Source of the DNA: Bacilli bacterium
GTDB taxonomy: Bacteria; Bacillota_I; Bacilli_A; RFN20; CAG-826
DNA length: 64,000 nt
Assembly: GCA_022641095.1 (NCBI GenBank)
Contig: JALCDB010000003.1
Location: 1 to 64,000, forward strand
Reading direction: 5' to 3'
This document shows, in pieces, positions 1-64,000 of the stretch. The position numbers and the translations under genes were made by a program. The notes under the pieces were generated by a model. The model was given only the letters and a program-made list of their open reading frames with translations, did no database searches and was not told the DNA's origin. Positions within the stretch are counted from its first letter, which is position 1; every line of letters starts with the position of its first letter.

Positions 1-2
1 TG

Positions 3-404
3 TGCGTTTTGGTCGTGCTTCTGTGCGCGTCGCTCTCCGGCATGCTGGTATGGATGACGTTCTCTTTCAAGCCGAAGGTGTGGTTGATGACCTTCATCGC
101 CGTCCCTCTGCCCTTCGTCGCCGTTTGGTGGGTCTTGAACTACGTTAACTGGAGGGTCGAGTTAAAACCAGAGGGGTTCGTCTTCCGCAATTCCCTGAGG
201 GTCGAAAGGGAATACCGCTTCTCTGACGTTTCCGTTTCCCTTTATAAGGAAAGATGGGTGGTCGCAAGGCTGAAGGGAAGCGAAAAAAAGGTGTGCTCGG
301 TCGCTATTTATCAAAGAAACCAAATGGCCTTGCTTTACGCATATGATGCCTATCTCAGAGGGCGAAGAACCTCTCTTGAAAGCGTCGATAAGAAACCGGA
401 ATAG
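3..404 (+). CDS. Membrane protein with PH-like C-terminal domain, 5' end outside window
   Basis: The reading frame is already open at the first bases, so the gene probably begins upstream of the window. Two hydrophobic segments near the visible N-terminus are followed by about 85 residues of beta-rich sequence (WRVELKPEGFVFRNSLR onward) that resembles the PH-like domain of small Bacillota membrane proteins. No catalytic motif is visible. A terminator-like hairpin follows the stop codon. Function unknown. Confidence 0.5.
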   Translation, partial: CVLVVLLCASLSGMLVWMTFSFKPKVWLMTFIAVPLPFVAVWWVLNYVNWRVELKPEGFVFRNSLRVEREYRFSDVSVSLYKERWVVARLKGSEKKVCSVAIYQRNQMALLYAYDAYLRGRRTSLESVDKKPE

Positions 405-411
405 TCCTTCG

Positions 412-442
412 CATTTGCAGGAAAGCGAAAAGCAAATGTTTT
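412..442 (+). terminator. Intrinsic terminator after the PH-like membrane protein
   Basis: CATTTGC (412-418) pairs with GCAAATG (432-438) in a perfect 7-bp stem, followed by TTTT. It lies 8 nt after the stop codon. Confidence 0.55.
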
Positions 443-908
443 GGCGCATTCAATTGCTTTTGGCTAAATGAGGAGCGTTTCGTGTTTTTGATTATTGACC
501 AAAGAGAGGGTAATCGAGACGGATTGCGAGTTCAAGGAAGCCCGAAGAGAAAACATTTGAATGTCCGGTAAAGACAATTTCCGTGTTGAAATCGTGGTTA
601 ACCTCATTTTCTAAGTCGGTTGACGGAATTGTTTCGCTATAGCGTCTTTTGTTGCTTAGAACAACGGGTTTGCGTCTCAACGAAAACAGTAATTTGCCAA
701 AAACGTACGCGGACAAATTCGTCGATTCATGGATTTTGTCTTCTTCTTAGTTCCTTATTTTAACCAAAAACCAAACTAGGCTGAATCAATTTTTGAAAAG
801 ATACCGGGGAAATCGCTTTCATGTACCTCTTTCCTTTGCCATGGCTGACAATTTGACAACGTGAGTTGTCGCCCGTCGCGCTTAGCAGCTGTCCGTTCGT
901 GAGGCACT
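443..908. other. Gene-poor intergenic stretch
   Basis: I see no convincing gene here. A 6-bp hairpin with a GTGA loop (GACAAC / GTTGTC, about 855-870) lies in the probable leader of the downstream permease. A weak TTG-initiated frame on the minus strand (492-716) has no ribosome site and no recognisable domain. Confidence 0.4.
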
Positions 909-913
909 ATGCT

Positions 914-951
914 GGAAAAGCGAAAAGATTTTATTGTTTTTTCGTTTTTCC
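914..951 (+). promoter_or_regulatory. Long stem-loop in the leader of the AzgA/PbuG-type permease
   Basis: GGAAAAGCGAAAAGA (914-928) pairs along all 15 bases with TTTTTTCGTTTTTCC (937-951), using two G-U pairs, around an 8-nt loop. The ribosome site of the permease starts about 32 nt downstream. The 3' arm is U-rich but no separate U-tract follows. It may be an attenuator or an mRNA stability element; I do not recognise an aptamer class next to it. Confidence 0.45.
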
Positions 952-998
952 AAGGGTACGACGCTTGCACATATCTTTGTCCTAGGAGGGAAAAAAGA

Positions 999-2549
999 AT
1001 GGCAGAGGTTCAAGAGACGTTATCCACCAATCCAGGCGAGCCACAGCGCGCGCCAAAAACCACTTTCGGCAAGTGGCTGGACCATTACTTCGGCATATCG
1101 AAGTATGGGTCGACAATCATTCGTGAGTTGATCGGCGGTCTTATCATCTTCCTTGCGATGTTCTACATCCTGCCGGTGAACGCCAACATGCTGACGGGAT
1201 GGAGCTCAATCACTTCCGTCACCACCTCGAACGTCAAGGTTTTGGCCGATGGCACGCGCCAAATCCTCTTATGGGGCGACGTGTGGGCCCCGGTCGCCGC
1301 GGTCTACGCCGGCGTCTTCGCCGCCACGGCCGTCTCGGCGGCGGTAACCACCCTTATCATGGGCTTCTTTGGCAAGTTGCCGGTCGGGCTGGCCTCCGGC
1401 ATGGGCATCAACTCGATGATCGCCTACACCGTGATGCTCGGCATGGGCTACAACTTCGCGCAGTGCATGGCCCTCGTGTTCATGGATGGCCTTATCTTCC
1501 TGATCATTTCCGTCACCCCCCTAAGGGCATGGATCGTCCGTTCGATTCCGCATTCTCTGAAAATCGCGATCAGCGCCGGCATTGGTTTCTTCATCGCTTT
1601 CATTGGCTTGCAGGATATGAAAATCATCGTCCCCAGCAGCTCGACGGCGGTGGCCTTGGGCGATTTCAAGGATCCCTATGTGTTGCTCGGCCTGGCTGGC
1701 CTCATCTTGGTGCTGGCTTTGTCCTCGCTTCCGAAAAACAACAAGGCAACGAGGTGGATCAGCCGCTTCTCGGTCATCATCAGTCTCCTCGTCATGGGCG
1801 TCGTTTCCGCTTCCTGCGGGGTCGCGGGGGTCAATAGCGCCTACACCCTTCCGACTTTCTACGATTCGTCCTACAGCATTTCTTCCCTCGGGGCGTTCGG
1901 CGATGTGTGGGGCGCCTGCTTCCATGGCTTCGACGTCCTGGCTAAGCCCGAGGCCTATGCGCTCATCTTCGCGTTGTTCTTCATCGACTTCTTCGATACC
2001 ACTGGAACTTTGCTTGGCGTCGAGGAAGGCGCCGGGATGGTCAACAAGCGTGGGGAAATCACCGTGAACGATCAGCGCGCCATGATCACCGACGCCTTCG
2101 GCACGCTTGTCGGATCCGTCTGCGGCACCACGAGCGTCACCTCGTTCGTCGAATCGACCACCGGCGTCGCCGCCGGGGCCCGCACGGGCTTAGCCGCGGT
2201 CGTGACCGGTTTGCTCTTCGCCCTTTCTTTAGCGATCTATCCGGCCCTTGGCATGTTCTCGGCCTCATGCGTCACCGGTCTCGCCCTGGTCTACGTCGGC
2301 GTCTGCATGTTCGCCAACCTCTCGAAACTCGAGTGGAAGGATTGGATCGCGGTGGGCAGCGGCTTCATCACCTGCCTGTTCATGTTGGTCACCTACTCCA
2401 TCAGCGACGGGATCGCATGGGGCTTCATCTCCTACACGGTGATGACCTTGGCGGCCAAGCGCTTCCATAAGTCCGACATTCCCGTGACGGCGGTAAGCGC
2501 GGCTTTCCTCGCTCTTTATATCGTCGAATTCGCAACTGGCATCAAATAG
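999..2549 (+). CDS. NCS2 family purine permease (AzgA/PbuG type)
   Basis: Proton-coupled transporter for purine bases (adenine, guanine or hypoxanthine in characterised relatives), acting in the cytoplasmic membrane. The 516-residue protein has some 12-14 hydrophobic segments and two signatures of this branch: FIDFFDTTGTLLGV near residue 333 and GTTSVTSFVESTTGVAAGA near residue 375. The start at 999 follows AGGAGGG with good spacing; the frame extends upstream to 909, but that would read through the leader hairpin. A UraA-type permease lies downstream behind its own terminator and leader, so the two are probably separate units. Exact substrate is inference. Confidence 0.9.
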   Translation: MAEVQETLSTNPGEPQRAPKTTFGKWLDHYFGISKYGSTIIRELIGGLIIFLAMFYILPVNANMLTGWSSITSVTTSNVKVLADGTRQILLWGDVWAPVAAVYAGVFAATAVSAAVTTLIMGFFGKLPVGLASGMGINSMIAYTVMLGMGYNFAQCMALVFMDGLIFLIISVTPLRAWIVRSIPHSLKIAISAGIGFFIAFIGLQDMKIIVPSSSTAVALGDFKDPYVLLGLAGLILVLALSSLPKNNKATRWISRFSVIISLLVMGVVSASCGVAGVNSAYTLPTFYDSSYSISSLGAFGDVWGACFHGFDVLAKPEAYALIFALFFIDFFDTTGTLLGVEEGAGMVNKRGEITVNDQRAMITDAFGTLVGSVCGTTSVTSFVESTTGVAAGARTGLAAVVTGLLFALSLAIYPALGMFSASCVTGLALVYVGVCMFANLSKLEWKDWIAVGSGFITCLFMLVTYSISDGIAWGFISYTVMTLAAKRFHKSDIPVTAVSAAFLALYIVEFATGIK

Positions 2550-2566
2550 ATATCCCTGATGGTTGA

Positions 2567-2596
2567 GGGGATCCGCGATTGGGTCCCCTTTTCTTT
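2567..2596 (+). terminator. Intrinsic terminator of the AzgA/PbuG-type permease
   Basis: GGGGATCC (2567-2574) pairs with GGGTCCCC (2581-2588), with one G-U pair and a 6-nt loop, followed by TTTTCTTT. Confidence 0.8.
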
Positions 2597-2739
2597 AAAG
2601 GAACGCTTAGCCCTAGTTAAAATAGAGGCGCTTGCGCGATATTGGCTTCATCAAGGAAGAATATGATCGCGAGCCGACCAAAAAGCGAAAAAAAGAACCA
2701 CAACAGGCTTATTTCTCATCGAAGGAAGAAAATTATTAT

Positions 2740-2975
2740 AACCTGAAAACGCCGCCGTTCCCACGAAAAATCGCTTTCAAGGAAGCAACATGTCTTTGCG
2801 CTTGAAAGTGGTGGCCTTTCCGTTAGACTACCCCTCGGGAGCGTGAGGAATGAGAGAACATCGGGGATCGAAAAAAGAAAATCGGTTTGCCTTTGTTCCC
2901 TTGTCGCTTCGCCTCATATATCCAGCGCTCACGAAGGACTGATTCGTTAGTCCTTCTTTTTTTGCGCCGGAGAAA
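2740..2975 (+). promoter_or_regulatory. Attenuator-type leader of the uracil permease gene
   Basis: A leader of more than 200 nt contains a hairpin CTTTCAAG / CTTGAAAG (about 2774-2808). Near its end is a complete intrinsic terminator: GAAGGACT (2933-2940), 8-nt loop, AGTCCTTC (2949-2956), then seven T. This lies only about 22 nt before the start codon. CGTGAG (2852-2857) can pair with CTCACG (2929-2934), overlapping the first base of the terminator stem and so offering an alternative fold. A terminator inside a leader implies conditional read-through. I see neither a purine aptamer nor a good PyrR binding loop, so the signal is unknown. Confidence 0.55.
2933..2963 (+). terminator. Intrinsic terminator inside the uracil permease leader
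   Basis: Perfect 8-bp stem GAAGGACT / AGTCCTTC with loop GATTCGTT and a T7 run, placed between the leader and the ribosome site of the gene it precedes. Confidence 0.8.
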
Positions 2976-2985
2976 GGATTCTTCA

Positions 2986-4449
2986 ATGGAAAACGAGAAA
3001 CGGATGCTTCTGGACGTCGACGAGTTCCCCAAAAGGAAAAGCCAAGCCCTGATCTTGGCCATCCAACACGTGCTGGCTATGTTCGTGGCCTGCATCACGG
3101 TCCCTTCGATTGTCTTCCAGAATTATGTGACGGCGGACGGGACGCCATTGACGCAAGTTCTGTTGGCGCCAACGATCGTGGCCGCCGGGGTTGGAACCCT
3201 TTTCTATTTGGCCATGACCAAATTCAAGGCGCCGATGTTTTTGGCTTCCAGTTTCGCTTATATGTCGCCGATGATCTCCGCCATCGCCCTTGGTCGCACG
3301 GAGCATGGGCTGATAGATGGGGCGACCGTCTATACCGCCAATCTTTGGATTCTTCCGGTTGGGATGGCCATGGTGGGCGCGGTTTATTGTCTGGTCGCTT
3401 TCCTCATTAAACTCTTCGGCGTCAACTGGCTGAATAAACTCCTGCCGCCGATCGTCATCGGCCCGGTCATCATGGTCATCGGCCTTTCCCTCGCCGCCAG
3501 CGCGGTTGATAACCTCCAAGGCACGGCTTCTTCCGCCTCGGGTTACAACCTCATGGGAATCCTCTGTGGCCTTCTGGCGATGGTCATCACCGCCCTAGCG
3601 GCCCATTATGGGAAAGGCACGGTTTCGCTGATTCCGTTCGTGATCGGCATGGCCGGCGGCTATTTGGCCGCGATCCTCGTGACCGCGATCGGCTGTTATG
3701 GCTGTGGAGACAGTTACTTCCGGATCGTCGATTTCTCCCCGCTCATCCGGAATTTCAGCCCCGTCGATTTCGCCTCCTTCCTCGATTACCCGCGCTTCCT
3801 GTTCCTTTTGAATGGCTCCTCGGTTGCGCTAAGCTGGGGAAACGTTGGCCAAGCGGCGCTTCTCTTCATCCCCGTGAGCTTCGTCACCATCTGCGAGCAT
3901 ATCGGCGATCACAAGAACATGTCGGGGATTTTGGGTCGGGATCTTCTAGTTGATCCGGGCTTGAGCAGAACCTTGATCGGAGATGGGATCGCCACCGCCC
4001 TCTCGGGGCCCCTTTGCGGCGCGGCCAACACCACATATGGGGAAAACGTCGCGGTGGTGGGCCTCACCCGCATCGCTTCGGTCAGAGTCATCGTCCTGGC
4101 CTGCCTGATCGCGATCGGCCTTGGCTTCCTGTCGCCGCTGATGGCTCTGGCGATGACGATTCCTTCCTGCGTAACCGGAGGGGTTTCGATGATTCTCTAC
4201 GGGTTCATCGCCGCCAGCGGCATTAAGATTCTGATCAACGAACGCATCGACTTCGGGAAGACGAAAAACGTCTTCGTCGCCTCAACCATCCTCGTCAGCG
4301 GCATCGGTGGCTTGGCCTTCTCCTTCTCGGATGCCTCGGGGGCGGAGGTGGTGAAGATCACCTCCATCGCCGTCTGCATGTTGCTTGGAATCGCGATGAA
4401 CGCCATCCTGAAAGAAAAGAAACCCGCGAATCAGGCGCCGGGAAAATAA
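2986..4449 (+). CDS. uraA: Uracil permease, NCS2 family (UraA type)
   Basis: Membrane symporter importing uracil for pyrimidine salvage. The 487-residue protein has the NCS2 fold with about 14 hydrophobic segments. NTTYGENVAVVGLTRIAS near residue 348 and GGVSMILYGFIAASGIK near residue 397 match the UraA/PyrP branch closely, better than the xanthine branch. The start at 2986 follows GGAGAAAGG; the frame extends to 2887, but that part includes the leader terminator. The upstream leader suggests control by transcription attenuation. Xanthine remains a possible alternative substrate. Confidence 0.85.
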   Translation: MENEKRMLLDVDEFPKRKSQALILAIQHVLAMFVACITVPSIVFQNYVTADGTPLTQVLLAPTIVAAGVGTLFYLAMTKFKAPMFLASSFAYMSPMISAIALGRTEHGLIDGATVYTANLWILPVGMAMVGAVYCLVAFLIKLFGVNWLNKLLPPIVIGPVIMVIGLSLAASAVDNLQGTASSASGYNLMGILCGLLAMVITALAAHYGKGTVSLIPFVIGMAGGYLAAILVTAIGCYGCGDSYFRIVDFSPLIRNFSPVDFASFLDYPRFLFLLNGSSVALSWGNVGQAALLFIPVSFVTICEHIGDHKNMSGILGRDLLVDPGLSRTLIGDGIATALSGPLCGAANTTYGENVAVVGLTRIASVRVIVLACLIAIGLGFLSPLMALAMTIPSCVTGGVSMILYGFIAASGIKILINERIDFGKTKNVFVASTILVSGIGGLAFSFSDASGAEVVKITSIAVCMLLGIAMNAILKEKKPANQAPGK

Positions 4450-4640
4450 GAGGGCCCCTGAGCGAAAGCCGTTGGATAGGGTCGCCTTTTCATATATTGG
4501 GAAGCGATGGCAAAACAAGCCCTTTCGTCAGTTTATCGTTGATCATCTCAAGTAAAAAAGGAAAGGCGTACTGAGGCAAGGAAAAATAGAAAGATCTTTT
4601 TCCGAAGTTCCCGGGGATTAATTTGTAAACGCGCAGAATC

Positions 4641-5906
4641 TTATACGGGGTTTTTCCCTTCCGCCAGCGCTTTGGCCGAAGCCGTTTTTCCGTTCTTGGC
4701 TTTTGATTCGACGACGGATATTCCGTCCTTTTCTTCAATAAAGAAATCATTTTCCTGGTGGCGTTTGGTATCGGAATAGTAATAAAGAGACAATCCGGCT
4801 TTGTATTGCATATCGGCCGCCAGCGCTTCATATATTGCCCCTTTGTAAGCTCCAAGGTCTCCGTTTAGGATGCCTTGGGTGAGCGTTAGTGGATAAGAAG
4901 CGGTCAATAATCCGATATCGGTTGGATAGACTTTGAACTCCTCGCTAATGGAGTTCTTAGACAGTGGTGGCTCTATGGCCCGAAGGTTATGCGCCATCGC
5001 GATGAGTCCGGCTTTTTCCATCCAAGCCAAGGCATCGGAAAACTCACTGCTTCTTCCTCCGCCTTGGACACAGCTATATTTGAATTTTTTATTTTCTTTT
5101 GCTAGTTGGTCGGAGATGCTTCGATAAGCCCTTTGGGTTCTAATCAGCAGCGTTGGGTCAATGATGGCGGCCCCGTTTCTGTCTATTTTCTTTCCGAAAT
5201 CATCTTCGTAGTCTTTAAGCAACCGCACCTGAACGTTTCTAGCTTCAAGCAAATCCTTGGAGTTTAGGAACGCGACAACCGCTTCGGGCATGCCTCCGAC
5301 CACAACATAGCGGAGAAGGTGCGAAGACAAAACCGAATGAATGGTTGGAGAAACCTCGGAGAAAGAAGCCACGCTGTTTTTTATTTCCTTGATAGCCTCC
5401 ACGCTTACTTTGCTTGCCCACAAGAATTCTTCAAAGTCTAAGGCGGTCATGTCTATGTATTCTTCATAGCCAACCGGAGTGTTCTTTTTGGCCTTTTCGT
5501 TAACTCCGGCAACCCCAAGCAAAGAACCGGTGGCGATAATGTCATATCCAGAATTGACTCCGAAGATCTTAAAAGACTCTCTTGCCAAGGGGCAGTCTCC
5601 GACTTCGTCAAAGATTAAGCATGTTTTGCCTTTTTCAAAGTTTTTATCAGGAAAACGAATTCTTGAACTTGCGATGATCGATTCCAGAGTCACCCTTCCC
5701 TCATCGCCGTTGTTCTCAAAGATCGTTTGGAGCGACTTATCGTGACGAAAATCAAAAAGGATCCAGTTCTCATAATTTTCTTTCGCGAATCTTAAAGCGC
5801 TATAAGACTTCCCAACTTGTCTCAGCCCCTCGATGATCAAAGGCTTATGGTTCGGTCGGTTTTTCCACTTTAGCAACGATTCCTCTATCTTCCTTTTTAG
5901 TTCCAT
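4641..5906 (-). CDS. AAA ATPase with DUF4143 C-terminal domain, frameshifted near its 3' end
   Basis: The N-terminus carries a Walker A motif (EGLRQVGKSYSALRF, near residue 30) and FDEVGDCP as Walker B, followed by the DUF4143 region found in many archaeal and bacterial ATPases of unknown role. The uninterrupted frame stops after KALAEGKNPV. The expected family tail (PYKILRVYKLIPGNFGK, then a hydrophobic end) continues in the +1 frame down to 4490, so one extra base at A5/C4 (4647-4655) has probably truncated the last 50 residues. The start follows a weak GGGAG. Three copies of an operator-like repeat lie upstream. Relatives often sit in accessory regions; no function can be assigned. Confidence 0.8.
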   Translation of the reverse strand: MELKRKIEESLLKWKNRPNHKPLIIEGLRQVGKSYSALRFAKENYENWILFDFRHDKSLQTIFENNGDEGRVTLESIIASSRIRFPDKNFEKGKTCLIFDEVGDCPLARESFKIFGVNSGYDIIATGSLLGVAGVNEKAKKNTPVGYEEYIDMTALDFEEFLWASKVSVEAIKEIKNSVASFSEVSPTIHSVLSSHLLRYVVVGGMPEAVVAFLNSKDLLEARNVQVRLLKDYEDDFGKKIDRNGAAIIDPTLLIRTQRAYRSISDQLAKENKKFKYSCVQGGGRSSEFSDALAWMEKAGLIAMAHNLRAIEPPLSKNSISEEFKVYPTDIGLLTASYPLTLTQGILNGDLGAYKGAIYEALAADMQYKAGLSLYYYSDTKRHQENDFFIEEKDGISVVESKAKNGKTASAKALAEGKNPV

Positions 5907-5945
5907 GGGACTCCCTGTGAATCCTTTTTACCATAAAGCAAAGAA

Positions 5946-6016
5946 AACTTCGAAAAATGTACTGTGTTGCACTTTTCGAAGTCGGAAAATGCATTTTGTT
6001 TCACTTTTCGAAGTTT
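5946..6016 (-). promoter_or_regulatory. Three ACTTCGAAAAGTG-type operator repeats upstream of the ATPase
   Basis: AACTTCGAAAAATG (5946-5959) is followed by GCACTTTTCGAAGT (5969-5982) and TCACTTTTCGAAGT (6001-6014). The first is inverted relative to the other two. They occupy the promoter region of the minus-strand AAA/DUF4143 gene, which suggests cooperative binding of a regulator or of the protein itself. Confidence 0.55.
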
Positions 6017-6217
6017 CTATGTATCCTAAAAAATTAAATAAAAATGATTTTGTCTGACAAAAGAAGCTGGATATCAAGCGAAGCCGGGATTAATAAAGAT
6101 GGGTCAATGTTGGACGGGTCGTATCCTTTCTCGATTCAAAAAACATATTTTCAGAAATCTCGATTTCAAATGGACTTTTGAGAATCGTTCAGTAAATGAG
6201 AATTTGTTAAAAGCATC

Positions 6218-6249
6218 AAAAAAGCCAGCGGACGTTGAGGTTCGCTGGT
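6218..6249 (-). terminator. Terminator of the five-tRNA cluster
   Basis: On the minus strand CCAGCG pairs with CGCTGG (6243-6248 with 6225-6230) around a 12-nt loop, followed by CTTTTTT. It lies 13 nt beyond the 3' end of tRNA-Leu. Confidence 0.75.
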
Positions 6250-6261
6250 TTGGATATTCTA

Positions 6262-6348
6262 TGGTGCCCGGGACCGGACTCGAACCGGTATGGATTTAGG
6301 GTCCGAGGGATTTTAAGTCCCTTGCGTCTACCTTTTCGCCACCTGGGC
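6262..6348 (-). tRNA. tRNA-Leu (anticodon TAA)
   Basis: Class II tRNA with a variable arm and encoded CCA. The anticodon loop CTTAAAA sits between AGGGA and TCCCT. The T arm GGTTCGAGTCC is intact. The acceptor stem has one A-C mismatch. It is the promoter-distal member of the cluster. Confidence 0.93.
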
Positions 6349-6356
6349 CAATAAAA

Positions 6357-6432
6357 TGGTCCCCCGTGACGGGCTTGAACCGTCGACCCCTTGATTAAAA
6401 GTCAAGTGCTCTACCACTGAGCTAACGGAGGA
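6357..6432 (-). tRNA. tRNA-Lys (anticodon TTT)
   Basis: 76 nt with encoded CCA. The anticodon stem TTGA / TCAA encloses the loop CTTTTAA; acceptor TCCTCCG pairs with CGGGGGA using wobble pairs. The D arm TAGCTCAGTGGTAGAGC is canonical. Confidence 0.95.
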
Positions 6433-6438
6433 TATGCA

Positions 6439-6513
6439 TGGCTGGGGTGGCTGGGATCGGACCAGCGAATGACAGAGTCAAAGTCTGTTGCCTTACCACT
6501 TGGCTACACCCCA
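6439..6513 (-). tRNA. tRNA-Gln (anticodon TTG)
   Basis: 75 nt with encoded CCA. The anticodon loop CTTTGAC lies between ACAGA and TCTGT; acceptor TGGGGTG pairs with CACCCCA. It is six bases upstream of tRNA-Lys in the same transcript. Confidence 0.95.
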
Positions 6514-6521
6514 ACAAAGAG

Positions 6522-6605
6522 TGGTGGGCGAAGATGGATTTGAACCACCGAACCCGAAGGAGCTGATTTACAGTCAGCCGCGTTTGGCCACTTCGCTATT
6601 CGCCC
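6522..6605 (-). tRNA. tRNA-Tyr (anticodon GTA)
   Basis: 84 nt with a medium-long variable arm and encoded CCA. The anticodon stem GCTGA / TCAGC encloses CTGTAAA. Acceptor GGGCGAA pairs with TTCGCCC. Confidence 0.95.
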
Positions 6606-6635
6606 ACAGATTTCGACGCGCGCTTGTGATTGCAA

Positions 6636-6710
6636 TGGTGGATGCTGCAGGGTTCGGACCTGCGACCCCCGCCTTGTAAGGGCGATGCTCTCCCGCTGAG
6701 CTAAGCATCC
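6636..6710 (-). tRNA. tRNA-Val (anticodon TAC)
   Basis: 75 nt with encoded CCA. Anticodon loop CTTACAA lies between TCGCC and GGGCG; acceptor GGATGCT pairs with AGCATCC. It is the promoter-proximal gene of the cluster; AT-rich sequence just upstream (6738-6780) probably holds the promoter. Confidence 0.95.
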
Positions 6711-6781
6711 AACAGGTTCTCGCCTTCAAAACGTGCGGTTATAAATATACCATTGACCCTGTGGACCGTCAATCGAATTAA

Positions 6782-6820
6782 GGGCGGCATCACTACGTGA
6801 TTTTCCCGAAGGCCGCCCTC
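6782..6820 (-). terminator. Possible terminator after pgi
   Basis: AGGGCGGC and GCCGCCCT form a perfect 8-bp stem with a loop of about 22 nt, just past the pgi stop on the minus strand. The following TAATTCGATT is a poor U-tract, so termination is uncertain. Confidence 0.4.
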
Positions 6821-6826
6821 ATAGGT

Positions 6827-8113
6827 TCAGAAGCCTGGTTTCCCCAGCAAACGGAACATATTGCGCTTGTAGATTTCGACGCCGGGCTGGTTGAATGGGT
6901 TGACTCCGTTCAGGTAGGCCGACATGGCGCAGGCCCGTTCGAAAAAGTAGAAAAGATAACCGAGGTTATGGGCGTTCATCTCCTCGAGCTCGAGGACGAC
7001 GTTGCTGATTTTCCCGTCTTCGGTATGGGCCGCGAGCGTCCCTTCGAAGGCACGGTCCTGGATGTTGCCGAGCGAACGGCCCTCAAGGTAGTTGAGCCCG
7101 TCGAGGTTGGCCTCGTCATGGGGCACCTTGACGTCGTGACGGTGATGCGAGAGATGCAAGACCGTCTCGAATAAGACGGGGGTGCCGTCTTGGATGAACT
7201 GCCCCAGCGAATGGAGGTCGGTCGTGAAGGTGGCCGAATCGGGCAGAAGGCCTTTCTTGCCCTTGCCTTCGCTTTCCCCGAAAAGCTGTTTCCACCATTC
7301 GCCGATTTGGACGAGTCCCGGGACGTAGGTGACGAACATCTCGACGGCTTTGTGATAGGTGGCGTACATGGCTCGCCGGATGACCGCGTATTTGTAGGCT
7401 TGGTTCCTATCGAGGTTGGGGTCCTCAAGGTCACGCCGCGCGTCGGCGCTGCCAAGGAGGATCTCATGGGGGTCGATGCCGGCGCAGGCGATCGGGAAAA
7501 GGCCGACCGCGGTCTGCACGCTGTAACGGCCTCCGATGTCGTCGGGGATCGTGAAGCGAACGTAACCTTCTTTTTCGGCGAGGGCGAAAAGAGCCCCGCG
7601 CGCCTTGTCGGTCGTGGCGATGATGGCTTTGCGGGCCGCTTCGACGCCATCGCGTTTTTCGAGCATCTCGCGGAGCAGACGGAAGGCGACCGAGGTTTCG
7701 GTCGTGGTTCCGCTCTTGGAGATGACGTTGATGGCGAATCTCCTGCCCTTAAGGTATTCGAGTCGCTGGGCGATATAGGTCGGATCAAAAGTTTGGCCAA
7801 GCCAGATTATCTCCATTTTCCCGTTGGGCAAAGTGCCGTTGATGGCCTCGATGGCCGCTCGGGCGCCCAAATAGGATCCGCCGATGCCGCAAACGACGAG
7901 GACATCGTAGTTTGCGCGGACGTAATCGGCTTCTTCGACGATGCGATCCAGTTCTTCATGATCGTAGTCGACGGGCCAATCGACCCAGCCGAGGAAATCG
8001 TTGCCCGCCCCGGTCTTATTGACGATCATGTCGTTGATTTCGTTGACTTTCTCCTGATACGAGGGGATATCGATTCTGTCGATAAGATTGTTCGTTTTCG
8101 TTTCGATCACCAT
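6827..8113 (-). CDS. pgi: Glucose-6-phosphate isomerase
   Basis: Interconverts glucose 6-phosphate and fructose 6-phosphate in glycolysis, in the cytosol. 428 residues, typical of the short bacterial form. GIGGSYLGARAAIEA (near residue 79) and the sugar-phosphate loop ISKSGTTTETSVAFR (near 137) are present, and the C-terminus YKRNMFRLLGKPGF is the family's usual end, followed by TGA. The start at 8113 follows GAGGATT; the frame extends to 8170 but would overlap the S1-domain gene. It is the last gene of an operon with that gene, an IspD-like protein and an HAD phosphatase. Confidence 0.96.
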   Translation of the reverse strand: MVIETKTNNLIDRIDIPSYQEKVNEINDMIVNKTGAGNDFLGWVDWPVDYDHEELDRIVEEADYVRANYDVLVVCGIGGSYLGARAAIEAINGTLPNGKMEIIWLGQTFDPTYIAQRLEYLKGRRFAINVISKSGTTTETSVAFRLLREMLEKRDGVEAARKAIIATTDKARGALFALAEKEGYVRFTIPDDIGGRYSVQTAVGLFPIACAGIDPHEILLGSADARRDLEDPNLDRNQAYKYAVIRRAMYATYHKAVEMFVTYVPGLVQIGEWWKQLFGESEGKGKKGLLPDSATFTTDLHSLGQFIQDGTPVLFETVLHLSHHRHDVKVPHDEANLDGLNYLEGRSLGNIQDRAFEGTLAAHTEDGKISNVVLELEEMNAHNLGYLFYFFERACAMSAYLNGVNPFNQPGVEIYKRNMFRLLGKPGF

Positions 8114-8117
8114 ATTG

Positions 8118-8468
8118 CTAATCCTCTTTTCCGTTTTCTTCCTCGATCCATTCGGGGAGACGCCTCTCAAGTTCCGCGAAATCGATCAGGCTCGGGTCGA
8201 TCCGCTTCTTGGGAAACCCTTCGCGCCGCTCCTGTTCGCTCACGCGCTTAAGGGAAACTTTCATGAACCCTTTGGCCGCATCCATCTCGATGACTTTCAC
8301 CTTGTAGATATTGCCGACGTGGACGAAGCCGGCGAAGTTGCGAACGTAATCGTTCGAGAGCTCGCTGATGTGGAGGAGTCCCGTTTCGCCCTCATCGAAA
8401 AGCATGATGGCGTATTTGGGATAGACCCGCACCACCGTGCCGACGAGGATATCGCCCATCTGGCTCAT
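8118..8468 (-). CDS. S1 RNA-binding domain protein (YugI / general stress protein 13 type)
   Basis: 116 residues: one S1 domain (MGDILVGTVVRVYPKYAIML to KVSLKRVS, residues 4-78), then a charged tail ending in EEENGKED. Relatives in Bacilli bind ribosomes or RNA and are stress-associated; the precise role is not known. Its start overlaps the stop of the IspD-like gene by ATGA and its stop lies 4 nt before the pgi start, so the three genes are translationally coupled. Confidence 0.85.
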   Translation of the reverse strand: MSQMGDILVGTVVRVYPKYAIMLFDEGETGLLHISELSNDYVRNFAGFVHVGNIYKVKVIEMDAAKGFMKVSLKRVSEQERREGFPKKRIDPSLIDFAELERRLPEWIEEENGKED

Positions 8469-9178
8469 GGCTTTTCCCCTCCTAGGGCGGCAAGGTCGCC
8501 CCTTGTCGTTATTTTCATATTATAGGGGCTTCCTTTCACGATGAGCGGCGCGATAGCGGTTTCAGAGAGGACCATGCTGCCCTCGTCGGTGTAGCGGCGG
8601 GCGCCGGCATAGGCTTTTTCGTGGGCGTCGAGAAGCAAAGAGAAAACGAATGTCTGCGGGGTTTGAAGGCGATAGACCTCATTTCGGTCGAGATACGAGG
8701 CGATCCTCGCCCCGTCTTTGGAAAGGGCGACGCTGTCGGTCGAAACGACGGCCGTGACGGCAGCTCCGTCTTTGATGGCGAACTCATAGTTGTCTTTAAT
8801 GACTTCTTCGTTGAGATTCGGCCGATCGGCGTCGTGAATAAGGACGAGGGCGGTTGGCGGCAGCTTTTTTTGGGAAAGGTATTCGCTCGCGCGACGGGAG
8901 CTGTCCTGCCGCGACTCGCCCCCCTCGATGACGGCGATTATTTTCCCAAGGCCCCGCTCCTGGACGCTTTTCCTCACGAAATCGAGATAATCGCGCGGCG
9001 CCACGAGAAGGACCCCTTCGACCTCGGGGGAGGCCGTCAGTTCCTTGAGGGGGTAAAAGAAAAGCAACCGCCCATCGACGAGAGCGAACTGCTTGGGGAT
9101 TCCTCCGCCGAAACGGCGACCGCTTCCGCCGAGCAAAAGGACGGCGACCCGTCGAAAATTTGCCAGCGTATCATCCAT
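8465..9178 (-). CDS. IspD/TarI-family cytidylyltransferase, divergent
   Basis: The nucleotide-binding loop LLLGGSGRRFGGGIPKQF (residues 15-32) and IHDADRPN (in place of the usual HDGARP) place it in the family of MEP cytidylyltransferase IspD and ribitol-phosphate cytidylyltransferase TarI. The YRLQTPQTF motif near residue 180 is also typical. 237 residues fits either. No other MEP-pathway or teichoic-acid gene is in view to decide the substrate. The chosen start at 9178 has no ribosome site but TAAAAT lies 7 nt upstream; a TTG directly after the preceding stop (9220) is the alternative. Confidence 0.75.
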   Translation of the reverse strand: MDDTLANFRRVAVLLLGGSGRRFGGGIPKQFALVDGRLLFFYPLKELTASPEVEGVLLVAPRDYLDFVRKSVQERGLGKIIAVIEGGESRQDSSRRASEYLSQKKLPPTALVLIHDADRPNLNEEVIKDNYEFAIKDGAAVTAVVSTDSVALSKDGARIASYLDRNEVYRLQTPQTFVFSLLLDAHEKAYAGARRYTDEGSMVLSETAIAPLIVKGSPYNMKITTRGDLAALGGEKP

Positions 9179-9216
9179 ATTTCTTATTTTACTGGAAAAG
9201 AGGGGAAAAAGGGCAA

Positions 9217-10056
9217 TCAATCGTCCGAAGTCTCTTTGCTCTCGCGAAGATCGAGCGAAGAATTGATGGCCACGCCCTGAATGATGAGGTGCATGACTTT
9301 CTCAAGTTCTTTGCCTGGGCGATAGTCGGCTTGGCAAGCGTAGTTGACGCGGCCGTCTTGGTAAAGCCCCTGGACTTTGTCCTCGCGGCCCTCCGGGAAG
9401 ACGGCGATCGACTTGCCGCCGTTGTTTTTGGCGATGATCATGGCGGGGATGTCAGTCATCCCGTCGCCGATGTAGACGATGTTGCTGTAGGGGATGCGGT
9501 GGGTTGGGGTCTTTTGGTTGACGCCGACGTCGTCGTTGGCGTCGTAAACGCCCTTGCTGATGCGGAAAAAGTATTGGGTCTTTTGGGTGAAATTGATGGA
9601 AAGTTTCGGCCAAATCGGCTCTTTCGTGATGGGGTCGAAGAGAAATTCGCAGGCATAGATCTTGGTGAATTTCTTGGCTATGGGGCACCCATCGACGATT
9701 TCCTCGTTGCCCGAACTCACGAGGTAGTGCTCGACTTTGACGCCGATCGAATCGCCATAGGCGTTGATGCGATCGAACCAATCGAGGACGCCGGGGAAGA
9801 ATTTGATGTCCTTGCCCATCTCATTCAGCCAGGCGCGCGTCATTTTGATGCCCTTTTGCTTGGTCATATAGCACATCATGAAGAGATAGGAAAGGGTTCT
9901 CTCGACACCCGATTCGTTGGAGAACTTGGTCGTTTTGCCCCAGAATTCGGCTGGGGTCATCCCCAAAGCCGGAATGAAACCGAAATTCTGCATATCCGAA
10001 GTCGCAAGCGTGGAGTCGAAGTCGTAAAGAATCGCGACGATGGGTTTCTTTTTCAT
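9217..10056 (-). CDS. HAD-family hydrolase
   Basis: 279 residues. Motif I is YDFDSTLATSD near residue 9, motif II VSSGNEEIV near 120, and motif IV GDGMTDIPAM near 205, so the phosphohydrolase core is complete. A large insertion between motifs I and II serves as the cap. The product is close to uncharacterised HAD proteins of Bacilli; the substrate is unknown. The start at 10056 follows GGAGGG. It opens the four-gene unit that ends in pgi. Confidence 0.85.
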   Translation of the reverse strand: MKKKPIVAILYDFDSTLATSDMQNFGFIPALGMTPAEFWGKTTKFSNESGVERTLSYLFMMCYMTKQKGIKMTRAWLNEMGKDIKFFPGVLDWFDRINAYGDSIGVKVEHYLVSSGNEEIVDGCPIAKKFTKIYACEFLFDPITKEPIWPKLSINFTQKTQYFFRISKGVYDANDDVGVNQKTPTHRIPYSNIVYIGDGMTDIPAMIIAKNNGGKSIAVFPEGREDKVQGLYQDGRVNYACQADYRPGKELEKVMHLIIQGVAINSSLDLRESKETSDD

Positions 10057-10335
10057 CAGTAATACGCCCTCCAGGCGGAGCACTTTATACTAATCCCCGA
10101 TGGCTTCTGCGTCAAATCGTCTCCATGAGACGTTTGATTGACGTTTGGCGAAGAAAAAAGGCAAAGAGAGGGCAAAGATGGATTTAGAAGACGATAACTA
10201 TCGATGAACGCTGCGTTATTCGCGTTTTCGTTTGTTCCCTTTTCCTTGTTGTGGAGATCGTTTGCCACGGCTGAGGCGAACAGCCTTTCTTCGGTAGTGC
10301 TTTGCTCTTGGCACCAAAGATTTTAAAATATGGCC

Positions 10336-10866
10336 ATGCCTACAGCGATAAGAATTCTCCTTTGGGTTCTGGCGATCCTGATATTGGTTTATCTCCTTTG
10401 GTTTCTTTACGGCCTCATTTCCCTTCAGAGTTTCACCCGCTCGATGAAGAGGAAACTGAAAGTCACCGGCGTCCTTTTCGCGGGCAAGCGGGACGTTTTG
10501 CTTTCGCTCTTTGGCCTGTGCAAGAAGCAAGGGGCGGAAATCGATTCCGACGAGGCCGATCTCGCCACGAGGGCACGCTGGACTTCTTTTGAGATCAAAC
10601 GGGCGGAGCAAGCCGCTCGCGCCGACCTCGATTTGAGGCGTTTCGAGAAACTGATCATGGGTTTCGTCAAAGAAAGGCCCGAGATTTCGAAGCTCAAGGA
10701 ATACGGGATCCTTAAGGAATCGTTGGACGATTTGAACCTCAATTACCGGCGTATCGTCGCTAATTACGACAGCGATTTGATCGGTTACGACTATTGGAGG
10801 CGGCATCCGCTGTTCAGATATCTGTTTTTGCTATTCGGCTTCCGCGAACGGAAGCGCCTGGTTTAG
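10336..10866 (+). CDS. LemA-like single-pass membrane protein
   Basis: 176 residues: one N-terminal transmembrane helix (residues 5-30), then a helical cytoplasmic region ending in LKESLDDLNLNYRRIVANYD, which resembles the C-terminal half of LemA proteins. Two ATGs are possible (10330, 10336). TAAAAT at 10324-10329 sits 6 nt before the second, with no ribosome site, so a leaderless start at 10336 is preferred. It converges with and overlaps the end of the ABC-F gene by 4 nt. The LemA assignment is tentative; the role of LemA itself is poorly known. Confidence 0.6.
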   Translation: MPTAIRILLWVLAILILVYLLWFLYGLISLQSFTRSMKRKLKVTGVLFAGKRDVLLSLFGLCKKQGAEIDSDEADLATRARWTSFEIKRAEQAARADLDLRRFEKLIMGFVKERPEISKLKEYGILKESLDDLNLNYRRIVANYDSDLIGYDYWRRHPLFRYLFLLFGFRERKRLV

Positions 10867-12395
10867 AAATACAGCTCGTAATTGACCAAACCGTCGTAGA
10901 AGTCTTTTTCGTGACTCACGATGATGAGGGCGCCGGGATAGCGCTCGATGGCCTCGAACAAGGAGTCCTTGGCTTTTTGATCCAGGTGGTTCGTCGGTTC
11001 GTCCAGAACCAGGAAGTTGCTTTTTTTGAGGCTCATCACGGCGAAACGGGCTTTGGTGACCTCGCCGCCGGAGAGTTCGCTCATCGCCCTGGTCGCGAGT
11101 TCGCGCCGGACTCCCACTTGCCCGAGGGCGGTTCTGACTTGGGTGTTGCTCAGGTCGGGGTAAACGCTATGGACGTAGTCGAAGGGCGACATCCTTAGGT
11201 CGATGGCGTGGTCTTGGTCGAAATAGTCGACGAGCGTCCCCTCGAGCCATTTATAGGACCCGCCTAGAGACGGGATGCTTCCGAGGATGGTTTTGAGAAA
11301 TGTCGTTTTCCCGACGCCGTTTTGGCCTAGGATAGCGATTTTCTCGCCCCGCAGCAAGACGAAGGAAATCGGATCGAGCAACGGTTTCCCGTAGCCGATC
11401 GAAAGCTCGTCGACGATGAGGGGTTTGGCTCCGACGTCGTGCGTGAACGGGAACTGAAAATGGACGCGCCCCTCCTCTTTGCCCGGGGCGTCCATCACGT
11501 CGAGATGCCTCAGGCGGGCGCGATGGCTCTTGGCGGCCTTGCTCGAAGTGGCCCTGACGATGTGCTTGGCGATGAAGACCTCTTCCTTTTTGATGTAGCG
11601 CCGCTGCGCCTCGAAGTTCTTCGCGTATTGCTCCTTGTCGAGCTCGTGCTGGCTGAGAAAATGGTCGTAGTCGCCCTTGTAACGGGTCAGGTTTTGGTTC
11701 TCGAGGACGAAAACGACGTTGGCGATTTTCCGTAAGAACTCCTGATCATGGCTCACGACCAAAAACGCCTTTGGGTAGCCAATGAGGTAATTGGTGAGCC
11801 ACGTGACCTGGCTTTGGTCAAGGAAATTGGTGGGCTCGTCCATGATGAGGACGTCCCGCTCCTCAAGCAGCATCTTGGCGAGATAGGCTTTTTCGCGCTG
11901 GCCGCTCGAAAGTTGGCGAAGGGGACATTGCAGTTGCTCTTTAAGGAAACCGAGGCCGTCGGTGAGGCGCCCCACCTTCTCTTGGAGGGCATAGAAGCCC
12001 TTGGCGTTCAGTTCGTCTTGGATCCGGGTGGCTTTCGCAAGGATTTTCTCGAAATCATCGGGATCTTCCGCCGCCTTTTGATACAGGGATTCCATGGCTT
12101 TCTCTTTTTCGAAAAGATCCTCGTAAACGCCATAGAGGTACTCGCTGACGGGCATGTCCTGCTCGACTTTCAGCTGTTGGTCAAGGTAAGAGAAGGTTAC
12201 GCCCGGCGTCCAACTGAGTTTGCCTTCATCGGGGGTTATTTGCCCCACGATGATGTTGAGCAGCGTGGTCTTGCCGGATCCGTTGACCCCGACCAGGCAG
12301 CAGTGCTCGCCTTGGTTCAAACGGAAAGAGACGCCCTTATAGAGTTCCTTGTCGCTGTAGTTGAACTGGATGCCGTTCGCTTCTAAGAGAGCCAT
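10863..12395 (-). CDS. ABC-F family ATPase
   Basis: 510 residues with two ABC cassettes in one chain and no membrane segment, as in ribosome-acting ABC-F proteins (EttA, Uup and YbiT families). Walker A motifs are GVNGSGKTTLLN (near 38) and GQNGVGKTTFLK (near 352); signatures are LSSGQREKAYLAK and LSGGEVTKARFA; both Walker B segments end in DEPTNFLD or DEPTNHLD. The linker between cassettes is moderately long. TATATT lies 10 nt before the ATG and there is no ribosome site, suggesting a leaderless transcript. The subfamily, and whether it affects antibiotic resistance, cannot be told from sequence alone. Confidence 0.92.
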   Translation of the reverse strand: MALLEANGIQFNYSDKELYKGVSFRLNQGEHCCLVGVNGSGKTTLLNIIVGQITPDEGKLSWTPGVTFSYLDQQLKVEQDMPVSEYLYGVYEDLFEKEKAMESLYQKAAEDPDDFEKILAKATRIQDELNAKGFYALQEKVGRLTDGLGFLKEQLQCPLRQLSSGQREKAYLAKMLLEERDVLIMDEPTNFLDQSQVTWLTNYLIGYPKAFLVVSHDQEFLRKIANVVFVLENQNLTRYKGDYDHFLSQHELDKEQYAKNFEAQRRYIKKEEVFIAKHIVRATSSKAAKSHRARLRHLDVMDAPGKEEGRVHFQFPFTHDVGAKPLIVDELSIGYGKPLLDPISFVLLRGEKIAILGQNGVGKTTFLKTILGSIPSLGGSYKWLEGTLVDYFDQDHAIDLRMSPFDYVHSVYPDLSNTQVRTALGQVGVRRELATRAMSELSGGEVTKARFAVMSLKKSNFLVLDEPTNHLDQKAKDSLFEAIERYPGALIIVSHEKDFYDGLVNYELYF

Positions 12396-12434
12396 ACCGA
12401 TTGGGAATATACCACAATCGGCCCCTTTGTGCCT

Positions 12435-13649
12435 TCACTCTTTGCTCGATAGGTAATCTTGGTATTCGCTGTCGGTCGATTTTCGGCAATAGCGGCATAT
12501 CCTCTTTAGGCGCGGCAAACCCCTTGGATCGGTGAGGCTGAGAGGGATCGCGAGTTCGCGAGCGAAGTCCTTTTTCTCGGCCCTCATGAGGCTGGCCCTG
12601 AACCCCAGGTAGGTTCTGTCCCGGCACCCCCAAAGGGCTTTCGCCACGGCGTAGGCCCGATACATGAATTCGAAGTCGAACTTGTCGCTCGAGGAGTAGT
12701 ATTCGCTCCAGTAAGCCACTTCCGCCCCCAGGACGGATTTTTCCTCGCCCAACCCTTTCCGGGGATCGAACCCATAGGTCTTTTTGAGGGGAACGAGGCA
12801 ATACGGCAGGTTGGCGTAGGTCGAAAAGAAAGGGGAAACGATGAGGCGTTGGCCTTGCTTGGCGAGCTTCTTGATGAGGTCGCGGCGGAAAGGCCTCCAC
12901 GCTTGGACGATGAGTCGCTCGTCCTTCGTTTCGATTTCGTCGTCCCACACGATTGGCTGGACGCCGTGGCTAAGAAGATGCTCCGCCATTTCGCCGCGGA
13001 AATCCGCGATTAGGCCTTTGAGTCCATGGAGGCGCCTTTCCTTTATGGCTTTTCAGCAAGCGGGGTCGCTCTTAAGGGCCTTCCTCCTGATTTCGTCGAA
13101 GCCCAAGTGGAAGTAACGGCAACCGAAGATGGCGACGACCTCGTCGACGATTTCTTTGGCGAAGGCGACGGCCTTGGGATCGCCGATATTAAGAGGGTGG
13201 TCGAAGACGCCCCACGTCGTCTCGACCCCGAACGGCTTCCTCCCGCAGGAAAAACGGGGATAGGCGGCCAAAAGGGCGCTCATGTGCCCGGGCATGTCGA
13301 TTTCGGGCACGATCTCGATGCCTTTCGAAGCGGCGATCCCCGCGATTTCCTTCAGTTCGCTTTCGGTGTAGAAGCCTTGGTTGGCGGCTTCGTTTTTCGT
13401 TCGCTTTCCTAAGGGGCACCCTTCAAGGGTGTAGTCCCGTTTCGTCGATATTCTTTTTACTTCGGGCCGATCTTTAAGGGCGATCCGAAAGCCTTGGTCG
13501 TCGCTGAGGTGCCAATGGAGCCGATTGTAGCCGAGCCGATGCATGAGGCCGATGACGCGGACGATTTCCTCCCGCCCGAGAAAATGACGGCTCTCATCGA
13601 TAAGGACGCCGCGCCACGGATAGGGGGTCTTTTGATCTTCCTTCCTCAT
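12435..13649 (-). pseudogene. GH20 beta-N-acetylhexosaminidase interrupted by an in-frame TGA
   Basis: The first part (13053-13649) encodes WRGVLIDESRHF, LHWHLSDDQGF and the catalytic pair HLGFDE of glycoside hydrolase family 20. After SDPAC comes TGA at 13053-13055. The same frame continues without a break into KAIKERRLHGLKGL and the rest of the barrel (VQPIVWDDE, then AEVAYWSEYYSS), ending at 12435. No indel is needed, so this is a nonsense codon in about 404 codons. An internal ATG at 12989 could start a separate fragment. The gene lacks the N-terminal GH20b domain and any signal peptide. It overlaps the upstream methyltransferase by ATGA. Confidence 0.8.
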
Positions 13650-14401
13650 TTGGCTTTGATGGCCCTCGTCGCGAAGAAGGTCGGGATCCTAAGCTCATGA
13701 AGACGCCCTTCCCCATTCGTGTCCTCGTACAAATCGGTGAGGGCAAAGCCCGCCTCGAGCTGTCCGCCGATCTGCTCTTCGAGGGTGTGGCTGAACTCGA
13801 TTCCGCCATCCTCCTTCTCGAGTTGGATCAGCTGGTCGCGGTTAAGAAGGGGGTCAAAAGGAAAATGGTTTTTGATTTCCTTTTCCTCTCCGTCGGTGAT
13901 GAAATTGATGCCGTTGTCAAGTCCCGAGAGCAGGATTCCGCCCTTGGCGAGGACTCGGAAGCATTCGAGGAAAACCGGTTTGGCCTCCCTCACGTAAACG
14001 TTGCTGACCGGGAAGAAGATCATGTCAAAGGACTCGTCGTCGAAAGGAAGCCGTTGGCTCATGTCGCCCCGGACGATTTCCATTTCGTAATGTTCCCGCG
14101 TGGCGACCATCCTTTCCGATTCGAGTTGCTCGGGGGTGTAGTCGAAGACGGTGCAGAGGGCCCCCAAAGCGGCGAAGATCGGCATCTGCTGGCCTCCGCC
14201 CGAGGCAAGGCCGAGGACCCTCTTGCCTTTCAGGTCCCCGAACCATTCGTGCGGAACCGGCCTCGTCGGGGTCAGCATGATGTCCCATTCCCCCCTTTGG
14301 GCCCTGAGATAGGTTTCGTGATCGATGGGGCGGCCCCATTGCCATCCCTCCTTGATCCACGCGGCGATGGTTTTGGCGTTGAAGTCCTGATACTTATCCA
14401 T
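13646..14401 (-). CDS. Class I SAM-dependent methyltransferase
   Basis: 251 residues. GKRVLGLASGGGQQMP (near residue 58) is motif I, VFDYTPEQLE motif II and FPVSNVYVREAKPVFLEC the region after motif III. Relatives are annotated only as small-molecule methyltransferases. GGAGAA precedes the ATG. The downstream GH20 gene overlaps by 4 nt, but a functional link is not evident. Confidence 0.85.
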   Translation of the reverse strand: MDKYQDFNAKTIAAWIKEGWQWGRPIDHETYLRAQRGEWDIMLTPTRPVPHEWFGDLKGKRVLGLASGGGQQMPIFAALGALCTVFDYTPEQLESERMVATREHYEMEIVRGDMSQRLPFDDESFDMIFFPVSNVYVREAKPVFLECFRVLAKGGILLSGLDNGINFITDGEEKEIKNHFPFDPLLNRDQLIQLEKEDGGIEFSHTLEEQIGGQLEAGFALTDLYEDTNGEGRLHELRIPTFFATRAIKAK

Positions 14402-14693
14402 TGCGTTTCTCCGTTTCCGGAACCCTATTAAGAAGAGGGTGCCTTATCAATGATACGTCTTGTGAACGGGCTGATTGAATAGGAAAAAAACAACGGACTG
14501 AAAGGTAGGATGACAGACTGAGCAAGAAGGGGCGCTGAGCCGTGCTGAAACCATGGGCATGAACGCGGACCGAACGAGGGAGAAGGCGAATCGCGAAACG
14601 TTGGAGCCCTTAAAAAGGGAACCCCTCTCCTCGATTTGTGAGGTGCCTCCTCGCCAATTCCTTCCGTTCGTTTTCGGCTGACGATGGACCGGA
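14402..14693. other. Intergenic stretch without a gene
   Basis: Nothing coding or clearly structured is visible apart from a short CCCTT / AAGGG hairpin near 14610. It probably contains the promoter of the minus-strand methyltransferase. Confidence 0.4.
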
Positions 14694-14720
14694 ATGAAAA
14701 AAGCCTGATTGCTCAGGCTT
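14694..14720 (-). terminator. Terminator of tRNA-Leu(GAG)
   Basis: On the minus strand AAGCCTGA-GCAA-TCAGGCTT forms a perfect 8-bp stem (14701-14720) followed by six or more T. It lies 11 nt past the tRNA. Confidence 0.85.
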
Positions 14721-14730
14721 TGCTTTCGAG

Positions 14731-14816
14731 TGGTGCGGGAAGGGAGACTTGAACTCCCATGACTTGCGTCATACGCCCCTCAAACGTACGCGTATACCAA
14801 ATTCCGCCATTCCCGC
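14731..14816 (-). tRNA. tRNA-Leu (anticodon GAG)
   Basis: 86 nt class II tRNA with encoded CCA. Acceptor GCGGGAA pairs with TTCCCGC; the anticodon stem TACGT / GCGTA encloses TTGAGGG, giving GAG. The variable arm and the T arm GGAGTTCAAGTCTCC are intact. Confidence 0.93.
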
Positions 14817-15007
14817 GGCGTGCTCAATTATAGTAAGGCCGCGAAAAGGAAGCAACATTTTTCCTTTGCTCTCGCATCCTTCCTTTGCGACGAGGACGGA
14901 GGGGCAAGTTCCGGAGAGGAAGCGCATCGCTCTTCCCTTGACGCCAACAAGGGGCGAAGGAGGGGTTTTCGCGTCTTGGCCCAAGCGTTTCTCGATAAAG
15001 GCCTCCG

Positions 15008-15783
15008 CTAAGAAAGCGAACCGAAACCCGACCGATCGCAAACGCGATAGGAGGCGACCGGAACGTCACGCTCGGCCCCGCCATCGTCCGGATAGAGGGT
15101 CCGTTCGGTCCTTATACCCTCGTGAAGAAGGCAAACATCGAGGAAACGCAGGAAAATTCCAAGGTCTATGCGATTGAAATAGGTGGCCATCGTCCGTGGC
15201 ATGATGCCGAGGCGAGTCGGCTTGGCCCGATAGACGGAAAGGACGCCGCGAAAATTCCTAACGCGCCAATTCTGGGTGTTGCAGGCGCTGGGGGCGAATC
15301 GGACCACGTTGCTGAAGGGATAGGTCGGACCCACCCATATTTCCTCCAACCGCTTGCGTTTGGAAGCGAACATATCTTTGCGGAAATCCTCCTTACGCAT
15401 TTTCGAGAAGCCGATCATAATGGCGTAGCGGAGCCCGTCTTTCGTTCTCGCTTTGGGACTGCCGAGGCCATACCATAAGGCCCCCAATTCGTGGGCGGCC
15501 ATATAAAGATCGGCCTGTTCGCCAACGTAGCCGACGTTCTCCAGCCAGTTGCCTTTTCTTTCGCTATAGAGAAGAAGGCAATACTCGGAGCCGCAATGGC
15601 GTTTGGTTTCGTTTGCCTTAACGATTTCCATGGCAACCTTGATGGAAGGATCCAAAGGAATCGTCGTTCTCAGGAAGCCACGGAGCTCTTCGATTTCTTT
15701 TTTCCTCGACGGGGTCGTTCTGGGTTTTTGAACGCATGGAAGGACTTCCGCTTGAAAATCGCCTCATATTCCGTTTCGCCCAC
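15008..15783 (-). pseudogene. Nitroreductase-family protein, frameshifted at an A6 run
   Basis: The N-terminal piece from a GTG at 15783 (preceded by GAGGAAAGAG) reads VGETEYEAIFKRKSFHAFKN, the usual opening of the putative TM-nitroreductase family. The rest, EIEELRGFLRTTIPLDPS and onward to 15008, lies in the -1 frame. The switch falls at CGA-GGA-AAA-AAG (A6 at 15698-15703). The open part from 15655 alone is 215 residues and contains the FAPSACNTQNWR segment. Relatives bind FMN. Either a base is missing or the A-AAA-AAG heptamer supports -1 slippage; a decayed gene or sequence error is the simpler reading. Confidence 0.7.
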
Positions 15784-15869
15784 GCCTCTTTCCTCATCGT
15801 CTCCACTAAAAACGAAAAGGCTCCATTCAGTCTAAAAAGACGGCTTGGAAAAAAGTTGGGGGGCGTTTA

Positions 15870-17414
15870 TCACGCCGCCGGAAGGAACTGCAGGATGATC
15901 AGGGCCGCAATGCCTAGATAAATCAAAAGGGAAGAGACGTCGACGACGGTGGTCAGCAGCGGTTGGGAGACGATCGCCGGGTCCTTTTTGACCGCGGCGG
16001 CGCCGATCGGAAGCGAAACGGCGACGATTTTGCTTAAGAAAATCGCGACGAAAAGGGTTATCGCCACGGACAAGGAGACCCGCATCGTCGCGGAGAAATA
16101 AGTCAGATTCCAGCAATTGCCGTTCCACACGTTCATGACGAGGCCATCCGCGTCGAGGATCGCGGTGTTGCTGACGAGGCCCAGATATTGCTCGACCGTG
16201 AACCAAACGAAGCCAAAGCCAGCCGCTCCGGCGGCGATGAGAAGGGCGCTTTGGGCTTCGCGCCCGATGACTTTCCAGAAATCCTTGGGCTCGAATTCTT
16301 TGGTCGCGAGACCGCGGATGATCAACGATATCGTTTGGCCTCCGGCGTTGCCGGCGGTGTCCATGATCACGGGGATGAAGGCAATGAGTATCTTGTAAAC
16401 CTCGAATTGGTATTGGAGTTTGTCGACCACCATGGTCGAGAAAGTGTCGAGGAAAAGGAGAACGCAAATCCAAGGAAGGCATTTTTTGGCCATCTTCCAC
16501 GGGTGGGTCTCGAGGAATTCGTCCTCGATCGGGGAGACGGCGTTCATCTTCTCAATGTCTTCGTTGGCTTCGGCGGTCATGACGTCGAGGGCGTCGTCGA
16601 CCGTGACGATGCCGGTGAGGCACTCGTCGTCGTTGAGGACCGCCACGGCGTTGAGGTCGTAACGGGAGATGACGTTGGCCACCTCCTCCTTGTCGGTCTG
16701 GACGTGGACGCTGGGGGCGTCATGGTTCATGATATCGCCCAGACTTTCGTCCTTTTTGGCGAAAATCAAATCATCCAAATCGACCGTTCCCACGAACTTC
16801 CGCTTATCGTTGCGGACGAAGATGGTGTAAACGGTTTCGGCCTCGCGCCCGATGGTGCGGACCGCTTCGATGGTGTCGCCGACGGATTCGCTTTGGCGGA
16901 ACTCCAGATACTCGGTGGTCATGATGGCTCCGGCGGTATCGGGTTTGTATTTCAGGATCTGATTGATGTCGGCCCGCATGTCCTTGTCGGCCGCGTGGAG
17001 GACCCTTTTGGCCAAGTTGGCCGGCATGTCGCCGACCGCGTCGGCCAAATCGTCGGCGGCTTGCTCGTTGATGACCTTCACGAGGTCTTTGTCGGTGAGG
17101 CCTTTGACGAGCTCTTCCTTTTTGTCTTGGCTCAGCTCCTCGAAAAGCTCGGCGGTGGTGGAACTGCTAACGTCGCGGAAAAAGTTGATGAGGTCTTTGA
17201 TTTCAAGGCCATCGGCCGCTTCGGCGATGTCGATGTCGGGCACCTCGTCGAAAATCCGTTTCAGTTCGGCGGAGTCTTTCCGTTGGATGACCTCGGCCAG
17301 GTGATCGGTCGATATCGTCTTGACTCTGACTTCCTCGGACTGCTCGGTTTTGCCTTCGTTTTCGTCCTCTGGGCTTTCGCCCAAATGACGTGGGTCTTTT
17401 TCCTCTTCGTCCAT
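15870..17414 (-). CDS. mgtE: Magnesium transporter MgtE
   Basis: Mg2+ channel of the cytoplasmic membrane, gated by cytosolic Mg2+. 514 residues in the family order: acidic leader, MgtE N domain (about 40-140), two CBS domains (about 150-280, with TVYTIFVRND and CLTGIVTVDDALDV), then five membrane helices. PVIMDTAGNAGGQTISLIIRGLA (split here, near 370) is the pore signature. The first 35 residues are unusually acidic and are not part of the conserved domain. Only about 100 nt separate it from divergent pduL, too little for a Mg2+ riboswitch. Confidence 0.95.
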   Translation of the reverse strand: MDEEEKDPRHLGESPEDENEGKTEQSEEVRVKTISTDHLAEVIQRKDSAELKRIFDEVPDIDIAEAADGLEIKDLINFFRDVSSSTTAELFEELSQDKKEELVKGLTDKDLVKVINEQAADDLADAVGDMPANLAKRVLHAADKDMRADINQILKYKPDTAGAIMTTEYLEFRQSESVGDTIEAVRTIGREAETVYTIFVRNDKRKFVGTVDLDDLIFAKKDESLGDIMNHDAPSVHVQTDKEEVANVISRYDLNAVAVLNDDECLTGIVTVDDALDVMTAEANEDIEKMNAVSPIEDEFLETHPWKMAKKCLPWICVLLFLDTFSTMVVDKLQYQFEVYKILIAFIPVIMDTAGNAGGQTISLIIRGLATKEFEPKDFWKVIGREAQSALLIAAGAAGFGFVWFTVEQYLGLVSNTAILDADGLVMNVWNGNCWNLTYFSATMRVSLSVAITLFVAIFLSKIVAVSLPIGAAAVKKDPAIVSQPLLTTVVDVSSLLIYLGIAALIILQFLPAA

Positions 17415-17550
17415 ATGTTTTGCCCTTGCGCCTTAGTCTAGGCTTTCCCCGAAAAAAGGTGTTAGCGAAAAATGGTTATTCGCGCTTTTCTTTCTTAGAA
17501 GAAAGCCAAGGAATATAATGGTTAGCGCTTTGAAAGGACAAACCACCAAC

Positions 17551-18153
17551 ATGGAACTTAAATTCTTAGTCGAAACGAGCGCCCGTCACATCCATCTCAC
17601 GCAAGAGACGTTCGATGAACTGATGGGCCGAAAAGACGCCAAGTTAGGCGTTCGCAAGGAACTCAGCCAACCGGGGCAGTTCGTCTCTGACGTCCGGCTC
17701 GACATCTATGGGTTCAACCCCAAGACCCAAAAGGAAACCTGCATCAAAGGCGTTTCGATCCTCGGGCCTCTCCGGGACCACAATCAGGTTGAGATCAGCG
17801 CCACCGACGCCCGCGCCCTCAAAATCGCGGCCCCCGTCCGCGAATCCGGCGACGTCAAAGGCAGCGCCGCGATCAAAATCGTCAACCCTCTTAATGGCAA
17901 AAGCGTTCAGTTGAAGGAAGGCTGCATCGTCGCCAAGCGCCACATCCATATGACGCCCGAGGACGCGGAAGCCTTCGGCGTCAAGAACGGCGACAATGTC
18001 AAAGTCCTCATCTCCGGCACGGGCCGCGAGACCGTCTTCGGCGACACCGTCATCCGCGTCAGCCCGAAATTCCACCTCGACATGCACATCGACACCGACG
18101 AAAGCAACGCCGCGTGGGCTTCCGGCGAGGTTTACGGCACCATTGTCAAATAG
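17551..18153 (+). CDS. pduL: Phosphate acyltransferase PduL
   Basis: Transfers an acyl group between CoA and phosphate (acetyl- or propionyl-CoA), replacing Pta in acetate or propionate metabolism. 200 residues with the two metal-binding repeats ETSARHIHLTQE (near residue 7) and AKRHIHMTPEDAEAFGV (near 130), and no microcompartment-targeting extension; the gene is not near any shell genes. TATAAT at 17514-17519 is a likely -10 and AAAGGA at 17532-17537 the ribosome site for the ATG at 17551. An upstream in-frame ATG at 17518 would overlap the -10. Confidence 0.9.
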   Translation: MELKFLVETSARHIHLTQETFDELMGRKDAKLGVRKELSQPGQFVSDVRLDIYGFNPKTQKETCIKGVSILGPLRDHNQVEISATDARALKIAAPVRESGDVKGSAAIKIVNPLNGKSVQLKEGCIVAKRHIHMTPEDAEAFGVKNGDNVKVLISGTGRETVFGDTVIRVSPKFHLDMHIDTDESNAAWASGEVYGTIVK

Positions 18154-18156
18154 GCT

Positions 18157-18429
18157 ATGGAGGAGACCTTCCGTTACGCCCCGCAGAACGTTTGCAGCCG
18201 CGAGTTCCTTATCACCCACGACGGCGATAAGATCCTCAAGGTCGTGACGATAGGCGGTTGCCCCGGCAACATCCAGGCGGTCGATCGGCTCATCGTCGGA
18301 ATGACGGCCGATGAGGTGATAGCCGCCCTCGAAGGCATCAGATGCCCCGGGTCGCGGACCCGCCAAACGAGTTGCCCCGATCAGTTGGCTCAGGCCATGA
18401 AGGCCCTTAAGGCCGCGATCGGGAAATAG
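18157..18429 (+). CDS. TSCPD domain protein (TIGR03905 type)
   Basis: 90 residues matching the small TSCPD family along its length: FRYAPQNVCSREFLI, GGCPGNIQAVDRLIVGM and TSCPDQLAQAM. Four cysteines (in NVCSR, GGCPG, RCPGS and TSCPD) probably bind metal. The domain is related to the C-terminus of B12-dependent ribonucleotide reductases, but stand-alone members have no assigned function. It starts 3 nt after the pduL stop, so translation is coupled. Confidence 0.85.
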   Translation: MEETFRYAPQNVCSREFLITHDGDKILKVVTIGGCPGNIQAVDRLIVGMTADEVIAALEGIRCPGSRTRQTSCPDQLAQAMKALKAAIGK

Positions 18430-18438
18430 AGGGAACCG

Positions 18439-18467
18439 GCGCTTCAGGGGAACCTGAGGCGCTTTTT
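18439..18467 (+). terminator. Terminator of the pduL operon
   Basis: GCGCTTCAGG-GGAA-CCTGAGGCGC, a 10-bp stem with one G-U pair (18439-18462), followed by T5. Confidence 0.85.
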
Positions 18468-18561
18468 CGCGCCTTCGCCACCGGAATGGCGGCGGATTGG
18501 CCATCGTTTCCCTTGTCGAAGGGGCGAAAGGGCATTATGATAACGGGACGACAAGAAAGTC

Positions 18562-18690
18562 GGCATCAAGAAGCGCCCTCCTAAAGGACTGAGAAAGAGC
18601 GCTAGCAACTCCCCGAACGGGGTAAGTGCTCGTCCCGAGACGGAACCCACCTCCGTAGCGATGCAGACAGGAGCGCTAGAGCATGAGGCC
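18562..18690 (+). promoter_or_regulatory. S-box-like (SAM-I type) leader of metK
   Basis: The order of elements resembles a diverged SAM-I aptamer. GGCATC (18562-18567) can close with GAGGCC (18685-18690) with one mismatch. After AAGA comes an arm AGCGC / GCGCT (18572-18576 with 18599-18603) holding GGACTG (18586-18591). Then come GCAAC, a CCCC / GGGG arm (18611-18622), and TGCTC / GAGCA (18627-18631 with 18679-18683). S-box riboswitches carry GGACTG, GCAACC and GGTGCTAAWTCC in these positions. The overlapping terminator and the metK gene support SAM sensing; the class is inferred. Confidence 0.5.
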
Positions 18691-18715
18691 TTCCACCGAG
18701 TGGGAGGTTCTTTTT
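18687..18715 (+). terminator. Intrinsic terminator in the metK leader
   Basis: GGCCTTCCAC (18687-18696) pairs with GTGGGAGGTT (18700-18709) using G-U pairs, followed by CTTTTT. Its 5' arm overlaps the 3' strand that would close the upstream four-arm structure, as expected for a transcription-attenuating riboswitch. Confidence 0.8.
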
Positions 18716-18759
18716 GTCGAATGGCCCGGTAATGCGCGGGCGAAGGAGAAAAGAAAATC

Positions 18760-19938
18760 ATGAGCGAAAAAGAAAGATGGCTCTTCACGTCCGAATCCGT
18801 GAGCGAAGGCCATCCCGACAAGGTCTGCGACCAAATCGCCGACGCCATTTTGGACGCCTGTTTGGCCGATGACCCCAAAAGCCGCGTGGCATGCGAGGTT
18901 TTCGCGACCAAGGAATATATCTTGATTGGCGGGGAGATCACCACGAACGCGAAAGTCGGTTACGAAAAGATCGCCCGAGGAGTCCTTAGGAAAATCGGCT
19001 ACGTCCGCCCGGAGCTCGGCATCGGGTGCGACACCTGCCGAATCGACGTCCGGGTCCACGAGCAGTCGCGTGACATCGCCCAAGGGGTCGACCGAGGCGA
19101 CGCCCTTCTAATGGGCGCCGGCGACCAAGGGTTCATGTTCGGTTACGCGACCGACGAAAGCGAGGGCTATATGCCCCTTCCGATCACCATCGCCCATAAG
19201 CTCGTCCGCGTGGCGAGCCAACTCCGCAAAAGCGGGGAATTCAAGGGTTCGCGGCCCGATATGAAGAGCCAGGTCACCATCGATTACACCGACCCCAAGC
19301 GCCCGTTCATCAACGCGATCCTGATGTCGTGCCAACACGACGAAGGCATCGACATCGATGGGTTCAAGGAATACATCCATGGGAAAATCATGGTTCCGGT
19401 CGCGGAGAGTTTTGGCCAAAACGCCGATTTCAAGTATCTCATCAACCCGACGGGCCGTTTCGTGATCGGCGGCCCCGCCGGGGACACCGGCTTGACGGGG
19501 CGGAAACTCATCGTCGACACTTACGGGGGCACGGCCCGCCACGGCGGGGGTTCCTTCAGCGGGAAAGACCCGTCGAAAGTCGATCGCAGCGCCTCCTATT
19601 ACGCCCGCTACATGGCCAAGAACCTCGTGGCCGCCGGCGCCGCCGATCGCCTTGAGGTCCAACTAAGCTACGCCATCGGCGTCGCTGAGCCGATGTCGAT
19701 CGGCATCTCGACTTTTGGCACCAAGCATCGCAGCGACGAAGCGATCCTTGAGTCCATCCACAGGTTCTTCGACGCCCGACCCGGCGCGATCATCGGCCAA
19801 TTCAATCTGACCCATCCGTGTTTCAAATACGCCGACACGACCAATTACGGCGCCTTCGGCCGGCCGGATCTCGATCTTCCCTGGGAGCGTCTCGACAAAG
19901 TCGACGAACTGAAGGATTTTTTCAAAGACCATCGATGA
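18760..19938 (+). CDS. metK: S-adenosylmethionine synthetase
   Basis: Makes S-adenosylmethionine from methionine and ATP in the cytosol. 392 residues, normal for bacteria. FTSESVSEGHPDKVCDQIAD at the N-terminus (ATP and Mg2+ binding), GAGDQGFMFGYA near residue 114 and GGGSFSGKDPSKVDRSA near residue 263 are complete. AAGGAG precedes the ATG. The upstream leader with terminator suggests feedback by its product. Confidence 0.97.
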   Translation: MSEKERWLFTSESVSEGHPDKVCDQIADAILDACLADDPKSRVACEVFATKEYILIGGEITTNAKVGYEKIARGVLRKIGYVRPELGIGCDTCRIDVRVHEQSRDIAQGVDRGDALLMGAGDQGFMFGYATDESEGYMPLPITIAHKLVRVASQLRKSGEFKGSRPDMKSQVTIDYTDPKRPFINAILMSCQHDEGIDIDGFKEYIHGKIMVPVAESFGQNADFKYLINPTGRFVIGGPAGDTGLTGRKLIVDTYGGTARHGGGSFSGKDPSKVDRSASYYARYMAKNLVAAGAADRLEVQLSYAIGVAEPMSIGISTFGTKHRSDEAILESIHRFFDARPGAIIGQFNLTHPCFKYADTTNYGAFGRPDLDLPWERLDKVDELKDFFKDHR

Positions 19939-19945
19939 GAATAGG

Positions 19946-19981
19946 GAAAACGCGGAGCTATTGCTTTGCGTTTTCTTTTTT
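19946..19981 (+). terminator. Terminator of metK
   Basis: GAAAACGC (19946-19953) pairs with GCGTTTTC (19968-19975), followed by six T. Confidence 0.8.
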
Positions 19982-20721
19982 CATCGCCGCTTGTCGGTAA
20001 CTCCGCTTTCAAGGCTCACGTTCATTTCCGGTCCCGTCCAGAGGGCGATGTCCTGAGCGAGGGAAAGGCAAAGAAAGGCGCCACCGGTTATGCCCGTCGT
20101 CGCGATGAGGCCGCTTATGAGCCTTCCGACTTCGCTTAGGCACGCGAATTCCATGGTCAACGAGAAAACCGCCGCGAGAAGGATGAGATCGGCGATCGCC
20201 CCCATCACGGGGTAGACGACTTGGTAGCGGCGATGGTCCTTCATATAAAGGAAGGCGAAAACGATTTTGACGACGCCGAAGACGGCGTAGATGAGGCCGA
20301 AAGACTCAAAGGCGACGAAATAGGAGCCTATGTTTCCCCCGCTCATATCCGAAGCCCCCGCCGAAGAGCCGGCGGCAATCGAGGAGACGCTTGCGGAGTT
20401 TGACCCGCTCATGGATAAGGGGAGGGCGCCGAGCGAAAGGGCGACGAGCAGGGCAAGGAAGCCGATGACGAGCAAGAAGATGTGATAGGTGATGGATATT
20501 CCGGCGATGGCCTTCGGGGAACCCCCACCTTTAATCGCCAAATAAAGAGCGTAGGACGAAATGGCCAGGCAACATATGAGGTCGACGACCCCATAGGCCA
20601 ACGCGCCTCTATTTTTCCCGTTCGCGAAAAAGACGATCGCGGAAACAAGCGCGAGAGCCATCGCGGCCCCCGCTAAGACTCGTCCGAAGGCGATGGCTGT
20701 TTTGGTTTTGCTTTCGCCCAT
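19981..20721 (-). CDS. Multi-pass membrane protein of unknown function
   Basis: 246 residues with about six hydrophobic segments and a Ser/Gly/Ala-rich loop (MSGSNSASVSSIAAGSSAGA) between the third and fourth. No transporter signature or conserved charged motif is visible, and I do not recognise a family. It is monocistronic, converging with metK. The start follows a GGAG-like site. Confidence 0.65.
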   Translation of the reverse strand: MGESKTKTAIAFGRVLAGAAMALALVSAIVFFANGKNRGALAYGVVDLICCLAISSYALYLAIKGGGSPKAIAGISITYHIFLLVIGFLALLVALSLGALPLSMSGSNSASVSSIAAGSSAGASDMSGGNIGSYFVAFESFGLIYAVFGVVKIVFAFLYMKDHRRYQVVYPVMGAIADLILLAAVFSLTMEFACLSEVGRLISGLIATTGITGGAFLCLSLAQDIALWTGPEMNVSLESGVTDKRR

Positions 20722-20908
20722 TGGAGATCGACTCCTTTTCGTTTAAATAATAGCGTTTTCATTTTCGTTAAAAAGGGCGAATCGCCATTTTCGAGAAAAA
20801 ATAATGCCGATATCAGTTAGGTATTCGAGTCGTCGTTCTTTATCTTTTCCCCACGTCCGCTAAAATGTAATTGAAGAAGGGCCAACAGCGCCCAAGGAGC
20901 ACATAGGC

Positions 20909-21472
20909 ATGAAATACCAGATTGTCGGGAAGAACATTCAAGTCACCGATGCTATTCGGGATGACATTCAAAAGAAACTTCACCGGATGGACAAGTACTT
21001 CGTCATCACTGACGACGTGCTTTGCCGCGCCGTGGTGAGCGCATATAAAGTCGGAGACAAAGTCGAGATCACGATTTTCACGAAAGAGATGGATTTCCGC
21101 ACCGAGGTCCGCAACGACGATCTTTACGCCGCCGTGGATTTGGCCATCGACAAACTCGAGGACCAGATGCGCCGTCTCAAGACCCGCATGGAGCGGAGCA
21201 AGAACGCCGATGGCCTCGGCCGATCGATCGCTTTCGAGAACATCAACGAGAAAACCGAGCCGAAGGAAAAAGAGGAACTCGTGCGCACGAAATCGATCTA
21301 TCTCGATCCGATGACGCTCGATGAGGCCATTACCCGCATGGAGGCCCTTGGTCACAGTTTCTTCATTTATCTTGACAGTGACGACGAGGAGGTGTCGGTC
21401 GCCTACAAGCGTCTCGACGGCGGCTATGGCGTCATCCAAGTGGAGAACAAGCTGCTTCCGGAGCGCAAATAG
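20909..21472 (+). CDS. hpf: Ribosome hibernation promoting factor, long form
   Basis: Binds the 30S decoding region and dimerises ribosomes in stationary phase. 187 residues: N-terminal HPF domain (MKYQIVGKNIQVTDAIRDDI to about 100), a charged linker, and the C-terminal dimerisation domain (VRTKSIYLDPMTLDEAITRM to the end) that defines the long form of Bacillota. AAGGAG precedes the ATG. Confidence 0.95.
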   Translation: MKYQIVGKNIQVTDAIRDDIQKKLHRMDKYFVITDDVLCRAVVSAYKVGDKVEITIFTKEMDFRTEVRNDDLYAAVDLAIDKLEDQMRRLKTRMERSKNADGLGRSIAFENINEKTEPKEKEELVRTKSIYLDPMTLDEAITRMEALGHSFFIYLDSDDEEVSVAYKRLDGGYGVIQVENKLLPERK

Positions 21473-21487
21473 GCCTTTTGTCCGCCA

Positions 21488-21514
21488 AGGGGGTTTCGAC
21501 CCCCTCTTCTTTTG
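21488..21514 (+). terminator. Terminator of hpf
   Basis: AGGGGGT-TTCG-ACCCCCT (21488-21505), a perfect 7-bp stem with a stable tetraloop, followed by CTTCTTTTG. Confidence 0.85.
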
Positions 21515-21553
21515 CCCTGTTTTAACTTAGTTAAAAGAGTAGAATGCCTTTAT

Positions 21554-22429
21554 ATGAAGAAAGTGATCGCGACCGATCTCGACGGGACCCTCTTCTATCC
21601 CAAAAAGCGCATCAGCATGCTTGCCAATAGGACGCGGCTTTTTTTGGAGCGCTACATCGAGGACGGGGGTAAGCTCCTTCTCGTCAGCGGACGCAACAAA
21701 TACATAACCGGGCAATTTCTCCGCAAAACCGGTCTCCCCGCCGATTTTATCGGCTGCAACGGCAGCCTCGTCATCAGCAACGGCCAGATCGTCAAGGCTC
21801 AGGCTTTCGACCGCGAAAAGCTGAAAACGCTCTTGGCCGCCATCCGTCGGGATTACAACCCGCCGATGGTGCTCCTCATGAGCAAACGCCATAACCTCGT
21901 TTTCACCCGAAGCGACGTCAGTCACATGACGAACGTCCTTTATTTCATTTACGAGGTCACCCTTGGGAGCTATCGTGACCCTTGGGTTCGCAGCGACAAA
22001 GTCTTCTATGAGGAAATCGAGACGGGCGACGTCTACAAGATCATGATTCTCTTCGGCCTTACCCAAAAGAAGATCCTCCAAGCCAAGGAAGCCAACAAAG
22101 TCCTGCGGGAGAAATACCAGGACGCGGAGTTCAGTTGGAGCGACCAATTCATCGAGATCAGCCCTAAAGGCTGCTCCAAAAAAGAAGGCATCGAGTTTTA
22201 TCTTGATTACAACAAGATACATCGCGATAATGTTCTAGTCGTCGGCGATTCAGGAAACGACATTTCAATGTTCGAGGCTTGGAAGGAAAATTCCTTCTGC
22301 ATGGGCCATTCGCGACCCGAAGTTCAGAAACACGCGACCCACATTATCAAGAACTTCTACGATTTGGAAAGCTATGTCTACCCATTGGAGGAGAATAGCG
22401 TCTCGCCCAAAAGAAAGAAGGAAAAGTAG
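21554..22429 (+). CDS. Cof-type HAD-IIB phosphatase
   Basis: 291 residues with the HAD motifs DLDGTLF (residue 7), LVSGRNK (near 48), a lysine in SPKGCSKKEG (near 205) and VVGDSGNDISMFE (near 229), and the IIB cap between. Members dephosphorylate sugar phosphates or nucleotides; the substrate is not predictable. TAGAAT lies 8 nt before the ATG without a ribosome site, suggesting a leaderless start. It precedes two genes of unknown function with 3-26 nt gaps. Confidence 0.88.
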   Translation: MKKVIATDLDGTLFYPKKRISMLANRTRLFLERYIEDGGKLLLVSGRNKYITGQFLRKTGLPADFIGCNGSLVISNGQIVKAQAFDREKLKTLLAAIRRDYNPPMVLLMSKRHNLVFTRSDVSHMTNVLYFIYEVTLGSYRDPWVRSDKVFYEEIETGDVYKIMILFGLTQKKILQAKEANKVLREKYQDAEFSWSDQFIEISPKGCSKKEGIEFYLDYNKIHRDNVLVVGDSGNDISMFEAWKENSFCMGHSRPEVQKHATHIIKNFYDLESYVYPLEENSVSPKRKKEK

Positions 22430-22432
22430 CAT

Positions 22433-23371
22433 ATGAATCAGATTTCCGAAGTTATCGCCACCCTCGTTCATTACAAGGTAGTGGTTCGGGACACCATGGA
22501 GTATTGCCTTCCGAAAGACAAATACGACACGAACGTCTTCAAGGAGAAGAAGCGCTCCATTTTGGTCGAAATCGAGCAGCCGACCCCTCTTAAGAACATC
22601 ATCGACCACAGCAAGGAAAGCGGCCCGAAACTCGAAAAACTCATCCGCGATTTCTACGATGAGGTCTATGGCGACGACAGCACCATCCTCAAGCTCGCCG
22701 ACGACGGCCTTCGCGTCGATCATGCCCAGCATCTTTCCATCTACAAAGGCGTTTTGCCGATTCATGAGAACGTCGAAGCCATGATCCGCGGCATCATCGC
22801 GGACGGGCACAAGCAAAAACTCGACATTACCACCCTTGAGCAGTGCGATCGCGCGGAAGAGAAACTTTATCGCGGCGTCTCCTTCATGACCCTCACGAAC
22901 GACCTCGTCAAGCTTTTCGGCGATTACAACCAAGCCCGTCAGGAAGCCAAAGGCGAGGAAACCCCCGCCAGCCGCTTCATCGGCAACGACATTCAGACCG
23001 TCATCGGCTATCTCGCCGGCGTTCGTCAGAACAGCCGCATCACCGACAATGTCTATATGGCGATGCAGGACGACGTGTTCAAGCTCGTCGATTCGATGAC
23101 CGGGCATCGCGATCTCCCCGCCGGGAAGAACTTCGGCGACGTCATCAAAGAAACCCAGGCCGCGATCGCCGGTTACGTCAAAACGGTGGAACCGGAGTTC
23201 CGCGCCATCTACGTCCCGGTCGTCAAAGAGCTGGTCGAGCAGGCTCAGAAGAACGGCAACAAGATAATCCCCGACGCCGCCAAAGCGGCTACCCCGGCTC
23301 CCGAGGCGCAGCCCATTGACATGGGCGATGCGGTGGAACTGGATCCGAAAACCGGCCTTCCCAAGGCCTAA
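22433..23371 (+). CDS. Conserved-looking cytoplasmic protein of unknown function
   Basis: 312 residues, soluble, mostly helical by composition, with an acidic, Ala/Pro-rich tail (AAKAATPAPEAQPIDMGDAV). No catalytic motif or known fold is recognisable. AAGGAAAA is the ribosome site. It starts 3 nt after the HAD phosphatase stop, so the two are co-transcribed, and a small membrane protein follows. Confidence 0.7.
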   Translation: MNQISEVIATLVHYKVVVRDTMEYCLPKDKYDTNVFKEKKRSILVEIEQPTPLKNIIDHSKESGPKLEKLIRDFYDEVYGDDSTILKLADDGLRVDHAQHLSIYKGVLPIHENVEAMIRGIIADGHKQKLDITTLEQCDRAEEKLYRGVSFMTLTNDLVKLFGDYNQARQEAKGEETPASRFIGNDIQTVIGYLAGVRQNSRITDNVYMAMQDDVFKLVDSMTGHRDLPAGKNFGDVIKETQAAIAGYVKTVEPEFRAIYVPVVKELVEQAQKNGNKIIPDAAKAATPAPEAQPIDMGDAVELDPKTGLPKA

Positions 23372-23397
23372 GCCAGCGTCATAATGGAGGTGCCGAT

Positions 23398-23841
23398 ATG
23401 GAAGAAGAAACGAAGCAAGCGAAAAGGATGTCCCCAGGCGAGATCGCCTGGACGGCGATTGAGGGTTTTATAACCCTCATTGGCCTTTTCTTCGTCGTCC
23501 TTGGCATCTGCGCCGATTACCTCGCTCCGAAACTGAGCGCTACGGGAGAGTACTCCAATTGGCTTCTCGATTGGCAAAATGGCTTCAAAAGCTGGAGCAA
23601 AACCGAACTTTCGCTCCGCTGGGTCGGCGTCATCATTATTCTCATCGCCGTCATCGTCGCCCTCATTACGCTCAACCACTACGCGAAGAAAAGCGACGTC
23701 AGCGACGAGCGGGCCCTTCGCCGCGCCCAACGCCTCAAGGTCCTGAGCCAGAGCGCTCCTGTCAGCGAGCCGCAACCCGAAGTGGTGGAGGTTGGTTCCA
23801 AAGCCAAATCTCCGACGGCTCCCGCCGAGCCGAAGGAATAA
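23398..23841 (+). CDS. Small two-helix membrane protein of unknown function
   Basis: 147 residues: two transmembrane helices (about 15-40 and 74-93) and a cytoplasmic tail rich in Ser, Pro, Glu and Ala, similar in style to the tail of the preceding protein. GGAGG precedes the ATG. It is the last gene of the HAD / unknown / membrane operon. No family recognised. Confidence 0.65.
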   Translation: MEEETKQAKRMSPGEIAWTAIEGFITLIGLFFVVLGICADYLAPKLSATGEYSNWLLDWQNGFKSWSKTELSLRWVGVIIILIAVIVALITLNHYAKKSDVSDERALRRAQRLKVLSQSAPVSEPQPEVVEVGSKAKSPTAPAEPKE

Positions 23842-23855
23842 GATCCGATGTCACG

Positions 23856-23880
23856 GCCTCGCTTCGGCGGGGCTTTTTTC
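23856..23880 (+). terminator. Terminator of the HAD / unknown operon
   Basis: GCCTCGC-TTCG-GCGGGGC (23856-23872) followed by T6. Confidence 0.85.
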
Positions 23881-23979
23881 TTGCTAGATTTCCCTTAATG
23901 CCAAAAAAACTCGCGCGACCGGCTCCGCCTATCGCTTTTTATGCGGCCTTTCGAAGGGCGGCGCGTTATATTTATGGGT

Positions 23980-24948
23980 ATGGGCATCGGCTTCGTCGCG
24001 AAAAAAGAGGAAAGCGGGCTGCCGTTGCTCAGTTTTCTGGCAAGCCACCTGCCTTCGCTGACTTTGGAAGAGATCCGTCTCTCCTTGAATCGGGGGAGGA
24101 TCCTCCTTAACGGGGACGTCTCCTCGGAGCGGGAGCCGGTTCGCGAAGGGGATGCCGTCGTCTGTTCTTTCGAAGGGACGCTCGCGGAGAAGGCCCAGAA
24201 GGATCCGGGGTTGGCGCTCCGCGAATCTTTTTCCTCCTTCCTCGTGTACGAAGACGGGAACGTTTTGATCGCCAATAAGCCCAAAGGGGTTCTTGTTCAG
24301 CGGCTTTTGGAGCATGGCCCCTCCCTTCTTTCCTGGGCTCAGGATTATCTGAAAAGCAAGGGCGAGGACGTTTCCCTTTCGCCGGCCCATCGGCTTGACA
24401 GAGCCACCTCCGGCTGCGTGATCTTCGGCAAGAACGGGGCTTCGCTGAGCGTTATCGGGAAAGCCCTCATGAAACGGCAAGGAATCAAAAAAGCGTATTG
24501 GGCGCTCGTCTACGGGAAGACGGACGAGGGGGGCTTGATCGAGGAGCCGCTTAAAAAAGACCCAAAGACCGGCGTCGTCGCCCCGTGTCCGATCGCGGAT
24601 GGCGGCAAACCGTCCTCGACCGAATACCGGACTTTGGAGAGCTTTGGCTGGTGCTCACTTCTGGAGGTCGTTCTTCGCAGCGGAAGAACCCACCAAATCC
24701 GGGCGCACATGCTTTCGATCGGACATCCCTTGGTGGGCGACCAAAAATACGGAAAAACGGAGAACAACGTTTCCCTTGCTGGGGAATTCGGATTGGAAGG
24801 GCAGTTTCTGCATGCCCGCTCCGTCTCCTTTGGCCGAATCGGTGAGCCGCTCAATTACCTTGACGGGAAGACTTTTCTGGCTCCCCTTCCGGACGCCGAG
24901 GAAAAGATGCTGGAGCGTTTGCGCGCCTCTATGAGGCCTGGCCGCTGA
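23980..24948 (+). CDS. RluA-family pseudouridine synthase (RluC/RluD type)
   Basis: Isomerises uridines in rRNA. About 322 residues: an N-terminal S4-like domain (LTLEEIRLSLNRGRILLNGD) and the catalytic domain with PAHRLDRATSGCVIF near residue 148 holding the aspartate, then RSGRTHQIRAHMLSIGHPLVGD. Three ATGs are possible; TATATT at 23967-23972 lies 7 nt before 23980 and no ribosome site is seen, so this start is preferred. A second paralog is at 48 kb. It ends 9 nt from the convergent DUF47 gene. Confidence 0.85.
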   Translation: MGIGFVAKKEESGLPLLSFLASHLPSLTLEEIRLSLNRGRILLNGDVSSEREPVREGDAVVCSFEGTLAEKAQKDPGLALRESFSSFLVYEDGNVLIANKPKGVLVQRLLEHGPSLLSWAQDYLKSKGEDVSLSPAHRLDRATSGCVIFGKNGASLSVIGKALMKRQGIKKAYWALVYGKTDEGGLIEEPLKKDPKTGVVAPCPIADGGKPSSTEYRTLESFGWCSLLEVVLRSGRTHQIRAHMLSIGHPLVGDQKYGKTENNVSLAGEFGLEGQFLHARSVSFGRIGEPLNYLDGKTFLAPLPDAEEKMLERLRASMRPGR

Positions 24949-24957
24949 GATTTGGTT

Positions 24958-25593
24958 TCAGACGTTCTTGTAGGCGATCGTCTGCACGAACCGGCAGACT
25001 TCTCGGCAGCGGTCGGCCGTTTCCTCAAGCATCGTGTACATGGCTTCGGCGCGGTGGCGCTTGAAGCCGTTTTTTTCCTCTAGGTAGAGTTTATGGGTGT
25101 CGTCGATATACTCGGTGTCGCTATCTTCTTCGAGGCTGATGACCTCTTCGATGTAAGGCCATAGTTTTTTCATGTCCATGAAGTCGGGGAAATGCCTTAG
25201 GCACTCCTCGGTCTTCTCGACGCAGTCGTAGATCAGTTTCATGAAGGGTACGCTGTCGGGCGGCAACTCCTGGTAGTCGTAAAGATACAGTTTGAGGGAA
25301 ATCTCCTCGACCGCGTCGGTGATGTCGTCGATGAGGCGCAGCAATTCCAAGATGTCCTCCCGATCGATCGGCGTCATGAATTCGGTGAGGAGCCTCGCGG
25401 TGACCTCGTGTTTCTTGTCGTCGGCTTTGTGCTCGATCTCGTGGACGTTGGTTTTGAGATCGAAAAGCTTTTCGTGGTCGAAGCTGTTCATGAAATCGAG
25501 GATGTACTTGGCGCAGTCGAGGGAGAAATGGCACAAGGCCGGGAAACTGTCGTAGTAGTAATTCGACTTCGCTTTCTTTTTCTTGCCAAACAT
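24958..25593 (-). CDS. DUF47 / PhoU-like phosphate transport accessory protein
   Basis: 211 residues, all helical, with the paired acidic metal-binding motifs of PhoU-like folds (HEIEHKADDKKHEV near residue 50, EDSDTEYIDDTHKLY near 161). Family members are encoded next to Pit transporters and probably regulate them. AAGGAGG precedes the ATG. It lies 13 nt after the pit stop in the same operon. Confidence 0.9.
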   Translation of the reverse strand: MFGKKKKAKSNYYYDSFPALCHFSLDCAKYILDFMNSFDHEKLFDLKTNVHEIEHKADDKKHEVTARLLTEFMTPIDREDILELLRLIDDITDAVEEISLKLYLYDYQELPPDSVPFMKLIYDCVEKTEECLRHFPDFMDMKKLWPYIEEVISLEEDSDTEYIDDTHKLYLEEKNGFKRHRAEAMYTMLEETADRCREVCRFVQTIAYKNV

Positions 25594-25606
25594 AATGGAT
25601 GCCTCC

Positions 25607-26704
25607 TTAGCAGGTCCAAACGAATATCATGACGAAAACGAATCCGATGAGGGCTGTCAGCGGGAAAATCGCGATCCAACTTCCGATCATTTTCCCCGCG
25701 ACGTCCCAATGGATGCGCTTAAGGCTTTTCGTGGCGCCTCCGCCCAATATGGCGGTCGATTTGACGGTCCCCGTCGAAACCGGGATCGCGAGGAAGGTGG
25801 CGAGAAGCAGCCCGATCGTCGCGGCGACGTCGGTCGCGAAAGCCTGGTATTTCTGAAGTTTGGCCATTTCCCCGCCCAATGTCTTGATTATGGAGTATCC
25901 CCCCATGCAGGTGCCGGCGCCCATGAGGACGGCGACGGGAACGTACATCCACCAAACGCCCGAAAGAGAGGAGGCGTTGAGGGAAACGTCCGTCGCGGTG
26001 CTAAGCATCGCGACGATCATGACGAAGACGCCGATGAATTTGGCCCCATCCTGAACTCCATGGACGAAGGACATGACGCCGCCGGACACGATCTGCCCTT
26101 TCGTGAAGAAACGGGTCGTTTCCCCTCGCGTCATCTTGCGGCAGACGGATTCGATCAGTTTCGTGACCCCGTAGCCGAGCAAAAACCCGAGAATCAGGGA
26201 TCCGAAAAAGCCGCCGACGACGAGGAAGAACGATTTCCAGCCGATATGGGCGAAAGCGTTGCCCTCTCCCGAAAGGAGAGTCAGCGCCATGCCGCTGCCG
26301 ATGATGCCTCCGACGAGCTCGTTGCTCTCGCTTGAAGGGAAGCCATAGTAGGTGCTTCCTAGGCTCCAAACGACGATCGCGAAGAGCCCGCTTGAGATGG
26401 CGACCATGACTTGGTCGATGGAAACCCCCTGAGGCCACTCAATCAGGTTGGCGATGGTTTGAGCCACGTCGCCAAAGGATAGGTGACTGGCCAAAAACCC
26501 GATGCAAAGGACGCCGATAAGATTGCAGACGGCCGCCATCGCGACCGCCGTTTTGGGCCGCATCGCGCGAGTGGTGACGCATGTGGCGATGGCGTTGGGG
26601 CCGTCGGTCCAGCCGTTGATGAAAATGACGATGGCGTTCATGGCGATCGCGACGATAGCCCAAGGATGCGCTCCGCAAAGGGAGAAGAATTCGCTGATGC
26701 TCAT
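25607..26704 (-). CDS. pit: Pit-family inorganic phosphate transporter
   Basis: Low-affinity, cation-coupled phosphate uptake (metal-phosphate complexes) through the cytoplasmic membrane. 365 residues with about ten helices and both PHO4 repeats: NGWTDGPNAIATCVTTRAM near residue 30 and FVHGVQDGAKFIGVFVM near residue 217. It is the first gene of the pit-DUF47 pair, the usual arrangement in Bacillota. Confidence 0.93.
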   Translation of the reverse strand: MSISEFFSLCGAHPWAIVAIAMNAIVIFINGWTDGPNAIATCVTTRAMRPKTAVAMAAVCNLIGVLCIGFLASHLSFGDVAQTIANLIEWPQGVSIDQVMVAISSGLFAIVVWSLGSTYYGFPSSESNELVGGIIGSGMALTLLSGEGNAFAHIGWKSFFLVVGGFFGSLILGFLLGYGVTKLIESVCRKMTRGETTRFFTKGQIVSGGVMSFVHGVQDGAKFIGVFVMIVAMLSTATDVSLNASSLSGVWWMYVPVAVLMGAGTCMGGYSIIKTLGGEMAKLQKYQAFATDVAATIGLLLATFLAIPVSTGTVKSTAILGGGATKSLKRIHWDVAGKMIGSWIAIFPLTALIGFVFVMIFVWTC

Positions 26705-26770
26705 GACCCTATAACGCCTAATGGTAGCATTTTCCGACGGTCGTGGCTCAGGCTAAGAGAATTTTTCCGC

Positions 26771-27469
26771 CTATCGGCGAGAACTTCGCCTTCTTAAGCG
26801 GCTCCCCTTATCGACGGAAGCTCTTCCAAGAGGGCGTTTTCTGAATCCGGAACGGCAGCAGAACTCGCTATCGTAAGCGCCTATTGGCTCATCGGCGAAA
26901 CCGCCTTTGCCGACGTTCAGGCGTTTCGCGTTTTGGATGTCTTTGGCGCCGTCTGGTTCTTTTTCCGTCAAAACGACCATGTTTGTCCTTCCGCCCATGA
27001 GGGGATGAAGGATTCCTTCGAGCTCGGTTATTTTTGACGCTTCGCTTCCGTTCCCCCGATCGACGAAGGATCTGCGGATGAGGAAGGAAAGGCAAAAGTC
27101 GTCTTTGTTCGACAAAACGAGGTCGACTCCGCCTCTGCGGGAATCGAAGCGGCCGTTATTGTGGAAATACAGCATCCCAAAACGGTTTCGCTGCTCAGGC
27201 TTTTTGTGGCACGACCCATCTTTCCATAGCGACGGGTCGCTGCCGAAATCATGCATGAAGGAAGCGTCCAGGCCGTCTTTTCCCGTTAACCCGCCGCGAT
27301 AGTAATAGCACTCCACCCACACGGGCTTTACGAGGCAACCGCCGACCTTGATAAGGCATTCGCGCAGAATGGCGGCGTTCATCCCTTGAATCGTTTCGAC
27401 GATTTCTTTTTTTGTCTTGGCCTTATTCAGACGGCTGACCATTTCCTTCAGTTTCCCGCAAATATCCAT
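26771..27469 (-). CDS. Uncharacterised protein
   Basis: About 232 residues from the ATG at 27469; the frame is open to 27535. Its core (GMLYFHNNGRFDSRRGGVDL, then VLSNKDDFCLSFLIRRSFVD) looks like a conserved domain, but I cannot name it. The last 35 residues are Arg- and Ser-rich and could be read from the wrong frame, so a 3' frameshift is possible. No ribosome site is evident. Confidence 0.5.
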   Translation of the reverse strand: MDICGKLKEMVSRLNKAKTKKEIVETIQGMNAAILRECLIKVGGCLVKPVWVECYYYRGGLTGKDGLDASFMHDFGSDPSLWKDGSCHKKPEQRNRFGMLYFHNNGRFDSRRGGVDLVLSNKDDFCLSFLIRRSFVDRGNGSEASKITELEGILHPLMGGRTNMVVLTEKEPDGAKDIQNAKRLNVGKGGFADEPIGAYDSEFCCRSGFRKRPLGRASVDKGSRLRRRSSRR

Positions 27470-27664
27470 TTCTTTTTCGCCTCGCGGTTTGACGCCCATC
27501 GGGCACTGACTAATTATACGTTTGCGTCCGGCCATCGGTTACTCATTGACGCGGCCGAAAAAAAGGCTCGATCGCTCGTGGGGGTTTCGCCGCTGTGTCA
27601 AAAAGGCGCGCGACCCTCGCTCTTCTTCCTTCGCATCGATGCGTTGCGGTGGTATACTTTGCGT

Positions 27665-27682
27665 GGTTAGTTTAATCTAACC
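27665..27682. promoter_or_regulatory. DtxR-type operator before the ZIP-copA operon
   Basis: GGTTAG-TTTAAT-CTAACC, a perfect palindrome (7-bp arms if TGG and CCA are counted). TATACT at 27653-27658 is the likely -10, so the site covers the transcription start. Confidence 0.7.
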
Positions 27683-27694
27683 ATATGCTTGTTC

Positions 27695-28504
27695 ATGAGT
27701 TTCCAAACCTTGATCGCCATAATATCGATAGCCCTCATCTTCGCCGCCACGACGGCGGGGTCCGCTTTTGTGTTCTTCTTCAGGAAAAGCCTGAGCCAAC
27801 GCGTGAAATCGATCATTCTTGGCTTTGCCGGCGGCATCATGGTGGCCGCCTCTTTCTTCGGCCTCATCATGCCCGCCATCGAGGAAAGCCAGTCGAATCC
27901 CGTTTATTCCTCATGGAGTTTCGTGCCGCCCCTCGTCGGATTCATGCTCGGCGGGCTCATGCTCTTCGCCCTCGATCGTCTCGTCCCGCATTTCCATAAG
28001 CTGCAGGACGTCGAAGAGGGTCCCGAGGCCAAATCGCTGTCGAAGAATTTCAAGTTCTTCCTGGCCGTCACGATCCATAACGTTCCGGAAGGCCTTTCGG
28101 TCGGATTCGCCTGCGGATTGGCCTTCGCCTTGGAGGGCGATGCCGCGACGGCGGCCAGCATGTCCGCGCTTTCTTTGGCGATAGGGATCGCCATCCAGAA
28201 CGTTCCCGAAGGCGCGGCGGTCTCCATCCCGATGTTCGGCGACGGCATGGGGAAAGGCAAAGCGTTCCTTTTCGGCGCCGCTTCCGGGGCGGTGGAGCCC
28301 GTCTTCGCCATCGCCGCTCTGTTCTTGGCCCAACTATCGGTCGTCGCCCCGTGGCTTCTGGCTTTTGCGGCTGGGGCGATGATATACGTGACACTTGACG
28401 AGATCCTGCCTGAATCCCGGGAAAACGGCTTCACCCACCATGCTATGTGGAGCTTCATGATAGGCTTTGCGATCATGATGGTTCTTGAAATAGCGGTAGG
28501 ATAG
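27695..28504 (+). CDS. ZIP-family metal transporter
   Basis: Imports divalent metals (Zn, Fe or Mn). 269 residues, eight helices. The metal-site helices are HNVPEGLSVG (near residue 127) and IQNVPEGAAVSIPM (near 167), the GufA/ZupT branch signature. The start at 27695 lacks a clear ribosome site. A DtxR-type operator overlaps the promoter, which points to repression by iron or manganese. copA follows after 14 nt. Confidence 0.9.
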   Translation: MSFQTLIAIISIALIFAATTAGSAFVFFFRKSLSQRVKSIILGFAGGIMVAASFFGLIMPAIEESQSNPVYSSWSFVPPLVGFMLGGLMLFALDRLVPHFHKLQDVEEGPEAKSLSKNFKFFLAVTIHNVPEGLSVGFACGLAFALEGDAATAASMSALSLAIGIAIQNVPEGAAVSIPMFGDGMGKGKAFLFGAASGAVEPVFAIAALFLAQLSVVAPWLLAFAAGAMIYVTLDEILPESRENGFTHHAMWSFMIGFAIMMVLEIAVG

Positions 28505-28518
28505 TATTTGGAGGTTCT

Positions 28519-31080
28519 ATGGAAAAAGGGAAGAACGAACGCTTTTCGGTCTCCGGCATGTCATGCGCGGCCTGTTCGGCGCACGTCGAGAAAGCGGTCA
28601 AGGAAGTCCCCGGGGTTAAAGACGTCGCGGTCAGCCTCCTGACCAATTCGATGGACGTTGCCGTCGATGAGTCCTGCAGCCAAGATGACATCGTCAAGGC
28701 GGTGCGCGCGGCCGGGTACGGGGCTTCGCCCATGGGGCAAGAGGAGAAGGTGGATGAGGCCTTGGCCAGGGAAAAGGAATTCTTCACCGACAGGGAAACC
28801 CCTCGCCTCGTCAAGCGCCTCATCGCTTCCTTCGCGCTCCTGATGCCGCTTTTTTACCTTTCGATGGGCCATGCCGTCGGCTGGCCGATCGGGATTCTAA
28901 GCGAAGACCATCTGACCTATGGGCTCATCGCGATGTTGCTTGCCCTGACCATCATGCTAGTCAACGGGCATTTCTTCGTTTCGGGCTCCAAAGCCCTTTG
29001 GCACCGCGCCCCCAACATGGATACCTTGGTGGCCCTTGGCTCGTCGGTCGCCTTCCTCTATTCGCTCGTCCTTTATTTCGAGATGGCGCATTTTGCTTCC
29101 TTAGGCGAAGTTTCCCGCCTTGCGAGCCTTTCGAAATCCCTTTCCTTTGAGACCGCGGGGATGGTCCCGGCCCTCATCGCGATCGGGAAAACGCTGGAAT
29201 CCTACGCCAAAGGCAAAACGACATCGTCTTTAAAGGGTCTTATCGATCTGGCTCCGAAGAAGGCGACCCTTTTGGTCAAGGGGAAAGAAATGGCGGTCCG
29301 CGCCGATTCCTTGAAGAAAGGCGACCTCGTCCTCGTGAGGCCGGGTGAGTCCTTCCCCGCCGACGGGACGGTCGAAAGCGGCGAATCGGCCGTTGACGAG
29401 TCTTCGCTCAGCGGCGAATCCGTTCCGGTCGAGAAGAGCCCTGGAAACCCTGTGTTTTGCGCGACCATCAATCAAAGCGGGGCCCTTAGGGTTCGCGTGG
29501 AGAGGGTCGGGGCCGACATGACGCTCAGCCAAATCGTCAAAACCGTGGAAGATGCCAGCCTTGGCAAAACGAAAGCCATGGCTTTGGCCGACAAGGTGAG
29601 CGGTGTCTTCGTCCCCACGATCATGGCCGCTTCTCTAGTCGTTTTCGTTTTCTGGCTCATCTTCGGCGGGGATTTCGTCTCCTCGCTAGGAGGATATTCG
29701 GATCTCCTTTCCTATTCTCTTGAAAGGGGCGTGTCCGTTTTGGTGGTGGCCTGCCCGTGCGCCTTGGGCCTCGCGACCCCGGTCGCCATCATGGTCGGAA
29801 GCGGGAAGGGGGCCCGCAACGGCATCCTCTTCAAAACGGCTTCCGCTCTTGAGGAGGCGGGGAAGGCCAAGTTCGTCGTCTTCGACAAAACGGGGACTCT
29901 CACGAAAGGCCGAATGACGGTCACCGACCTCGTTTCCTTCTCATCCGATGATCTCTTGGGATTCGCCGCGAGCCTCGAAGGGTCTTCCGAGCACCCCTTG
30001 GGGAAGGCCATCGTGAAGGAGGCGGAGGCGAAAGGCATCAAAAAGACGGCGTGCTCTTCGTTCAAGGCCGTCTCGGGATACGGGGCTAGCGGCGTGATCG
30101 GCGGGCAAAGCGCCTATGGCGGCAATTACGCCTTCATGGAAAGGGCGGGGATAGTCGACGCGGCGGCTCAAAAAGAAGGGGAACGGCTATCGAAGGACGG
30201 AAAGACCGTCTTGTATTTCGCTAAAGGCGACAAGATCATCGGCCTCGTCGCCCTCCGCGACGTTTTGCGCGACGATTCGGCCGAAGCGGTGCGGGCCTTT
30301 AAGGAATTGGGGATGACCCCGGTCCTTCTTAGCGGCGACAACCGCGCGACCGCCGCCTCGATCGCGAAGGGTTCCGGAATCGGGCGTTTCATCGCCGAAG
30401 CCAATCCCATCCGGAAACGGGAAGCGATCGCGGAACTGCAAAGAAACGGCAAGACGATCATGGTCGGCGACGGCATCAACGACGCCCCGTCTTTGACTCA
30501 GGCCGACATCGGAATCGCCATCGGGGCGGGCTCGGACATCGCCATCGATTCCGCTGACGTGGTCCTGATCAATTCCTTGCTCATGGACGCCTATCGGGCC
30601 GTCAGCCTCTCGCGGATCACTTTCCGAACCATAAAGGAGAATCTGTTTTGGGCTTTCTTTTACAACATCGTCATGATCCCCATAGCCGCAGGCGCCCTTT
30701 CCTTCGCCGGCGTCTACAAACTTCGGCCATGGTACGGTTCGGCCGCGATGGCCCTCTCGTCTTTGACCGTCGTCCTTAACGCCTTGCGGATCAACCTCCG
30801 CAAACTCGGCGGAACCCATAAAACGGTTTCGGATCGAAAAGGGAAGGCTGGCGAAAAAACGGTTTCGCCCAAAGGGAAGGCGATCGTTTTGCGCGTCGAA
30901 GGGATGATGTGCGAGCGCTGCGCGGAGCGGGTGCGCTCCGCCCTTGAAAGCGTTCCGGGCCTATCCGAGGTTCAGGTGAGCCTTAAGGGAAAGGAAGCCC
31001 ACTTCGTCTCCGATCCCAAAGCCGTCGAAAAAGCCGTCTCGGCCGTCGAAAAAGCCGGGTATAAGGCCAAAAAAGAATAA
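28519..31080 (+). CDS. copA: Copper-type P1B ATPase with HMA domains at both ends
   Basis: Exports Cu+ using ATP. 853 residues. The N-terminal HMA domain carries GMSCAACSAHVEK; the membrane ion site is CPC in VVACPCALGLATP; phosphorylation occurs at DKTGTLTKG; the nucleotide-domain motif is SSEHPLGKAI; the hinge is GDGINDAPSLTQADIG. A second HMA domain with GMMCERCAERV is attached at the C-terminus after a basic linker, which is unusual: extra HMA domains normally lie at the N-terminus. GGAGG precedes the ATG. Co-transcription with a ZIP importer under a DtxR-type box is odd for a copper pump. Confidence 0.93.
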   Translation: MEKGKNERFSVSGMSCAACSAHVEKAVKEVPGVKDVAVSLLTNSMDVAVDESCSQDDIVKAVRAAGYGASPMGQEEKVDEALAREKEFFTDRETPRLVKRLIASFALLMPLFYLSMGHAVGWPIGILSEDHLTYGLIAMLLALTIMLVNGHFFVSGSKALWHRAPNMDTLVALGSSVAFLYSLVLYFEMAHFASLGEVSRLASLSKSLSFETAGMVPALIAIGKTLESYAKGKTTSSLKGLIDLAPKKATLLVKGKEMAVRADSLKKGDLVLVRPGESFPADGTVESGESAVDESSLSGESVPVEKSPGNPVFCATINQSGALRVRVERVGADMTLSQIVKTVEDASLGKTKAMALADKVSGVFVPTIMAASLVVFVFWLIFGGDFVSSLGGYSDLLSYSLERGVSVLVVACPCALGLATPVAIMVGSGKGARNGILFKTASALEEAGKAKFVVFDKTGTLTKGRMTVTDLVSFSSDDLLGFAASLEGSSEHPLGKAIVKEAEAKGIKKTACSSFKAVSGYGASGVIGGQSAYGGNYAFMERAGIVDAAAQKEGERLSKDGKTVLYFAKGDKIIGLVALRDVLRDDSAEAVRAFKELGMTPVLLSGDNRATAASIAKGSGIGRFIAEANPIRKREAIAELQRNGKTIMVGDGINDAPSLTQADIGIAIGAGSDIAIDSADVVLINSLLMDAYRAVSLSRITFRTIKENLFWAFFYNIVMIPIAAGALSFAGVYKLRPWYGSAAMALSSLTVVLNALRINLRKLGGTHKTVSDRKGKAGEKTVSPKGKAIVLRVEGMMCERCAERVRSALESVPGLSEVQVSLKGKEAHFVSDPKAVEKAVSAVEKAGYKAKKE

Positions 31081-31111
31081 ACTGATTCAAGGGATGCGGC
31101 GGGTATCCCCG

Positions 31112-31819
31112 TTATAGATAGTATTTTCCGATGAGGCTCAAGTTTTTCTCGTTAAGTTCGTAAACGAGGGGTTTTCCGGTCGGGATCTCGACCGAGGCGA
31201 TCGCTTCCGGGCTTAGGTTCTCCAATTCCATCACGAGGGCCCGAAGGCTGTTGCCGTGGGCGACGACGAGGGCGCGTTTTCCGCCGCGGATGGAGGGGGC
31301 TATCTCGCTCATGAAATAGATCTTGACCCGTTTGGCCGTGTCGAGCAGGCATTCGGATAAAGGCAGATCCTTCTCCTCCATGAGTCCCTGCCGCACCAAG
31401 CCGCGATAGGTCTCTTGGTTGCCGGGGTAGCGCGGATCCTCTTTCGATAGAGGCGGGGGCGGCACGTCGGCGCTTCTTCGCCAAACGTGGATTTGCTCCG
31501 CGCCCCATTTGCGCGCGCTGTCGCATTTATTAAGGCCTTGCAAGGCGCCGTAGTGGCGTTCGTTGAGACGCCAAGAGAAGAACTTTGGGATTTCGGTTTC
31601 CCCCATTTCGGAAAGGACCAGATCCAAGGTCTCGTTGGCCCTTTTGAGGATGGAAGAATAAGCTTCGTCGAAAACGTAGCCCTTTTTCTTCAGGAGGCGG
31701 CCCGCCGCCTTGGCTTCCTCGATCCCTTGCGCCGAGAGCCCGACGTCGGTCCAGCCCGTGAATTTGTTTTCCAGGTTCCAGAGCGATTGGCCGTGTCGAA
31801 GCAATACCAGTTTGATCAT
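31112..31819 (-). CDS. gpmA: 2,3-bisphosphoglycerate-dependent phosphoglycerate mutase
   Basis: Interconverts 3- and 2-phosphoglycerate in glycolysis. 235 residues. The phosphohistidine motif is LVLLRHGQSLWN at residue 4; RLNERHYGALQGLNK near 82, DVPPPPL near 123 and ALVVAHGNSLRALV near 178 complete the active site. The frame runs upstream to 32173 but homology begins at 31819. TATAAT lies 7 nt before this ATG, so it is probably leaderless. Confidence 0.95.
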   Translation of the reverse strand: MIKLVLLRHGQSLWNLENKFTGWTDVGLSAQGIEEAKAAGRLLKKKGYVFDEAYSSILKRANETLDLVLSEMGETEIPKFFSWRLNERHYGALQGLNKCDSARKWGAEQIHVWRRSADVPPPPLSKEDPRYPGNQETYRGLVRQGLMEEKDLPLSECLLDTAKRVKIYFMSEIAPSIRGGKRALVVAHGNSLRALVMELENLSPEAIASVEIPTGKPLVYELNEKNLSLIGKYYL

Positions 31820-31852
31820 TCCTTTGATTATATCCTTTCCGGCCGCTGAATT

Positions 31853-31877
31853 AAAAAGCCCCGTTAAGGAGCCAGAA
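31853..31877 (-). terminator. Probable terminator of the feo operon
   Basis: On the minus strand GGCTCC, TTAAC and GGGGC form a 5-bp stem with T5 directly after it, overlapping the stop of the last gene. Short, so moderate confidence. Confidence 0.5.
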
Positions 31878-32232
31878 GGCTTTCGGCGGCGGGAAAGCGC
31901 CCGCTCACGAGGGCGTAGAGAGCCAAACTCTCCTTTTCCTCTTTCGAGAAGCCGCGCAAAGGGGCGAAAAGACGAAGGAGTCTTCTTTTCGCCTTTTGGA
32001 GATCGCGGAGGAGGCCAAGCCCCTCTTCGCTTATTCGGAAGGGGCCATACGTTTTCCCGACGACGAGCCCTTCTTTCCTCAGTTTCTTTATAACCACGGA
32101 GGCGAAAGGGCGGCTTTTTCCGATTTCGCGGGCCAGATCCCTCTCCAGAAAGGAGCCATCCGCGGCGGCGCACTCCCCGATGGAGAGCATATGGCCTCGC
32201 CTAAAGAATTCGCTTGCATCTCCCGCGGGCAC
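31864..32232 (-). CDS. Winged-helix protein, DtxR-like, in the feo operon
   Basis: 122 residues. FLERDLAREIGKSRPFASVVIKKLRKEGLV forms a winged helix (region near residues 28-58), followed by YGPFRISEEGLGLL and a basic helical tail. It resembles the DNA-binding half of DtxR/MntR proteins but lacks the metal-binding dimer domain. The chosen GTG start follows GGAGAGG; an ATG at 32190 is the alternative. As the last gene of the feo operon it may be a FeoC-like or local regulator; that role is inference. Confidence 0.65.
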   Translation of the reverse strand: MPAGDASEFFRRGHMLSIGECAAADGSFLERDLAREIGKSRPFASVVIKKLRKEGLVVGKTYGPFRISEEGLGLLRDLQKAKRRLLRLFAPLRGFSKEEKESLALYALVSGRFPAAESLLAP

Positions 32233-32419
32233 GTTTCCTCTCCTCTCTTTTTTTCGCTTTTCTGAATTCCTTGACCAGCCTTTTGGCGTCGCCGGAGGCG
32301 AAGGGGCAGTTCAGTTCCTCAAGGCTTTCGCCTTTTTTCCTTCGCCTCACGAGGTAGGCGATCATAAAGGCCGCGTACCCCGTTAGAAGCGCGATGGTCA
32401 CGATTTCGGTCCAGTGCAT
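32201..32419 (-). CDS. Small membrane protein downstream of FeoB
   Basis: 72 residues: one transmembrane helix (about 5-25) followed by a very basic tail (RKAKKREERKRARGRCKR). Its place after feoB matches the FeoB-associated small proteins, though it has only two cysteines (in NCPF and GRCKR) rather than their usual cluster. GGAGGG precedes the ATG. The next gene overlaps it by 32 nt. Confidence 0.6.
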   Translation of the reverse strand: MHWTEIVTIALLTGYAAFMIAYLVRRRKKGESLEELNCPFASGDAKRLVKEFRKAKKREERKRARGRCKRIL

Positions 32420-32438
32420 CGCCTATCCCTCCTTTCCC

Positions 32439-34709
32439 TTAAGCGGCCGCCTTAGCTTCCTGCCTGCTTTTCTTGCGGTCATAGAGATAAAGGGCGAGAA
32501 TCCCTAACCCCAGGAGAGGCAACGTGATGCCCAAGGTCCAGACGTAGTCGATCGTGATGTAGGCTACGCAGCCAAGGACATAACTGAGGCCAAGCCAGAA
32601 GAGAATCGTCCAAACGTAGGATTTGCGGTTTGGGAGCTCGGCTTTGGCCGTCGCCACCGAGGCGAAGCAGGGGATCGTCATGAGGTTGAACACCGCGAAG
32701 GCCACGACGCCTCCCGTGGAGATGCCGCACGCCTCCACGATCGCCTGGAAGCTGTCGGCTCCGATGATGGCGGCCAGCGTTTCGACGGTCGAGGTCACGT
32801 TCTCCTTGGCGACGATGCCTTGGATGGAGGCCACGGCCAACGTCCAGCCGTCCTGACCCGCCTGGACGCCGAACCCCATCGGGGTGAAAAGCGGCTGGAT
32901 CAGTCTGCCCAGATCGTTCAGGATGCTGGTTCCGGTCTCGTCGACCATCTGCCACCCCCAATTGAAGTTGGCCAAGAACCAAATGACGATCGTGGAAGCC
33001 AGGATGATGGTCGAGGCCTTCTTGATGAAGTGCTTGCCTTTGTCCCAGACGTGGATGGCGAGGGCCCGCGGCTTCGGCGTGTGGTAGGAAGGAAGCTCCA
33101 TGACGAAAGGCGGGACTTTCTCGCGCTGGCTCGTCTTGTTCATGACGATGACCGCGGCGATGGCCACGACGATCCCAAGCAGGTACATCGAAAAGGTGAA
33201 GAGCCCGCCGTCCATTCCGGCGGCTTCCGCGACCGCGTCGGCGACGACGGCCAAAAAGGTGGCTTTGGCCCCGCAGGCGAAGAAGGGGATGACGCGGATG
33301 GTCTTGGTCCTCTCTTTGTCGCTGGAGAGGGTGCGGGTGTTGATCATGGCCGGGATCCCGCACCCAAAACCCATGATCATCGGGATGAACGCGCGCCCGG
33401 AGACCCCGAAGCGGCGGAAAATGCGGTCCAGCATGAAGGCGATGCGGGCCATGTAGCCCGAGTCCTCGAGAATCGCGAAGAACAGGAAAAGGATCATGAT
33501 CTGCGGGACGAAGCCGAGGACGGCGAAGACGCCGGCGCAGACCCCCTCGCAAAGAAGGCCGTCGACCCACGCGGGGGCCCCGGCGCCTATGAGTCCGACG
33601 TGGATCCCCTGGGTTATGCACCCGAAAATGCCGGATCCGTCGTCACCGAACAGGCTATGGAAGAACTCGCCGATTCCGTTGATTCCGTCGGCGGTGTAGA
33701 AGAGCCCGGCGAACGGGTAAAACTGCTCGCCGTCGACCGTGAAGTGGATCAATCCGGAATACCCGTCCCCGAAGTCGACGCCCATGGCGCCGAGGTAAAA
33801 GAGGTCTCCGGCGAAAGTGAGGTGGAAGATGAGGAAGAGGATGGCGAGCAAGATGGGGATGCCCCAGATTTTGCTCGTCAGGACTTTGTCGATCTTGTCG
33901 CTCTTCGTGAGTTTATGGGCCTCGTTTCCGCTATGCCCATGTCGGCACGGCGCCAATTGGCTCACGATGTATTTATAACGCTCGTCCGCGCTTGTCGCCT
34001 CAAAACCTTCCTTGTCTTCGTAAAGGGTTTGGGCCTCTTGGCATTCGCGGTTATTCTCCTTCAGTTCGATTTCGTCGCCCTCTAAAGCCTTGATGGCGTG
34101 GAAAAGGGCGTTTTCCTTTAGCGACCCTTTGTATATCGCCTCCGCTTTCTCGATGATGGGTTTCAGGGGGCCTTGGTCCCATAGCGAGACGCCTTTGCGC
34201 GGCTTTCTTGAGGCGATGAAAGCCTCCGCCATGAGATTGTCGAGGTTGCGTTCCCGCAAAGCGGAAACCAAAATGACCGGGACCCCCAGCTTCCTGCCGA
34301 GGGCCTTGGCGTCGATCGACTGGCCGCTGCCATCCAAGGCGTCGCTCATGTTAAGGGCGAGGACGACCGGGACATCCATCTCAAGGATCTGGGTCGTCAT
34401 ATAGAGGTTGCGCTCAAGGTTCGTCGCGTCGATGACGTCGATGACGACGTCGGGATGGCTTTGGAGGATGTAATTCCGAGAAATGATTTCTTCGGGACTG
34501 TATGGCGATAGCGAATAGATACCCGGCAGATCGATGATCTTCGCTTCGCCGATGCGTTTGTTTTTGTAGACCCCTTCGCGTTTTTCGACGGTCACGCCCG
34601 GCCAATTGCCGACGTAGGCGGTGCTGCCCGTCAGAGAATTGAAGAGGGTCGTTTTCCCGGAATTGGGGTTTCCGGCCAACGCGATGGTGATTCCGTTTTC
34701 CTTTTTCAT
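32439..34709 (-). CDS. feoB: Ferrous iron transporter FeoB
   Basis: Fe2+ uptake across the cytoplasmic membrane. 756 residues. The N-terminal G domain has GNPNSGKTTLFNSLTG (G1), DLPGIYSLSPYS (G3) and NMSDALD (G4), followed by a helical GDI-like region. The membrane part contains two Gate repeats, with GFGCGIPAMINTRTL and PCFASVATAKAEL. The start overlaps the feoA stop by ATGA. It is controlled with feoA from one promoter carrying two DtxR-type boxes. Confidence 0.96.
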   Translation of the reverse strand: MKKENGITIALAGNPNSGKTTLFNSLTGSTAYVGNWPGVTVEKREGVYKNKRIGEAKIIDLPGIYSLSPYSPEEIISRNYILQSHPDVVIDVIDATNLERNLYMTTQILEMDVPVVLALNMSDALDGSGQSIDAKALGRKLGVPVILVSALRERNLDNLMAEAFIASRKPRKGVSLWDQGPLKPIIEKAEAIYKGSLKENALFHAIKALEGDEIELKENNRECQEAQTLYEDKEGFEATSADERYKYIVSQLAPCRHGHSGNEAHKLTKSDKIDKVLTSKIWGIPILLAILFLIFHLTFAGDLFYLGAMGVDFGDGYSGLIHFTVDGEQFYPFAGLFYTADGINGIGEFFHSLFGDDGSGIFGCITQGIHVGLIGAGAPAWVDGLLCEGVCAGVFAVLGFVPQIMILFLFFAILEDSGYMARIAFMLDRIFRRFGVSGRAFIPMIMGFGCGIPAMINTRTLSSDKERTKTIRVIPFFACGAKATFLAVVADAVAEAAGMDGGLFTFSMYLLGIVVAIAAVIVMNKTSQREKVPPFVMELPSYHTPKPRALAIHVWDKGKHFIKKASTIILASTIVIWFLANFNWGWQMVDETGTSILNDLGRLIQPLFTPMGFGVQAGQDGWTLAVASIQGIVAKENVTSTVETLAAIIGADSFQAIVEACGISTGGVVAFAVFNLMTIPCFASVATAKAELPNRKSYVWTILFWLGLSYVLGCVAYITIDYVWTLGITLPLLGLGILALYLYDRKKSRQEAKAAA

Positions 34710-35002
34710 TTTCCGTTCTCGCTTTCCTTGGCGGAGATCCTGACGAGGACGTTCATCGCCTCGCTGCGCCGGAGCGTGAGCTCATAGCCCCTGATGGTGA
34801 TTTCGAGGGGGTCGCCTAGCGGAGCCCTCTTTCTCAGATAGAGGTCGGCCCCGGGGGTCAGGCCCATGTCGAAGAGCCGTCTCCTGAGCTTGCCTTCCCC
34901 GCGGACCCGAACGATCGTCCCGCTTGAGCCGATCGCGGCCTCGCCCAGAGCGATTTCCCCGCCCGGCGAGACGCATTCGGCCGCATCGTCTTTTTCTTTC
35001 AT
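34706..35002 (-). CDS. feoA: FeoA domain protein
   Basis: 98 residues with an SH3-like FeoA domain (GSSGTIVRVRGEGKLRRRLF, then MGLTPGADLYLRKRAPLGDP). It interacts with FeoB in iron transport. A 20-residue acidic leader precedes the domain. It is the second of two FeoA-type genes in the operon. Confidence 0.92.
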   Translation of the reverse strand: MKEKDDAAECVSPGGEIALGEAAIGSSGTIVRVRGEGKLRRRLFDMGLTPGADLYLRKRAPLGDPLEITIRGYELTLRRSEAMNVLVRISAKESENGK

Positions 35003-35022
35003 GACGTTTTATGCCTTTCCTT

Positions 35023-35238
35023 TCATTCGACGAAAACCGAGGAGGCGGTGCTCATGTCGAGCGCGAGCCGCGTTTCGTTGACCAAAATCACCGTCCCCTC
35101 TTTCCCTTGGCTCATCACCTTGATGGGCTGATGCGCGACCAACCCAAGGCTTTCCAAGTGCTTTTTGGTTTTGAGATCCCGGATGAGGAGCTTTCTGATG
35201 GTGAACGTTTGGCCTTGCGGCGCTACTGGAAGCGGCAT
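35023..35238 (-). CDS. FeoA-like SH3 domain protein
   Basis: 71 residues, one FeoA-type domain (FTIRKLLIRDLKTKKHLESL, then GLVAHQPIKVMSQGKEGT). It is the first gene of the feo operon and is preceded by AGGAGG. Two separate FeoA proteins with one FeoB is a known arrangement in Bacillota. Confidence 0.85.
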   Translation of the reverse strand: MPLPVAPQGQTFTIRKLLIRDLKTKKHLESLGLVAHQPIKVMSQGKEGTVILVNETRLALDMSTASSVFVE

Positions 35239-35251
35239 CTCTTATCCTCCT

Positions 35252-35267
35252 GTTAGTGGTAACTAAC
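35252..35267. promoter_or_regulatory. DtxR-type operator 1 of the feo operon
   Basis: GTTAG-TGGTAA-CTAAC, perfect 5-bp arms. It sits between the feo -10 and the first ribosome site. Confidence 0.7.
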
Positions 35268-35274
35268 CGTGTTG

Positions 35275-35303
35275 ATGTTAGACATAACTAACTTCAATGT
35301 CAA
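35275..35303 (-). promoter_or_regulatory. Promoter of the feo operon
   Basis: On the minus strand TTGACA (35298-35303), a 17-nt spacer and TAACAT (35275-35280). A DtxR-type operator lies inside the spacer and another just past the -10, an arrangement expected to block RNA polymerase. Confidence 0.75.
35277..35292. promoter_or_regulatory. DtxR-type operator 2 of the feo operon
   Basis: GTTAG-ACATAA-CTAAC, perfect arms, 25 nt centre to centre from operator 1 and within the promoter spacer. Confidence 0.7.
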
Positions 35304-35343
35304 CAACATTTTGGAATCGCCCGCGGTCCGTTCCTTTCCTTTT

Positions 35344-35361
35344 GGTTAGTTTTAGATAACC
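35344..35361. promoter_or_regulatory. Imperfect DtxR-type operator before the DtxR-family gene
   Basis: GGTTAG-TTTTAG-ATAACC, one mismatch from the palindrome. It lies about 30 nt upstream of TATAAT (35392-35397) of the regulator gene, suggesting autoregulation. Confidence 0.5.
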
Positions 35362-35423
35362 GCGTTTATGGTCAAGCCCCTAAAGACGGACTATAATAAT
35401 AAGGGCACGCAAAGAGGCGCTTT

Positions 35424-35801
35424 ATGGAATCGAACGAAAGCAGCGAAGATTATCTCGAGAGGATCCTGATGCTCGAAGGCGAAAAAGGCCGGGACTTGGT
35501 CCATTCGGTTGACTTGGCCAACTCCTTTGGCTATAGCAAACCCAGCATTTCGGTGGCGATGAAGAAACTTAAGGAAGGCGGTTACCTTTCTTTCGGGCCT
35601 CGCGACGAATTGGTGCTGACGGAAGCGGGGCGGAAAAAGGCGAGCGAAATCTATGAGCGGCACAATCTGGTTGGGGATTTGTTCGTGGCGCTTGGGGTTC
35701 CTAAGGACATCGCTTTCAAGGACGCCTGCCACATCGAGCATATCCTTAGCCCCGAGACCTACGCCGCCCTCAAAAAGCATTTCGACGAAAAGGTCAAGTG
35801 A
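35424..35801 (+). CDS. DtxR/MntR-family metal-dependent regulator
   Basis: 125 residues. The winged helix (SVDLANSFGYSKPSISVAMK, then KLKEGGYLSFG) and the metal-binding helices (RHNLVGDLFVALGV, then DACHIEHILSPETY, with the His-Ile-Glu-His cluster) match MntR-type proteins. It ends before any SH3 domain. AAGAGG is the ribosome site. The matching palindromes at feo, ZIP-copA, the HMA gene and its own promoter make it the likely repressor of this group. Fe versus Mn is not decidable. Confidence 0.9.
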   Translation: MESNESSEDYLERILMLEGEKGRDLVHSVDLANSFGYSKPSISVAMKKLKEGGYLSFGPRDELVLTEAGRKKASEIYERHNLVGDLFVALGVPKDIAFKDACHIEHILSPETYAALKKHFDEKVK

Positions 35802-35884
35802 GGGCGTCTATGGTTGGGGCGGACCGAGAAGCCCACTTTTTCTTTTGGGTTGAAAAGAAGGCTTTGGTCAGAATAGAATAATAA

Positions 35885-35904
35885 TGGTTAGGCAGAACTA
35901 ACCA
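35885..35904. promoter_or_regulatory. DtxR-type operator before the HMA gene
   Basis: TGGTTAG-GCAGAA-CTAACCA, perfect 7-bp arms, just downstream of TAGAAT (about 35874), so over the transcription start. Confidence 0.7.
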
Positions 35905-35926
35905 GTTAAGCCAAAGGAGTTGCCCT

Positions 35927-36187
35927 ATGTTGGAAATACATCTATCGATCGAAGGGATGAAATGCGGCATGTGCGAGTGCCATGTCGAGGAATCGCTTTC
36001 GAAAGTCGCGAAGGTCAAGAAGGCCAAAGCCGACCATTATAAGAACGAGGCGACCGTCATCGCGGAAGACGGCGTCGATCTGGCTCAGCTCAAAGAAACG
36101 GTGGAAAAGGAAGGGTATCGCGTGCTTGACGTGGAAAAACGGGAATACGCGAGAAAAGGCCCGTTCTCGTTTTTAAGGAAACGCTGA
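35927..36187 (+). CDS. Heavy-metal-associated (HMA) domain protein
   Basis: 86 residues: one ferredoxin-like HMA fold with the metal motif GMKCGMCECHV (CxxC plus a third cysteine) near residue 10, then a basic tail (KREYARKGPFSFLRKR). AAAGGAG precedes the ATG. HMA proteins usually carry Cu+ or Zn2+, yet the promoter holds a perfect DtxR-type box, which ties it to the iron/manganese group. It may serve the nearby CopA-type ATPase. Confidence 0.85.
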   Translation: MLEIHLSIEGMKCGMCECHVEESLSKVAKVKKAKADHYKNEATVIAEDGVDLAQLKETVEKEGYRVLDVEKREYARKGPFSFLRKR

Positions 36188-36206
36188 AGCCGATTCTTCT
36201 CTATGG

Positions 36207-36241
36207 GAGACGAAAGCCGTCGATGAGCGAGGCTTTTTTGC
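36207..36241 (+). terminator. Terminator of the HMA gene
   Basis: AGCC-G-TCG pairs with CGA-GGCT around ATGAG with one bulged base, followed by T6. Confidence 0.65.
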
Positions 36242-36352
36242 GGCGAAGGCTTCCATTTGCCATGACTTTGCTCGATTATTAATAATAATTGTTCGCTTTC
36301 GCGCGTTTCGATTGTCTTATTGAATGTAGGCGAGAAGAAAGGAGAACTTCTC

Positions 36353-36895
36353 ATGGGTCAAAGCTATGAGGCGCTTCTCTCCAAGGCGCTCCAGAGCGGG
36401 GACCAGGAGAAGATCAAAGCGGTTTTTGGGGAAATCTACGGCGCCTACGCGAAACTCGTCTTTTTCAGCCTCTCGCGTTACCTCAAAGACGAGGAGGACA
36501 TGAAAGACGTCACCAACGATGCTTTTTTGGCCTTCTTCTCCCATGCCGAAGAAGTGAGGGGCTCGGTCAAGTACTACCTTGTCTCTACGGCCAAGAATCT
36601 GGCTCTCAATCGTCTGAAGAAAGACAAAAAGGCCAATTTCACCGATTCAATCGAGGAATACGGAGACGCGTCGCCTCAAGATGGGTCCCTTATCTACCAT
36701 GAGTTTGTGAACGATCTCCGGGCCGTCCTTTCCGAAGAAGCGACGCGCATCGTGCTTCTTCGCGCCGTCGACGGCCTTGCCTTTGCCGAAATCGGGAAAA
36801 AACTCAGCATCACGGAGGACGCCGCGAGGATGGCCTACCAAAGGGCCAAAAGGAAATTCAGGCAATCGAAAAGAGGAAAACGGTATGGTAAATAA
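36353..36895 (+). CDS. ECF-type RNA polymerase sigma factor
   Basis: 180 residues with sigma region 2 (GAYAKLVFFSLSRYLKDEED, then MKDVTNDAFLAFF, residues 30-70) and region 4 (AVDGLAFAEIGKKLSITEDAARM, from about 138, split here) as a helix-turn-helix; region 3 is absent, as in ECF factors. GGAGAA precedes the ATG at 36353. The downstream membrane protein overlaps it by 11 nt, the usual position of an anti-sigma factor. Confidence 0.9.
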   Translation: MGQSYEALLSKALQSGDQEKIKAVFGEIYGAYAKLVFFSLSRYLKDEEDMKDVTNDAFLAFFSHAEEVRGSVKYYLVSTAKNLALNRLKKDKKANFTDSIEEYGDASPQDGSLIYHEFVNDLRAVLSEEATRIVLLRAVDGLAFAEIGKKLSITEDAARMAYQRAKRKFRQSKRGKRYGK

Positions 36896-38402
36896 GGACA
36901 TCTTTGAGAAGGAAATCGAGAAGAGGGCCAAAAAAAGGCTGTCTTTCTCCGACATCGAAGGGAAAATAGACTACGAGAAATTCGAGAAGCCATCCGCCAA
37001 GCCGAAGTCGTTATGGGTCAAAATCGGCATTCCGGTCGGATCGCTGGTCGCGGTCGGAGTAGTGGCTCTTTCCTTATACGAAGGCGGCGTTTTCCCGCTA
37101 AGCGGGCCTTCTTCCGAGGCCTTAAGGGCATCGCGCCTGGTCGCCCCGACGACCGAGAAGGTCCTCACCTCCCCGAAAAGGGAGATGTCCGAGACTACTT
37201 ACGCCTCTTATCGGACGTTCGCTAGGAACTTCGTGGCCTTGGCTTTCGACAATTCGATTAAAACGAACGGTGAGAGGAGCCTGGGCGTATCGATCCCCGA
37301 CGCCTATATGTGCTTCGCGCTGGCCGCCATCACCTCGACTTCCGAGGCTGAGGGGGATTTCCTTTCCTTCATGGGGTTAAATGGCGAAAGCGAGCTTAAG
37401 GAGGCGGCTTCCGAGGTCGTTTCCTCCCTTTGCACTTTGAAGGAAGAGGAAAACGGCGACCTTTCCGGCGGATACAACCTGAACTCCCTGTGGTTCAATC
37501 CGAAGAAAGTGAATCTGCTCCCAAAGGACGAGGATCTATATTCCTTGCTTGGCCGCGTTTTTGACGCGTCCATATACAACGAGGCGCTGACCAGCGATTC
37601 CGGGAACGCTTACCTCGCCTCCGAAGGCCTGAAAGGCTTTCCGACCCCTCGCTTGGCCCTCAAGGACGAGGATCCTTTGGCGTCCGCCGCGATGTCGGTC
37701 TATTACTGCGTCGACGGGTTCGCCGAGAAAGAAAATTTGAAGAGCCAATACGATTCGGGGACGCATAAGATGGCCTATTTTGAAGGCGGGGTTGAACGCG
37801 ATGTCGATTACATCGCCGACGTTTCGGTCGACCATAAGGTCTATGAGGGCGATGGCTTCACCATGGCCAAGATGAGGATCAGGAACCTCGACATGTCGTA
37901 TTACCTTCCCGACGAGGAAGAGGGGCTCCCAAGCGGGATTCTCGGCGCGGCCTTGTCCGGCTCCTATGAGCCGATGAGTTATGTCGACGAGGATACGGGG
38001 GAGCCCTCGTCGAAATACGAAGTTTCCATCCTGGCTCCTTATTTTAAGCTCGAAAACGACATTTCCCTCGATGGCGAAGCCCTCGCGAAGGCCTTTCCTA
38101 ACGCCACAAGCAGAGGGCTGAACGAGAAAATGGCGCAGGGGATCATCGGCCCCATTCGCCTCTCATACCTCATTCAGGATTCCCTTATGAGCTTCGACTA
38201 CAACGGGTTCCATTCTTGCTCGGCCACGATCGTCGGCGGGGAACCTGGGGCGCCCACTCCTCCGGGAAAACCTTACGATTTCAGCCTTTCGCACCCTTAT
38301 TTGTTCAGCGTCGAGCAGCCGTTCGTCAAGGTCGGCTCCTCTTCCGTTTCGGTTCCTTTGACCATTGGCGAGATCGTCGATCCGGGATATGCGGGGGCCT
38401 AA
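36885..38402 (+). CDS. Membrane-anchored serpin, probable anti-sigma partner
   Basis: 505 residues. A 42-residue charged cytoplasmic segment (FEKEIEKRAKKRLSFSD) is followed by one transmembrane helix (about 43-65) and an extracytoplasmic serpin domain (about 90-500). The domain follows serpin order: SIPDAYMCFALAAITST, YNLNSLWFNPKK, LASAAMSVYYCVDGFAEK, HKMAYFEG, LDMSYYLPDEE, and a C-terminus with HPYLFSV and GEIVDPG. Serpins inhibit serine or cysteine proteases by loop insertion. Overlap with the sigma gene and the topology suggest it holds the sigma factor at the membrane and senses outside proteases; that link is inference. AGAGGAAAA is the ribosome site. Confidence 0.8.
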   Translation: MVNKDIFEKEIEKRAKKRLSFSDIEGKIDYEKFEKPSAKPKSLWVKIGIPVGSLVAVGVVALSLYEGGVFPLSGPSSEALRASRLVAPTTEKVLTSPKREMSETTYASYRTFARNFVALAFDNSIKTNGERSLGVSIPDAYMCFALAAITSTSEAEGDFLSFMGLNGESELKEAASEVVSSLCTLKEEENGDLSGGYNLNSLWFNPKKVNLLPKDEDLYSLLGRVFDASIYNEALTSDSGNAYLASEGLKGFPTPRLALKDEDPLASAAMSVYYCVDGFAEKENLKSQYDSGTHKMAYFEGGVERDVDYIADVSVDHKVYEGDGFTMAKMRIRNLDMSYYLPDEEEGLPSGILGAALSGSYEPMSYVDEDTGEPSSKYEVSILAPYFKLENDISLDGEALAKAFPNATSRGLNEKMAQGIIGPIRLSYLIQDSLMSFDYNGFHSCSATIVGGEPGAPTPPGKPYDFSLSHPYLFSVEQPFVKVGSSSVSVPLTIGEIVDPGYAGA

Positions 38403-38406
38403 GGTT

Positions 38407-38925
38407 ATGACGTCCGGAAAGCGGCTTTTGGCTAGCCTAGCGGCGTCCGCGCTTCTATTTTCGCTCGGAGGGTGCTCCAGTCAGGGCCAGCGCCTCGATA
38501 GGCCCGACGACACCAATCTTGAGCTATGGATCACGCAGAGGGTTTCCGCCGCCGATTTAGAGGGCTGCGCTTATCTTCCGGGATGGTTCGGCGCCAGCGA
38601 GTATTTGGATTCGAGGTACGCGGTCCTTGGCGGCCCCGCGCGCGTTCCGGAAAGGCACGTCACTTATCTCGTGAGCGGATATCCGGATTTGAAGGACGAC
38701 CCGGCGGTGACCAAAATCGAAATAACCGATCCCGCCATCTTCGTATACGGACTGAGTTTGGAATCGGAAGAAGAAGCAATCGAAGGCACCATGGTCGGGG
38801 AAGGCTTCGCGAAACAGGACGAAACCACGTTATCGTTTGGCAAAGGCAACGTCAGTTTTCGTTTCGGAAGCGACAAGATTTCCATCAGCGCATTAACGAC
38901 GAACAAAACCGGGATCATATACTGA
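38407..38925 (+). CDS. Lipoprotein in the sigma/serpin operon
   Basis: 172 residues with a lipoprotein signal peptide: KRLLASLAASALLFSLGG then Cys in lipobox LGGC near residue 22. The mature part has no family I recognise. The start lies 4 nt after the serpin stop. Membership of the operon suggests a surface protein working with, or shielded by, the serpin. Confidence 0.7.
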   Translation: MTSGKRLLASLAASALLFSLGGCSSQGQRLDRPDDTNLELWITQRVSAADLEGCAYLPGWFGASEYLDSRYAVLGGPARVPERHVTYLVSGYPDLKDDPAVTKIEITDPAIFVYGLSLESEEEAIEGTMVGEGFAKQDETTLSFGKGNVSFRFGSDKISISALTTNKTGIIY

Positions 38926-39124
38926 AACGCAGACATATGATTTCATCGCCGAGGCAATCGGTGGCGAAATAAAGCATGCGCGAGCGTTTTCTCAAGGGCG
39001 AAGGCAACCTGCTGGAAGAGCGAGGGTACCGCTTTTTTGAGTGTGTCCATCGTTCATATGCTTTGGTGAAAAATCAGGTTTTAAATCTCATTTTCGCTGA
39101 TTTTTTCCAATCTCGACATAACCA

Positions 39125-39153
39125 TTGAACGTTCCGTTCCTTGCCTCTATAAT
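39125..39153 (+). promoter_or_regulatory. Promoter of the Ser-rich lipoprotein gene
   Basis: TTGAAC (39125-39130), 17-nt spacer, TATAAT (39148-39153). Transcription would start near 39160, just upstream of AAGGAG at 39167-39172. Confidence 0.75.
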
Positions 39154-39179
39154 GCAACCATTTAATAAGGAGTTCACCC

Positions 39180-40531
39180 ATGAAAAAATCGCTTCGATCC
39201 TGCTTCTATCCGCCCCTTTGTTCGTTCTTAGCGCCTGCGATCCGGCCTCTTCCCTAGCGGAGAGTTCCTCTATGCAACCAGCCTCTTCTTCCTCGGCTGG
39301 GGACTCCTCTATGCAATCGGCCTCTTCCTCCTCTTCCCAAAGCCAACCCTCGCTCGCCGAGGAAATCAAAAGTCATATCGATTCAAAGGCGAGCCATCTC
39401 GCGTCTTATTACGTCAACGAATCCAATGGCTCCTCTTCTTTCTACGGTTCCATCATCGGTCAGGATATCGATGGGTACGATTACGACAAAACGATGACGG
39501 AGCGAAAAACCATATACGACAATTATGTGTCCTCCTCGGAAATCGCCTCGACCGAAGTCGACGCCGATTCCGGCGAAACGGAAGCGACGGAAAACTCCAC
39601 GGAACTTCATTATTACGATGATGAGTACAATTATTACGAGGTCGGCGTCGATCATTTGAACGGCGATTCGTACTATGGCAGCATCGTGGACGATGACGTC
39701 GACCAAAGCGATCTTTCCCATTATTTCAAAGACAAGGATTTCAACGATCTCGCGTTGTCGTTGTTTTCGGATGGACCCTACCTTGACGCGCCGCTAAAAG
39801 CGGAGGGGGATTTCGAGTCCTCCTTCACCTTCTCTTTCGATCTTGAAACAGAGGTTTCCTACAGCGATTTCTTCGATGATTACGATATTTTTCCGGAAGA
39901 CGATTGGAAAATCGGCTTTTCGGCCTCGGTTTCGCAAATCGCCACCATCGGCGTGAGTGATGGGGTCGTGTCCTCCTACGTCGAAAGCGTCGTCACTTCC
40001 TTTCCGAATTCGGTTTTGACGGGCGAAGCCTACGCCGAACCGGTCGTGGTCGCGACCTCCTTGCTTTCTTATACCGATATTTCCTGCCAGGATTTCGGCG
40101 ACTATTCCGGCGTTTACTACCACACCGTTTTCTTCGTTCCCGCCTCTTATGAAGGGACCTTCAAAAACGGCGAGGATACGCTGACGCTAGATGAGCTCGC
40201 GGGCGCCAGTTGCTCAGGGGAATATAACGGGAACCCCTTGGCTTGCGATTATTTTTACCAGCAAGACTTCCTGGACGCTTACGATATTTGCTGCGATAAC
40301 GGCGACCATCATTACATCGTTCGTCTCAACAAAGACGGGAACCTCGACGTTTTCGACTTCTACTCGCGTCAGGAGACGAGTTATTTCAGTTTTGACGGCG
40401 GCGAGACGATCTACCGCTTTTATGCCGTCAAGGACGGGGATGGGGAGTTCCTAAGATCCGATATTGTCCGAGTCAACGCCGTGCCTGAGGGATACGCCCT
40501 TTCAAAAAGCGCGGTCTATCAAAGGGGCTGA
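39180..40531 (+). CDS. Ser-rich secreted lipoprotein, start codon one base out of frame
   Basis: The strong ribosome site AAGGAG (39167-39172) serves the ATG at 39180, which is followed by six A. Read directly, that frame does not give a signal peptide. With one more A it reads M-K-K-I-A-S-I-L-L-L-S-A-P-L-F-V-L-S-A-C, a classic lipoprotein signal, and stays in the long frame to 40531. The mature protein has a Ser/Gln/Ala-rich linker (about 30 residues) and an acidic, Tyr-rich body (YYDDEYNYYEVGVD). No enzymatic motif. Deletion, sequence error, or phase variation at A6/A7 would all explain this. Confidence 0.65.
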
Positions 40532-40600
40532 TAACCGATTTCAATTCGACAATCGCTTGCGCTGTCGCTAAAGTTTGGGCGAACCGCAATCGAATGAAGG

Positions 40601-40631
40601 AAAAAGCCGCCGTCGAGAGACGCGGCTTTTC
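40601..40631. terminator. Bidirectional terminator between the lipoprotein and DUF1295 genes
   Basis: AAGCCG-C-CGTC-GAGA-GACG-CGGCTT, with A-runs on the left and T-runs on the right, so it works on both strands between convergent genes. Confidence 0.75.
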
Positions 40632-40664
40632 CGATTGGGGGAGTGGCTTCCGTTTTCGCTTCTT

Positions 40665-41567
40665 TTAGGAAGGGCGCTTTTCGCTTTTATGACGAGTCAA
40701 ACGCGGCAAGGGGACGAAAACATGGGTGGCTCCGAGATAATCGCCATAATCATCTTTATAGGTTTTCTGATGGTTTTCGGCCATTGGGACCGAGATGAAG
40801 CGGAACATCAGGAAAATGGCGGCCGCCCCGACGTACATCCACGGGTTCGCCGGGCAGGCATAGAGGCAAGAGGCCGCCATCCCGACCCAAAAGAGGATCT
40901 CCCCGAGGTAGTTGGGGTGCCTTGCATAACGGAACAATCCGCTTTTTAGGATCATCGAGCGGGAGCTTCTTCGCTTCGCGAAACGTTTCAGTTGGGCGTC
41001 CGCGACCAGTTCCAGCGCCGTCCCCCCAAGCATCACGAAAACCCCTGGAAGCGCGAGGAAGGAAGAGGCGACGCTCGAGGTGACGAGGAAAAGGAAAGGC
41101 AAGCACCCTAGATACACTATAAGCGTGGGGAAGAGGCAGATTCCCAACAGGTTCACGAGCTGGAAAAGTCTCCCCGTTTTTTCCCGCAGGTCCCGATAAC
41201 GCCAATCCTCATAGCCCAGTCCGCTGAAACCGATGGCGAAATTGGCCGTCAGCCTTATCGACCACAAAGCGGTTGCGATGGCGATCGTGACGCAAACGGG
41301 ATCGAATCTGTGGCAGAATGCCATGAGACCCCACACGATGAGGGGAGGCTGAACCGACCAATAGGGATCGTAGACGGAGGCGCTCCTAAGAACGACGCCG
41401 AAAAGATAAACGAAAACGGTCGAGGCGATGTCCGCTAGAAGAACCCGGGCGTACACCTCTAAGCGAGGCAAGGCAAGGAAAACGAAAACACCGATTGCGA
41501 TCGCCGCTAGATAGACTAAAAGCAAAGCGAGCAAACCGACGAACTTGTTTTTCCGATTAATTTTCAT
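40665..41567 (-). CDS. DUF1295 / steroid 5-alpha-reductase-like membrane protein
   Basis: 300 residues with about seven helices. The C-terminal part has the family core: SGLFRYARHPNYLGEILFW near residue 219 and ENHQKTYKDDYGDYL near residue 272, shared with isoprenylcysteine methyltransferase-like enzymes, which bind SAM or NADPH there. The N-terminal DPYWSVQPP segment is typical of DUF1295. The reaction is unknown. It is monocistronic. Confidence 0.88.
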   Translation of the reverse strand: MKINRKNKFVGLLALLLVYLAAIAIGVFVFLALPRLEVYARVLLADIASTVFVYLFGVVLRSASVYDPYWSVQPPLIVWGLMAFCHRFDPVCVTIAIATALWSIRLTANFAIGFSGLGYEDWRYRDLREKTGRLFQLVNLLGICLFPTLIVYLGCLPFLFLVTSSVASSFLALPGVFVMLGGTALELVADAQLKRFAKRRSSRSMILKSGLFRYARHPNYLGEILFWVGMAASCLYACPANPWMYVGAAAIFLMFRFISVPMAENHQKTYKDDYGDYLGATHVFVPLPRLTRHKSEKRPS

Positions 41568-41902
41568 GGATGGGAACCCGTTATTCCAGCGCCGCTTCTC
41601 TTATTTTGACGGCTTGGAGGGATTATGCGAATCGTTCTTTCTTCGGAAACGTGCGGCGTTTCCCGAACTGGCGATGCGCGAACCTGCGTTTATTCTAGCT
41701 TATTCGCCATCGGATATTTAGACAAAAAGCGCAATTCCTCTCATAAATAAGGCGAAGCCTTCGGCATGAGCGAGGAGTCAACGCAACGTTCGAATGACGG
41801 AGCGAAAGCGTTTCAATCGAACGTTGTTTGGAGGGGAACTTAATTTTGTCCATTTCTCGGAAGTTGAAGCGTTTTTTTGGAGTTGTTTATGCATCCATTG
41901 TC
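41568..41902. other. Intergenic stretch with a 10-bp inverted repeat
   Basis: No gene seen. CAACGTTCGA (41784-41793) and TCGAACGTTG (41817-41826) are perfect inverted repeats around 23 nt, with no U-tract. The stretch separates the DUF1295 promoter from the 3' end of hipA. Confidence 0.45.
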
Positions 41903-43183
41903 TTACGCAGACACAGATAAGGCGTAAGTCAAGGCACACTGGCAAGCGTTTCTTAATAATTCGTAATCGGAATTGGCGATTTCGTATTTCTTCGATAAGG
42001 GAACCAGGGAATCGGTTATCGTTTTCGAAAGGAAAGACGTTTTTTCTTTGGCTTCTTTCTCCGTCAGTCCAAAATATGGCGAAATCCGAAGAGCGCAATC
42101 GAGGTTTAAAGTGCGATCGTAGCCATCGAGGGACAGAGTCAGGGTTTTCTTCTCGGCTGAGGGGTTTATGTCATAAGCGGGGGAAATGGCCCACCCGTCT
42201 TCTTTTAAGAGAAAGCCATGGTTCCGCAAATGATCGTCGGTGTTGGAAATCATGATATTGAACACCATTCTCGTAAAAAGTTCCTCCAGCGATTGTTTGA
42301 GTCGCTGAGGCGAGCCATATGATTTTAGAAAGGAAACGATATCCAGGTAACTGGCCTCTTCCCCGTCTTTTTTCCCCAAAAGAGCCATGGCGGAGGAAAA
42401 ATGAAGGCGTTTATTTCCGTGGCGATCGAACCTTTTTGTCAAAAATGTGTATCCTCGATCCGAGAACTTATCCAATTTGGCCTCCGGAACGTCGATTAGG
42501 CATTTTTGGGCCATATCATGGGCGATCATTTCCAGCCCGCTGACGTTGCATTTATCGTTTTTTGCCGGAAATTTGGCGATCCATAACGAACCGTCGGGGA
42601 AACAAATCGAAGCCTTGGGCCTAGCCCCTCCTAATGAAGAACCGGGAGCCAGCAAACAGCGAAGTTTGCCATCGGATATCATGTGCCCTTGATCGATTTC
42701 ATAAGCGGCTTCTTCCAAGTCCCGAAGGCTCGTCAACGGAGGAATGGGGCTATCAATGTCGGAAGAAAGAAACTGCCCGTCTTTTTCTTTTTTGAAGCGA
42801 AGCGCTCCCATCCTTGCTTGATCGGAAACACCCAAGAGATAGTCGAACTCGGTCAAAGGCTTGAAAGGCCGGTTTTCTTCTTTGGCTCTTCGCATTTCGT
42901 ATGTTTGCCTTAGCAAGCGGCCCCATCGATCGGGGGCCGAATCGGCGATAAAACCAAAAATTGGTTTTTTAGCGGTGACATATTGCCTTCCTGAATAAAA
43001 ATATAGATCGGGATCGAGAAGAAGGGCGTTTTCGTTATGGGATTTTAGAAATGATTCCTCAAATTCAAACGAATATGAAACGTTGCCTAAGACATCGTCT
43101 TCAAACAAGGTTCCTAGGGGGAGGTCTTGTTCTTTGGCAGAGCCCAAATAAACAAAGGCTTTTCTTTCCAAACTGTTTTTCAT
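41903..43183 (-). CDS. hipA: HipA-family kinase toxin
   Basis: Serine/threonine kinase toxin; characterised HipA proteins phosphorylate aminoacyl-tRNA synthetases and cause persistence. 426 residues. The N-terminal subdomain includes FGFIADSAPDRWGR; the ATP loop is LAPGSSLGGARPKA (near 168); the catalytic loop is ISNTDDHLRNHGFLL (near 317); the metal motif is SPAYDINPS (near 338). All kinase residues are present. Its start overlaps the stop of the HTH gene by ATGA; the frame runs upstream to 43357 but that part overlaps the antitoxin. Confidence 0.92.
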   Translation of the reverse strand: MKNSLERKAFVYLGSAKEQDLPLGTLFEDDVLGNVSYSFEFEESFLKSHNENALLLDPDLYFYSGRQYVTAKKPIFGFIADSAPDRWGRLLRQTYEMRRAKEENRPFKPLTEFDYLLGVSDQARMGALRFKKEKDGQFLSSDIDSPIPPLTSLRDLEEAAYEIDQGHMISDGKLRCLLAPGSSLGGARPKASICFPDGSLWIAKFPAKNDKCNVSGLEMIAHDMAQKCLIDVPEAKLDKFSDRGYTFLTKRFDRHGNKRLHFSSAMALLGKKDGEEASYLDIVSFLKSYGSPQRLKQSLEELFTRMVFNIMISNTDDHLRNHGFLLKEDGWAISPAYDINPSAEKKTLTLSLDGYDRTLNLDCALRISPYFGLTEKEAKEKTSFLSKTITDSLVPLSKKYEIANSDYELLRNACQCALTYALSVSA

Positions 43184-43500
43184 TTCGCTTTTTTCCTCGC
43201 TCTTTTGCCAACGACAAGGTTTCGATCCTGAATGAGTCGGCCCAGTTCGTCGTCGCTTGCCACCTTCAGCAGTTCTTTGTCCATCCCGTAAAGTGCGTGA
43301 AGGGAGGCGGCGTAAGCGCCAAGGGAAACGCTGGGGGAACCGTTTTCGATTTTCCACAAGGTCGCTCTGGAAATCCCGGCTCGAAGGCAGATCGTTTCCA
43401 TGGATATTCCCCGCCGGAGCCTTGCCATTTTGATATTTGAGCCCATTTGAGTGAGTATTCTTTGGGTGTCCGGCATAATGATTACTTTTTTCTTATTCAT
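43180..43500 (-). CDS. hipB: HipB-type XRE antitoxin
   Basis: 106 residues with an XRE helix-turn-helix (GSNIKMARLRRGISMETICL, then RAGISRATLWKIENGSP, about 20-57) and a basic C-terminal tail. It is the first gene of the hipBA operon, neutralises the kinase and represses the operon in known systems. An inverted repeat overlaps its promoter. Confidence 0.88.
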   Translation of the reverse strand: MNKKKVIIMPDTQRILTQMGSNIKMARLRRGISMETICLRAGISRATLWKIENGSPSVSLGAYAASLHALYGMDKELLKVASDDELGRLIQDRNLVVGKRARKKAK

Positions 43501-43510
43501 AACATTTATA

Positions 43511-43549
43511 TTAATAAACTAATTTACGAAAAATGTCAATTTTTGTAAA
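43511..43549 (-). promoter_or_regulatory. hipBA promoter and palindromic operator
   Basis: On the minus strand TTGACA (43534-43539), a 17-nt spacer and TATTAA (43511-43516). TTTACGAAAAAT (43523-43534) and ATTTTTGTAAA (39-49 of the same block) form an imperfect palindrome centred on the -35, a fitting HipB binding site. Confidence 0.6.
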
Positions 43550-43550
43550 C

Positions 43551-43797
43551 GTTAAACTATATTAGACCACGCCATTTTTTGAGCAAAGAAAACGCGATGG
43601 AAATTTGAGAGACCGGTTAGAAGCGGTAACGGAGGAGCGTGTTTTGATCGTTGTTAAATTGTTCTCTCCCAACATCGGAAGGTCGTTAACGAGGCGCCTC
43701 TTTGGCCACGTTGCGCCTTGTTTTTGGCGCATTTTTCACAAAACACCTCCTTCATCGCGCCGACTTCGGCCCAACAAGCGGGATCGTTTTCATGCAT
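43551..43797. other. Accessory sequence without a clear gene
   Basis: No supported gene. Base use resembles the degraded DNA to the right. Short frames exist in several phases but none has a start site and recognisable domain together. Confidence 0.35.
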
Positions 43798-44016
43798 CTA
43801 ATAGAGTGGTTTCGTATTTGCTTGAACTTTTTTGATGATGTCCGTGCGGGGCATGCGCAAAAAAGGTTTTGCTTTGCTGATTATTCTTTCGCCAATCAGT
43901 AATCCTGTATTGGAACTTTTTTCGCCAGAACTTACGTCCTCAAGATTTATTTCAGCTAAAACACTGGATTTTGGGTCTTGAATTACCGTTTCACCATACG
44001 AGTAGACCTCTCCCAA
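43798..44016 (-). pseudogene. Possible gene remnant of unknown origin
   Basis: The 72-residue open part (MGEVYSYGETVIQDPKSSVL onward) has protein-like composition, and the same frame continues upstream for about 36 more codons (SIWTSRPKNEKKIVTANSYY) without a start codon before a TAA near 44132. It is probably the tail of a decayed mobile-element gene. No family recognised. Confidence 0.3.
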
Positions 44017-44186
44017 TTGAAGAACTTGCGGAGCTTTCGGATAATAAGAATTAGCGGTAACGATTTTCTTTTCGTTCTTCGGCCTAGAAGTCCAAATTGA
44101 TGGCGTTTTTATCTCACTTTGAAAATTCAGTTATTCCTTTATTAACAAGATTGGATTGGTAGACGACATAAACACGACGCTGAAGT

Positions 44187-44384
44187 GAGAGGGGTTAAAA
44201 TACCCCCATCCCAGCCAACAGGATAAAGAAAAGTGGTGCTTTTTCTCCACTTTTCTCCTTCGCTTTTGCGCTAGTGGGATACCCACATGACAGGAAAAAG
44301 AAAGGGCCGCAAGAACCATCAAGACGATTCTTCGCCGGCCTGATCTTTTTTGGCTGAGTGGCCCTTCGTGGGTAACTCGGCTAT
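44187..44384. other. Cluster of hairpins between the remnant and the serine recombinase
   Basis: Five stem-loops in about 200 nt: GGGGT / ACCCC near 44192; AGAAAAGTGG / CCACTTTTCT (44227-44236 with 44247-44256); GTGGG / CCCAC near 44277; a long GGCCG-type stem (about 44306-44341) with T-runs on both strands, usable as a bidirectional terminator; and GGCTGAGT / ACTCGGCT (44352-44382) with G-U pairs. They could mark a structured RNA or an oriT-like region. Confidence 0.4.
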
Positions 44385-44456
44385 GATTACAAACCCAATA
44401 CGGTATGCGTAGAGTGTTCGTATGTGAAGCCACTGGCGGAGCAATAGGGGCTCGGT
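44384..44456 (-). repeat. Degenerate copy of a tRNA-Ser 3' end and its flank (att-like)
   Basis: This block aligns without gaps to 47881-47953. Shared parts are TGATTAC, CGGTA, AGAGTGTTCGTA and TGGCGGAG, at identical spacings. On the minus strand the right part reads like a tRNA 3' end, CCCTATTGCTCCGCCA, but no matching tRNA 5' half is present. It overlaps the 3' end of the serine recombinase gene, as expected for an attachment site of an integrated element. Confidence 0.6.
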
Positions 44457-45921
44457 GCGAACCTTTTTATGATGTAATCTGGTGCTTTTATGGTAGTCGT
44501 TTTACCGAAAATGGTAGCGAATATCGAGACATTGCCTTCTTTGTCGATTTCTATGCGATTGACGAATGTGTTCACGAAAGTCCGTTTTTTGGCGGTCGTC
44601 GAGAGATCTATCCTCCCAAGCATTTGTATGGCCGCCTTGATCTCCTCCTTCGTGTAGACCCGGTGCTTGACCCTTTCCTTCGAGAGCGAGATCTCCAAGG
44701 AATCCTGCTCCTCTTCCAGCTTTGAGAGGGCCGCTTTGGTGGTTTTCGTGTAGATGCCGTCCTCGATGGCTTTCTCGATGTTGTCGATTTTTGACTGAAC
44801 CGTTGCCAGCCGGTCGGTTATAGAGGCCGCCTCCGCCGTGCCCTTTGACTGGGCTCCGAAGAGGCGGTTGGCGAGGAAGGCTGACGTGTCGGAGTCCCTG
44901 AACGTATCCTTCAAAAGGCCGATGACCATCCCCTCGATTTCCGCCTTGCCCCATCGCGGGGCGTAACATTGGTGGCGCCTCCTTCCGTTGCATATGTAGT
45001 ATTCATATGTCTTTTTGCTTCTGGATGTGCCGGACTGCCCAACGAACGGAGACCCGCATTCGGCGCAGAAAAGCCTGCCGGAGAGGGCGTATTCGTTGGG
45101 GTCGAGGAAGCATCCGCCCCGGTGCTTGTGACTCTCCCTCCTGCTTTGGGCCTTCCTCCAGGTGTCATCGTCGATGATTCTCGGGATGGCGTTCTCGTTC
45201 CTCTCGCCCTCACATTTGAGGACGCCGACGTAGCGCTTGGAGACTATGGCCTTCTCGACGCAGTTGTGGTTGTAGCGGAGCCCGTCGCTCCTCGCCATCC
45301 CTTCCTCGTTCAGCCTCTTGGCGATGGCCGACATTGCCATCCCCTCGTAGGCGAAGAGGCGGAACATCTCTTTCACGGCCCTGGCCTCGTTCTCGTCGAT
45401 GACGTAGGAGCCGTCCTTTATTTGGTAGCCTATCTGCCTCCTCCCGCCGATGGTCTTGCCTTTCTTCACCGATTCCCTGAGGCCCCTCCCGACCTTGACG
45501 GTGAGCTCGGCCGAATAGTACTCGTTGTAGCCGTCCATCACCGACTCGATGATGATGCCCTCAGGGCCGTCGATGTTGGCCTCGGTGGCCGAGATGAGCC
45601 TCGCGCCGTTGCCGTCTAGTATCTCCTTGTATTTGAGGGCGTCGAACCTCTTCCTAGCGAAGCGGTCGCTCTTCCATACCAAAACGACGGTGAACTCCTT
45701 GGCGTACGAGTCTTTTATCATCCTCTGGAAATCGGGTCGCTTGTGGCGCTTTTGGCCCGGTCGACGTACTCGCCGATGACCTTGAGCCCATGGGAGTCGG
45801 CGTAGCTCTGGCACTCGCTCCTCTGCCCCTCTATCGACTGCTCGGTCTGGTTCTCGGAGGAAAAGCGGAGGTACATGACCGCCTTCTCTGGCTGCTTCTC
45901 TTGTGTGACTAAGGTTTGCAT
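44387..45921 (-). pseudogene. Large serine recombinase, frameshifted after the N-terminal domain
   Basis: The N-terminal part (45921 to about 45740) holds the catalytic serine in VMYLRFSSENQTEQSIEGQR and reads EYVDRAKSATSD before its TGA. The rest continues in the -1 frame from RPDFQRMIKDSYAKEFTVVL through the recombinase domain (GRRQIGYQIKDGSYVIDENE), a zinc ribbon (CAECGSPF and YYICNG) and a coiled coil. Without frame repair the enzyme cannot be made. The last codons run into the tRNA-Ser-like att repeat. It would have moved the surrounding element. Confidence 0.8.
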
Positions 45922-45933
45922 GGCTTCTCCCTC

Positions 45934-46404
45934 CTATGCCTTGTTGGCTATGGCCTCGCCTTGCCATTGGGCTTTGCTGAGCCTTTCCGCCCCGAGGGCC
46001 ATGATCTCACAGAGGATGTACCATACAGCCGTGTCCTCCGGCTCGTCTCTGTGCTCGAGGTCGCCGCCTGCCTGGTTCACGAGGTCATGGCAGAACATCA
46101 CCGCCTCATATGAGAGCGGCTCCTTTCTCTTGGCTGCCTTGGACTCCTTGAACATCTCGGAGCGGAAGCGCTTCCAGTAGATGCGCACCCTCACCTCCTC
46201 ATAGAAGGCCTTGTCTTTGAGGGCCTCGAAAATGGCTGGCCCCAGCTCCCTCGCCATGGTGTCGCGCTGGGCTTTGGCCTCCTCTCCGCCGATCCGCCCT
46301 TCCTCGGTCACGGTTATCGGGGCCTCCTCTTCCGGCTTTTGTTTATCCTTAATCGCCATCGGAAGCTGTAGCTTTCTCTCAGGCTCTGCTGTCGTTTTGT
46401 CCAT
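45934..46404 (-). CDS. Accessory protein of the mobile element, unknown function
   Basis: 156 residues, no membrane segment, charged N-terminus, and a helical C-terminal half (AVMFCHDLVNQAGGDLEHRD). The ATG at 46404 follows AGGAGG. It ends about 12 nt before the recombinase start, so both belong to one operon. No family recognised. Confidence 0.55.
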   Translation of the reverse strand: MDKTTAEPERKLQLPMAIKDKQKPEEEAPITVTEEGRIGGEEAKAQRDTMARELGPAIFEALKDKAFYEEVRVRIYWKRFRSEMFKESKAAKRKEPLSYEAVMFCHDLVNQAGGDLEHRDEPEDTAVWYILCEIMALGAERLSKAQWQGEAIANKA

Positions 46405-46513
46405 GTGGTTTTTCCTCCTTTTCACCATCGTCTTTTTCGCCTGCGCTGACGTATTCGCTTATGAGCCTAATCAGCTCTTCCGCCGACTTGGCTTTCTTCG
46501 TTTCACCGTTCAT
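46379..46513 (-). CDS. Possible 44-residue small protein
   Basis: ATG at 46513 preceded by GGAAACG. It reads MNGETKKAKSAEELIRLISE, then YVSAGEKDDGEKEEKPHG and ends with TGA at 46379, overlapping the next gene's start in another frame. An amphipathic helix is plausible. Supported only by the ribosome site and position. Confidence 0.4.
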   Translation of the reverse strand: MNGETKKAKSAEELIRLISEYVSAGEKDDGEKEEKPHGQNDSRA

Positions 46514-46651
46514 TTTTCGTTTCCTTTTTCCTTTCTTTTTCCTTCAGGCGAACACGGTGTCCGGGTTGCAAGGCATCGGGAGGTTTTCGCTCGGAGCGAA
46601 AAAATCCTTATCCTGTCAAAGATTTCGTGCCTTCTGAGGCATTGTGAGGCA

Positions 46652-47450
46652 TCACATCTCTGGCCCGCCCGCATCCCTTTCGGCCTCCTTCCTGGCCTTG
46701 GCCATGAGGGCCAATTCGCGGTCGTAGGCGTTCTCGGCCTCCTCCTCGATCTTCGCGGCGAGGTAGCGGTAGAGGAGGGCCATCTGGAGGGCGGATTCTT
46801 TGTGGATTCTCTTAGCCTCGCGCGGGTGGGCGGCCTTCCCGACCATGATGGCCTCAGCCCTCTTCTGGCTCAGCGCCTCCTCGATGATGGCGTTGCCCAT
46901 CCTGGCCTTGTAGTCCTCGATGAATTTGCCCTTCCTTAGGTACGGCTCCGGGTTGCGGATTTTGTTCCGCCGGCAGAACTCCCTCATCCTCTCGTCGTGC
47001 TCGTCGAGCCTCATGAGTATCGAGTTGTATTTCCCGCGGAAGTCCCTTCCGTCGATTATCGCCTCGGCTATCTTGTCCACGGTCTTCCGGCAGCCGTCCA
47101 TGTTTGCCGAACGGTACTGGACGTTCCCGGCCGATGGCATCGTCTCGTAGAGGTCGGCCAGCGATTTCTTGATGGATGGAACGTTCATGCCGTCGGGGTC
47201 CCTCGAAGCCATCATGGCGGCCTCCCTCATCTCGGAGCGGAGCCTCCTAGACTCGACGTCGGGGGAGAGGAAATGCTCGTATGACATGGCCTTGAGCGAG
47301 TCGAAGTGGGAGCCGTCTATCCTGCCTTTCCGGAACTGGCAGGCCTTCTTCCTCTGATTCCAGATGGTTGGCTCCGTCTGGTAGAACGAGACGTGGATGT
47401 GGCGGTTGTCGGTGTTGCGGTGGAGCCCGGCGCTTAAAGAAAGTTGGCTT
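46652..47450 (-). pseudogene. Mobilisation relaxase (MobP-like), N-terminus lost
   Basis: The minus-strand frame from about 47450 reads SAGLHRNTDNRHIHVSFYQT, the histidine-rich metal motif of MobP/MOBP-type relaxases, then a helical tail to 46652 (211 residues from an internal ATG at 47287). The catalytic tyrosine region upstream of the His motif is missing; instead an unrelated AT-rich gene abuts near 47435-47465. This is the decayed relaxase of a mobilisable element. Confidence 0.7.
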
Positions 47451-47738
47451 TTTGTAATAGTTTTCTACCCTAAAGTCTCTTTTTGGTAGTTTTGATAGTT
47501 TTATACGAAGCTTATTCACATCATCGTTTGAAACAACTTCATAAAAATAGGCCATTGCCAAACAAACGTCATCATCTAGGTAATAATCATCTCTTTTCAA
47601 ATCATCATCGTGCGTTTTAGCAAAATCATTTCGACTTTTTTCAAATTCTTCAAAGTCTCGTTTTTGAAACTCCTTATAATCAACGCTGTCAACGATTCGT
47701 AGATATTTGCGAATTGTGTTCTTAAGTTGTTTATTCAT
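47247..47738 (-). CDS. AT-rich hypothetical gene running into the relaxase remnant
   Basis: The first about 100 residues (MNKQLKNTIRKYLRIVDSVD, then YKEFQKRDFEEFEKSRNDFA) are Lys/Asp/Glu-rich and AT-rich, unlike the neighbours. After KKPTFFKRR the frame continues as an out-of-phase reading of the relaxase, so the true gene end was lost at the deletion junction near 47435. No family recognised. Confidence 0.45.
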   Translation of the reverse strand: MNKQLKNTIRKYLRIVDSVDYKEFQKRDFEEFEKSRNDFAKTHDDDLKRDDYYLDDDVCLAMAYFYEVVSNDDVNKLRIKLSKLPKRDFRVENYYKKPTFFKRRAPPQHRQPPHPRLVLPDGANHLESEEEGLPVPERQDRRLPLRLAQGHVIRAFPLPRRRV

Positions 47739-47815
47739 GTTCTTGTTTCTTTTCCTGGCTTGGGTATATTTTACATCGCATCGGCGCCAAGATGGCACTT
47801 GCACTATTGACTAAT

Positions 47816-47843
47816 GAAAAAGGCCGCCCTTTTGGACGGCCTG
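47816..47843 (-). terminator. Terminator of tRNA-Ser(GGA)
   Basis: On the minus strand AGGCCGTCC-AAAA-GGGCGGCCT forms a 9-bp stem with one G-U pair, followed by TTTTTC. Confidence 0.8.
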
Positions 47844-47880
47844 CTTATGTACCTGCCACTTCTTTGACGGAAGCTTAGTC

Positions 47881-47953
47881 TTGATTACGGCGCACTCCCG
47901 GTACACACAGAGTGTTCGTACCAAACGCTTTTGGCGGAGGAAAAGGGAGTCGA
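47881..47953 (-). repeat. tRNA-Ser 3' end and flank, partner of the degenerate copy at 44.4 kb
   Basis: Aligns gap-free with 44384-44456. The identical 12-mer AGAGTGTTCGTA lies 11 nt outside the CCA end in both. The region between the two copies holds the recombinase, the relaxase remnant and accessory genes, so the pair probably marks the ends of the element. Confidence 0.55.
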
Positions 47954-48022
47954 ACCCTTGCGCCCGGTTAAGAGCCTACGAGCTTTCCAAGCCCGCCCCT
48001 TCAGCCACTTGGGTATTCCTCC
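47932..48022 (-). tRNA. tRNA-Ser (anticodon GGA)
   Basis: 91-nt class II tRNA with encoded CCA. Acceptor GGAGGAA pairs with TTCCTCC; the anticodon loop holds GGA (in GCTTGGAAAGC); T arm AAGGG-TTCGACT-CCCTT is perfect. It is the intact tRNA next to the mobile region. Confidence 0.94.
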
Positions 48023-48100
48023 ACATGTTGCGTGGCAACGGAAATTATAGAGGGGTTCGCCCCCTTTTTCAATGTTCCGTTATGGTATAATCTAGCCGCT

Positions 48101-49075
48101 ATGAAAGAAATAGTCGTTTCCGCCCGCGACGCGGGGCAAAAAGCCGAAAAGTTCGTCCGCAGGTACCTTAGTGACGCCCCACTGGGTTTCATCTACAAAG
48201 CCTTTCGCAAGAAAGACATCAAGGTCAACGGTCATTGGATCCATAAGGACTACGCCCTTAAAGATGGCGACGTCGTGCGCCTCTACGTGACGGACCGGCA
48301 ACTCGAGGATTTCAAGCATCCCCGTTTGGCGGAGAAGAAGCCATTCCCCTACGCGATCGCCTATGAGGATGCCAATGTCCTGATCGTCGACAAGCCATCG
48401 GGTCTATTGGTCTACGGCGACGCCAAGGAGAAACGGAACACGCTGACGCAGAAGGTTTTGGATTACCTTTTTTATAAAGGCGAGTTCGATCCCGAAAACC
48501 ATGCGTTTGTCCCATCTCCGGCCCATCGCTTGGACAGAAACACCGCCGGGCTCGTCGTTTTCGCGAAGACCGACGCGGCCTTAAAGGCTCTTGAGGAGCT
48601 TTTCAAGGGCCGCGAGGGCATCAGCAAAAAATACTGGGCGCTCGTCGACGGGGAGGTCAAGGAGGCCGGCCTTATCGAGAAGCCTTTAAAGAAAAACGCC
48701 GAAACGGGTCTCGTCACGGTCACGCCCATCGGCGAAGGCGGGAAATCGGCTAAAACAGGTTACGAACCCCTTAAGGAGTTCGATGGCTGCACTCTTTTGG
48801 AATGTGTCCTTTACACCGGAAGAACCCATCAGATCCGCGTGCATTTGGCCTCAATCGGCCACCCCATCCTCGGGGATGGAAAATACGGCAATTACCTCGA
48901 CAATCGGAAGTTCCGCTCTTTGTATGGCCTTGACCGTCAATTCCTGCGAGCCCACGAAATAACCTTTGGCCGGCTTGAGGGCGTCCTTTCACCCTTAAGC
49001 GGGAAAACGTTTCTGTCCTCTCTTGATGAAGAGGAAGAGGGTATAATCGGAAAGTTGGCAAAGGAGAGCCGTTAG
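48101..49075 (+). CDS. RluA-family pseudouridine synthase (RluC/RluD type)
   Basis: 324 residues: N-terminal S4 domain (FIYKAFRKKDIKVNGHW), catalytic PAHRLDRNTAGLVVFAKTDA near residue 143 with the active aspartate, and YTGRTHQIRVHLASIGHPIL near 244. It modifies uridines in 23S rRNA in relatives. The extended -10 TGGTATAAT ends 9 nt before the ATG and no ribosome site exists, so it is probably leaderless. The in-frame extension to 48032 is disfavoured. Confidence 0.9.
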   Translation: MKEIVVSARDAGQKAEKFVRRYLSDAPLGFIYKAFRKKDIKVNGHWIHKDYALKDGDVVRLYVTDRQLEDFKHPRLAEKKPFPYAIAYEDANVLIVDKPSGLLVYGDAKEKRNTLTQKVLDYLFYKGEFDPENHAFVPSPAHRLDRNTAGLVVFAKTDAALKALEELFKGREGISKKYWALVDGEVKEAGLIEKPLKKNAETGLVTVTPIGEGGKSAKTGYEPLKEFDGCTLLECVLYTGRTHQIRVHLASIGHPILGDGKYGNYLDNRKFRSLYGLDRQFLRAHEITFGRLEGVLSPLSGKTFLSSLDEEEEGIIGKLAKESR

Positions 49076-49077
49076 TT

Positions 49078-50790
49078 ATGGGTGATGTGGTGGAAGCTAA
49101 TTACGAGAGGTGGCTGGCCTCTGAGGAAGTCGACGCCGCCGACAAGGACGCCCTTAGGAAAATGGGCAAAGAGGAACGCGATGACGCGTTTTTCCGCGAC
49201 ATCGAGTTCGGCACTGCCGGCATGCGAGGAATCATCGGCCCTGGCACGAATCGGATGAATTCCTTCACCGTCAAAAAGGCGACCATCGCTTTTGGCGAAT
49301 ACCTTCTTAAGAAATACCCCGACGCCGCCTCTCGAGGCGTCGTGATCAGCCATGACAACCGCCATTTCTCGCGCGAATTCACCCTTGAGTGCGCCCGGCT
49401 TCTGAACGAGGAAGGCCTCAAAGCCTATATCTTCGATTCGCTTCGCCCGACCCCGGAACTATCCTATGCCGTTCGGTATCTGAAGGCCGTCGGCGGCATC
49501 ATGATCACCGCCAGCCACAACCCGAAGCAGTACAACGGTTACAAAGTCTACGACGACACTGGCTGTCAACTCGTCCCTTCAAAAATCAAGCCCCTTCTCG
49601 ACATCATCGCCTCTTTGCCGGACGAGCTCATCGTCAAGCCGATCAGCGCGGTGGCTAAAGGCGAGACCGTCCAATTGGATGAGGAAATCGACGACGCCTA
49701 CGTCAAAGACGTCCTTTCCGTCCAAATCAACCCCGATCTCTTGAAGAAGGGCTTCAAGATCATCTACACTCCGCAGCATGGTACCTCCTACGAGAACGCG
49801 ATGCGGGTTTTCGAAACCTGCGGGTACGAGGTCATCCCCGTCATGAGCCAATGCACCCACGACCCCGATTTCAGCGGTACCCTGTCGCCCAATCCCGAGA
49901 TGGCGGAGGCCTACATCGAGCCGCTCAAACTGGCCAAGCAATATAACGCCAACCTCATCGTCATGACCGATCCCGACGGCGACCGCTGCGGCGTGGCCTA
50001 TCTCTCGAGCAAGGGCACTTACGAAAGGTTCACGGGAAACCAGTCCGGGGCCCTGCTTTTGGACTACGTTCTCCATGAACGGAAACGCTTGGGCCTTCTT
50101 TCGGACGACGGCGTCCTTTACGACACCATCGTGACGAGCGACCTGGGGCGCAAAATCGCGAAGAGTTACGGCCTCCGCGTGGAATCGTTCCTTACGGGTT
50201 TCAAGTACATCGGCGAAAGGATCCACCATTACGAGGAACTGGGGAAAGGCCCGCATTTCGAGTTCGGCTACGAGGAAAGTTACGGTTGCCTTATCAAGCC
50301 TTTCGTCCGCGACAAGGATGGCATTCAGGCGATTTTGCTCTATTGCGAGATGGCCCTTTGGTATTTCCGTCAGGGCATTCCCCTCGACGTCGCGTTCGAG
50401 AACCTCGAGAAGCGTTTCGGGTATCACGAGGCCTTCACCGAGTCGGTTGAGTTCGCCGGGAGCGAAGGGGCCAGCGAAATGAAAGCCATCATGGATGAGC
50501 TTCACGCCAATCCGCCGAAAGAAGTCATGAGAATCAAGGTCGTCGAGGTTCAGGACTATGAGGGGGGCGTCATCACGAAAGAGGACGGTTCGTCCGAAAA
50601 GACCTCGCTTCCGAAAGCGGAAGTGGTCAAACTCCTGCTTGAGGATGGTTCATGGATCGCGATCCGTCCGAGCGGAACCGAACCGAAGTGCAAATTCTAC
50701 GTCGAGGCTCTCGGCACGAATAAAGAAGGCCTGCATGAGCGGGCCGTGGCTTTGTCGAAAGCCCTTCGCCGGTCGTTAGGCGTCAAGTAA
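49078..50790 (+). CDS. pgcA: Phosphoglucomutase / phosphomannomutase
   Basis: Interconverts hexose 1- and 6-phosphates for cell-wall and glycogen precursors. 570 residues, the length of the PgcA branch. Active-site serine in GGIMITASHNPKQYNGYKVY near residue 140, metal loop TDPDGDRCG near 296, sugar loop GYEESYG near 397, phosphate loop RPSGTEPKCKFYVEA near 528. AAAGGAGAG precedes the ATG. The 3' end overlaps the convergent HAD gene by 15 nt. Confidence 0.93.
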   Translation: MGDVVEANYERWLASEEVDAADKDALRKMGKEERDDAFFRDIEFGTAGMRGIIGPGTNRMNSFTVKKATIAFGEYLLKKYPDAASRGVVISHDNRHFSREFTLECARLLNEEGLKAYIFDSLRPTPELSYAVRYLKAVGGIMITASHNPKQYNGYKVYDDTGCQLVPSKIKPLLDIIASLPDELIVKPISAVAKGETVQLDEEIDDAYVKDVLSVQINPDLLKKGFKIIYTPQHGTSYENAMRVFETCGYEVIPVMSQCTHDPDFSGTLSPNPEMAEAYIEPLKLAKQYNANLIVMTDPDGDRCGVAYLSSKGTYERFTGNQSGALLLDYVLHERKRLGLLSDDGVLYDTIVTSDLGRKIAKSYGLRVESFLTGFKYIGERIHHYEELGKGPHFEFGYEESYGCLIKPFVRDKDGIQAILLYCEMALWYFRQGIPLDVAFENLEKRFGYHEAFTESVEFAGSEGASEMKAIMDELHANPPKEVMRIKVVEVQDYEGGVITKEDGSSEKTSLPKAEVVKLLLEDGSWIAIRPSGTEPKCKFYVEALGTNKEGLHERAVALSKALRRSLGVK

Positions 50791-51576
50791 GTCCTCAAGG
50801 GCAAGGGCCAACCCGTCTTGGTCGTTGCCTTTTTTCGTGTGCGGGAATTCCCTCAGCAAAAGCGGCGAATGGCAGCCTTCCATCACGAAGGGGCGTCCAG
50901 CGAGCAGCAGCATCTCGTAATCGTTGTCGCTGTCGCCGAAAGCGACAACGCTTTCCTTTCCAAAACCCAGTTCCGTCATGACGTAAAGGAGGGCCGATCC
51001 TTTGTCGACGCCGGAAAGATAGGCCTCGCCATAGGGGACGCCATGCCAGCGGCGGAACCGCAACGGAGCCCGTTTCTCGATGGCTTCGCGCAGACGTTCG
51101 CCGTCCCGTTCCTTCACCTCGAAGATGGCGGTGAAGGGGTTATCTTTAAGGGTGCGACTCAATGGCCCTTTTTCGATTTTCATCCCCTCGTAGGGGAAGA
51201 AGCGCCCAAGGTAATCGTTCGGATGGTCGATATAGATCGAAGTCTCGCTTTCGCACATGAAGCCCATGAGGCTGGGGGCGAAGGCTTCGTAGATCGAGAC
51301 GACGGCTTCGCGATCCAAACGCTTTTCTAGGCGCTTGAACGAAGGGTCACAGGGGTCGAAAACGAGAGCTCCGTTATAGCAAACGACGGGGCCAGTAAGG
51401 CCCAGCTGCTCATAGAATCCCCTTAAACTCCGCCATGGTCGCCCGCTTGAAAGGAGAATCGCGTCGCCTTGCCTTTGGCAGGATAGCAAAACGTCTTTGG
51501 TGCGTTTCGAAAGCCGGCCCTCCCTGGTTAGGAGGGTGCCATCGACGTCAATGGCGATCAGATGAGGCTTATTCAT
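50776..51576 (-). CDS. Cof-type HAD-IIB phosphatase
   Basis: 266 residues with DVDGTLLTREG (residue 9), LLSSGRPWRSL near 43, a lysine in VDKGSAL near 192 and VAFGDSDNDYEML near 212. Substrate unknown (sugar phosphate or flavin-type phosphatase). The start overlaps the trpS stop by 8 nt, so the two are coupled. It is a second member of this family in the window. Confidence 0.88.
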   Translation of the reverse strand: MNKPHLIAIDVDGTLLTREGRLSKRTKDVLLSCQRQGDAILLSSGRPWRSLRGFYEQLGLTGPVVCYNGALVFDPCDPSFKRLEKRLDREAVVSIYEAFAPSLMGFMCESETSIYIDHPNDYLGRFFPYEGMKIEKGPLSRTLKDNPFTAIFEVKERDGERLREAIEKRAPLRFRRWHGVPYGEAYLSGVDKGSALLYVMTELGFGKESVVAFGDSDNDYEMLLLAGRPFVMEGCHSPLLLREFPHTKKGNDQDGLALALEDLLDA

Positions 51577-52558
51577 CGACGCTAAGCAAACCAACCGCCT
51601 TTTGGACGCGGCGGAGCGTTTTGGCGGCGACGAGAGACGCTTTTTTGGCGCCGTCCCGGAGCACGCTGATATAGGAACGGTCGGCGATGATTTTCTCGTA
51701 CCGAGCCTTGAAGGGGCCAAGTTCCTCTTCGACCGCTTCGGCGACGGCTTTCTTGAAATCCCCGTAGCGGAATTTCGCGAAGCGCTTCTCGGCTTCCTGC
51801 GGCGTTATGTCCTTTAAGGCCGCATAGATGGTCAGCAAATTCGAGATGCCGGGCTTGGCCGCGGGGTCGAATCTGACTTCCGAACCGCTGTCGGTGACCG
51901 CGGACATGATCTTCTTGCGGGAGACGCTCAAGGGGTCCTTAAGGAAAATATCGCCCTTCGGGTCGGATTTCGACATTTTCTTGCTGGGATCGCACAGCGA
52001 CATGATGCGGGCCCCGACCTTGGTGACCTCGGCCCGGGGAAGGACCAGAACCTCGCCATAACGGGAATTGAAGCGGTGGACGAGGTCGCGGGTGATTTCA
52101 ACGTGCTGAACCTGATCCTCGCCGACCGGGACGATGGTGGCGTCGTAGAGCAAAATGTCGGCGGCCATGAGGACTGGGTAGGCGAAAATGCCTAGACCGA
52201 TCTGATTGTCGTTCATCTTCGAGCATTTGTCCTTGAACTGGGTCATGCGCTTCAGTTCGCCCATGTAGAGGTAGTTTTGAAGGATGGCGTTGAGTTCCGC
52301 GTGGGCGGGGACGGTGTGCTGCAGGAAAATGGTGCAGCGTTTTGGGTCGAGACCGCTCGCGAGATAGAACGCGGCGATGTCGCGCGAGTTGTTTCTAAGG
52401 GTTTCGGCCTCGATCGGCATCGTCAAAGCGTGAAGATCGGCGATGAAAATGTAGACGTCGCCACGATTCTGAAAGTCCTTGAAATGGCGAAGGGCCCCGA
52501 TGTAATTGCCGAGAGTGAGCTCTCCCGTCGGTTTGATGCCGGATAAGATGCGTTCCAT
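51569..52558 (-). CDS. trpS: Tryptophanyl-tRNA synthetase
   Basis: Charges tRNA-Trp. 329 residues, class I. The HIGH-like motif appears as PTGELTLGNYIGAL near residue 10 and the KMSKS motif as KKMSKSDPKG near 193. Both are intact. GAGGAAAA precedes the ATG. There is no T-box leader in the roughly 100 nt separating it from the divergent spx-like gene. Confidence 0.96.
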   Translation of the reverse strand: MERILSGIKPTGELTLGNYIGALRHFKDFQNRGDVYIFIADLHALTMPIEAETLRNNSRDIAAFYLASGLDPKRCTIFLQHTVPAHAELNAILQNYLYMGELKRMTQFKDKCSKMNDNQIGLGIFAYPVLMAADILLYDATIVPVGEDQVQHVEITRDLVHRFNSRYGEVLVLPRAEVTKVGARIMSLCDPSKKMSKSDPKGDIFLKDPLSVSRKKIMSAVTDSGSEVRFDPAAKPGISNLLTIYAALKDITPQEAEKRFAKFRYGDFKKAVAEAVEEELGPFKARYEKIIADRSYISVLRDGAKKASLVAAKTLRRVQKAVGLLSVDE

Positions 52559-52666
52559 GGTTTTTTCCTCGAAAGTCCATTATAAAGCCTCGCTCGTTTT
52601 GTTCAATTGGTCTCGAGCCCAATTGGCGATATAGCGGTAACCGTCTTCGTGCTACAATTCGTGTAT

Positions 52667-53119
52667 ATGATCAAAATATATTATTCCCCCAGTTGCACGA
52701 GTTGCCGCAAAGTCAAGAAATGGTTCGATGAGCAGAAAATCCCGTATGAGCAGAAAGACATTTTTTCCCACGGCCTTTCGGTCGAGGACATCAAGGAAGT
52801 CATTTCCAAGTCGGAGAACGGGACCGATGACATCATCTCCCCACGAAGTAAAATCGTGTCGGAGAACAATATCGATTTCGATGACATGACCGTGAGTCAG
52901 CTGATCGATTTCATCCGCAAGAACCCCTCGGTTTTGCGGCGCCCGATCATCGTTGACGACCATCGGATCCAAGTCGGTTACAACAAAGAGGAAATCCGAA
53001 CCTTCATTCCGCGCGCTTACCGTATCGCTGAGATGGCCTGCACCGAAGATAGTTGCCCTACCTTTGGCAAATGCGCGCCGAGCCTTGATATCAAAGGCGA
53101 ACTGAAGATCAAACACTGA
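52667..53119 (+). CDS. Spx/ArsC-family regulator with a cysteine-rich tail
   Basis: 150 residues. The redox centre CTSC (C10, C13) and the RRPII segment near 103 match Spx, the RNA-polymerase-binding thiol-stress regulator of Bacilli. The body ends near residue 125; the extra tail contains CTEDSCPTFGKC, three more cysteines not usual in Spx (about 131 residues). TGC-TACAAT ends 8 nt before the ATG without a ribosome site. Arsenate-reductase-like alternatives lack the RNA-polymerase role. Confidence 0.85.
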   Translation: MIKIYYSPSCTSCRKVKKWFDEQKIPYEQKDIFSHGLSVEDIKEVISKSENGTDDIISPRSKIVSENNIDFDDMTVSQLIDFIRKNPSVLRRPIIVDDHRIQVGYNKEEIRTFIPRAYRIAEMACTEDSCPTFGKCAPSLDIKGELKIKH

Positions 53120-53132
53120 AAATGACCGACGA

Positions 53133-53156
53133 GCGCGCCTTTAGGCGCGCTTTTTT
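53133..53156 (+). terminator. Terminator of the spx-like gene
   Basis: GCGCGCC-TTTA-GGCGCGC followed by T6. Confidence 0.9.
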
Positions 53157-53227
53157 GTGGCGTCGTGACTTCCGTTGCCCATTTTATCTTTCTGATGCTA
53201 AAATCATTTAAAAGGGGCTTGTTCCAA

Positions 53228-54016
53228 ATGGAAGAAAAAAAAGAGCCGAGGAAAGAAAAGGGCGTTTCGACGAAAAAAGAGAAACCGGTCGTCAAAAAAA
53301 AGAGCGTCTGTCTCTTCAAGCGACGCGGCCTTGTCCTCGCGAGCGCAATAACGGCTATCGGCGCCGGCTTGGCTCTTATCGTATTTGCCTTTTTGTGCTT
53401 TTCCGCCACCGATTCCCTGAACTCCCCGATCGGAATAATGGTCGGTTTGGTTTCTCTTTTCGGCGCGGGGGCGCTGATAACATTCGGCGTTTTCAACTTG
53501 ATCCATCTTTACAATGGCAAATTTAACCCTCGGGCCCTTTTCCCCGTTTCCGCCATCGCGTTGGGCGGCGTCTCTTTCTTTGTTGGCATCGCTTCCATTT
53601 GCCTTGCCGATTCGGTGTTTTTTATCGCTTTTGGGGTTTTGCTGATCCTTTTGTCTGTTTCGGTTTTGGCCTTGGGGATCATTTCCTTTTCGCATCCGCG
53701 TTGTCTGCAAGGCCGTGAGCGGGTCTTTGAGGTCTTGTCCTGCTCGTTGAGTTTGGCTGTCATTGCGCTTCGCCTCGGGGCCGTCATCGCGGTTTTGGCT
53801 TTGGACTTAGTCATGTTCGTCAACGATTTGGTTTTTCTCCTTGCAATCGCCGCCACGTTCATTTTGGGACTTGTCCTCATCGTCGGCCCCGATCGCCCCT
53901 CTCTTAAGAAAGAGCAGCGGAAAGCCGAAACTTTATTGGCGTATGAAGAGCTTTTCGAAAAGGGCATCATCGACGAAAAGGATTTCAAGGCGAAAGCCGA
54001 CGAGATTCGCCGCTGA
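53228..54016 (+). CDS. Multi-pass membrane protein with a SHOCT tail
   Basis: 262 residues: a Lys/Glu-rich cytoplasmic start, about six hydrophobic segments, and a C-terminal SHOCT motif (AYEELFEKGIIDEKDFKAKA, then DEIRR). SHOCT motifs often end membrane or lipid-modified proteins and mediate oligomer contacts. AAAAGGGG precedes the ATG at 53228. Function unknown. It marks the left side of the AT-rich island. Confidence 0.7.
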   Translation: MEEKKEPRKEKGVSTKKEKPVVKKKSVCLFKRRGLVLASAITAIGAGLALIVFAFLCFSATDSLNSPIGIMVGLVSLFGAGALITFGVFNLIHLYNGKFNPRALFPVSAIALGGVSFFVGIASICLADSVFFIAFGVLLILLSVSVLALGIISFSHPRCLQGRERVFEVLSCSLSLAVIALRLGAVIAVLALDLVMFVNDLVFLLAIAATFILGLVLIVGPDRPSLKKEQRKAETLLAYEELFEKGIIDEKDFKAKADEIRR

Positions 54017-54111
54017 GTTTCTCCAAAGCGTAACGCGGACGGAATTGCATGGTTTTGTCGGCCATTCAGAACGGATCGAACGCGTTATAATAAAAAAATA
54101 AGGGTTTGAGT

Positions 54112-55536
54112 ATGAAACAATACAAGTCTTTTGAAGATGGCTTCAAGGATAAGGACCCTGCCTTTTTCTTTCTGATGGCAAAGAAATCTCCACTGAAAGA
54201 CATCGATTTCGAGGCTATGGCGATAAAAATAGCAAGCCTTTCCGGTCAAGAAAAACCGAGTTTTTTGTTTAACGAGCCGATACCTCAACCGAAAATTGGG
54301 TCAATATTGGTGGCTGGCGATAAGGTTTTCTGTTCTGCCAGGAGCGGACTGGAAATAGGCGATCATGCCGAATATACGGTTCTTGAGACCATGGGTGGGA
54401 AATCCGATTTGCGGAACGCCGTTCTTTATACCACTTTGGAGCCGTGTACCGCCGAATCTAGACATCCGTGGACAAAGTCTTGCTCACGCTTGATCGTGGA
54501 CAAAAAGATTAAGAAGGTGTTCGTTGGCACCATTGACGCCAATTATTTGGTCACCGGCATGGGAATCAAGTATCTTTTCGACCACGATGTGGAGGTCCTC
54601 CCGTTCGATTCAAGCCTCTCGAATGGGCTTAAGACAATAAACAAAGAGTTCTTTGAGTTCTTTGAGAAGTCCGAGGATTCAAAGGCCATCAGATTGGTCG
54701 ATAAGTGCCTCGGAAAGAAAATCGATTGGGATGTCGCTTCCTTTTATCAAAAATCCATTCGGGGGAACGAACCATCTTTAAGAACCGTGGAAATGAAGTT
54801 GGCTTTCTACCGCGAGATGATAGCAAAAGGGGAAATTGGCAAAGGCGACGAAATCAGCAGAGTCCGAGTCTCGAAGACTTTTGCGCTTCTTTTCTATTTG
54901 GATCCATCAATTGAAGTTGCGGGGTTTGGCGTCTCTCTTTATCTGCCAGGATCGAACGGCAGCGAAGGGAAAAACAAGAAAAGGAAAGTTATTAGAAAAT
55001 CACTGATACGAATGATGTCATCGGATCCGATATTCTGGAACGAAGAAAACGTCGTTTTCCGAATCATCAATGCCTTGGATCCGAATTATTTGTCTTCCCC
55101 AAAAGAGAATGATATCAAAGAGGAACTCAACAAGGTTTTTGCCAGTGGGGTATCCGCCCGTGAACTAATCTATAATTCATTGGCCCACAACGACTACTCC
55201 TCATGTTCCAACATATCCTTTAAAGTGGACGGAAACGTCTTGAAAATAACAGATTTCGTATCCTTGTCCCCAAACGATATCGATGTTCTAAACAAAGGTG
55301 AAATGAACAGCATTCCGACCAACCCACGTCTAATGGATGCGTTGGAGCAATGCAAAATCGTTGAGCAAAGCCAGTTTGGCATGAGTTGCGTTTCCGCCAA
55401 TGCCAAAGACTTGCCATCATCGCGCGATGAAAATGGCAAGCGAGTCAAAATGAAGACGTTCAGTGGAGACTCGCGAAAAGGAAAAAGTATCCTTATTACG
55501 TCCATTCCCCTGAAACGGCATATTAAAATACTATAA
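54112..55536 (+). CDS. RibD-type deaminase domain fused to a COG2865-like GHKL ATPase region
   Basis: 474 residues. The N-terminal deaminase domain (about 30-165) has the zinc ligands H85 in GDHAEYTVLE (with E87 as catalytic acid), C112 in TTLEPC and C124, plus the FVGTIDANYLVTGMGIKYL segment typical of RibD-like enzymes. Residues about 240-425 match the core of COG2865 regulators: SKTFALLFYLDPS, then ARELIYNSLAHNDYSS (from 349) and NPRLMDALEQCKIVEQ, resembling HATPase_c_4. No riboflavin gene is nearby. The next gene carries the same core plus a winged helix. The role is unknown; a nucleotide-sensing or defence function is inference. TATAAT lies at about 54087. Confidence 0.7.
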   Translation: MKQYKSFEDGFKDKDPAFFFLMAKKSPLKDIDFEAMAIKIASLSGQEKPSFLFNEPIPQPKIGSILVAGDKVFCSARSGLEIGDHAEYTVLETMGGKSDLRNAVLYTTLEPCTAESRHPWTKSCSRLIVDKKIKKVFVGTIDANYLVTGMGIKYLFDHDVEVLPFDSSLSNGLKTINKEFFEFFEKSEDSKAIRLVDKCLGKKIDWDVASFYQKSIRGNEPSLRTVEMKLAFYREMIAKGEIGKGDEISRVRVSKTFALLFYLDPSIEVAGFGVSLYLPGSNGSEGKNKKRKVIRKSLIRMMSSDPIFWNEENVVFRIINALDPNYLSSPKENDIKEELNKVFASGVSARELIYNSLAHNDYSSCSNISFKVDGNVLKITDFVSLSPNDIDVLNKGEMNSIPTNPRLMDALEQCKIVEQSQFGMSCVSANAKDLPSSRDENGKRVKMKTFSGDSRKGKSILITSIPLKRHIKIL

Positions 55537-55607
55537 ATAATATAGTATATATAATATAAAATACAAAAAAGAGTGCAATTAAGAGTGCAGTATAATACTA
55601 TTATTTC
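55537..55607. promoter_or_regulatory. AT-rich spacer with palindrome and paired AAGAGTGCA repeats
   Basis: ATACTAT-AAATAAT-ATAGTAT forms a 7-bp hairpin at the gene end. Two direct copies of AGAGTGCA (about 55570 and 55583) precede TATAAT (55591-55596), which is 11 nt from the next ATG. The repeats may bind the winged-helix product. Confidence 0.45.
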
Positions 55608-56510
55608 ATGAACAACGATACGTTCTTGGAAACAATCGGAAAGCAAGTCGATGGAGTTAGCCTCGCCCTTTTGGAGAAAAAAAACCTCAATCTCCAAAGG
55701 GTTTTTTTGAAAGCCGGCCTTGTTGACGAAAGCCTTTCCTTGACTCATTTGGGCCGTTTGCTTTTTGTCGAGCCTAACTCAAAGACCGCGTATTTCACTT
55801 TTATTTCCGGTCAAAAACAAGGCCTTCCGTCGGAGGCTAAAACCTTTTCCGGATCCCCTTATTCAGCTTGGTCATCTCTTCTAAACGATGTGGTCCGAAC
55901 CATTCCTTTATATGAAGACAGGGCTTCCTTGAGCCGAATCGAAAGGCCGGAGATCAGCGAGTCCGTCCTCAGGAGCGCGCTTGCATATTCAATCAGTCGC
56001 TCGTTCATTTTGAAGAACCCAATAACCATTGAGCACCATGAGAGGACCTCATCGATCGTTATCAGGTTTTTGGTTTCGCATCCGCGTGAAGAAACGATGA
56101 TCGGTGTCGTTCGATGCTTGGCGTTTTTGAAGGAAGTCGGATGGCACCCCAGACAGGATGTTTCTGAGCAAGAAAGAAAAAACAAGTTACGGATGAGCAA
56201 AACGTCCGATTTTATAACTCTTTCCCTCTTTTATGAGACAAGAAAAAGCGATTTCGATTATGGTGAAAGATCTGGTTCCCGCAAAGAAAGCGAAAGTGGG
56301 ATGAAAGCTTTGCGTTTGGCCGTGATAAACGGAAGAATAACGAGAAGGGCGTTAGTGGCCGATACCGGAATGTCGTTGAGGCAGGCGTCTTATGTCTTGA
56401 TGGGCTTGACGAAAAACGGTTATTTGGTGAGAAACGGCAAAAAAGAAAGCCCATCGGCATATTATCTGTTAACCAAGAAAGGCAAAATACTCTTGGCTTC
56501 GGGAGAATAG
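55608..56510 (+). CDS. COG2865-like protein with C-terminal winged helix
   Basis: 300 residues. The middle follows the COG2865 pattern: LTHLGRLLFVEPNSKTAYFT, then PEISESVLRSALAYSISRSF in place of the REALxNAxxHRDY helix, then ITIEHHERTSSIVIRF. The N-box Asn/His residues are not conserved, so ATP binding is doubtful. The C-terminus (ALRLAVINGRITRRALVADT, then GMSLRQASYVLMGLTKNGYL) is a winged helix. It is the partner of the preceding deaminase fusion, 71 nt away, with similar AT-rich codon use. The start has no ribosome site. Confidence 0.65.
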   Translation: MNNDTFLETIGKQVDGVSLALLEKKNLNLQRVFLKAGLVDESLSLTHLGRLLFVEPNSKTAYFTFISGQKQGLPSEAKTFSGSPYSAWSSLLNDVVRTIPLYEDRASLSRIERPEISESVLRSALAYSISRSFILKNPITIEHHERTSSIVIRFLVSHPREETMIGVVRCLAFLKEVGWHPRQDVSEQERKNKLRMSKTSDFITLSLFYETRKSDFDYGERSGSRKESESGMKALRLAVINGRITRRALVADTGMSLRQASYVLMGLTKNGYLVRNGKKESPSAYYLLTKKGKILLASGE

Positions 56511-56706
56511 GATTTCGCTTAGGCCATTGGCCAAACGCGCATTTGGCAACTTAGCCGACAATTTCTGAGAGGAGCCAAAGGGCCATAAAAAACCAAATGC
56601 CATCTCGTCTGCGTCTCCAAGGCCCATTCTATAGGAATAGGAACAATCTGGCTTTATGCGGTCAAACGAGACCAAAACCATCGTCTTGGACATGAGTGAT
56701 AGATGC

Positions 56707-56761
56707 TCAAAGTTCAGCGAATGCGTAATTCGTGCCGGTTCAATTTCGGCCTAGGCCACCA
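56707..56761 (+). pseudogene. 3' half of a tRNA-Leu(CAA), att-like remnant
   Basis: From the anticodon loop CTCAAAG the sequence has exact tRNA geometry: TTCAG, a variable arm CGAAT-GCGTA-ATTCG, T arm GCCGG-TTCAATT-TCGGC, acceptor strand CTAGGCC, A, and CCA (56759-56761). The 5' acceptor strand (expected GGCCTAG) and D arm are absent upstream. Such 3' halves are typical products of integration into a tRNA gene. It overlaps the 3' end of the CYTH gene. Confidence 0.65.
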
Positions 56762-57351
56762 AAAGAATCCGAAGGCTTTTGCTGGCCGACGGCGTTCAGG
56801 GCGCGGGCCACCTTGGTTTTGAGGCTAAGAACGAAGGGGATTTTCTCCTCGACGAAGAGGGCGTGCAGTTTCTCGGTCGCGTCCACCATGGAGTTGTGCT
56901 CAAGCTCGATTTCGTAATCGACGTGCCCTGAGTAGTGATTCTCGTCCAGTGAGAGTTTGCCGCCTTCGTATTCGACGTCGACGCGCTTCGTGGTGAGCGA
57001 TGTCAGAATTTTCAGTTTGGTCACGTCGATGTCAAGCATTGTGAGGAAACGCTTGATATCACCATCGGGGAAAACGCCTTTCTGCATGAAAGCGTCGAAC
57101 CGATCCTTGCTCCAAGCGCAGTTCTTTTCCAAAAGACCTTCGCTCAGCGGGGTTTTGAGGGTCATTTCGTAAAGGCCTTCCTTTTCCCGGATGCGGAGGG
57201 CGAATCCTTCTTTCCGCAGAAGCCCTTCTCCGTTATCGATGTAATAGTTGGTTTGCTCGTAGGCCTTCTCGCCCGCGAAACGCCTGAGTAGTCTTTCGTA
57301 ATCCTTTTGGCTCACCAAGGCTTTGGCTTCGATCTCGATTGCGTTGCTCAT
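56740..57351 (-). CDS. CYTH domain protein
   Basis: 203 residues. NAIEIEAKALVSQKDYERLL holds the ExExK signature; later charged strands (FALRIREKEG, YEMTLKTP, VDYEIELEHNS) complete the triphosphate tunnel. CYTH proteins hydrolyse triphosphates such as thiamine triphosphate, or act as inorganic triphosphatases. GGAGAG precedes the ATG at 57351. The last six residues are encoded by the tRNA-Leu remnant, so the native C-terminus was altered. Confidence 0.88.
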   Translation of the reverse strand: MSNAIEIEAKALVSQKDYERLLRRFAGEKAYEQTNYYIDNGEGLLRKEGFALRIREKEGLYEMTLKTPLSEGLLEKNCAWSKDRFDAFMQKGVFPDGDIKRFLTMLDIDVTKLKILTSLTTKRVDVEYEGGKLSLDENHYSGHVDYEIELEHNSMVDATEKLHALFVEEKIPFVLSLKTKVARALNAVGQQKPSDSFGGLGRN

Positions 57352-57381
57352 AGTTATCTCTCCATGTGTTATTATACCCTC

Positions 57382-57759
57382 ATGGATCAATTTGTTGTCC
57401 TGGAACGGGATTTTTTCTTGGAAAACGTCTATTGGATCGCCGCTCTCGTGGCTTTGGCTTTCGTCATCGGCTTCTTTCTCATCGACGGCATCTTCGGCCG
57501 TTATCAGTTAGCTAAGGAAAGGCGGATGAGGGACGAGAAGGTTTATATCAAAGCCTTGGGTGGGGAAGGCAACGTCTTGTGGAAGGAGCTTGAGGGCTCC
57601 CGCATCATCGTGAGCCTCCAGGATTACGATTTGCTCGACAAGGACAAACTTCACGATTATGGGGTTAGCGGTTTCCTCAAAATGAGCGATCGCCTCGTGA
57701 TGGTCGTCAAAAAAGACCCCGAGGAAATCTATTTCAAACTTTTCGGATCGCGTCCGTAA
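57382..57759 (+). CDS. Membrane-anchored PTS EIIB-like domain without the active cysteine
   Basis: 125 residues: one transmembrane helix (about 16-38), then IKALGGEGNVLWKELEGSRI and LHDYGVSGFLKMSDRLVMVV, which follow the EIIB fold of glucose/sucrose PTS permeases. The phospho-accepting Cys expected before the TRLR-like stretch is missing (ELEGSRI instead), so it cannot pass phosphate in the usual way. TATTAT lies 6 nt before the ATG. It may be a sensor or structural relic. Confidence 0.65.
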   Translation: MDQFVVLERDFFLENVYWIAALVALAFVIGFFLIDGIFGRYQLAKERRMRDEKVYIKALGGEGNVLWKELEGSRIIVSLQDYDLLDKDKLHDYGVSGFLKMSDRLVMVVKKDPEEIYFKLFGSRP

Positions 57760-58295
57760 ACGCGAAAGGCGATGTCTTCGAGGGGAAAGCCCATCACGTT
57801 GCAATAACTGCCTTCGATGTGGCTGATGAGGCCCGCTTCGTCTTGGATCCCATACGCGCCGGCCTTGTCATAAGGCCGGTATCTTTCTAGGTAGGCCTCG
57901 ATTTTCTCGCGGCTAAGGCGATTAAAAAAGACTTGGCTCATGACGGAACGGGTGATTTCCCTTTTTCGCGAAAGGTAAGTGTACCCCGTGATAACGATTT
58001 GGCGTTTTCCTTGTTCCATCAGAAGCATTTTAATCGCTTCTTCCTTGCTCTTCGGCTTTCCGAGGACCCGCCCTTCAAGGATCACCACGGTATCGCAGGC
58101 CAACACCTCGTCATCGGGGTGGCGCGAAGCGACCGCGTAGGCTTTAAGCCGGCTTTCCTCAAGCGGAATATCCTTGGGGGAGAGGGATTTTTGGACGGGC
58201 GATTCGTCGACTTCGCTATCCATGGCGATGAAAGGGATACCCAAACGGCGAATGATCTCTTGGCGGCGCGGCGAAGTGGATGCGAGGATCAGCAT
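57729..58295 (-). CDS. maf: Maf family nucleotide pyrophosphatase
   Basis: 188 residues. LASTSPRRQEIIRRLGIPF at the N-terminus, ACDTVVILEGRVLGKP near 67, and DKAGAYGIQDEAG near 144 are diagnostic. Members remove pyrophosphate from dTTP, UTP or modified nucleotides and limit septation when overproduced. It starts 3 nt after the RNase J stop and overlaps the convergent EIIB-like gene by 31 nt. Confidence 0.93.
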   Translation of the reverse strand: MLILASTSPRRQEIIRRLGIPFIAMDSEVDESPVQKSLSPKDIPLEESRLKAYAVASRHPDDEVLACDTVVILEGRVLGKPKSKEEAIKMLLMEQGKRQIVITGYTYLSRKREITRSVMSQVFFNRLSREKIEAYLERYRPYDKAGAYGIQDEAGLISHIEGSYCNVMGFPLEDIAFRVYGRDPKSLK

Positions 58296-58298
58296 TCG

Positions 58299-59972
58299 TC
58301 AGTCGACCTGATTCATGATGACCGGGACGATCATCGGATTGCGTTCGGTTTTGCGGTAGATGTATTTGCTGACGGCGTTCTTGATGGTGGTCTTGATCTC
58401 GCCGAAGGTCACTTTGCTCTTCATGAGGTCCCGAATCGCCTCTTCGGCGTGCATTTGCGCGTGCCGGATAACGTGGGTGTCCTCCCCGGCCGCGAAGCCG
58501 CGGGCATACACGATCGGAGGCACCACCAAGGCGTTCGTCTTGCTGTTGATGGTGACGATGACCGCGATCATGCCTTCGTCCTTAAGGACCCCGCGATCGT
58601 GGATGATCGCGCTCGAAAGGCCATCGAGATCGTTGCCATCGATATAAACGTCATCGGCCGGGATTTTCCCGCCTCGGGTCACCACGTGGTTCTTTAAGGT
58701 CAGGACGTCGCCATTATCGCATACGAAGATATGGTCTTTGGGGATGCCAAGGGTCTCGGCGACATCCGCGTGGATTTTGAGCATTCGGTACTCGCCATGG
58801 CAGGGCATGAAGAAGCGCGGGTTGGCCAAACGGATCATGAGGCGCAATTCCTGGCGCGAAGGATGGCCCGAGGAGTGGAGGGAGAAAGCCATGCTGTTTT
58901 GCTTCACGTCGGCGCCTTGCTTGACGAGTTTATTGACCAAACGGTCGATGAGGGCTCCGTTGCCCGGAATCGGGTTGCTGGAGAAGACGATGGTGTCCCC
59001 GGGGATGATGTGAATGTTCTTGTGATCGCCGTTGGCGATGCGGGAAAGAGCCGCCATGGCCTCGCCTTGACTGCCAGTGCAAAGAATGCAAACCTCACCC
59101 GTTTTGTACTTACGGACCATGTCGTCCGTGATGATCGAGGCATCGGGGATCTTGATGTAGCCGTATTGGCGGGCGATGCCGACGACGTTTTCCATCGAGC
59201 GTCCCAAAATGCAGATTTTGCGGTTATGCTCGACCGCGACCTCAACGACCTGCTGAATGCGGTTGATGTTGCTTGAGAAGGTGCTCACGATGATGCGGCC
59301 TTGAGCTTTGTCGAAGATCTCCTCAACGCCTTTGCGGACGTTGGTTTCGCTCGGGGTGTACCCCTCGATTTCGGCGTTCGTGCTGTCGCTCATGAGAAGA
59401 TCGACGCCTTCCGTGCCTAAAGTGGCGAGCTTCGAGAGTTCGTAATTGGGGCCGACCGGGGTGAGGTCGATCTTGAAGTCGCCGCTGTCGATGATGCGGC
59501 CTTGCTTGGTGTCGACGCAGATGCCATAAGCGTCGGGGATGGAGTGGGTGACGCGGAAGAAAGAGACTTTGAAATCATCGCCGACGTTAATGTGCGAATC
59601 CGAGTCGACCTCGACGATTTTTACGGCGTCGCGGATGCGCGCGTCCTCGAGTTTGTGGCGGATAAGCGCGGCGGCGAGGCGCGGGGCGTAGATGACGGGA
59701 ACGTAGACGCTTCGAATGAGGAAAGGGATGCCGCCGATGTGGTCCTCATGGCCGTGGGTGATGAAAAGGGCCTTGATTTTGTTGCGGTTGTTTTTGAGAT
59801 ACGTGTAATCGGGGATGACGTAGTCGACGCCAGGGAGATTGGACTCCGGAAAGCGCACGCCGGCGTCGAGAAGGATGAGCGAACGCTCGTTCTCGATGCA
59901 ATAAGTGTTTTTGCCAACCTCGCCCAAACCACCGAGGGCGAAGACGTTGACGGGTGAATCGAATTTAGCCAT
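58299..59972 (-). CDS. rnj: Ribonuclease J
   Basis: Metallo-beta-lactamase ribonuclease with 5'-3' exo- and endonuclease activity, central to RNA decay in Bacillota. 557 residues. FALGGLGEVGKNTYCIE, the zinc motif THGHEDHIGGIPF near 74, STNAEIEGYTPSE (near 200) and the beta-CASP segment PCHGEYRMLKIHA near 390 are complete. GGAGG precedes the ATG. Upstream of maf in one unit. Confidence 0.95.
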   Translation of the reverse strand: MAKFDSPVNVFALGGLGEVGKNTYCIENERSLILLDAGVRFPESNLPGVDYVIPDYTYLKNNRNKIKALFITHGHEDHIGGIPFLIRSVYVPVIYAPRLAAALIRHKLEDARIRDAVKIVEVDSDSHINVGDDFKVSFFRVTHSIPDAYGICVDTKQGRIIDSGDFKIDLTPVGPNYELSKLATLGTEGVDLLMSDSTNAEIEGYTPSETNVRKGVEEIFDKAQGRIIVSTFSSNINRIQQVVEVAVEHNRKICILGRSMENVVGIARQYGYIKIPDASIITDDMVRKYKTGEVCILCTGSQGEAMAALSRIANGDHKNIHIIPGDTIVFSSNPIPGNGALIDRLVNKLVKQGADVKQNSMAFSLHSSGHPSRQELRLMIRLANPRFFMPCHGEYRMLKIHADVAETLGIPKDHIFVCDNGDVLTLKNHVVTRGGKIPADDVYIDGNDLDGLSSAIIHDRGVLKDEGMIAVIVTINSKTNALVVPPIVYARGFAAGEDTHVIRHAQMHAEEAIRDLMKSKVTFGEIKTTIKNAVSKYIYRKTERNPMIVPVIMNQVD

Positions 59973-60130
59973 AAGGGCCTCCGTAAAGAGATTGAATAGG
60001 AATTATGCTATGTGAGATGATCGCAAGCGACTATACTATATCACACTTTTCTTTTTGTATAACAGGAAGTAACCGCTTTGATGGGCAATTGTTTGGCGAA
60101 AAGGCCCATACCAACGCAAGGCGGTTTGGC

Positions 60131-61081
60131 TCAACTGTTTTTTTTCGCGCTTTGAGGGGACTTCTCTTTGCCCTTTTTGGCTTTTATGAGGCTATCGATG
60201 AAGGCCACAAGCGGCGGCAAAAGGGCCGTTAGGCTCATAAAATAGGGGGCGGCGTTCCAGGATTTCGTGAAGTCGAGGAAGAAGAGGCCCGTCGCGTCCT
60301 CGACGATGAAGTTGCGGTTAACCAAGAGGGCCACGAGGAAGAGGAGCGTGGCTAGACAAGCCGCCATGAGGCAAACGGCGGAGCGGCGGACGTCACCAGC
60401 AGCGGTATGCACCTCATCACGATAGAAGAACTCGCGATAGACGAGGAGCCCGGATGGCACCCCCATAAGAATCCACATGAAGAGACCGCTCCACCAAGAT
60501 GGTGAGCCATAGTTCGCGATGAAGATGAACAAAAGGAAACCGGCGGTGAAATAAAGGGCGAAAAGAGTCCACAAGCCGCGGAAAACGGACGAAACGACTT
60601 TCCGCGCTTTGCCATAGCGGTAGGGGTAGTAACGGACTTCGGGGCTGACCTTGCCCTTGCTTCCGCGAATGGCCCAATAGACGCCAATCGCGCATAATAG
60701 CAGATCGGAAATAAGGAAATCGAGCGGGAAAAGGGGCGTGACGAGACCTTCGACGATGCCGCCGTAACGGCCCGTTGCGACGTAAACGATGATAAGGAGC
60801 GCCGCGACGAAGGAGAAGGCGGCGAGAATGACGCCATTGACCTTTCTCGTAAGGGCGAGTTTCCTCTCGCTCTCCGGGAAAAGAACGAGGTGAAACGCGA
60901 AAACGAAATATATCAAAAGGACGACGCTCAGCCAATAAGGGGCCATAAGGCTCTTGACGTCGACCGAACTGCCGATCCAGTTGCCTAAGGAGGAAACGAG
61001 AGTGAAGAAGGCAAGCCCGGCGACGATGAAGGAAACGGCCTCAAGAATCCGAAGCGTAAGGGTTTTGGCTGCTATTTTCAT
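60131..61081 (-). CDS. Multi-pass membrane protein of unknown function
   Basis: 316 residues with seven or eight hydrophobic segments and a Lys-rich C-terminus (KAKKGKEKSPQSAKKNS). No transporter or enzyme signature is visible. It overlaps the stop of the upstream metallophosphoesterase lipoprotein by ATGA, so the two are co-translated and may act together at the membrane. Confidence 0.65.
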   Translation of the reverse strand: MKIAAKTLTLRILEAVSFIVAGLAFFTLVSSLGNWIGSSVDVKSLMAPYWLSVVLLIYFVFAFHLVLFPESERKLALTRKVNGVILAAFSFVAALLIIVYVATGRYGGIVEGLVTPLFPLDFLISDLLLCAIGVYWAIRGSKGKVSPEVRYYPYRYGKARKVVSSVFRGLWTLFALYFTAGFLLFIFIANYGSPSWWSGLFMWILMGVPSGLLVYREFFYRDEVHTAAGDVRRSAVCLMAACLATLLFLVALLVNRNFIVEDATGLFFLDFTKSWNAAPYFMSLTALLPPLVAFIDSLIKAKKGKEKSPQSAKKNS

Positions 61082-62211
61082 AAGTTTACGCTCACTTTCT
61101 CGTGCGTGATGGCCGCGCTTCCGTCGGCGGAGACGTAGATGTGGTCGATCGTGTAGCTCTTATCCGCCTTGAGAGTGAGCAGGGATCCGCCGATAAGGTC
61201 GATGCCCCGCTTTTCGCTGTGGGCGTAATAAAGCTCAGTGCCCGATTTGACGCCATAGCCGATGAAGGCTTTGCCGGCATCGTCTTGGTAAACATCGCCC
61301 CAGTCGTTGCTGTGATCGTGGCCGCAAAAGAAGCCTTCGACGCCGTTATTTACCCCGGCGTCGAAGAACCCGGTGTCCTTGTAACCGGTCCAGGACTTGA
61401 TGTCGTCGGCCGTTTTCCCGACCGATTCGTAAAGTTTGACGATGTCAGGGTCGGAAAGGGTGACCGAACCTGACTCAAGGATTTCGCCAATCAGTGGCTC
61501 CGCATCGTTTTTGACCTCGTCGCAATAGGCGTAATACCACTGGTAAAGCGGGATGTGGAAGTAGGCGATGCCCGGGACCACCGCGCCGTTTTGCGCGGTG
61601 CTGTAGGCGGCGGCCTTTCTGAACCACTCGATTTGGTCGTCATGGATCACGTCATAGTCGTAATAAAGGCCGGAGAAGCTTTCGGGGTAGGAATTGGAGT
61701 CGATTGAATAAAGGTTCCAAACCGCTTTTCGGGTGGATGGATCGACGAGCGGAATCACGTAATTGGAGCGACCGAACACATCGTCGTCCACCTCGTTGTA
61801 ATAGGAATGGGCGCCCTTGCTCCAAAGTTGGCTGAGCCAGGATGGCGAGTATTCGCCTTCGCGGTCGTGGTTGCCCCACGTGGTCGCATAAGGGATTTTC
61901 CAGGATTCGATGGTTTCGAGGAGCTTTTCTCCTAGGGAAGCGGTGCCGCCCATCATGCTGTCCCCAGTTATCATGATGAAGTCGGGGTTGGCTTCTTTCA
62001 CGACGCGGGAAAGGTAAGCCGCTTGGGCTTCGGCGTCGGTGTTCACGGACCAATGGATATCCGTCAATTGGAGGACGCGGAAACCATCGTGCCAAAGGAT
62101 GTCGTCATGGCCATTGAGCGCGAAATAGTCGCTTATGGCCACTTCGCCGGCGTTTCCGCAGGACGCCAAAAGCGGTACCAAAAGCGCGCTCACGAGCAAT
62201 TTATGTTTCAT
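61078..62211 (-). CDS. Metallophosphoesterase lipoprotein
   Basis: 377 residues. The lipoprotein signal KHKLLVSALLVPLLASC ends at the lipobox LASC (Cys 18). The calcineurin-like core has LQLTDIHWS near 48, MITGDSMMGG near 79, TWGNHDREGEY near 113 and CGHDHSNDWG near 298. The two-metal site is complete. It acts outside the cytoplasmic membrane on an unknown phosphoester. It follows def by 21 nt. Confidence 0.88.
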   Translation of the reverse strand: MKHKLLVSALLVPLLASCGNAGEVAISDYFALNGHDDILWHDGFRVLQLTDIHWSVNTDAEAQAAYLSRVVKEANPDFIMITGDSMMGGTASLGEKLLETIESWKIPYATTWGNHDREGEYSPSWLSQLWSKGAHSYYNEVDDDVFGRSNYVIPLVDPSTRKAVWNLYSIDSNSYPESFSGLYYDYDVIHDDQIEWFRKAAAYSTAQNGAVVPGIAYFHIPLYQWYYAYCDEVKNDAEPLIGEILESGSVTLSDPDIVKLYESVGKTADDIKSWTGYKDTGFFDAGVNNGVEGFFCGHDHSNDWGDVYQDDAGKAFIGYGVKSGTELYYAHSEKRGIDLIGGSLLTLKADKSYTIDHIYVSADGSAAITHEKVSVNL

Positions 62212-62232
62212 AACGGCTTTATTCTACGCGAA

Positions 62233-62787
62233 TTAGATGGCGATGGCATCCACAATCGTTTTGTCCGGATCCAATTTGTCGATATGGTCATAGAACAAAA
62301 CGCCATGGAGATGGTCGATTTCGTGCTGCAAGACGACGGCATCGAAGCCTTCGGCCTCGATTTCGACTTCTTTGCCGAGCGTCGCTTCGTAGGCTTTGAC
62401 TTTGATTCTGTTCTTGCGATAGACCTTGCCGGGATGCGGATCGTCGACCGAAAGGCAACCTTCCCCGCCTTGCAGATAGCATAAGCGAATCGATTCCTCG
62501 ACGATGAGGGGGTTGACGAGCTCATAAGAAACGATTTTCGGTTTCTCTTCGCTCCCGGCTTCGTAATAGATGGCGAGCATGCATTTGTTGATGCCGATTT
62601 GGGGGGCGGCGAGCCCGACGCCCTCGCGGACGCGCGGATGGCGTTCCCGCCACTCGGGGTTTTGGGAGTTCTTGAGATATTGGAGCATGGCGTCGAGAAT
62701 CCGTTTGTAACGGGCTTCGAGGGGGAGAGCGATCTCCACGGATGGCTGATGCAGGGATTTGACTTTGTCTTTGACGATGCGAAGCAT
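62233..62787 (-). CDS. def: Peptide deformylase
   Basis: Removes the N-formyl group from new proteins. 184 residues, type 2 (Bacillota) length. Motif 1 GVGLAAPQIG near 56, motif 2 EGCLSVDDP near 110, motif 3 QHEIDHLHGVLF near 153; all metal ligands are present. TACAAT lies 6 nt before the ATG with no ribosome site, divergent from ylbF, whose start has the same arrangement. Confidence 0.96.
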   Translation of the reverse strand: MLRIVKDKVKSLHQPSVEIALPLEARYKRILDAMLQYLKNSQNPEWRERHPRVREGVGLAAPQIGINKCMLAIYYEAGSEEKPKIVSYELVNPLIVEESIRLCYLQGGEGCLSVDDPHPGKVYRKNRIKVKAYEATLGKEVEIEAEGFDAVVLQHEIDHLHGVLFYDHIDKLDPDKTIVDAIAI

Positions 62788-62832
62788 ACGAGTATTGTAG
62801 CATGAAACGGAAAAAATACTTACAATAGCACT

Positions 62833-63198
62833 ATGGGAAAAGAGCTCTTGGAATCGCTAGTTAGCCTCAAAGAGGCTCTTTCGTCCGACCCGAGGGTAAA
62901 GCGCCTTGACGAATTGGAGAAATCCGTGAGCGTCGACCCCATCGTCAAAGATCTTTCGAAACGCATGAACGCCCTCGAAAAAAGCTATGAGGATGTTTTG
63001 GCCTATAAAAAGGCGAGCGACTTAGAGGCTATTCAGGCCCAAAAGGCTCTTTATGAAGCCAAAACGAAACTGGATTCCTACCCGCTCGTTGAGGAATACG
63101 ATTCCGCTTACGTTCTCGTACGGGATCTGTACATGGCGGTCGACGACGCCCTTTTTTCCGCTTTCAGAAAACGGAGCCTTGACTGGGAGAGCACTTGA
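62833..63198 (+). CDS. ylbF: YlbF/YmcA-family protein
   Basis: 121 residues, all helical (ELLESLVSLKEALSSDPRVK, then KDLSKRMNALEKSYEDVL). In Bacillus YlbF, YmcA and YaaT form the Y-complex that directs RNase Y; here RNase J is nearby but RNase Y is not in the window. TACAAT ends 6 nt before the ATG, so it is probably leaderless. The stop overlaps the rsmD start by one base. Confidence 0.82.
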   Translation: MGKELLESLVSLKEALSSDPRVKRLDELEKSVSVDPIVKDLSKRMNALEKSYEDVLAYKKASDLEAIQAQKALYEAKTKLDSYPLVEEYDSAYVLVRDLYMAVDDALFSAFRKRSLDWEST

Positions 63199-63743
63199 TG
63201 GGACTCGTCATCGGAAGCGGTCTTTACCGCAGGCGCCTCATCGAAGTCCCCTCCTATCTTGAGGTGCCGACCAAAGCGGTCGTGCGCCTTGCCCTCGGGA
63301 ACGCTTTGGGAGAAAAAACCCGAGACGCCGAGGTCTTAGATCTCTTCGCCGGCAGCGGCGCGGTCGGCATTGAGCTTTTGTCACGCGGGGCCTCTCATTG
63401 CGTTTTCGTCGACGAGAACCCGGAAGCGATCGCCACCATCAAAGGAAATTTGGCGAAATTGGGATGCGATAGGGGCGTGGTTCTTCATGGCGAAGCGCTT
63501 GGGGCCTTGTCCGTTCTCGCTTCGAGAAAAGCCTCTTTCGATATTGTTTTCATCGATCCACCCTATTCCTTTATCGAACTATATCGATCCTCAATCGATT
63601 TCGTTTTGAGCCACGCCCTTTTGAAACCTCAAGGCGTCCTTGTCGTCGAACACGAAAAGGGGATTCCGCTTCCAACTGCGGCTTTTTCGCGCGCCAAATC
63701 GTATAATCATGGTCGGAGCCACTTAACCATCCTTTGGAGGTAA
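63198..63743 (+). CDS. rsmD: 16S rRNA (guanine966-N2)-methyltransferase
   Basis: 181 residues. SAM motif VLDLFAGSGAVGIELLSRGA near 50 and catalytic motif FIDPPYSF near 119 (the NPPY-type loop) define RsmD. The N-terminal SGLYRRRLIEVP matches the family's RNA-contact stretch. GGGAGAG precedes the ATG. rsmD-coaD is the common gene order in Bacillota. Confidence 0.93.
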   Translation: MGLVIGSGLYRRRLIEVPSYLEVPTKAVVRLALGNALGEKTRDAEVLDLFAGSGAVGIELLSRGASHCVFVDENPEAIATIKGNLAKLGCDRGVVLHGEALGALSVLASRKASFDIVFIDPPYSFIELYRSSIDFVLSHALLKPQGVLVVEHEKGIPLPTAAFSRAKSYNHGRSHLTILWR

Positions 63744-63747
63744 GAGC

Positions 63748-64000
63748 ATGCGTATCGCCGTTTATCCAGGGTCCTTCGACCCCATAACCAATGGTCACTT
63801 GGATGTCCTCAAGCGGGCTTTGGGCGTCTTCGATGAAGTGATTTTGCTTCTTGCGGTCAACCCCGCCAAAAAATCCGTTTTCACCCTTCAGGAGCGGCTT
63901 GCGATGATGAAGGAGGCCACCGCGGGGATAAAAGGCGTTTTGGTCGACTATTACTCGGGCCTCACGGTCGATTATTGCCGGAAACACCAAGCCAAGCACC
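63748..64000 (+). CDS. coaD: Phosphopantetheine adenylyltransferase, truncated by the window end
   Basis: Fourth step of coenzyme A synthesis. The visible 84 residues start IAVYPGSFDPITNGHLDVLK, the nucleotidyl-transfer signature (PGSFDPxTxGH), and continue with RALGVFDEVILLLAVNPAKK. GGAGG precedes the ATG. The 3' half lies outside the window. Confidence 0.95.
   Translation, partial: MRIAVYPGSFDPITNGHLDVLKRALGVFDEVILLLAVNPAKKSVFTLQERLAMMKEATAGIKGVLVDYYSGLTVDYCRKHQAKH

Follow-up and report, generated by a model that had tools for sequence, protein, structure and literature searches.

Among the described pairs of a sigma factor and a membrane-bound anti-sigma factor, RsiV is one in which the anti-sigma factor meets an attacking enzyme directly: its outer domain binds in the active site of lysozyme, which it inhibits (PMC5014341). 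On lysozyme binding RsiV becomes sensitive to signal peptidase and is then cut by RasP, and the operon is autoregulated (PMC5014341). The serpins of Clostridium thermocellum are listed as separate cellulosomal proteins (PMC3990059), and a phylogeny of 6,000 serpin sequences noted membrane-anchored prokaryotic serpins, found no functional trend and nowhere mentions sigma factors (PMC8233489).

Here we describe a two-gene module in a 64,000-nucleotide stretch of Bacilli DNA (the whole of which we call the window), and we give a probability of roughly 0.6 to the reading that it comprises an ECF sigma factor and a membrane anti-sigma factor that would sense proteases through an outer serpin domain. 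Serpins, the protease-trapping fold best known from human blood, change shape irreversibly on cleavage by a protease, and we know of no clear physiological role for the bacterial members so far. The combination of a sigma factor and a membrane serpin recurs in gut and rumen bacteria, mainly within one order of Bacilli, and by analogy with RsiV protease sensing is the best-supported function that we infer for the pair. The features of the window are collected in Table 1.

Table 1. Positions in the window of the sigma/serpin operon and of the parts of the serpin protein.
Feature	Position	Strand	Evidence
-10-like element TTGTCTTATT	36312..36321	+	identical to the -10 part of the motif common to many sigma/serpin operons
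ECF sigma factor, 180 aa (P0002)	36353..36895	+	Pfam and NCBIfam matches
Membrane-anchored serpin, proposed anti-sigma factor, 505 aa (P0001)	36885..38402	+	profile, profile-profile and structure comparisons
Charged cytoplasmic segment, residues about 1-42; proposed sigma-binding part	36885..37010	+	conservation; distances tracking the sigma
Single membrane helix, residues about 43-65	37011..37079	+	hydropathy
Variable extracellular linker, residues about 66-100	37080..37184	+	entropy 1.47; low pLDDT at linker start
Serpin domain, residues about 101-502	37185..38390	+	profile vs PDB, AlphaFold2 model, Foldseek, VIA-align
Hinge and reactive-centre loop, residues 441-470, P15 Gly = 441	38205..38294	+	alignment; hinge and variability analysis
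Lipoprotein gene	38407..38925	+	4 nt after the serpin gene; no Pfam match

An earlier note on this DNA, made from the letters alone, had taken the first gene for an ECF sigma factor, and the family searches bear this out: the product consists of regions 2 and 4 only, both above the curated Pfam cut-offs (Sigma70_r2, 2.3e-10, 40.6 bits; Sigma70_r4_2, 7.7e-7, 29.1 bits), and it likewise passes the NCBIfam cut-off for sigma70-ECF (6.3e-15, 55.2 bits). The serpin gene starts inside the sigma gene, with an overlap of 11 nt. The anti-sigma-like topology that had been read from this second gene, namely a short charged cytoplasmic segment, one helix and a large outer domain, held up on analysis, and basic residues are more frequent on the helix's inner side. 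The locus has the layout of a membrane anti-sigma factor, with an overlapping or abutting sigma gene, a cytoplasmic segment and one membrane helix.

The outer domain had also been proposed to be of the serpin type. P0001 alone has no match in Pfam or NCBIfam and does not reach the cut-off of the Pfam Serpin model (PF00079; MEROPS family I4), and a single-sequence search of the PDB returned one weak match, the serpin 3ozq, at E 0.7; by such searches alone the window serpin would have been overlooked. The orthologues within the genus, found using P0001 as query and then aligned, gave a profile of 12 sequences for which every PDB match at E <=1 is a serpin (39 of 39, best 3.9e-6), and comparison of this profile with that of a Pfam-positive paralogue family, the one represented by a second pair in the same genome, gave a probability of 99.4% (E 4e-21). 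Within the window's own subfamily, 4 of the 12 members match the Pfam Serpin model, the best at 9.6e-13. The comparison of a predicted structure with serpins, which the earlier note had suggested as a check, found the serpin fold: an AlphaFold2 model computed from the window protein and ten relatives (mean pLDDT 71.6, pTM 0.76, residues 1-73 of low confidence) matched tengpin in a Foldseek search of the PDB at E 2.2e-17, as well as many other serpins, and aligned with tengpin in VIA-align with Z 31.9 over 352 residues at an rmsd of 3.6. Tengpin and conserpin are among the nearest solved structures. The outer domain is thus a serpin, though divergent. The failure of Pfam to detect the window protein might be taken to mean that a divergent membrane protein has been misread as a serpin and stands by chance next to an unrelated sigma gene, but profile, profile-profile and structure comparisons all lead to serpins and the pairing recurs in 72 genomes, so that we regard such an error as next to impossible.

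This recurrence was established by collecting serpins from 279 genomes of the window's order and 395 of its class, from which about 110 stretches were taken; the neighbours of the serpins were read by one uniform scan procedure, with duplicates and fragments removed before counting. The earlier note had suggested looking for sigma genes beside serpins in relatives, and there the arrangement is kept, with 84 pairs of a sigma gene and a membrane serpin in 72 genomes, 21 genera and 5 families (four inside the window's order and one outside), counts that apply to the one class which the survey reached, a phylum-level genome set having returned the same class again. The relatives that carry names are uncultured Bacilli, Firmicutes and Erysipelotrichaceae genomes, several of them from the rumen and other ruminant stomach compartments. 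Across the 84 pairs the commonest gap between the two reading frames is -4 nt. With membrane helices called by a simple hydropathy rule, and sigma genes by a profile built from those adjoining serpins, which a very different sigma could escape, a sigma gene stands directly upstream of 84 of the 91 serpins called internal-helix and of none of the 106 others (lipoproteins, secreted and cytosolic forms). The corresponding Fisher p of 6e-48 is descriptive only, related genomes not being independent.

Seven serpins called internal-helix stand without a sigma gene. Two of these (L158 and L159) look like lipoproteins or mis-started frames, two (L166 and L170) are cytosolic serpins of which the own hydrophobic helix was miscalled as a membrane helix, and three (L206, L209 and L211), from another family, are genuine membrane serpins whose tails are acidic and beside which no sigma gene was seen. 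Three serpins of the sensor lineage (L100, L118 and L141) have a sensor-type hinge, but the cytoplasmic segment is gone and there is no sigma gene. For the sigma-linked state, a tree of 201 serpin domains calls for 12 changes or more, of which well-supported branches force 8, and it follows that sigma linkage was gained or lost repeatedly.

Other serpin arrangements were also encountered. The genomes of family f17 (L203 and L205-L211) encode serpins anchored in the membrane, with cytoplasmic tails that are short or acidic; no sigma gene was seen adjoining them, and the Pfam match of these proteins is split in two pieces, which suggests an insertion inside the serpin domain. Serpin domains of the window type occur as lipoproteins, with no sigma gene nearby, at L045:5053-6402 (41% identity to the window protein) and at L160:1805-3154, and lipoprotein serpin genes stand in tandem, two or three together, at L102:2312-5040, L104:2288-5021, L111:2297-4937 and L129:142-4508.

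The cytoplasmic segment has a median length of 46 residues across the pairs. In close orthologues of the window protein it is well conserved: its entropy is 0.34, while the serpin body has 0.79 and the linker 1.47. Its pairwise distances follow those of the sigma factor (r 0.83, a value that none of 2000 permutations reached; with the serpin domain removed, 0.68), a correlation that can also arise from plain co-inheritance. Since the segment varies with the sigma, and since its loss accompanies the loss of the sigma, the genomic context strongly supports the serpin protein as the putative anti-sigma factor of its paired sigma. Alternatively, the serpin protein might be no anti-sigma factor at all but a surface inhibitor in an operon with a sigma that controls it. 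Pfam finds no known anti-sigma domain in the segment, and beyond the serpin domain only marginal chance hits in the families scanned, which would suit a surface inhibitor. We nevertheless hold that alternative to be highly improbable, as all 84 of the serpins that adjoin a sigma gene are called internal-helix behind a cytoplasmic segment, and 0 of the 106 other serpins adjoin one; moreover, the segment is conserved, varies with the sigma and is lost along with it.

Across the 84 sensors the hinge has glycine at P15 in every case (84/84), charged residues are absent at P14, P12 and P10 and very rare at P8, and the stretch P17 to P6 is free of proline; P13 and P11, which can be charged, would face solvent once the loop had inserted. 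The pattern of an insertable hinge (Gly at P15, small uncharged residues at P14, P12, P10 and P8) is near-complete in the 70 sensors of the second-pair type, where P15 is always Gly, P14, P12 and P10 are uncharged and P8 is small in 94%. The 14 window-type sensors have Gly at P15, small residues at P12, P10 and P8 (with one Ile at P12), Phe or Leu at P14, and Tyr at P17. From these residues loop insertion seems plausible for the window type, whereas it is a less certain classical inhibitor, by trapping, than the second-pair type, because the window's own subfamily has diverged (Phe at P14, Tyr at P17, below Pfam detection). In the AlphaFold2 model residues 441-454, past the P15 glycine, form a strand after a turn, which resembles the loop-inserted state, AlphaFold being unreliable for choosing between serpin states. 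Among the 12-residue stretches of the serpin domain, those in the reactive loop (starts 450-456) vary most in close window-type orthologues, and the strongly conserved hinge directly precedes them; a variable loop after a conserved hinge is the usual signature of a serpin loop that faces changing proteases.

The same residues invite another explanation, in which the outer serpin is a ligand or stress switch: its metastable fold would shift in response to a small molecule, pH or heat, and so release the sigma. Hormone-carrying serpins shift upon ligand release, hormone-binding globulins, cleaved or latent, are among the best structural matches of the window protein, and the window subfamily is without the classical inhibitory hinge (P14 Phe, P17 Tyr). 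The globulins, however, rank alongside tengpin, antithrombin and many inhibitors, so that the matches indicate only the common fold; moreover, the variable loop with its conserved hinge fits protease partners better than a single ligand, and the second-pair family retains a near-classical hinge. We consider a ligand or stress switch unlikely, and continue with protease sensing.

When the Pfam serpin model was run against the window genome, one more serpin came up, a protein of 483 residues in which a cytoplasmic segment and a membrane helix precede a complete serpin domain that passes the Pfam Serpin cut-off (2e-36, 126 bits). Its gene and another ECF sigma gene share 4 nt, and this second pair lies within the cluster frr - sigma - serpin - uppS - cdsA - dxr - rasP. 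About 3 kb downstream of the pair is an M50 site-2 protease (E 5e-40, G000:C1:322404-323783), the only one found in the window genome; it is this class of protease that cuts RsiV and RsiW in B. subtilis. At L223:774-1971 (G000:C5, around 95 kb) the genome has a further ECF sigma gene followed by a gene for a 239-residue protein that shares the layout of the paired serpin proteins but has a different, unrecognised outer domain.

The gene that follows the pair changes from clade to clade. In the window it is a lipoprotein gene, probably co-transcribed with the pair, which adjoins a pair only here and in one near-identical genome; relatives of it occur in three other genomes of the genus, away from the pair (in G048 about 36 kb separate it from a window-type pair). 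The suggestion of the earlier note that this lipoprotein is the protected target or the output of the system found no support, and we rejected it as part of the module, since its place next to the pair is not conserved. In sister genomes, the gene after a window-type pair encodes a CAAX/Rce1-like membrane protease (Pfam 3.6e-14), at L049:9729-10364 and at the equivalent place in L032, L036, L037, L038 and L051; it could be a site-1 protease or unrelated to the system. Upstream in the window, FeoB- and FeoA-like genes, read from sequence, and then an iron-dependent repressor (Pfam 3.9e-13) occupy 32439-35801, just upstream of a gene for a heavy-metal-associated protein and of the sigma gene. 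The next gene after the operon's lipoprotein (39125-40531) encodes a serine-rich lipoprotein of 468 residues with no Pfam match, and the minus-strand gene at 41903-43357 encodes a protein that reads like a HipA-type kinase.

Upstream of the sigma genes, a search for dyads gave GAC-N17-TTGT in 10 of 64 non-redundant regions, as compared to 0.1 expected. The refined motif, CGACAAAA-N13-TTGTCTTATT (in an alternative spelling, CGACRAAA-N13-TTGTNTTATT), precedes sigma genes in genera of several families, and its strong matches usually lie at most 30 nt from the chosen start codon. This shared two-part motif looks like an ECF promoter and would hence point to autoregulation. In the window, the -10-like element is 31 nt ahead of the sigma start codon and, together with its flank, is the sole such site in the genome. 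As the -10 part is exact but the -35 part of the operon mismatches the shared CGACRAAA, the window sigma may read another -35. A scan of 37 genomes of the genus with the strict motif identified no wider sigma regulon, the motif occurring solely at the sigma operon, in 3 of the 37; two-mismatch sites in the window genome are mostly within genes. Lipoprotein serpins were considered as members of the regulon and rejected, as only 1 of 19 free serpins in genomes with sensors has the motif, which is no enrichment. The sole such case is the lipoprotein serpin L027, with a convincing motif and in the same genome as sensor L005.

How might such a module work? At rest, as the context of the two genes suggests, the cytoplasmic segment of the serpin protein would hold the sigma. 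An external protease would attack the exposed reactive loop, and the cleaved loop would then enter the main sheet and the domain refold, with or without trapping of the protease, as serpin biology and the conserved hinge would lead us to expect. Because a cut in the loop alone leaves the serpin on its stalk, an extra unmasking step must be assumed: refolding would expose the stalk to a site-1 protease, for which the variable linker is a possible cleavage region. The site-2 protease RasP would then cut the membrane helix, the remnant would be degraded and the sigma would be freed; for both cleavages RsiV and RsiW serve as models. Finally, to judge from the shared promoter motif, the sigma would transcribe its own operon, yielding more sensor serpin, which might also soak up protease. 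We see about an even chance that the module goes as far as a one-shot, irreversible molecular fuse, in which a cut in the loop by a foreign or host protease releases the sigma and the sensor is then rebuilt, the whole having been repeatedly gained or lost in gut Bacilli, while its loops would change fast to keep up with different proteases.

Alternatively, the serpin might act mainly as a guard that inhibits the site-1 protease or other surface proteases which would otherwise cut the anti-sigma stalk, with the sigma freed only once the inhibitor is consumed. A serpin fixed next to its own stalk would shield it, the variable linker adjoins the helix, and a CAAX/Rce1-like membrane protease comes after the pair in several orthologous loci. 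Such a guard differs from the proposed protease sensor solely in which protease gets trapped, but the variable loop suggests changing external targets and not one housekeeping protease, and we find the guard decidedly unlikely.

The earlier note had known of no described system in which a serpin is the sensor of an anti-sigma factor, and none was found in open-access full texts. There, serpin together with anti-sigma, ECF sigma or sigma factor gave only incidental co-mentions (prior mention elsewhere is possible), and no transcriptional system that senses external proteases via a protease inhibitor was found in the open-access literature. While the combination of a sigma and a membrane anti-sigma factor with a sensor domain is already known, the serpin as the sensor appears to be new. 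If our reading is true, the shape change of a serpin would be used as a signal, beyond its use as a trap, and this would suggest how small-genome gut bacteria notice digestive or immune proteases of the host, or those of competitors. The widespread and conserved operon makes both the role of the serpin and protease sensing testable with two genes, and the module represents a potential protease biosensor with swappable loops.

We close with the systems that the module most resembles. SigI falls outside the ECF group, unlike the sigma factor described here. The SigI-RsgI systems of Clostridium thermocellum likewise combine a sigma with a membrane anti-sigma factor, interchangeable outer sensors and RseP-type cleavage (PMC12203970, PMC3990059), whereas RsgI senses polysaccharides. 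Siropins, miropin and tengpin, serpins of gut and thermophile bacteria, share the fold and the logic of the hinge, but siropins are described as protease inhibitors (PMC5127057). With the class I and II anti-sigma factors of ECF sigmas the serpin protein shares an N-terminal cytoplasmic segment, here the proposed sigma-binding part, a helix and an outer domain (PMC7406223); in contrast to class I, the segment, at its median length, is likely too short for a four-helix class I domain, and Pfam is silent on it. The closest working analogue would be RsiV. Like SigV-RsiV of Bacillus subtilis and Clostridioides difficile, the pair would be an autoregulated sigma with a membrane anti-sigma factor, autoregulation being suggested here by the motif only, and in our proposal it would also share an outer domain that binds and inhibits the attacking enzyme, and the freeing of the sigma by stepwise site-1 and RasP cleavage (PMC5014341, PMC4183432, PMC9044953). 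RsiV binds lysozyme with a different fold, and Pfam found no RsiV-type lysozyme-binding domain in the window protein or in the sensor families scanned; here the sensor is a serpin domain and the presumed signal a protease. If the proposal is true, the principle of RsiV, a receptor that is also an inhibitor, would be extended from lysozyme to proteases.
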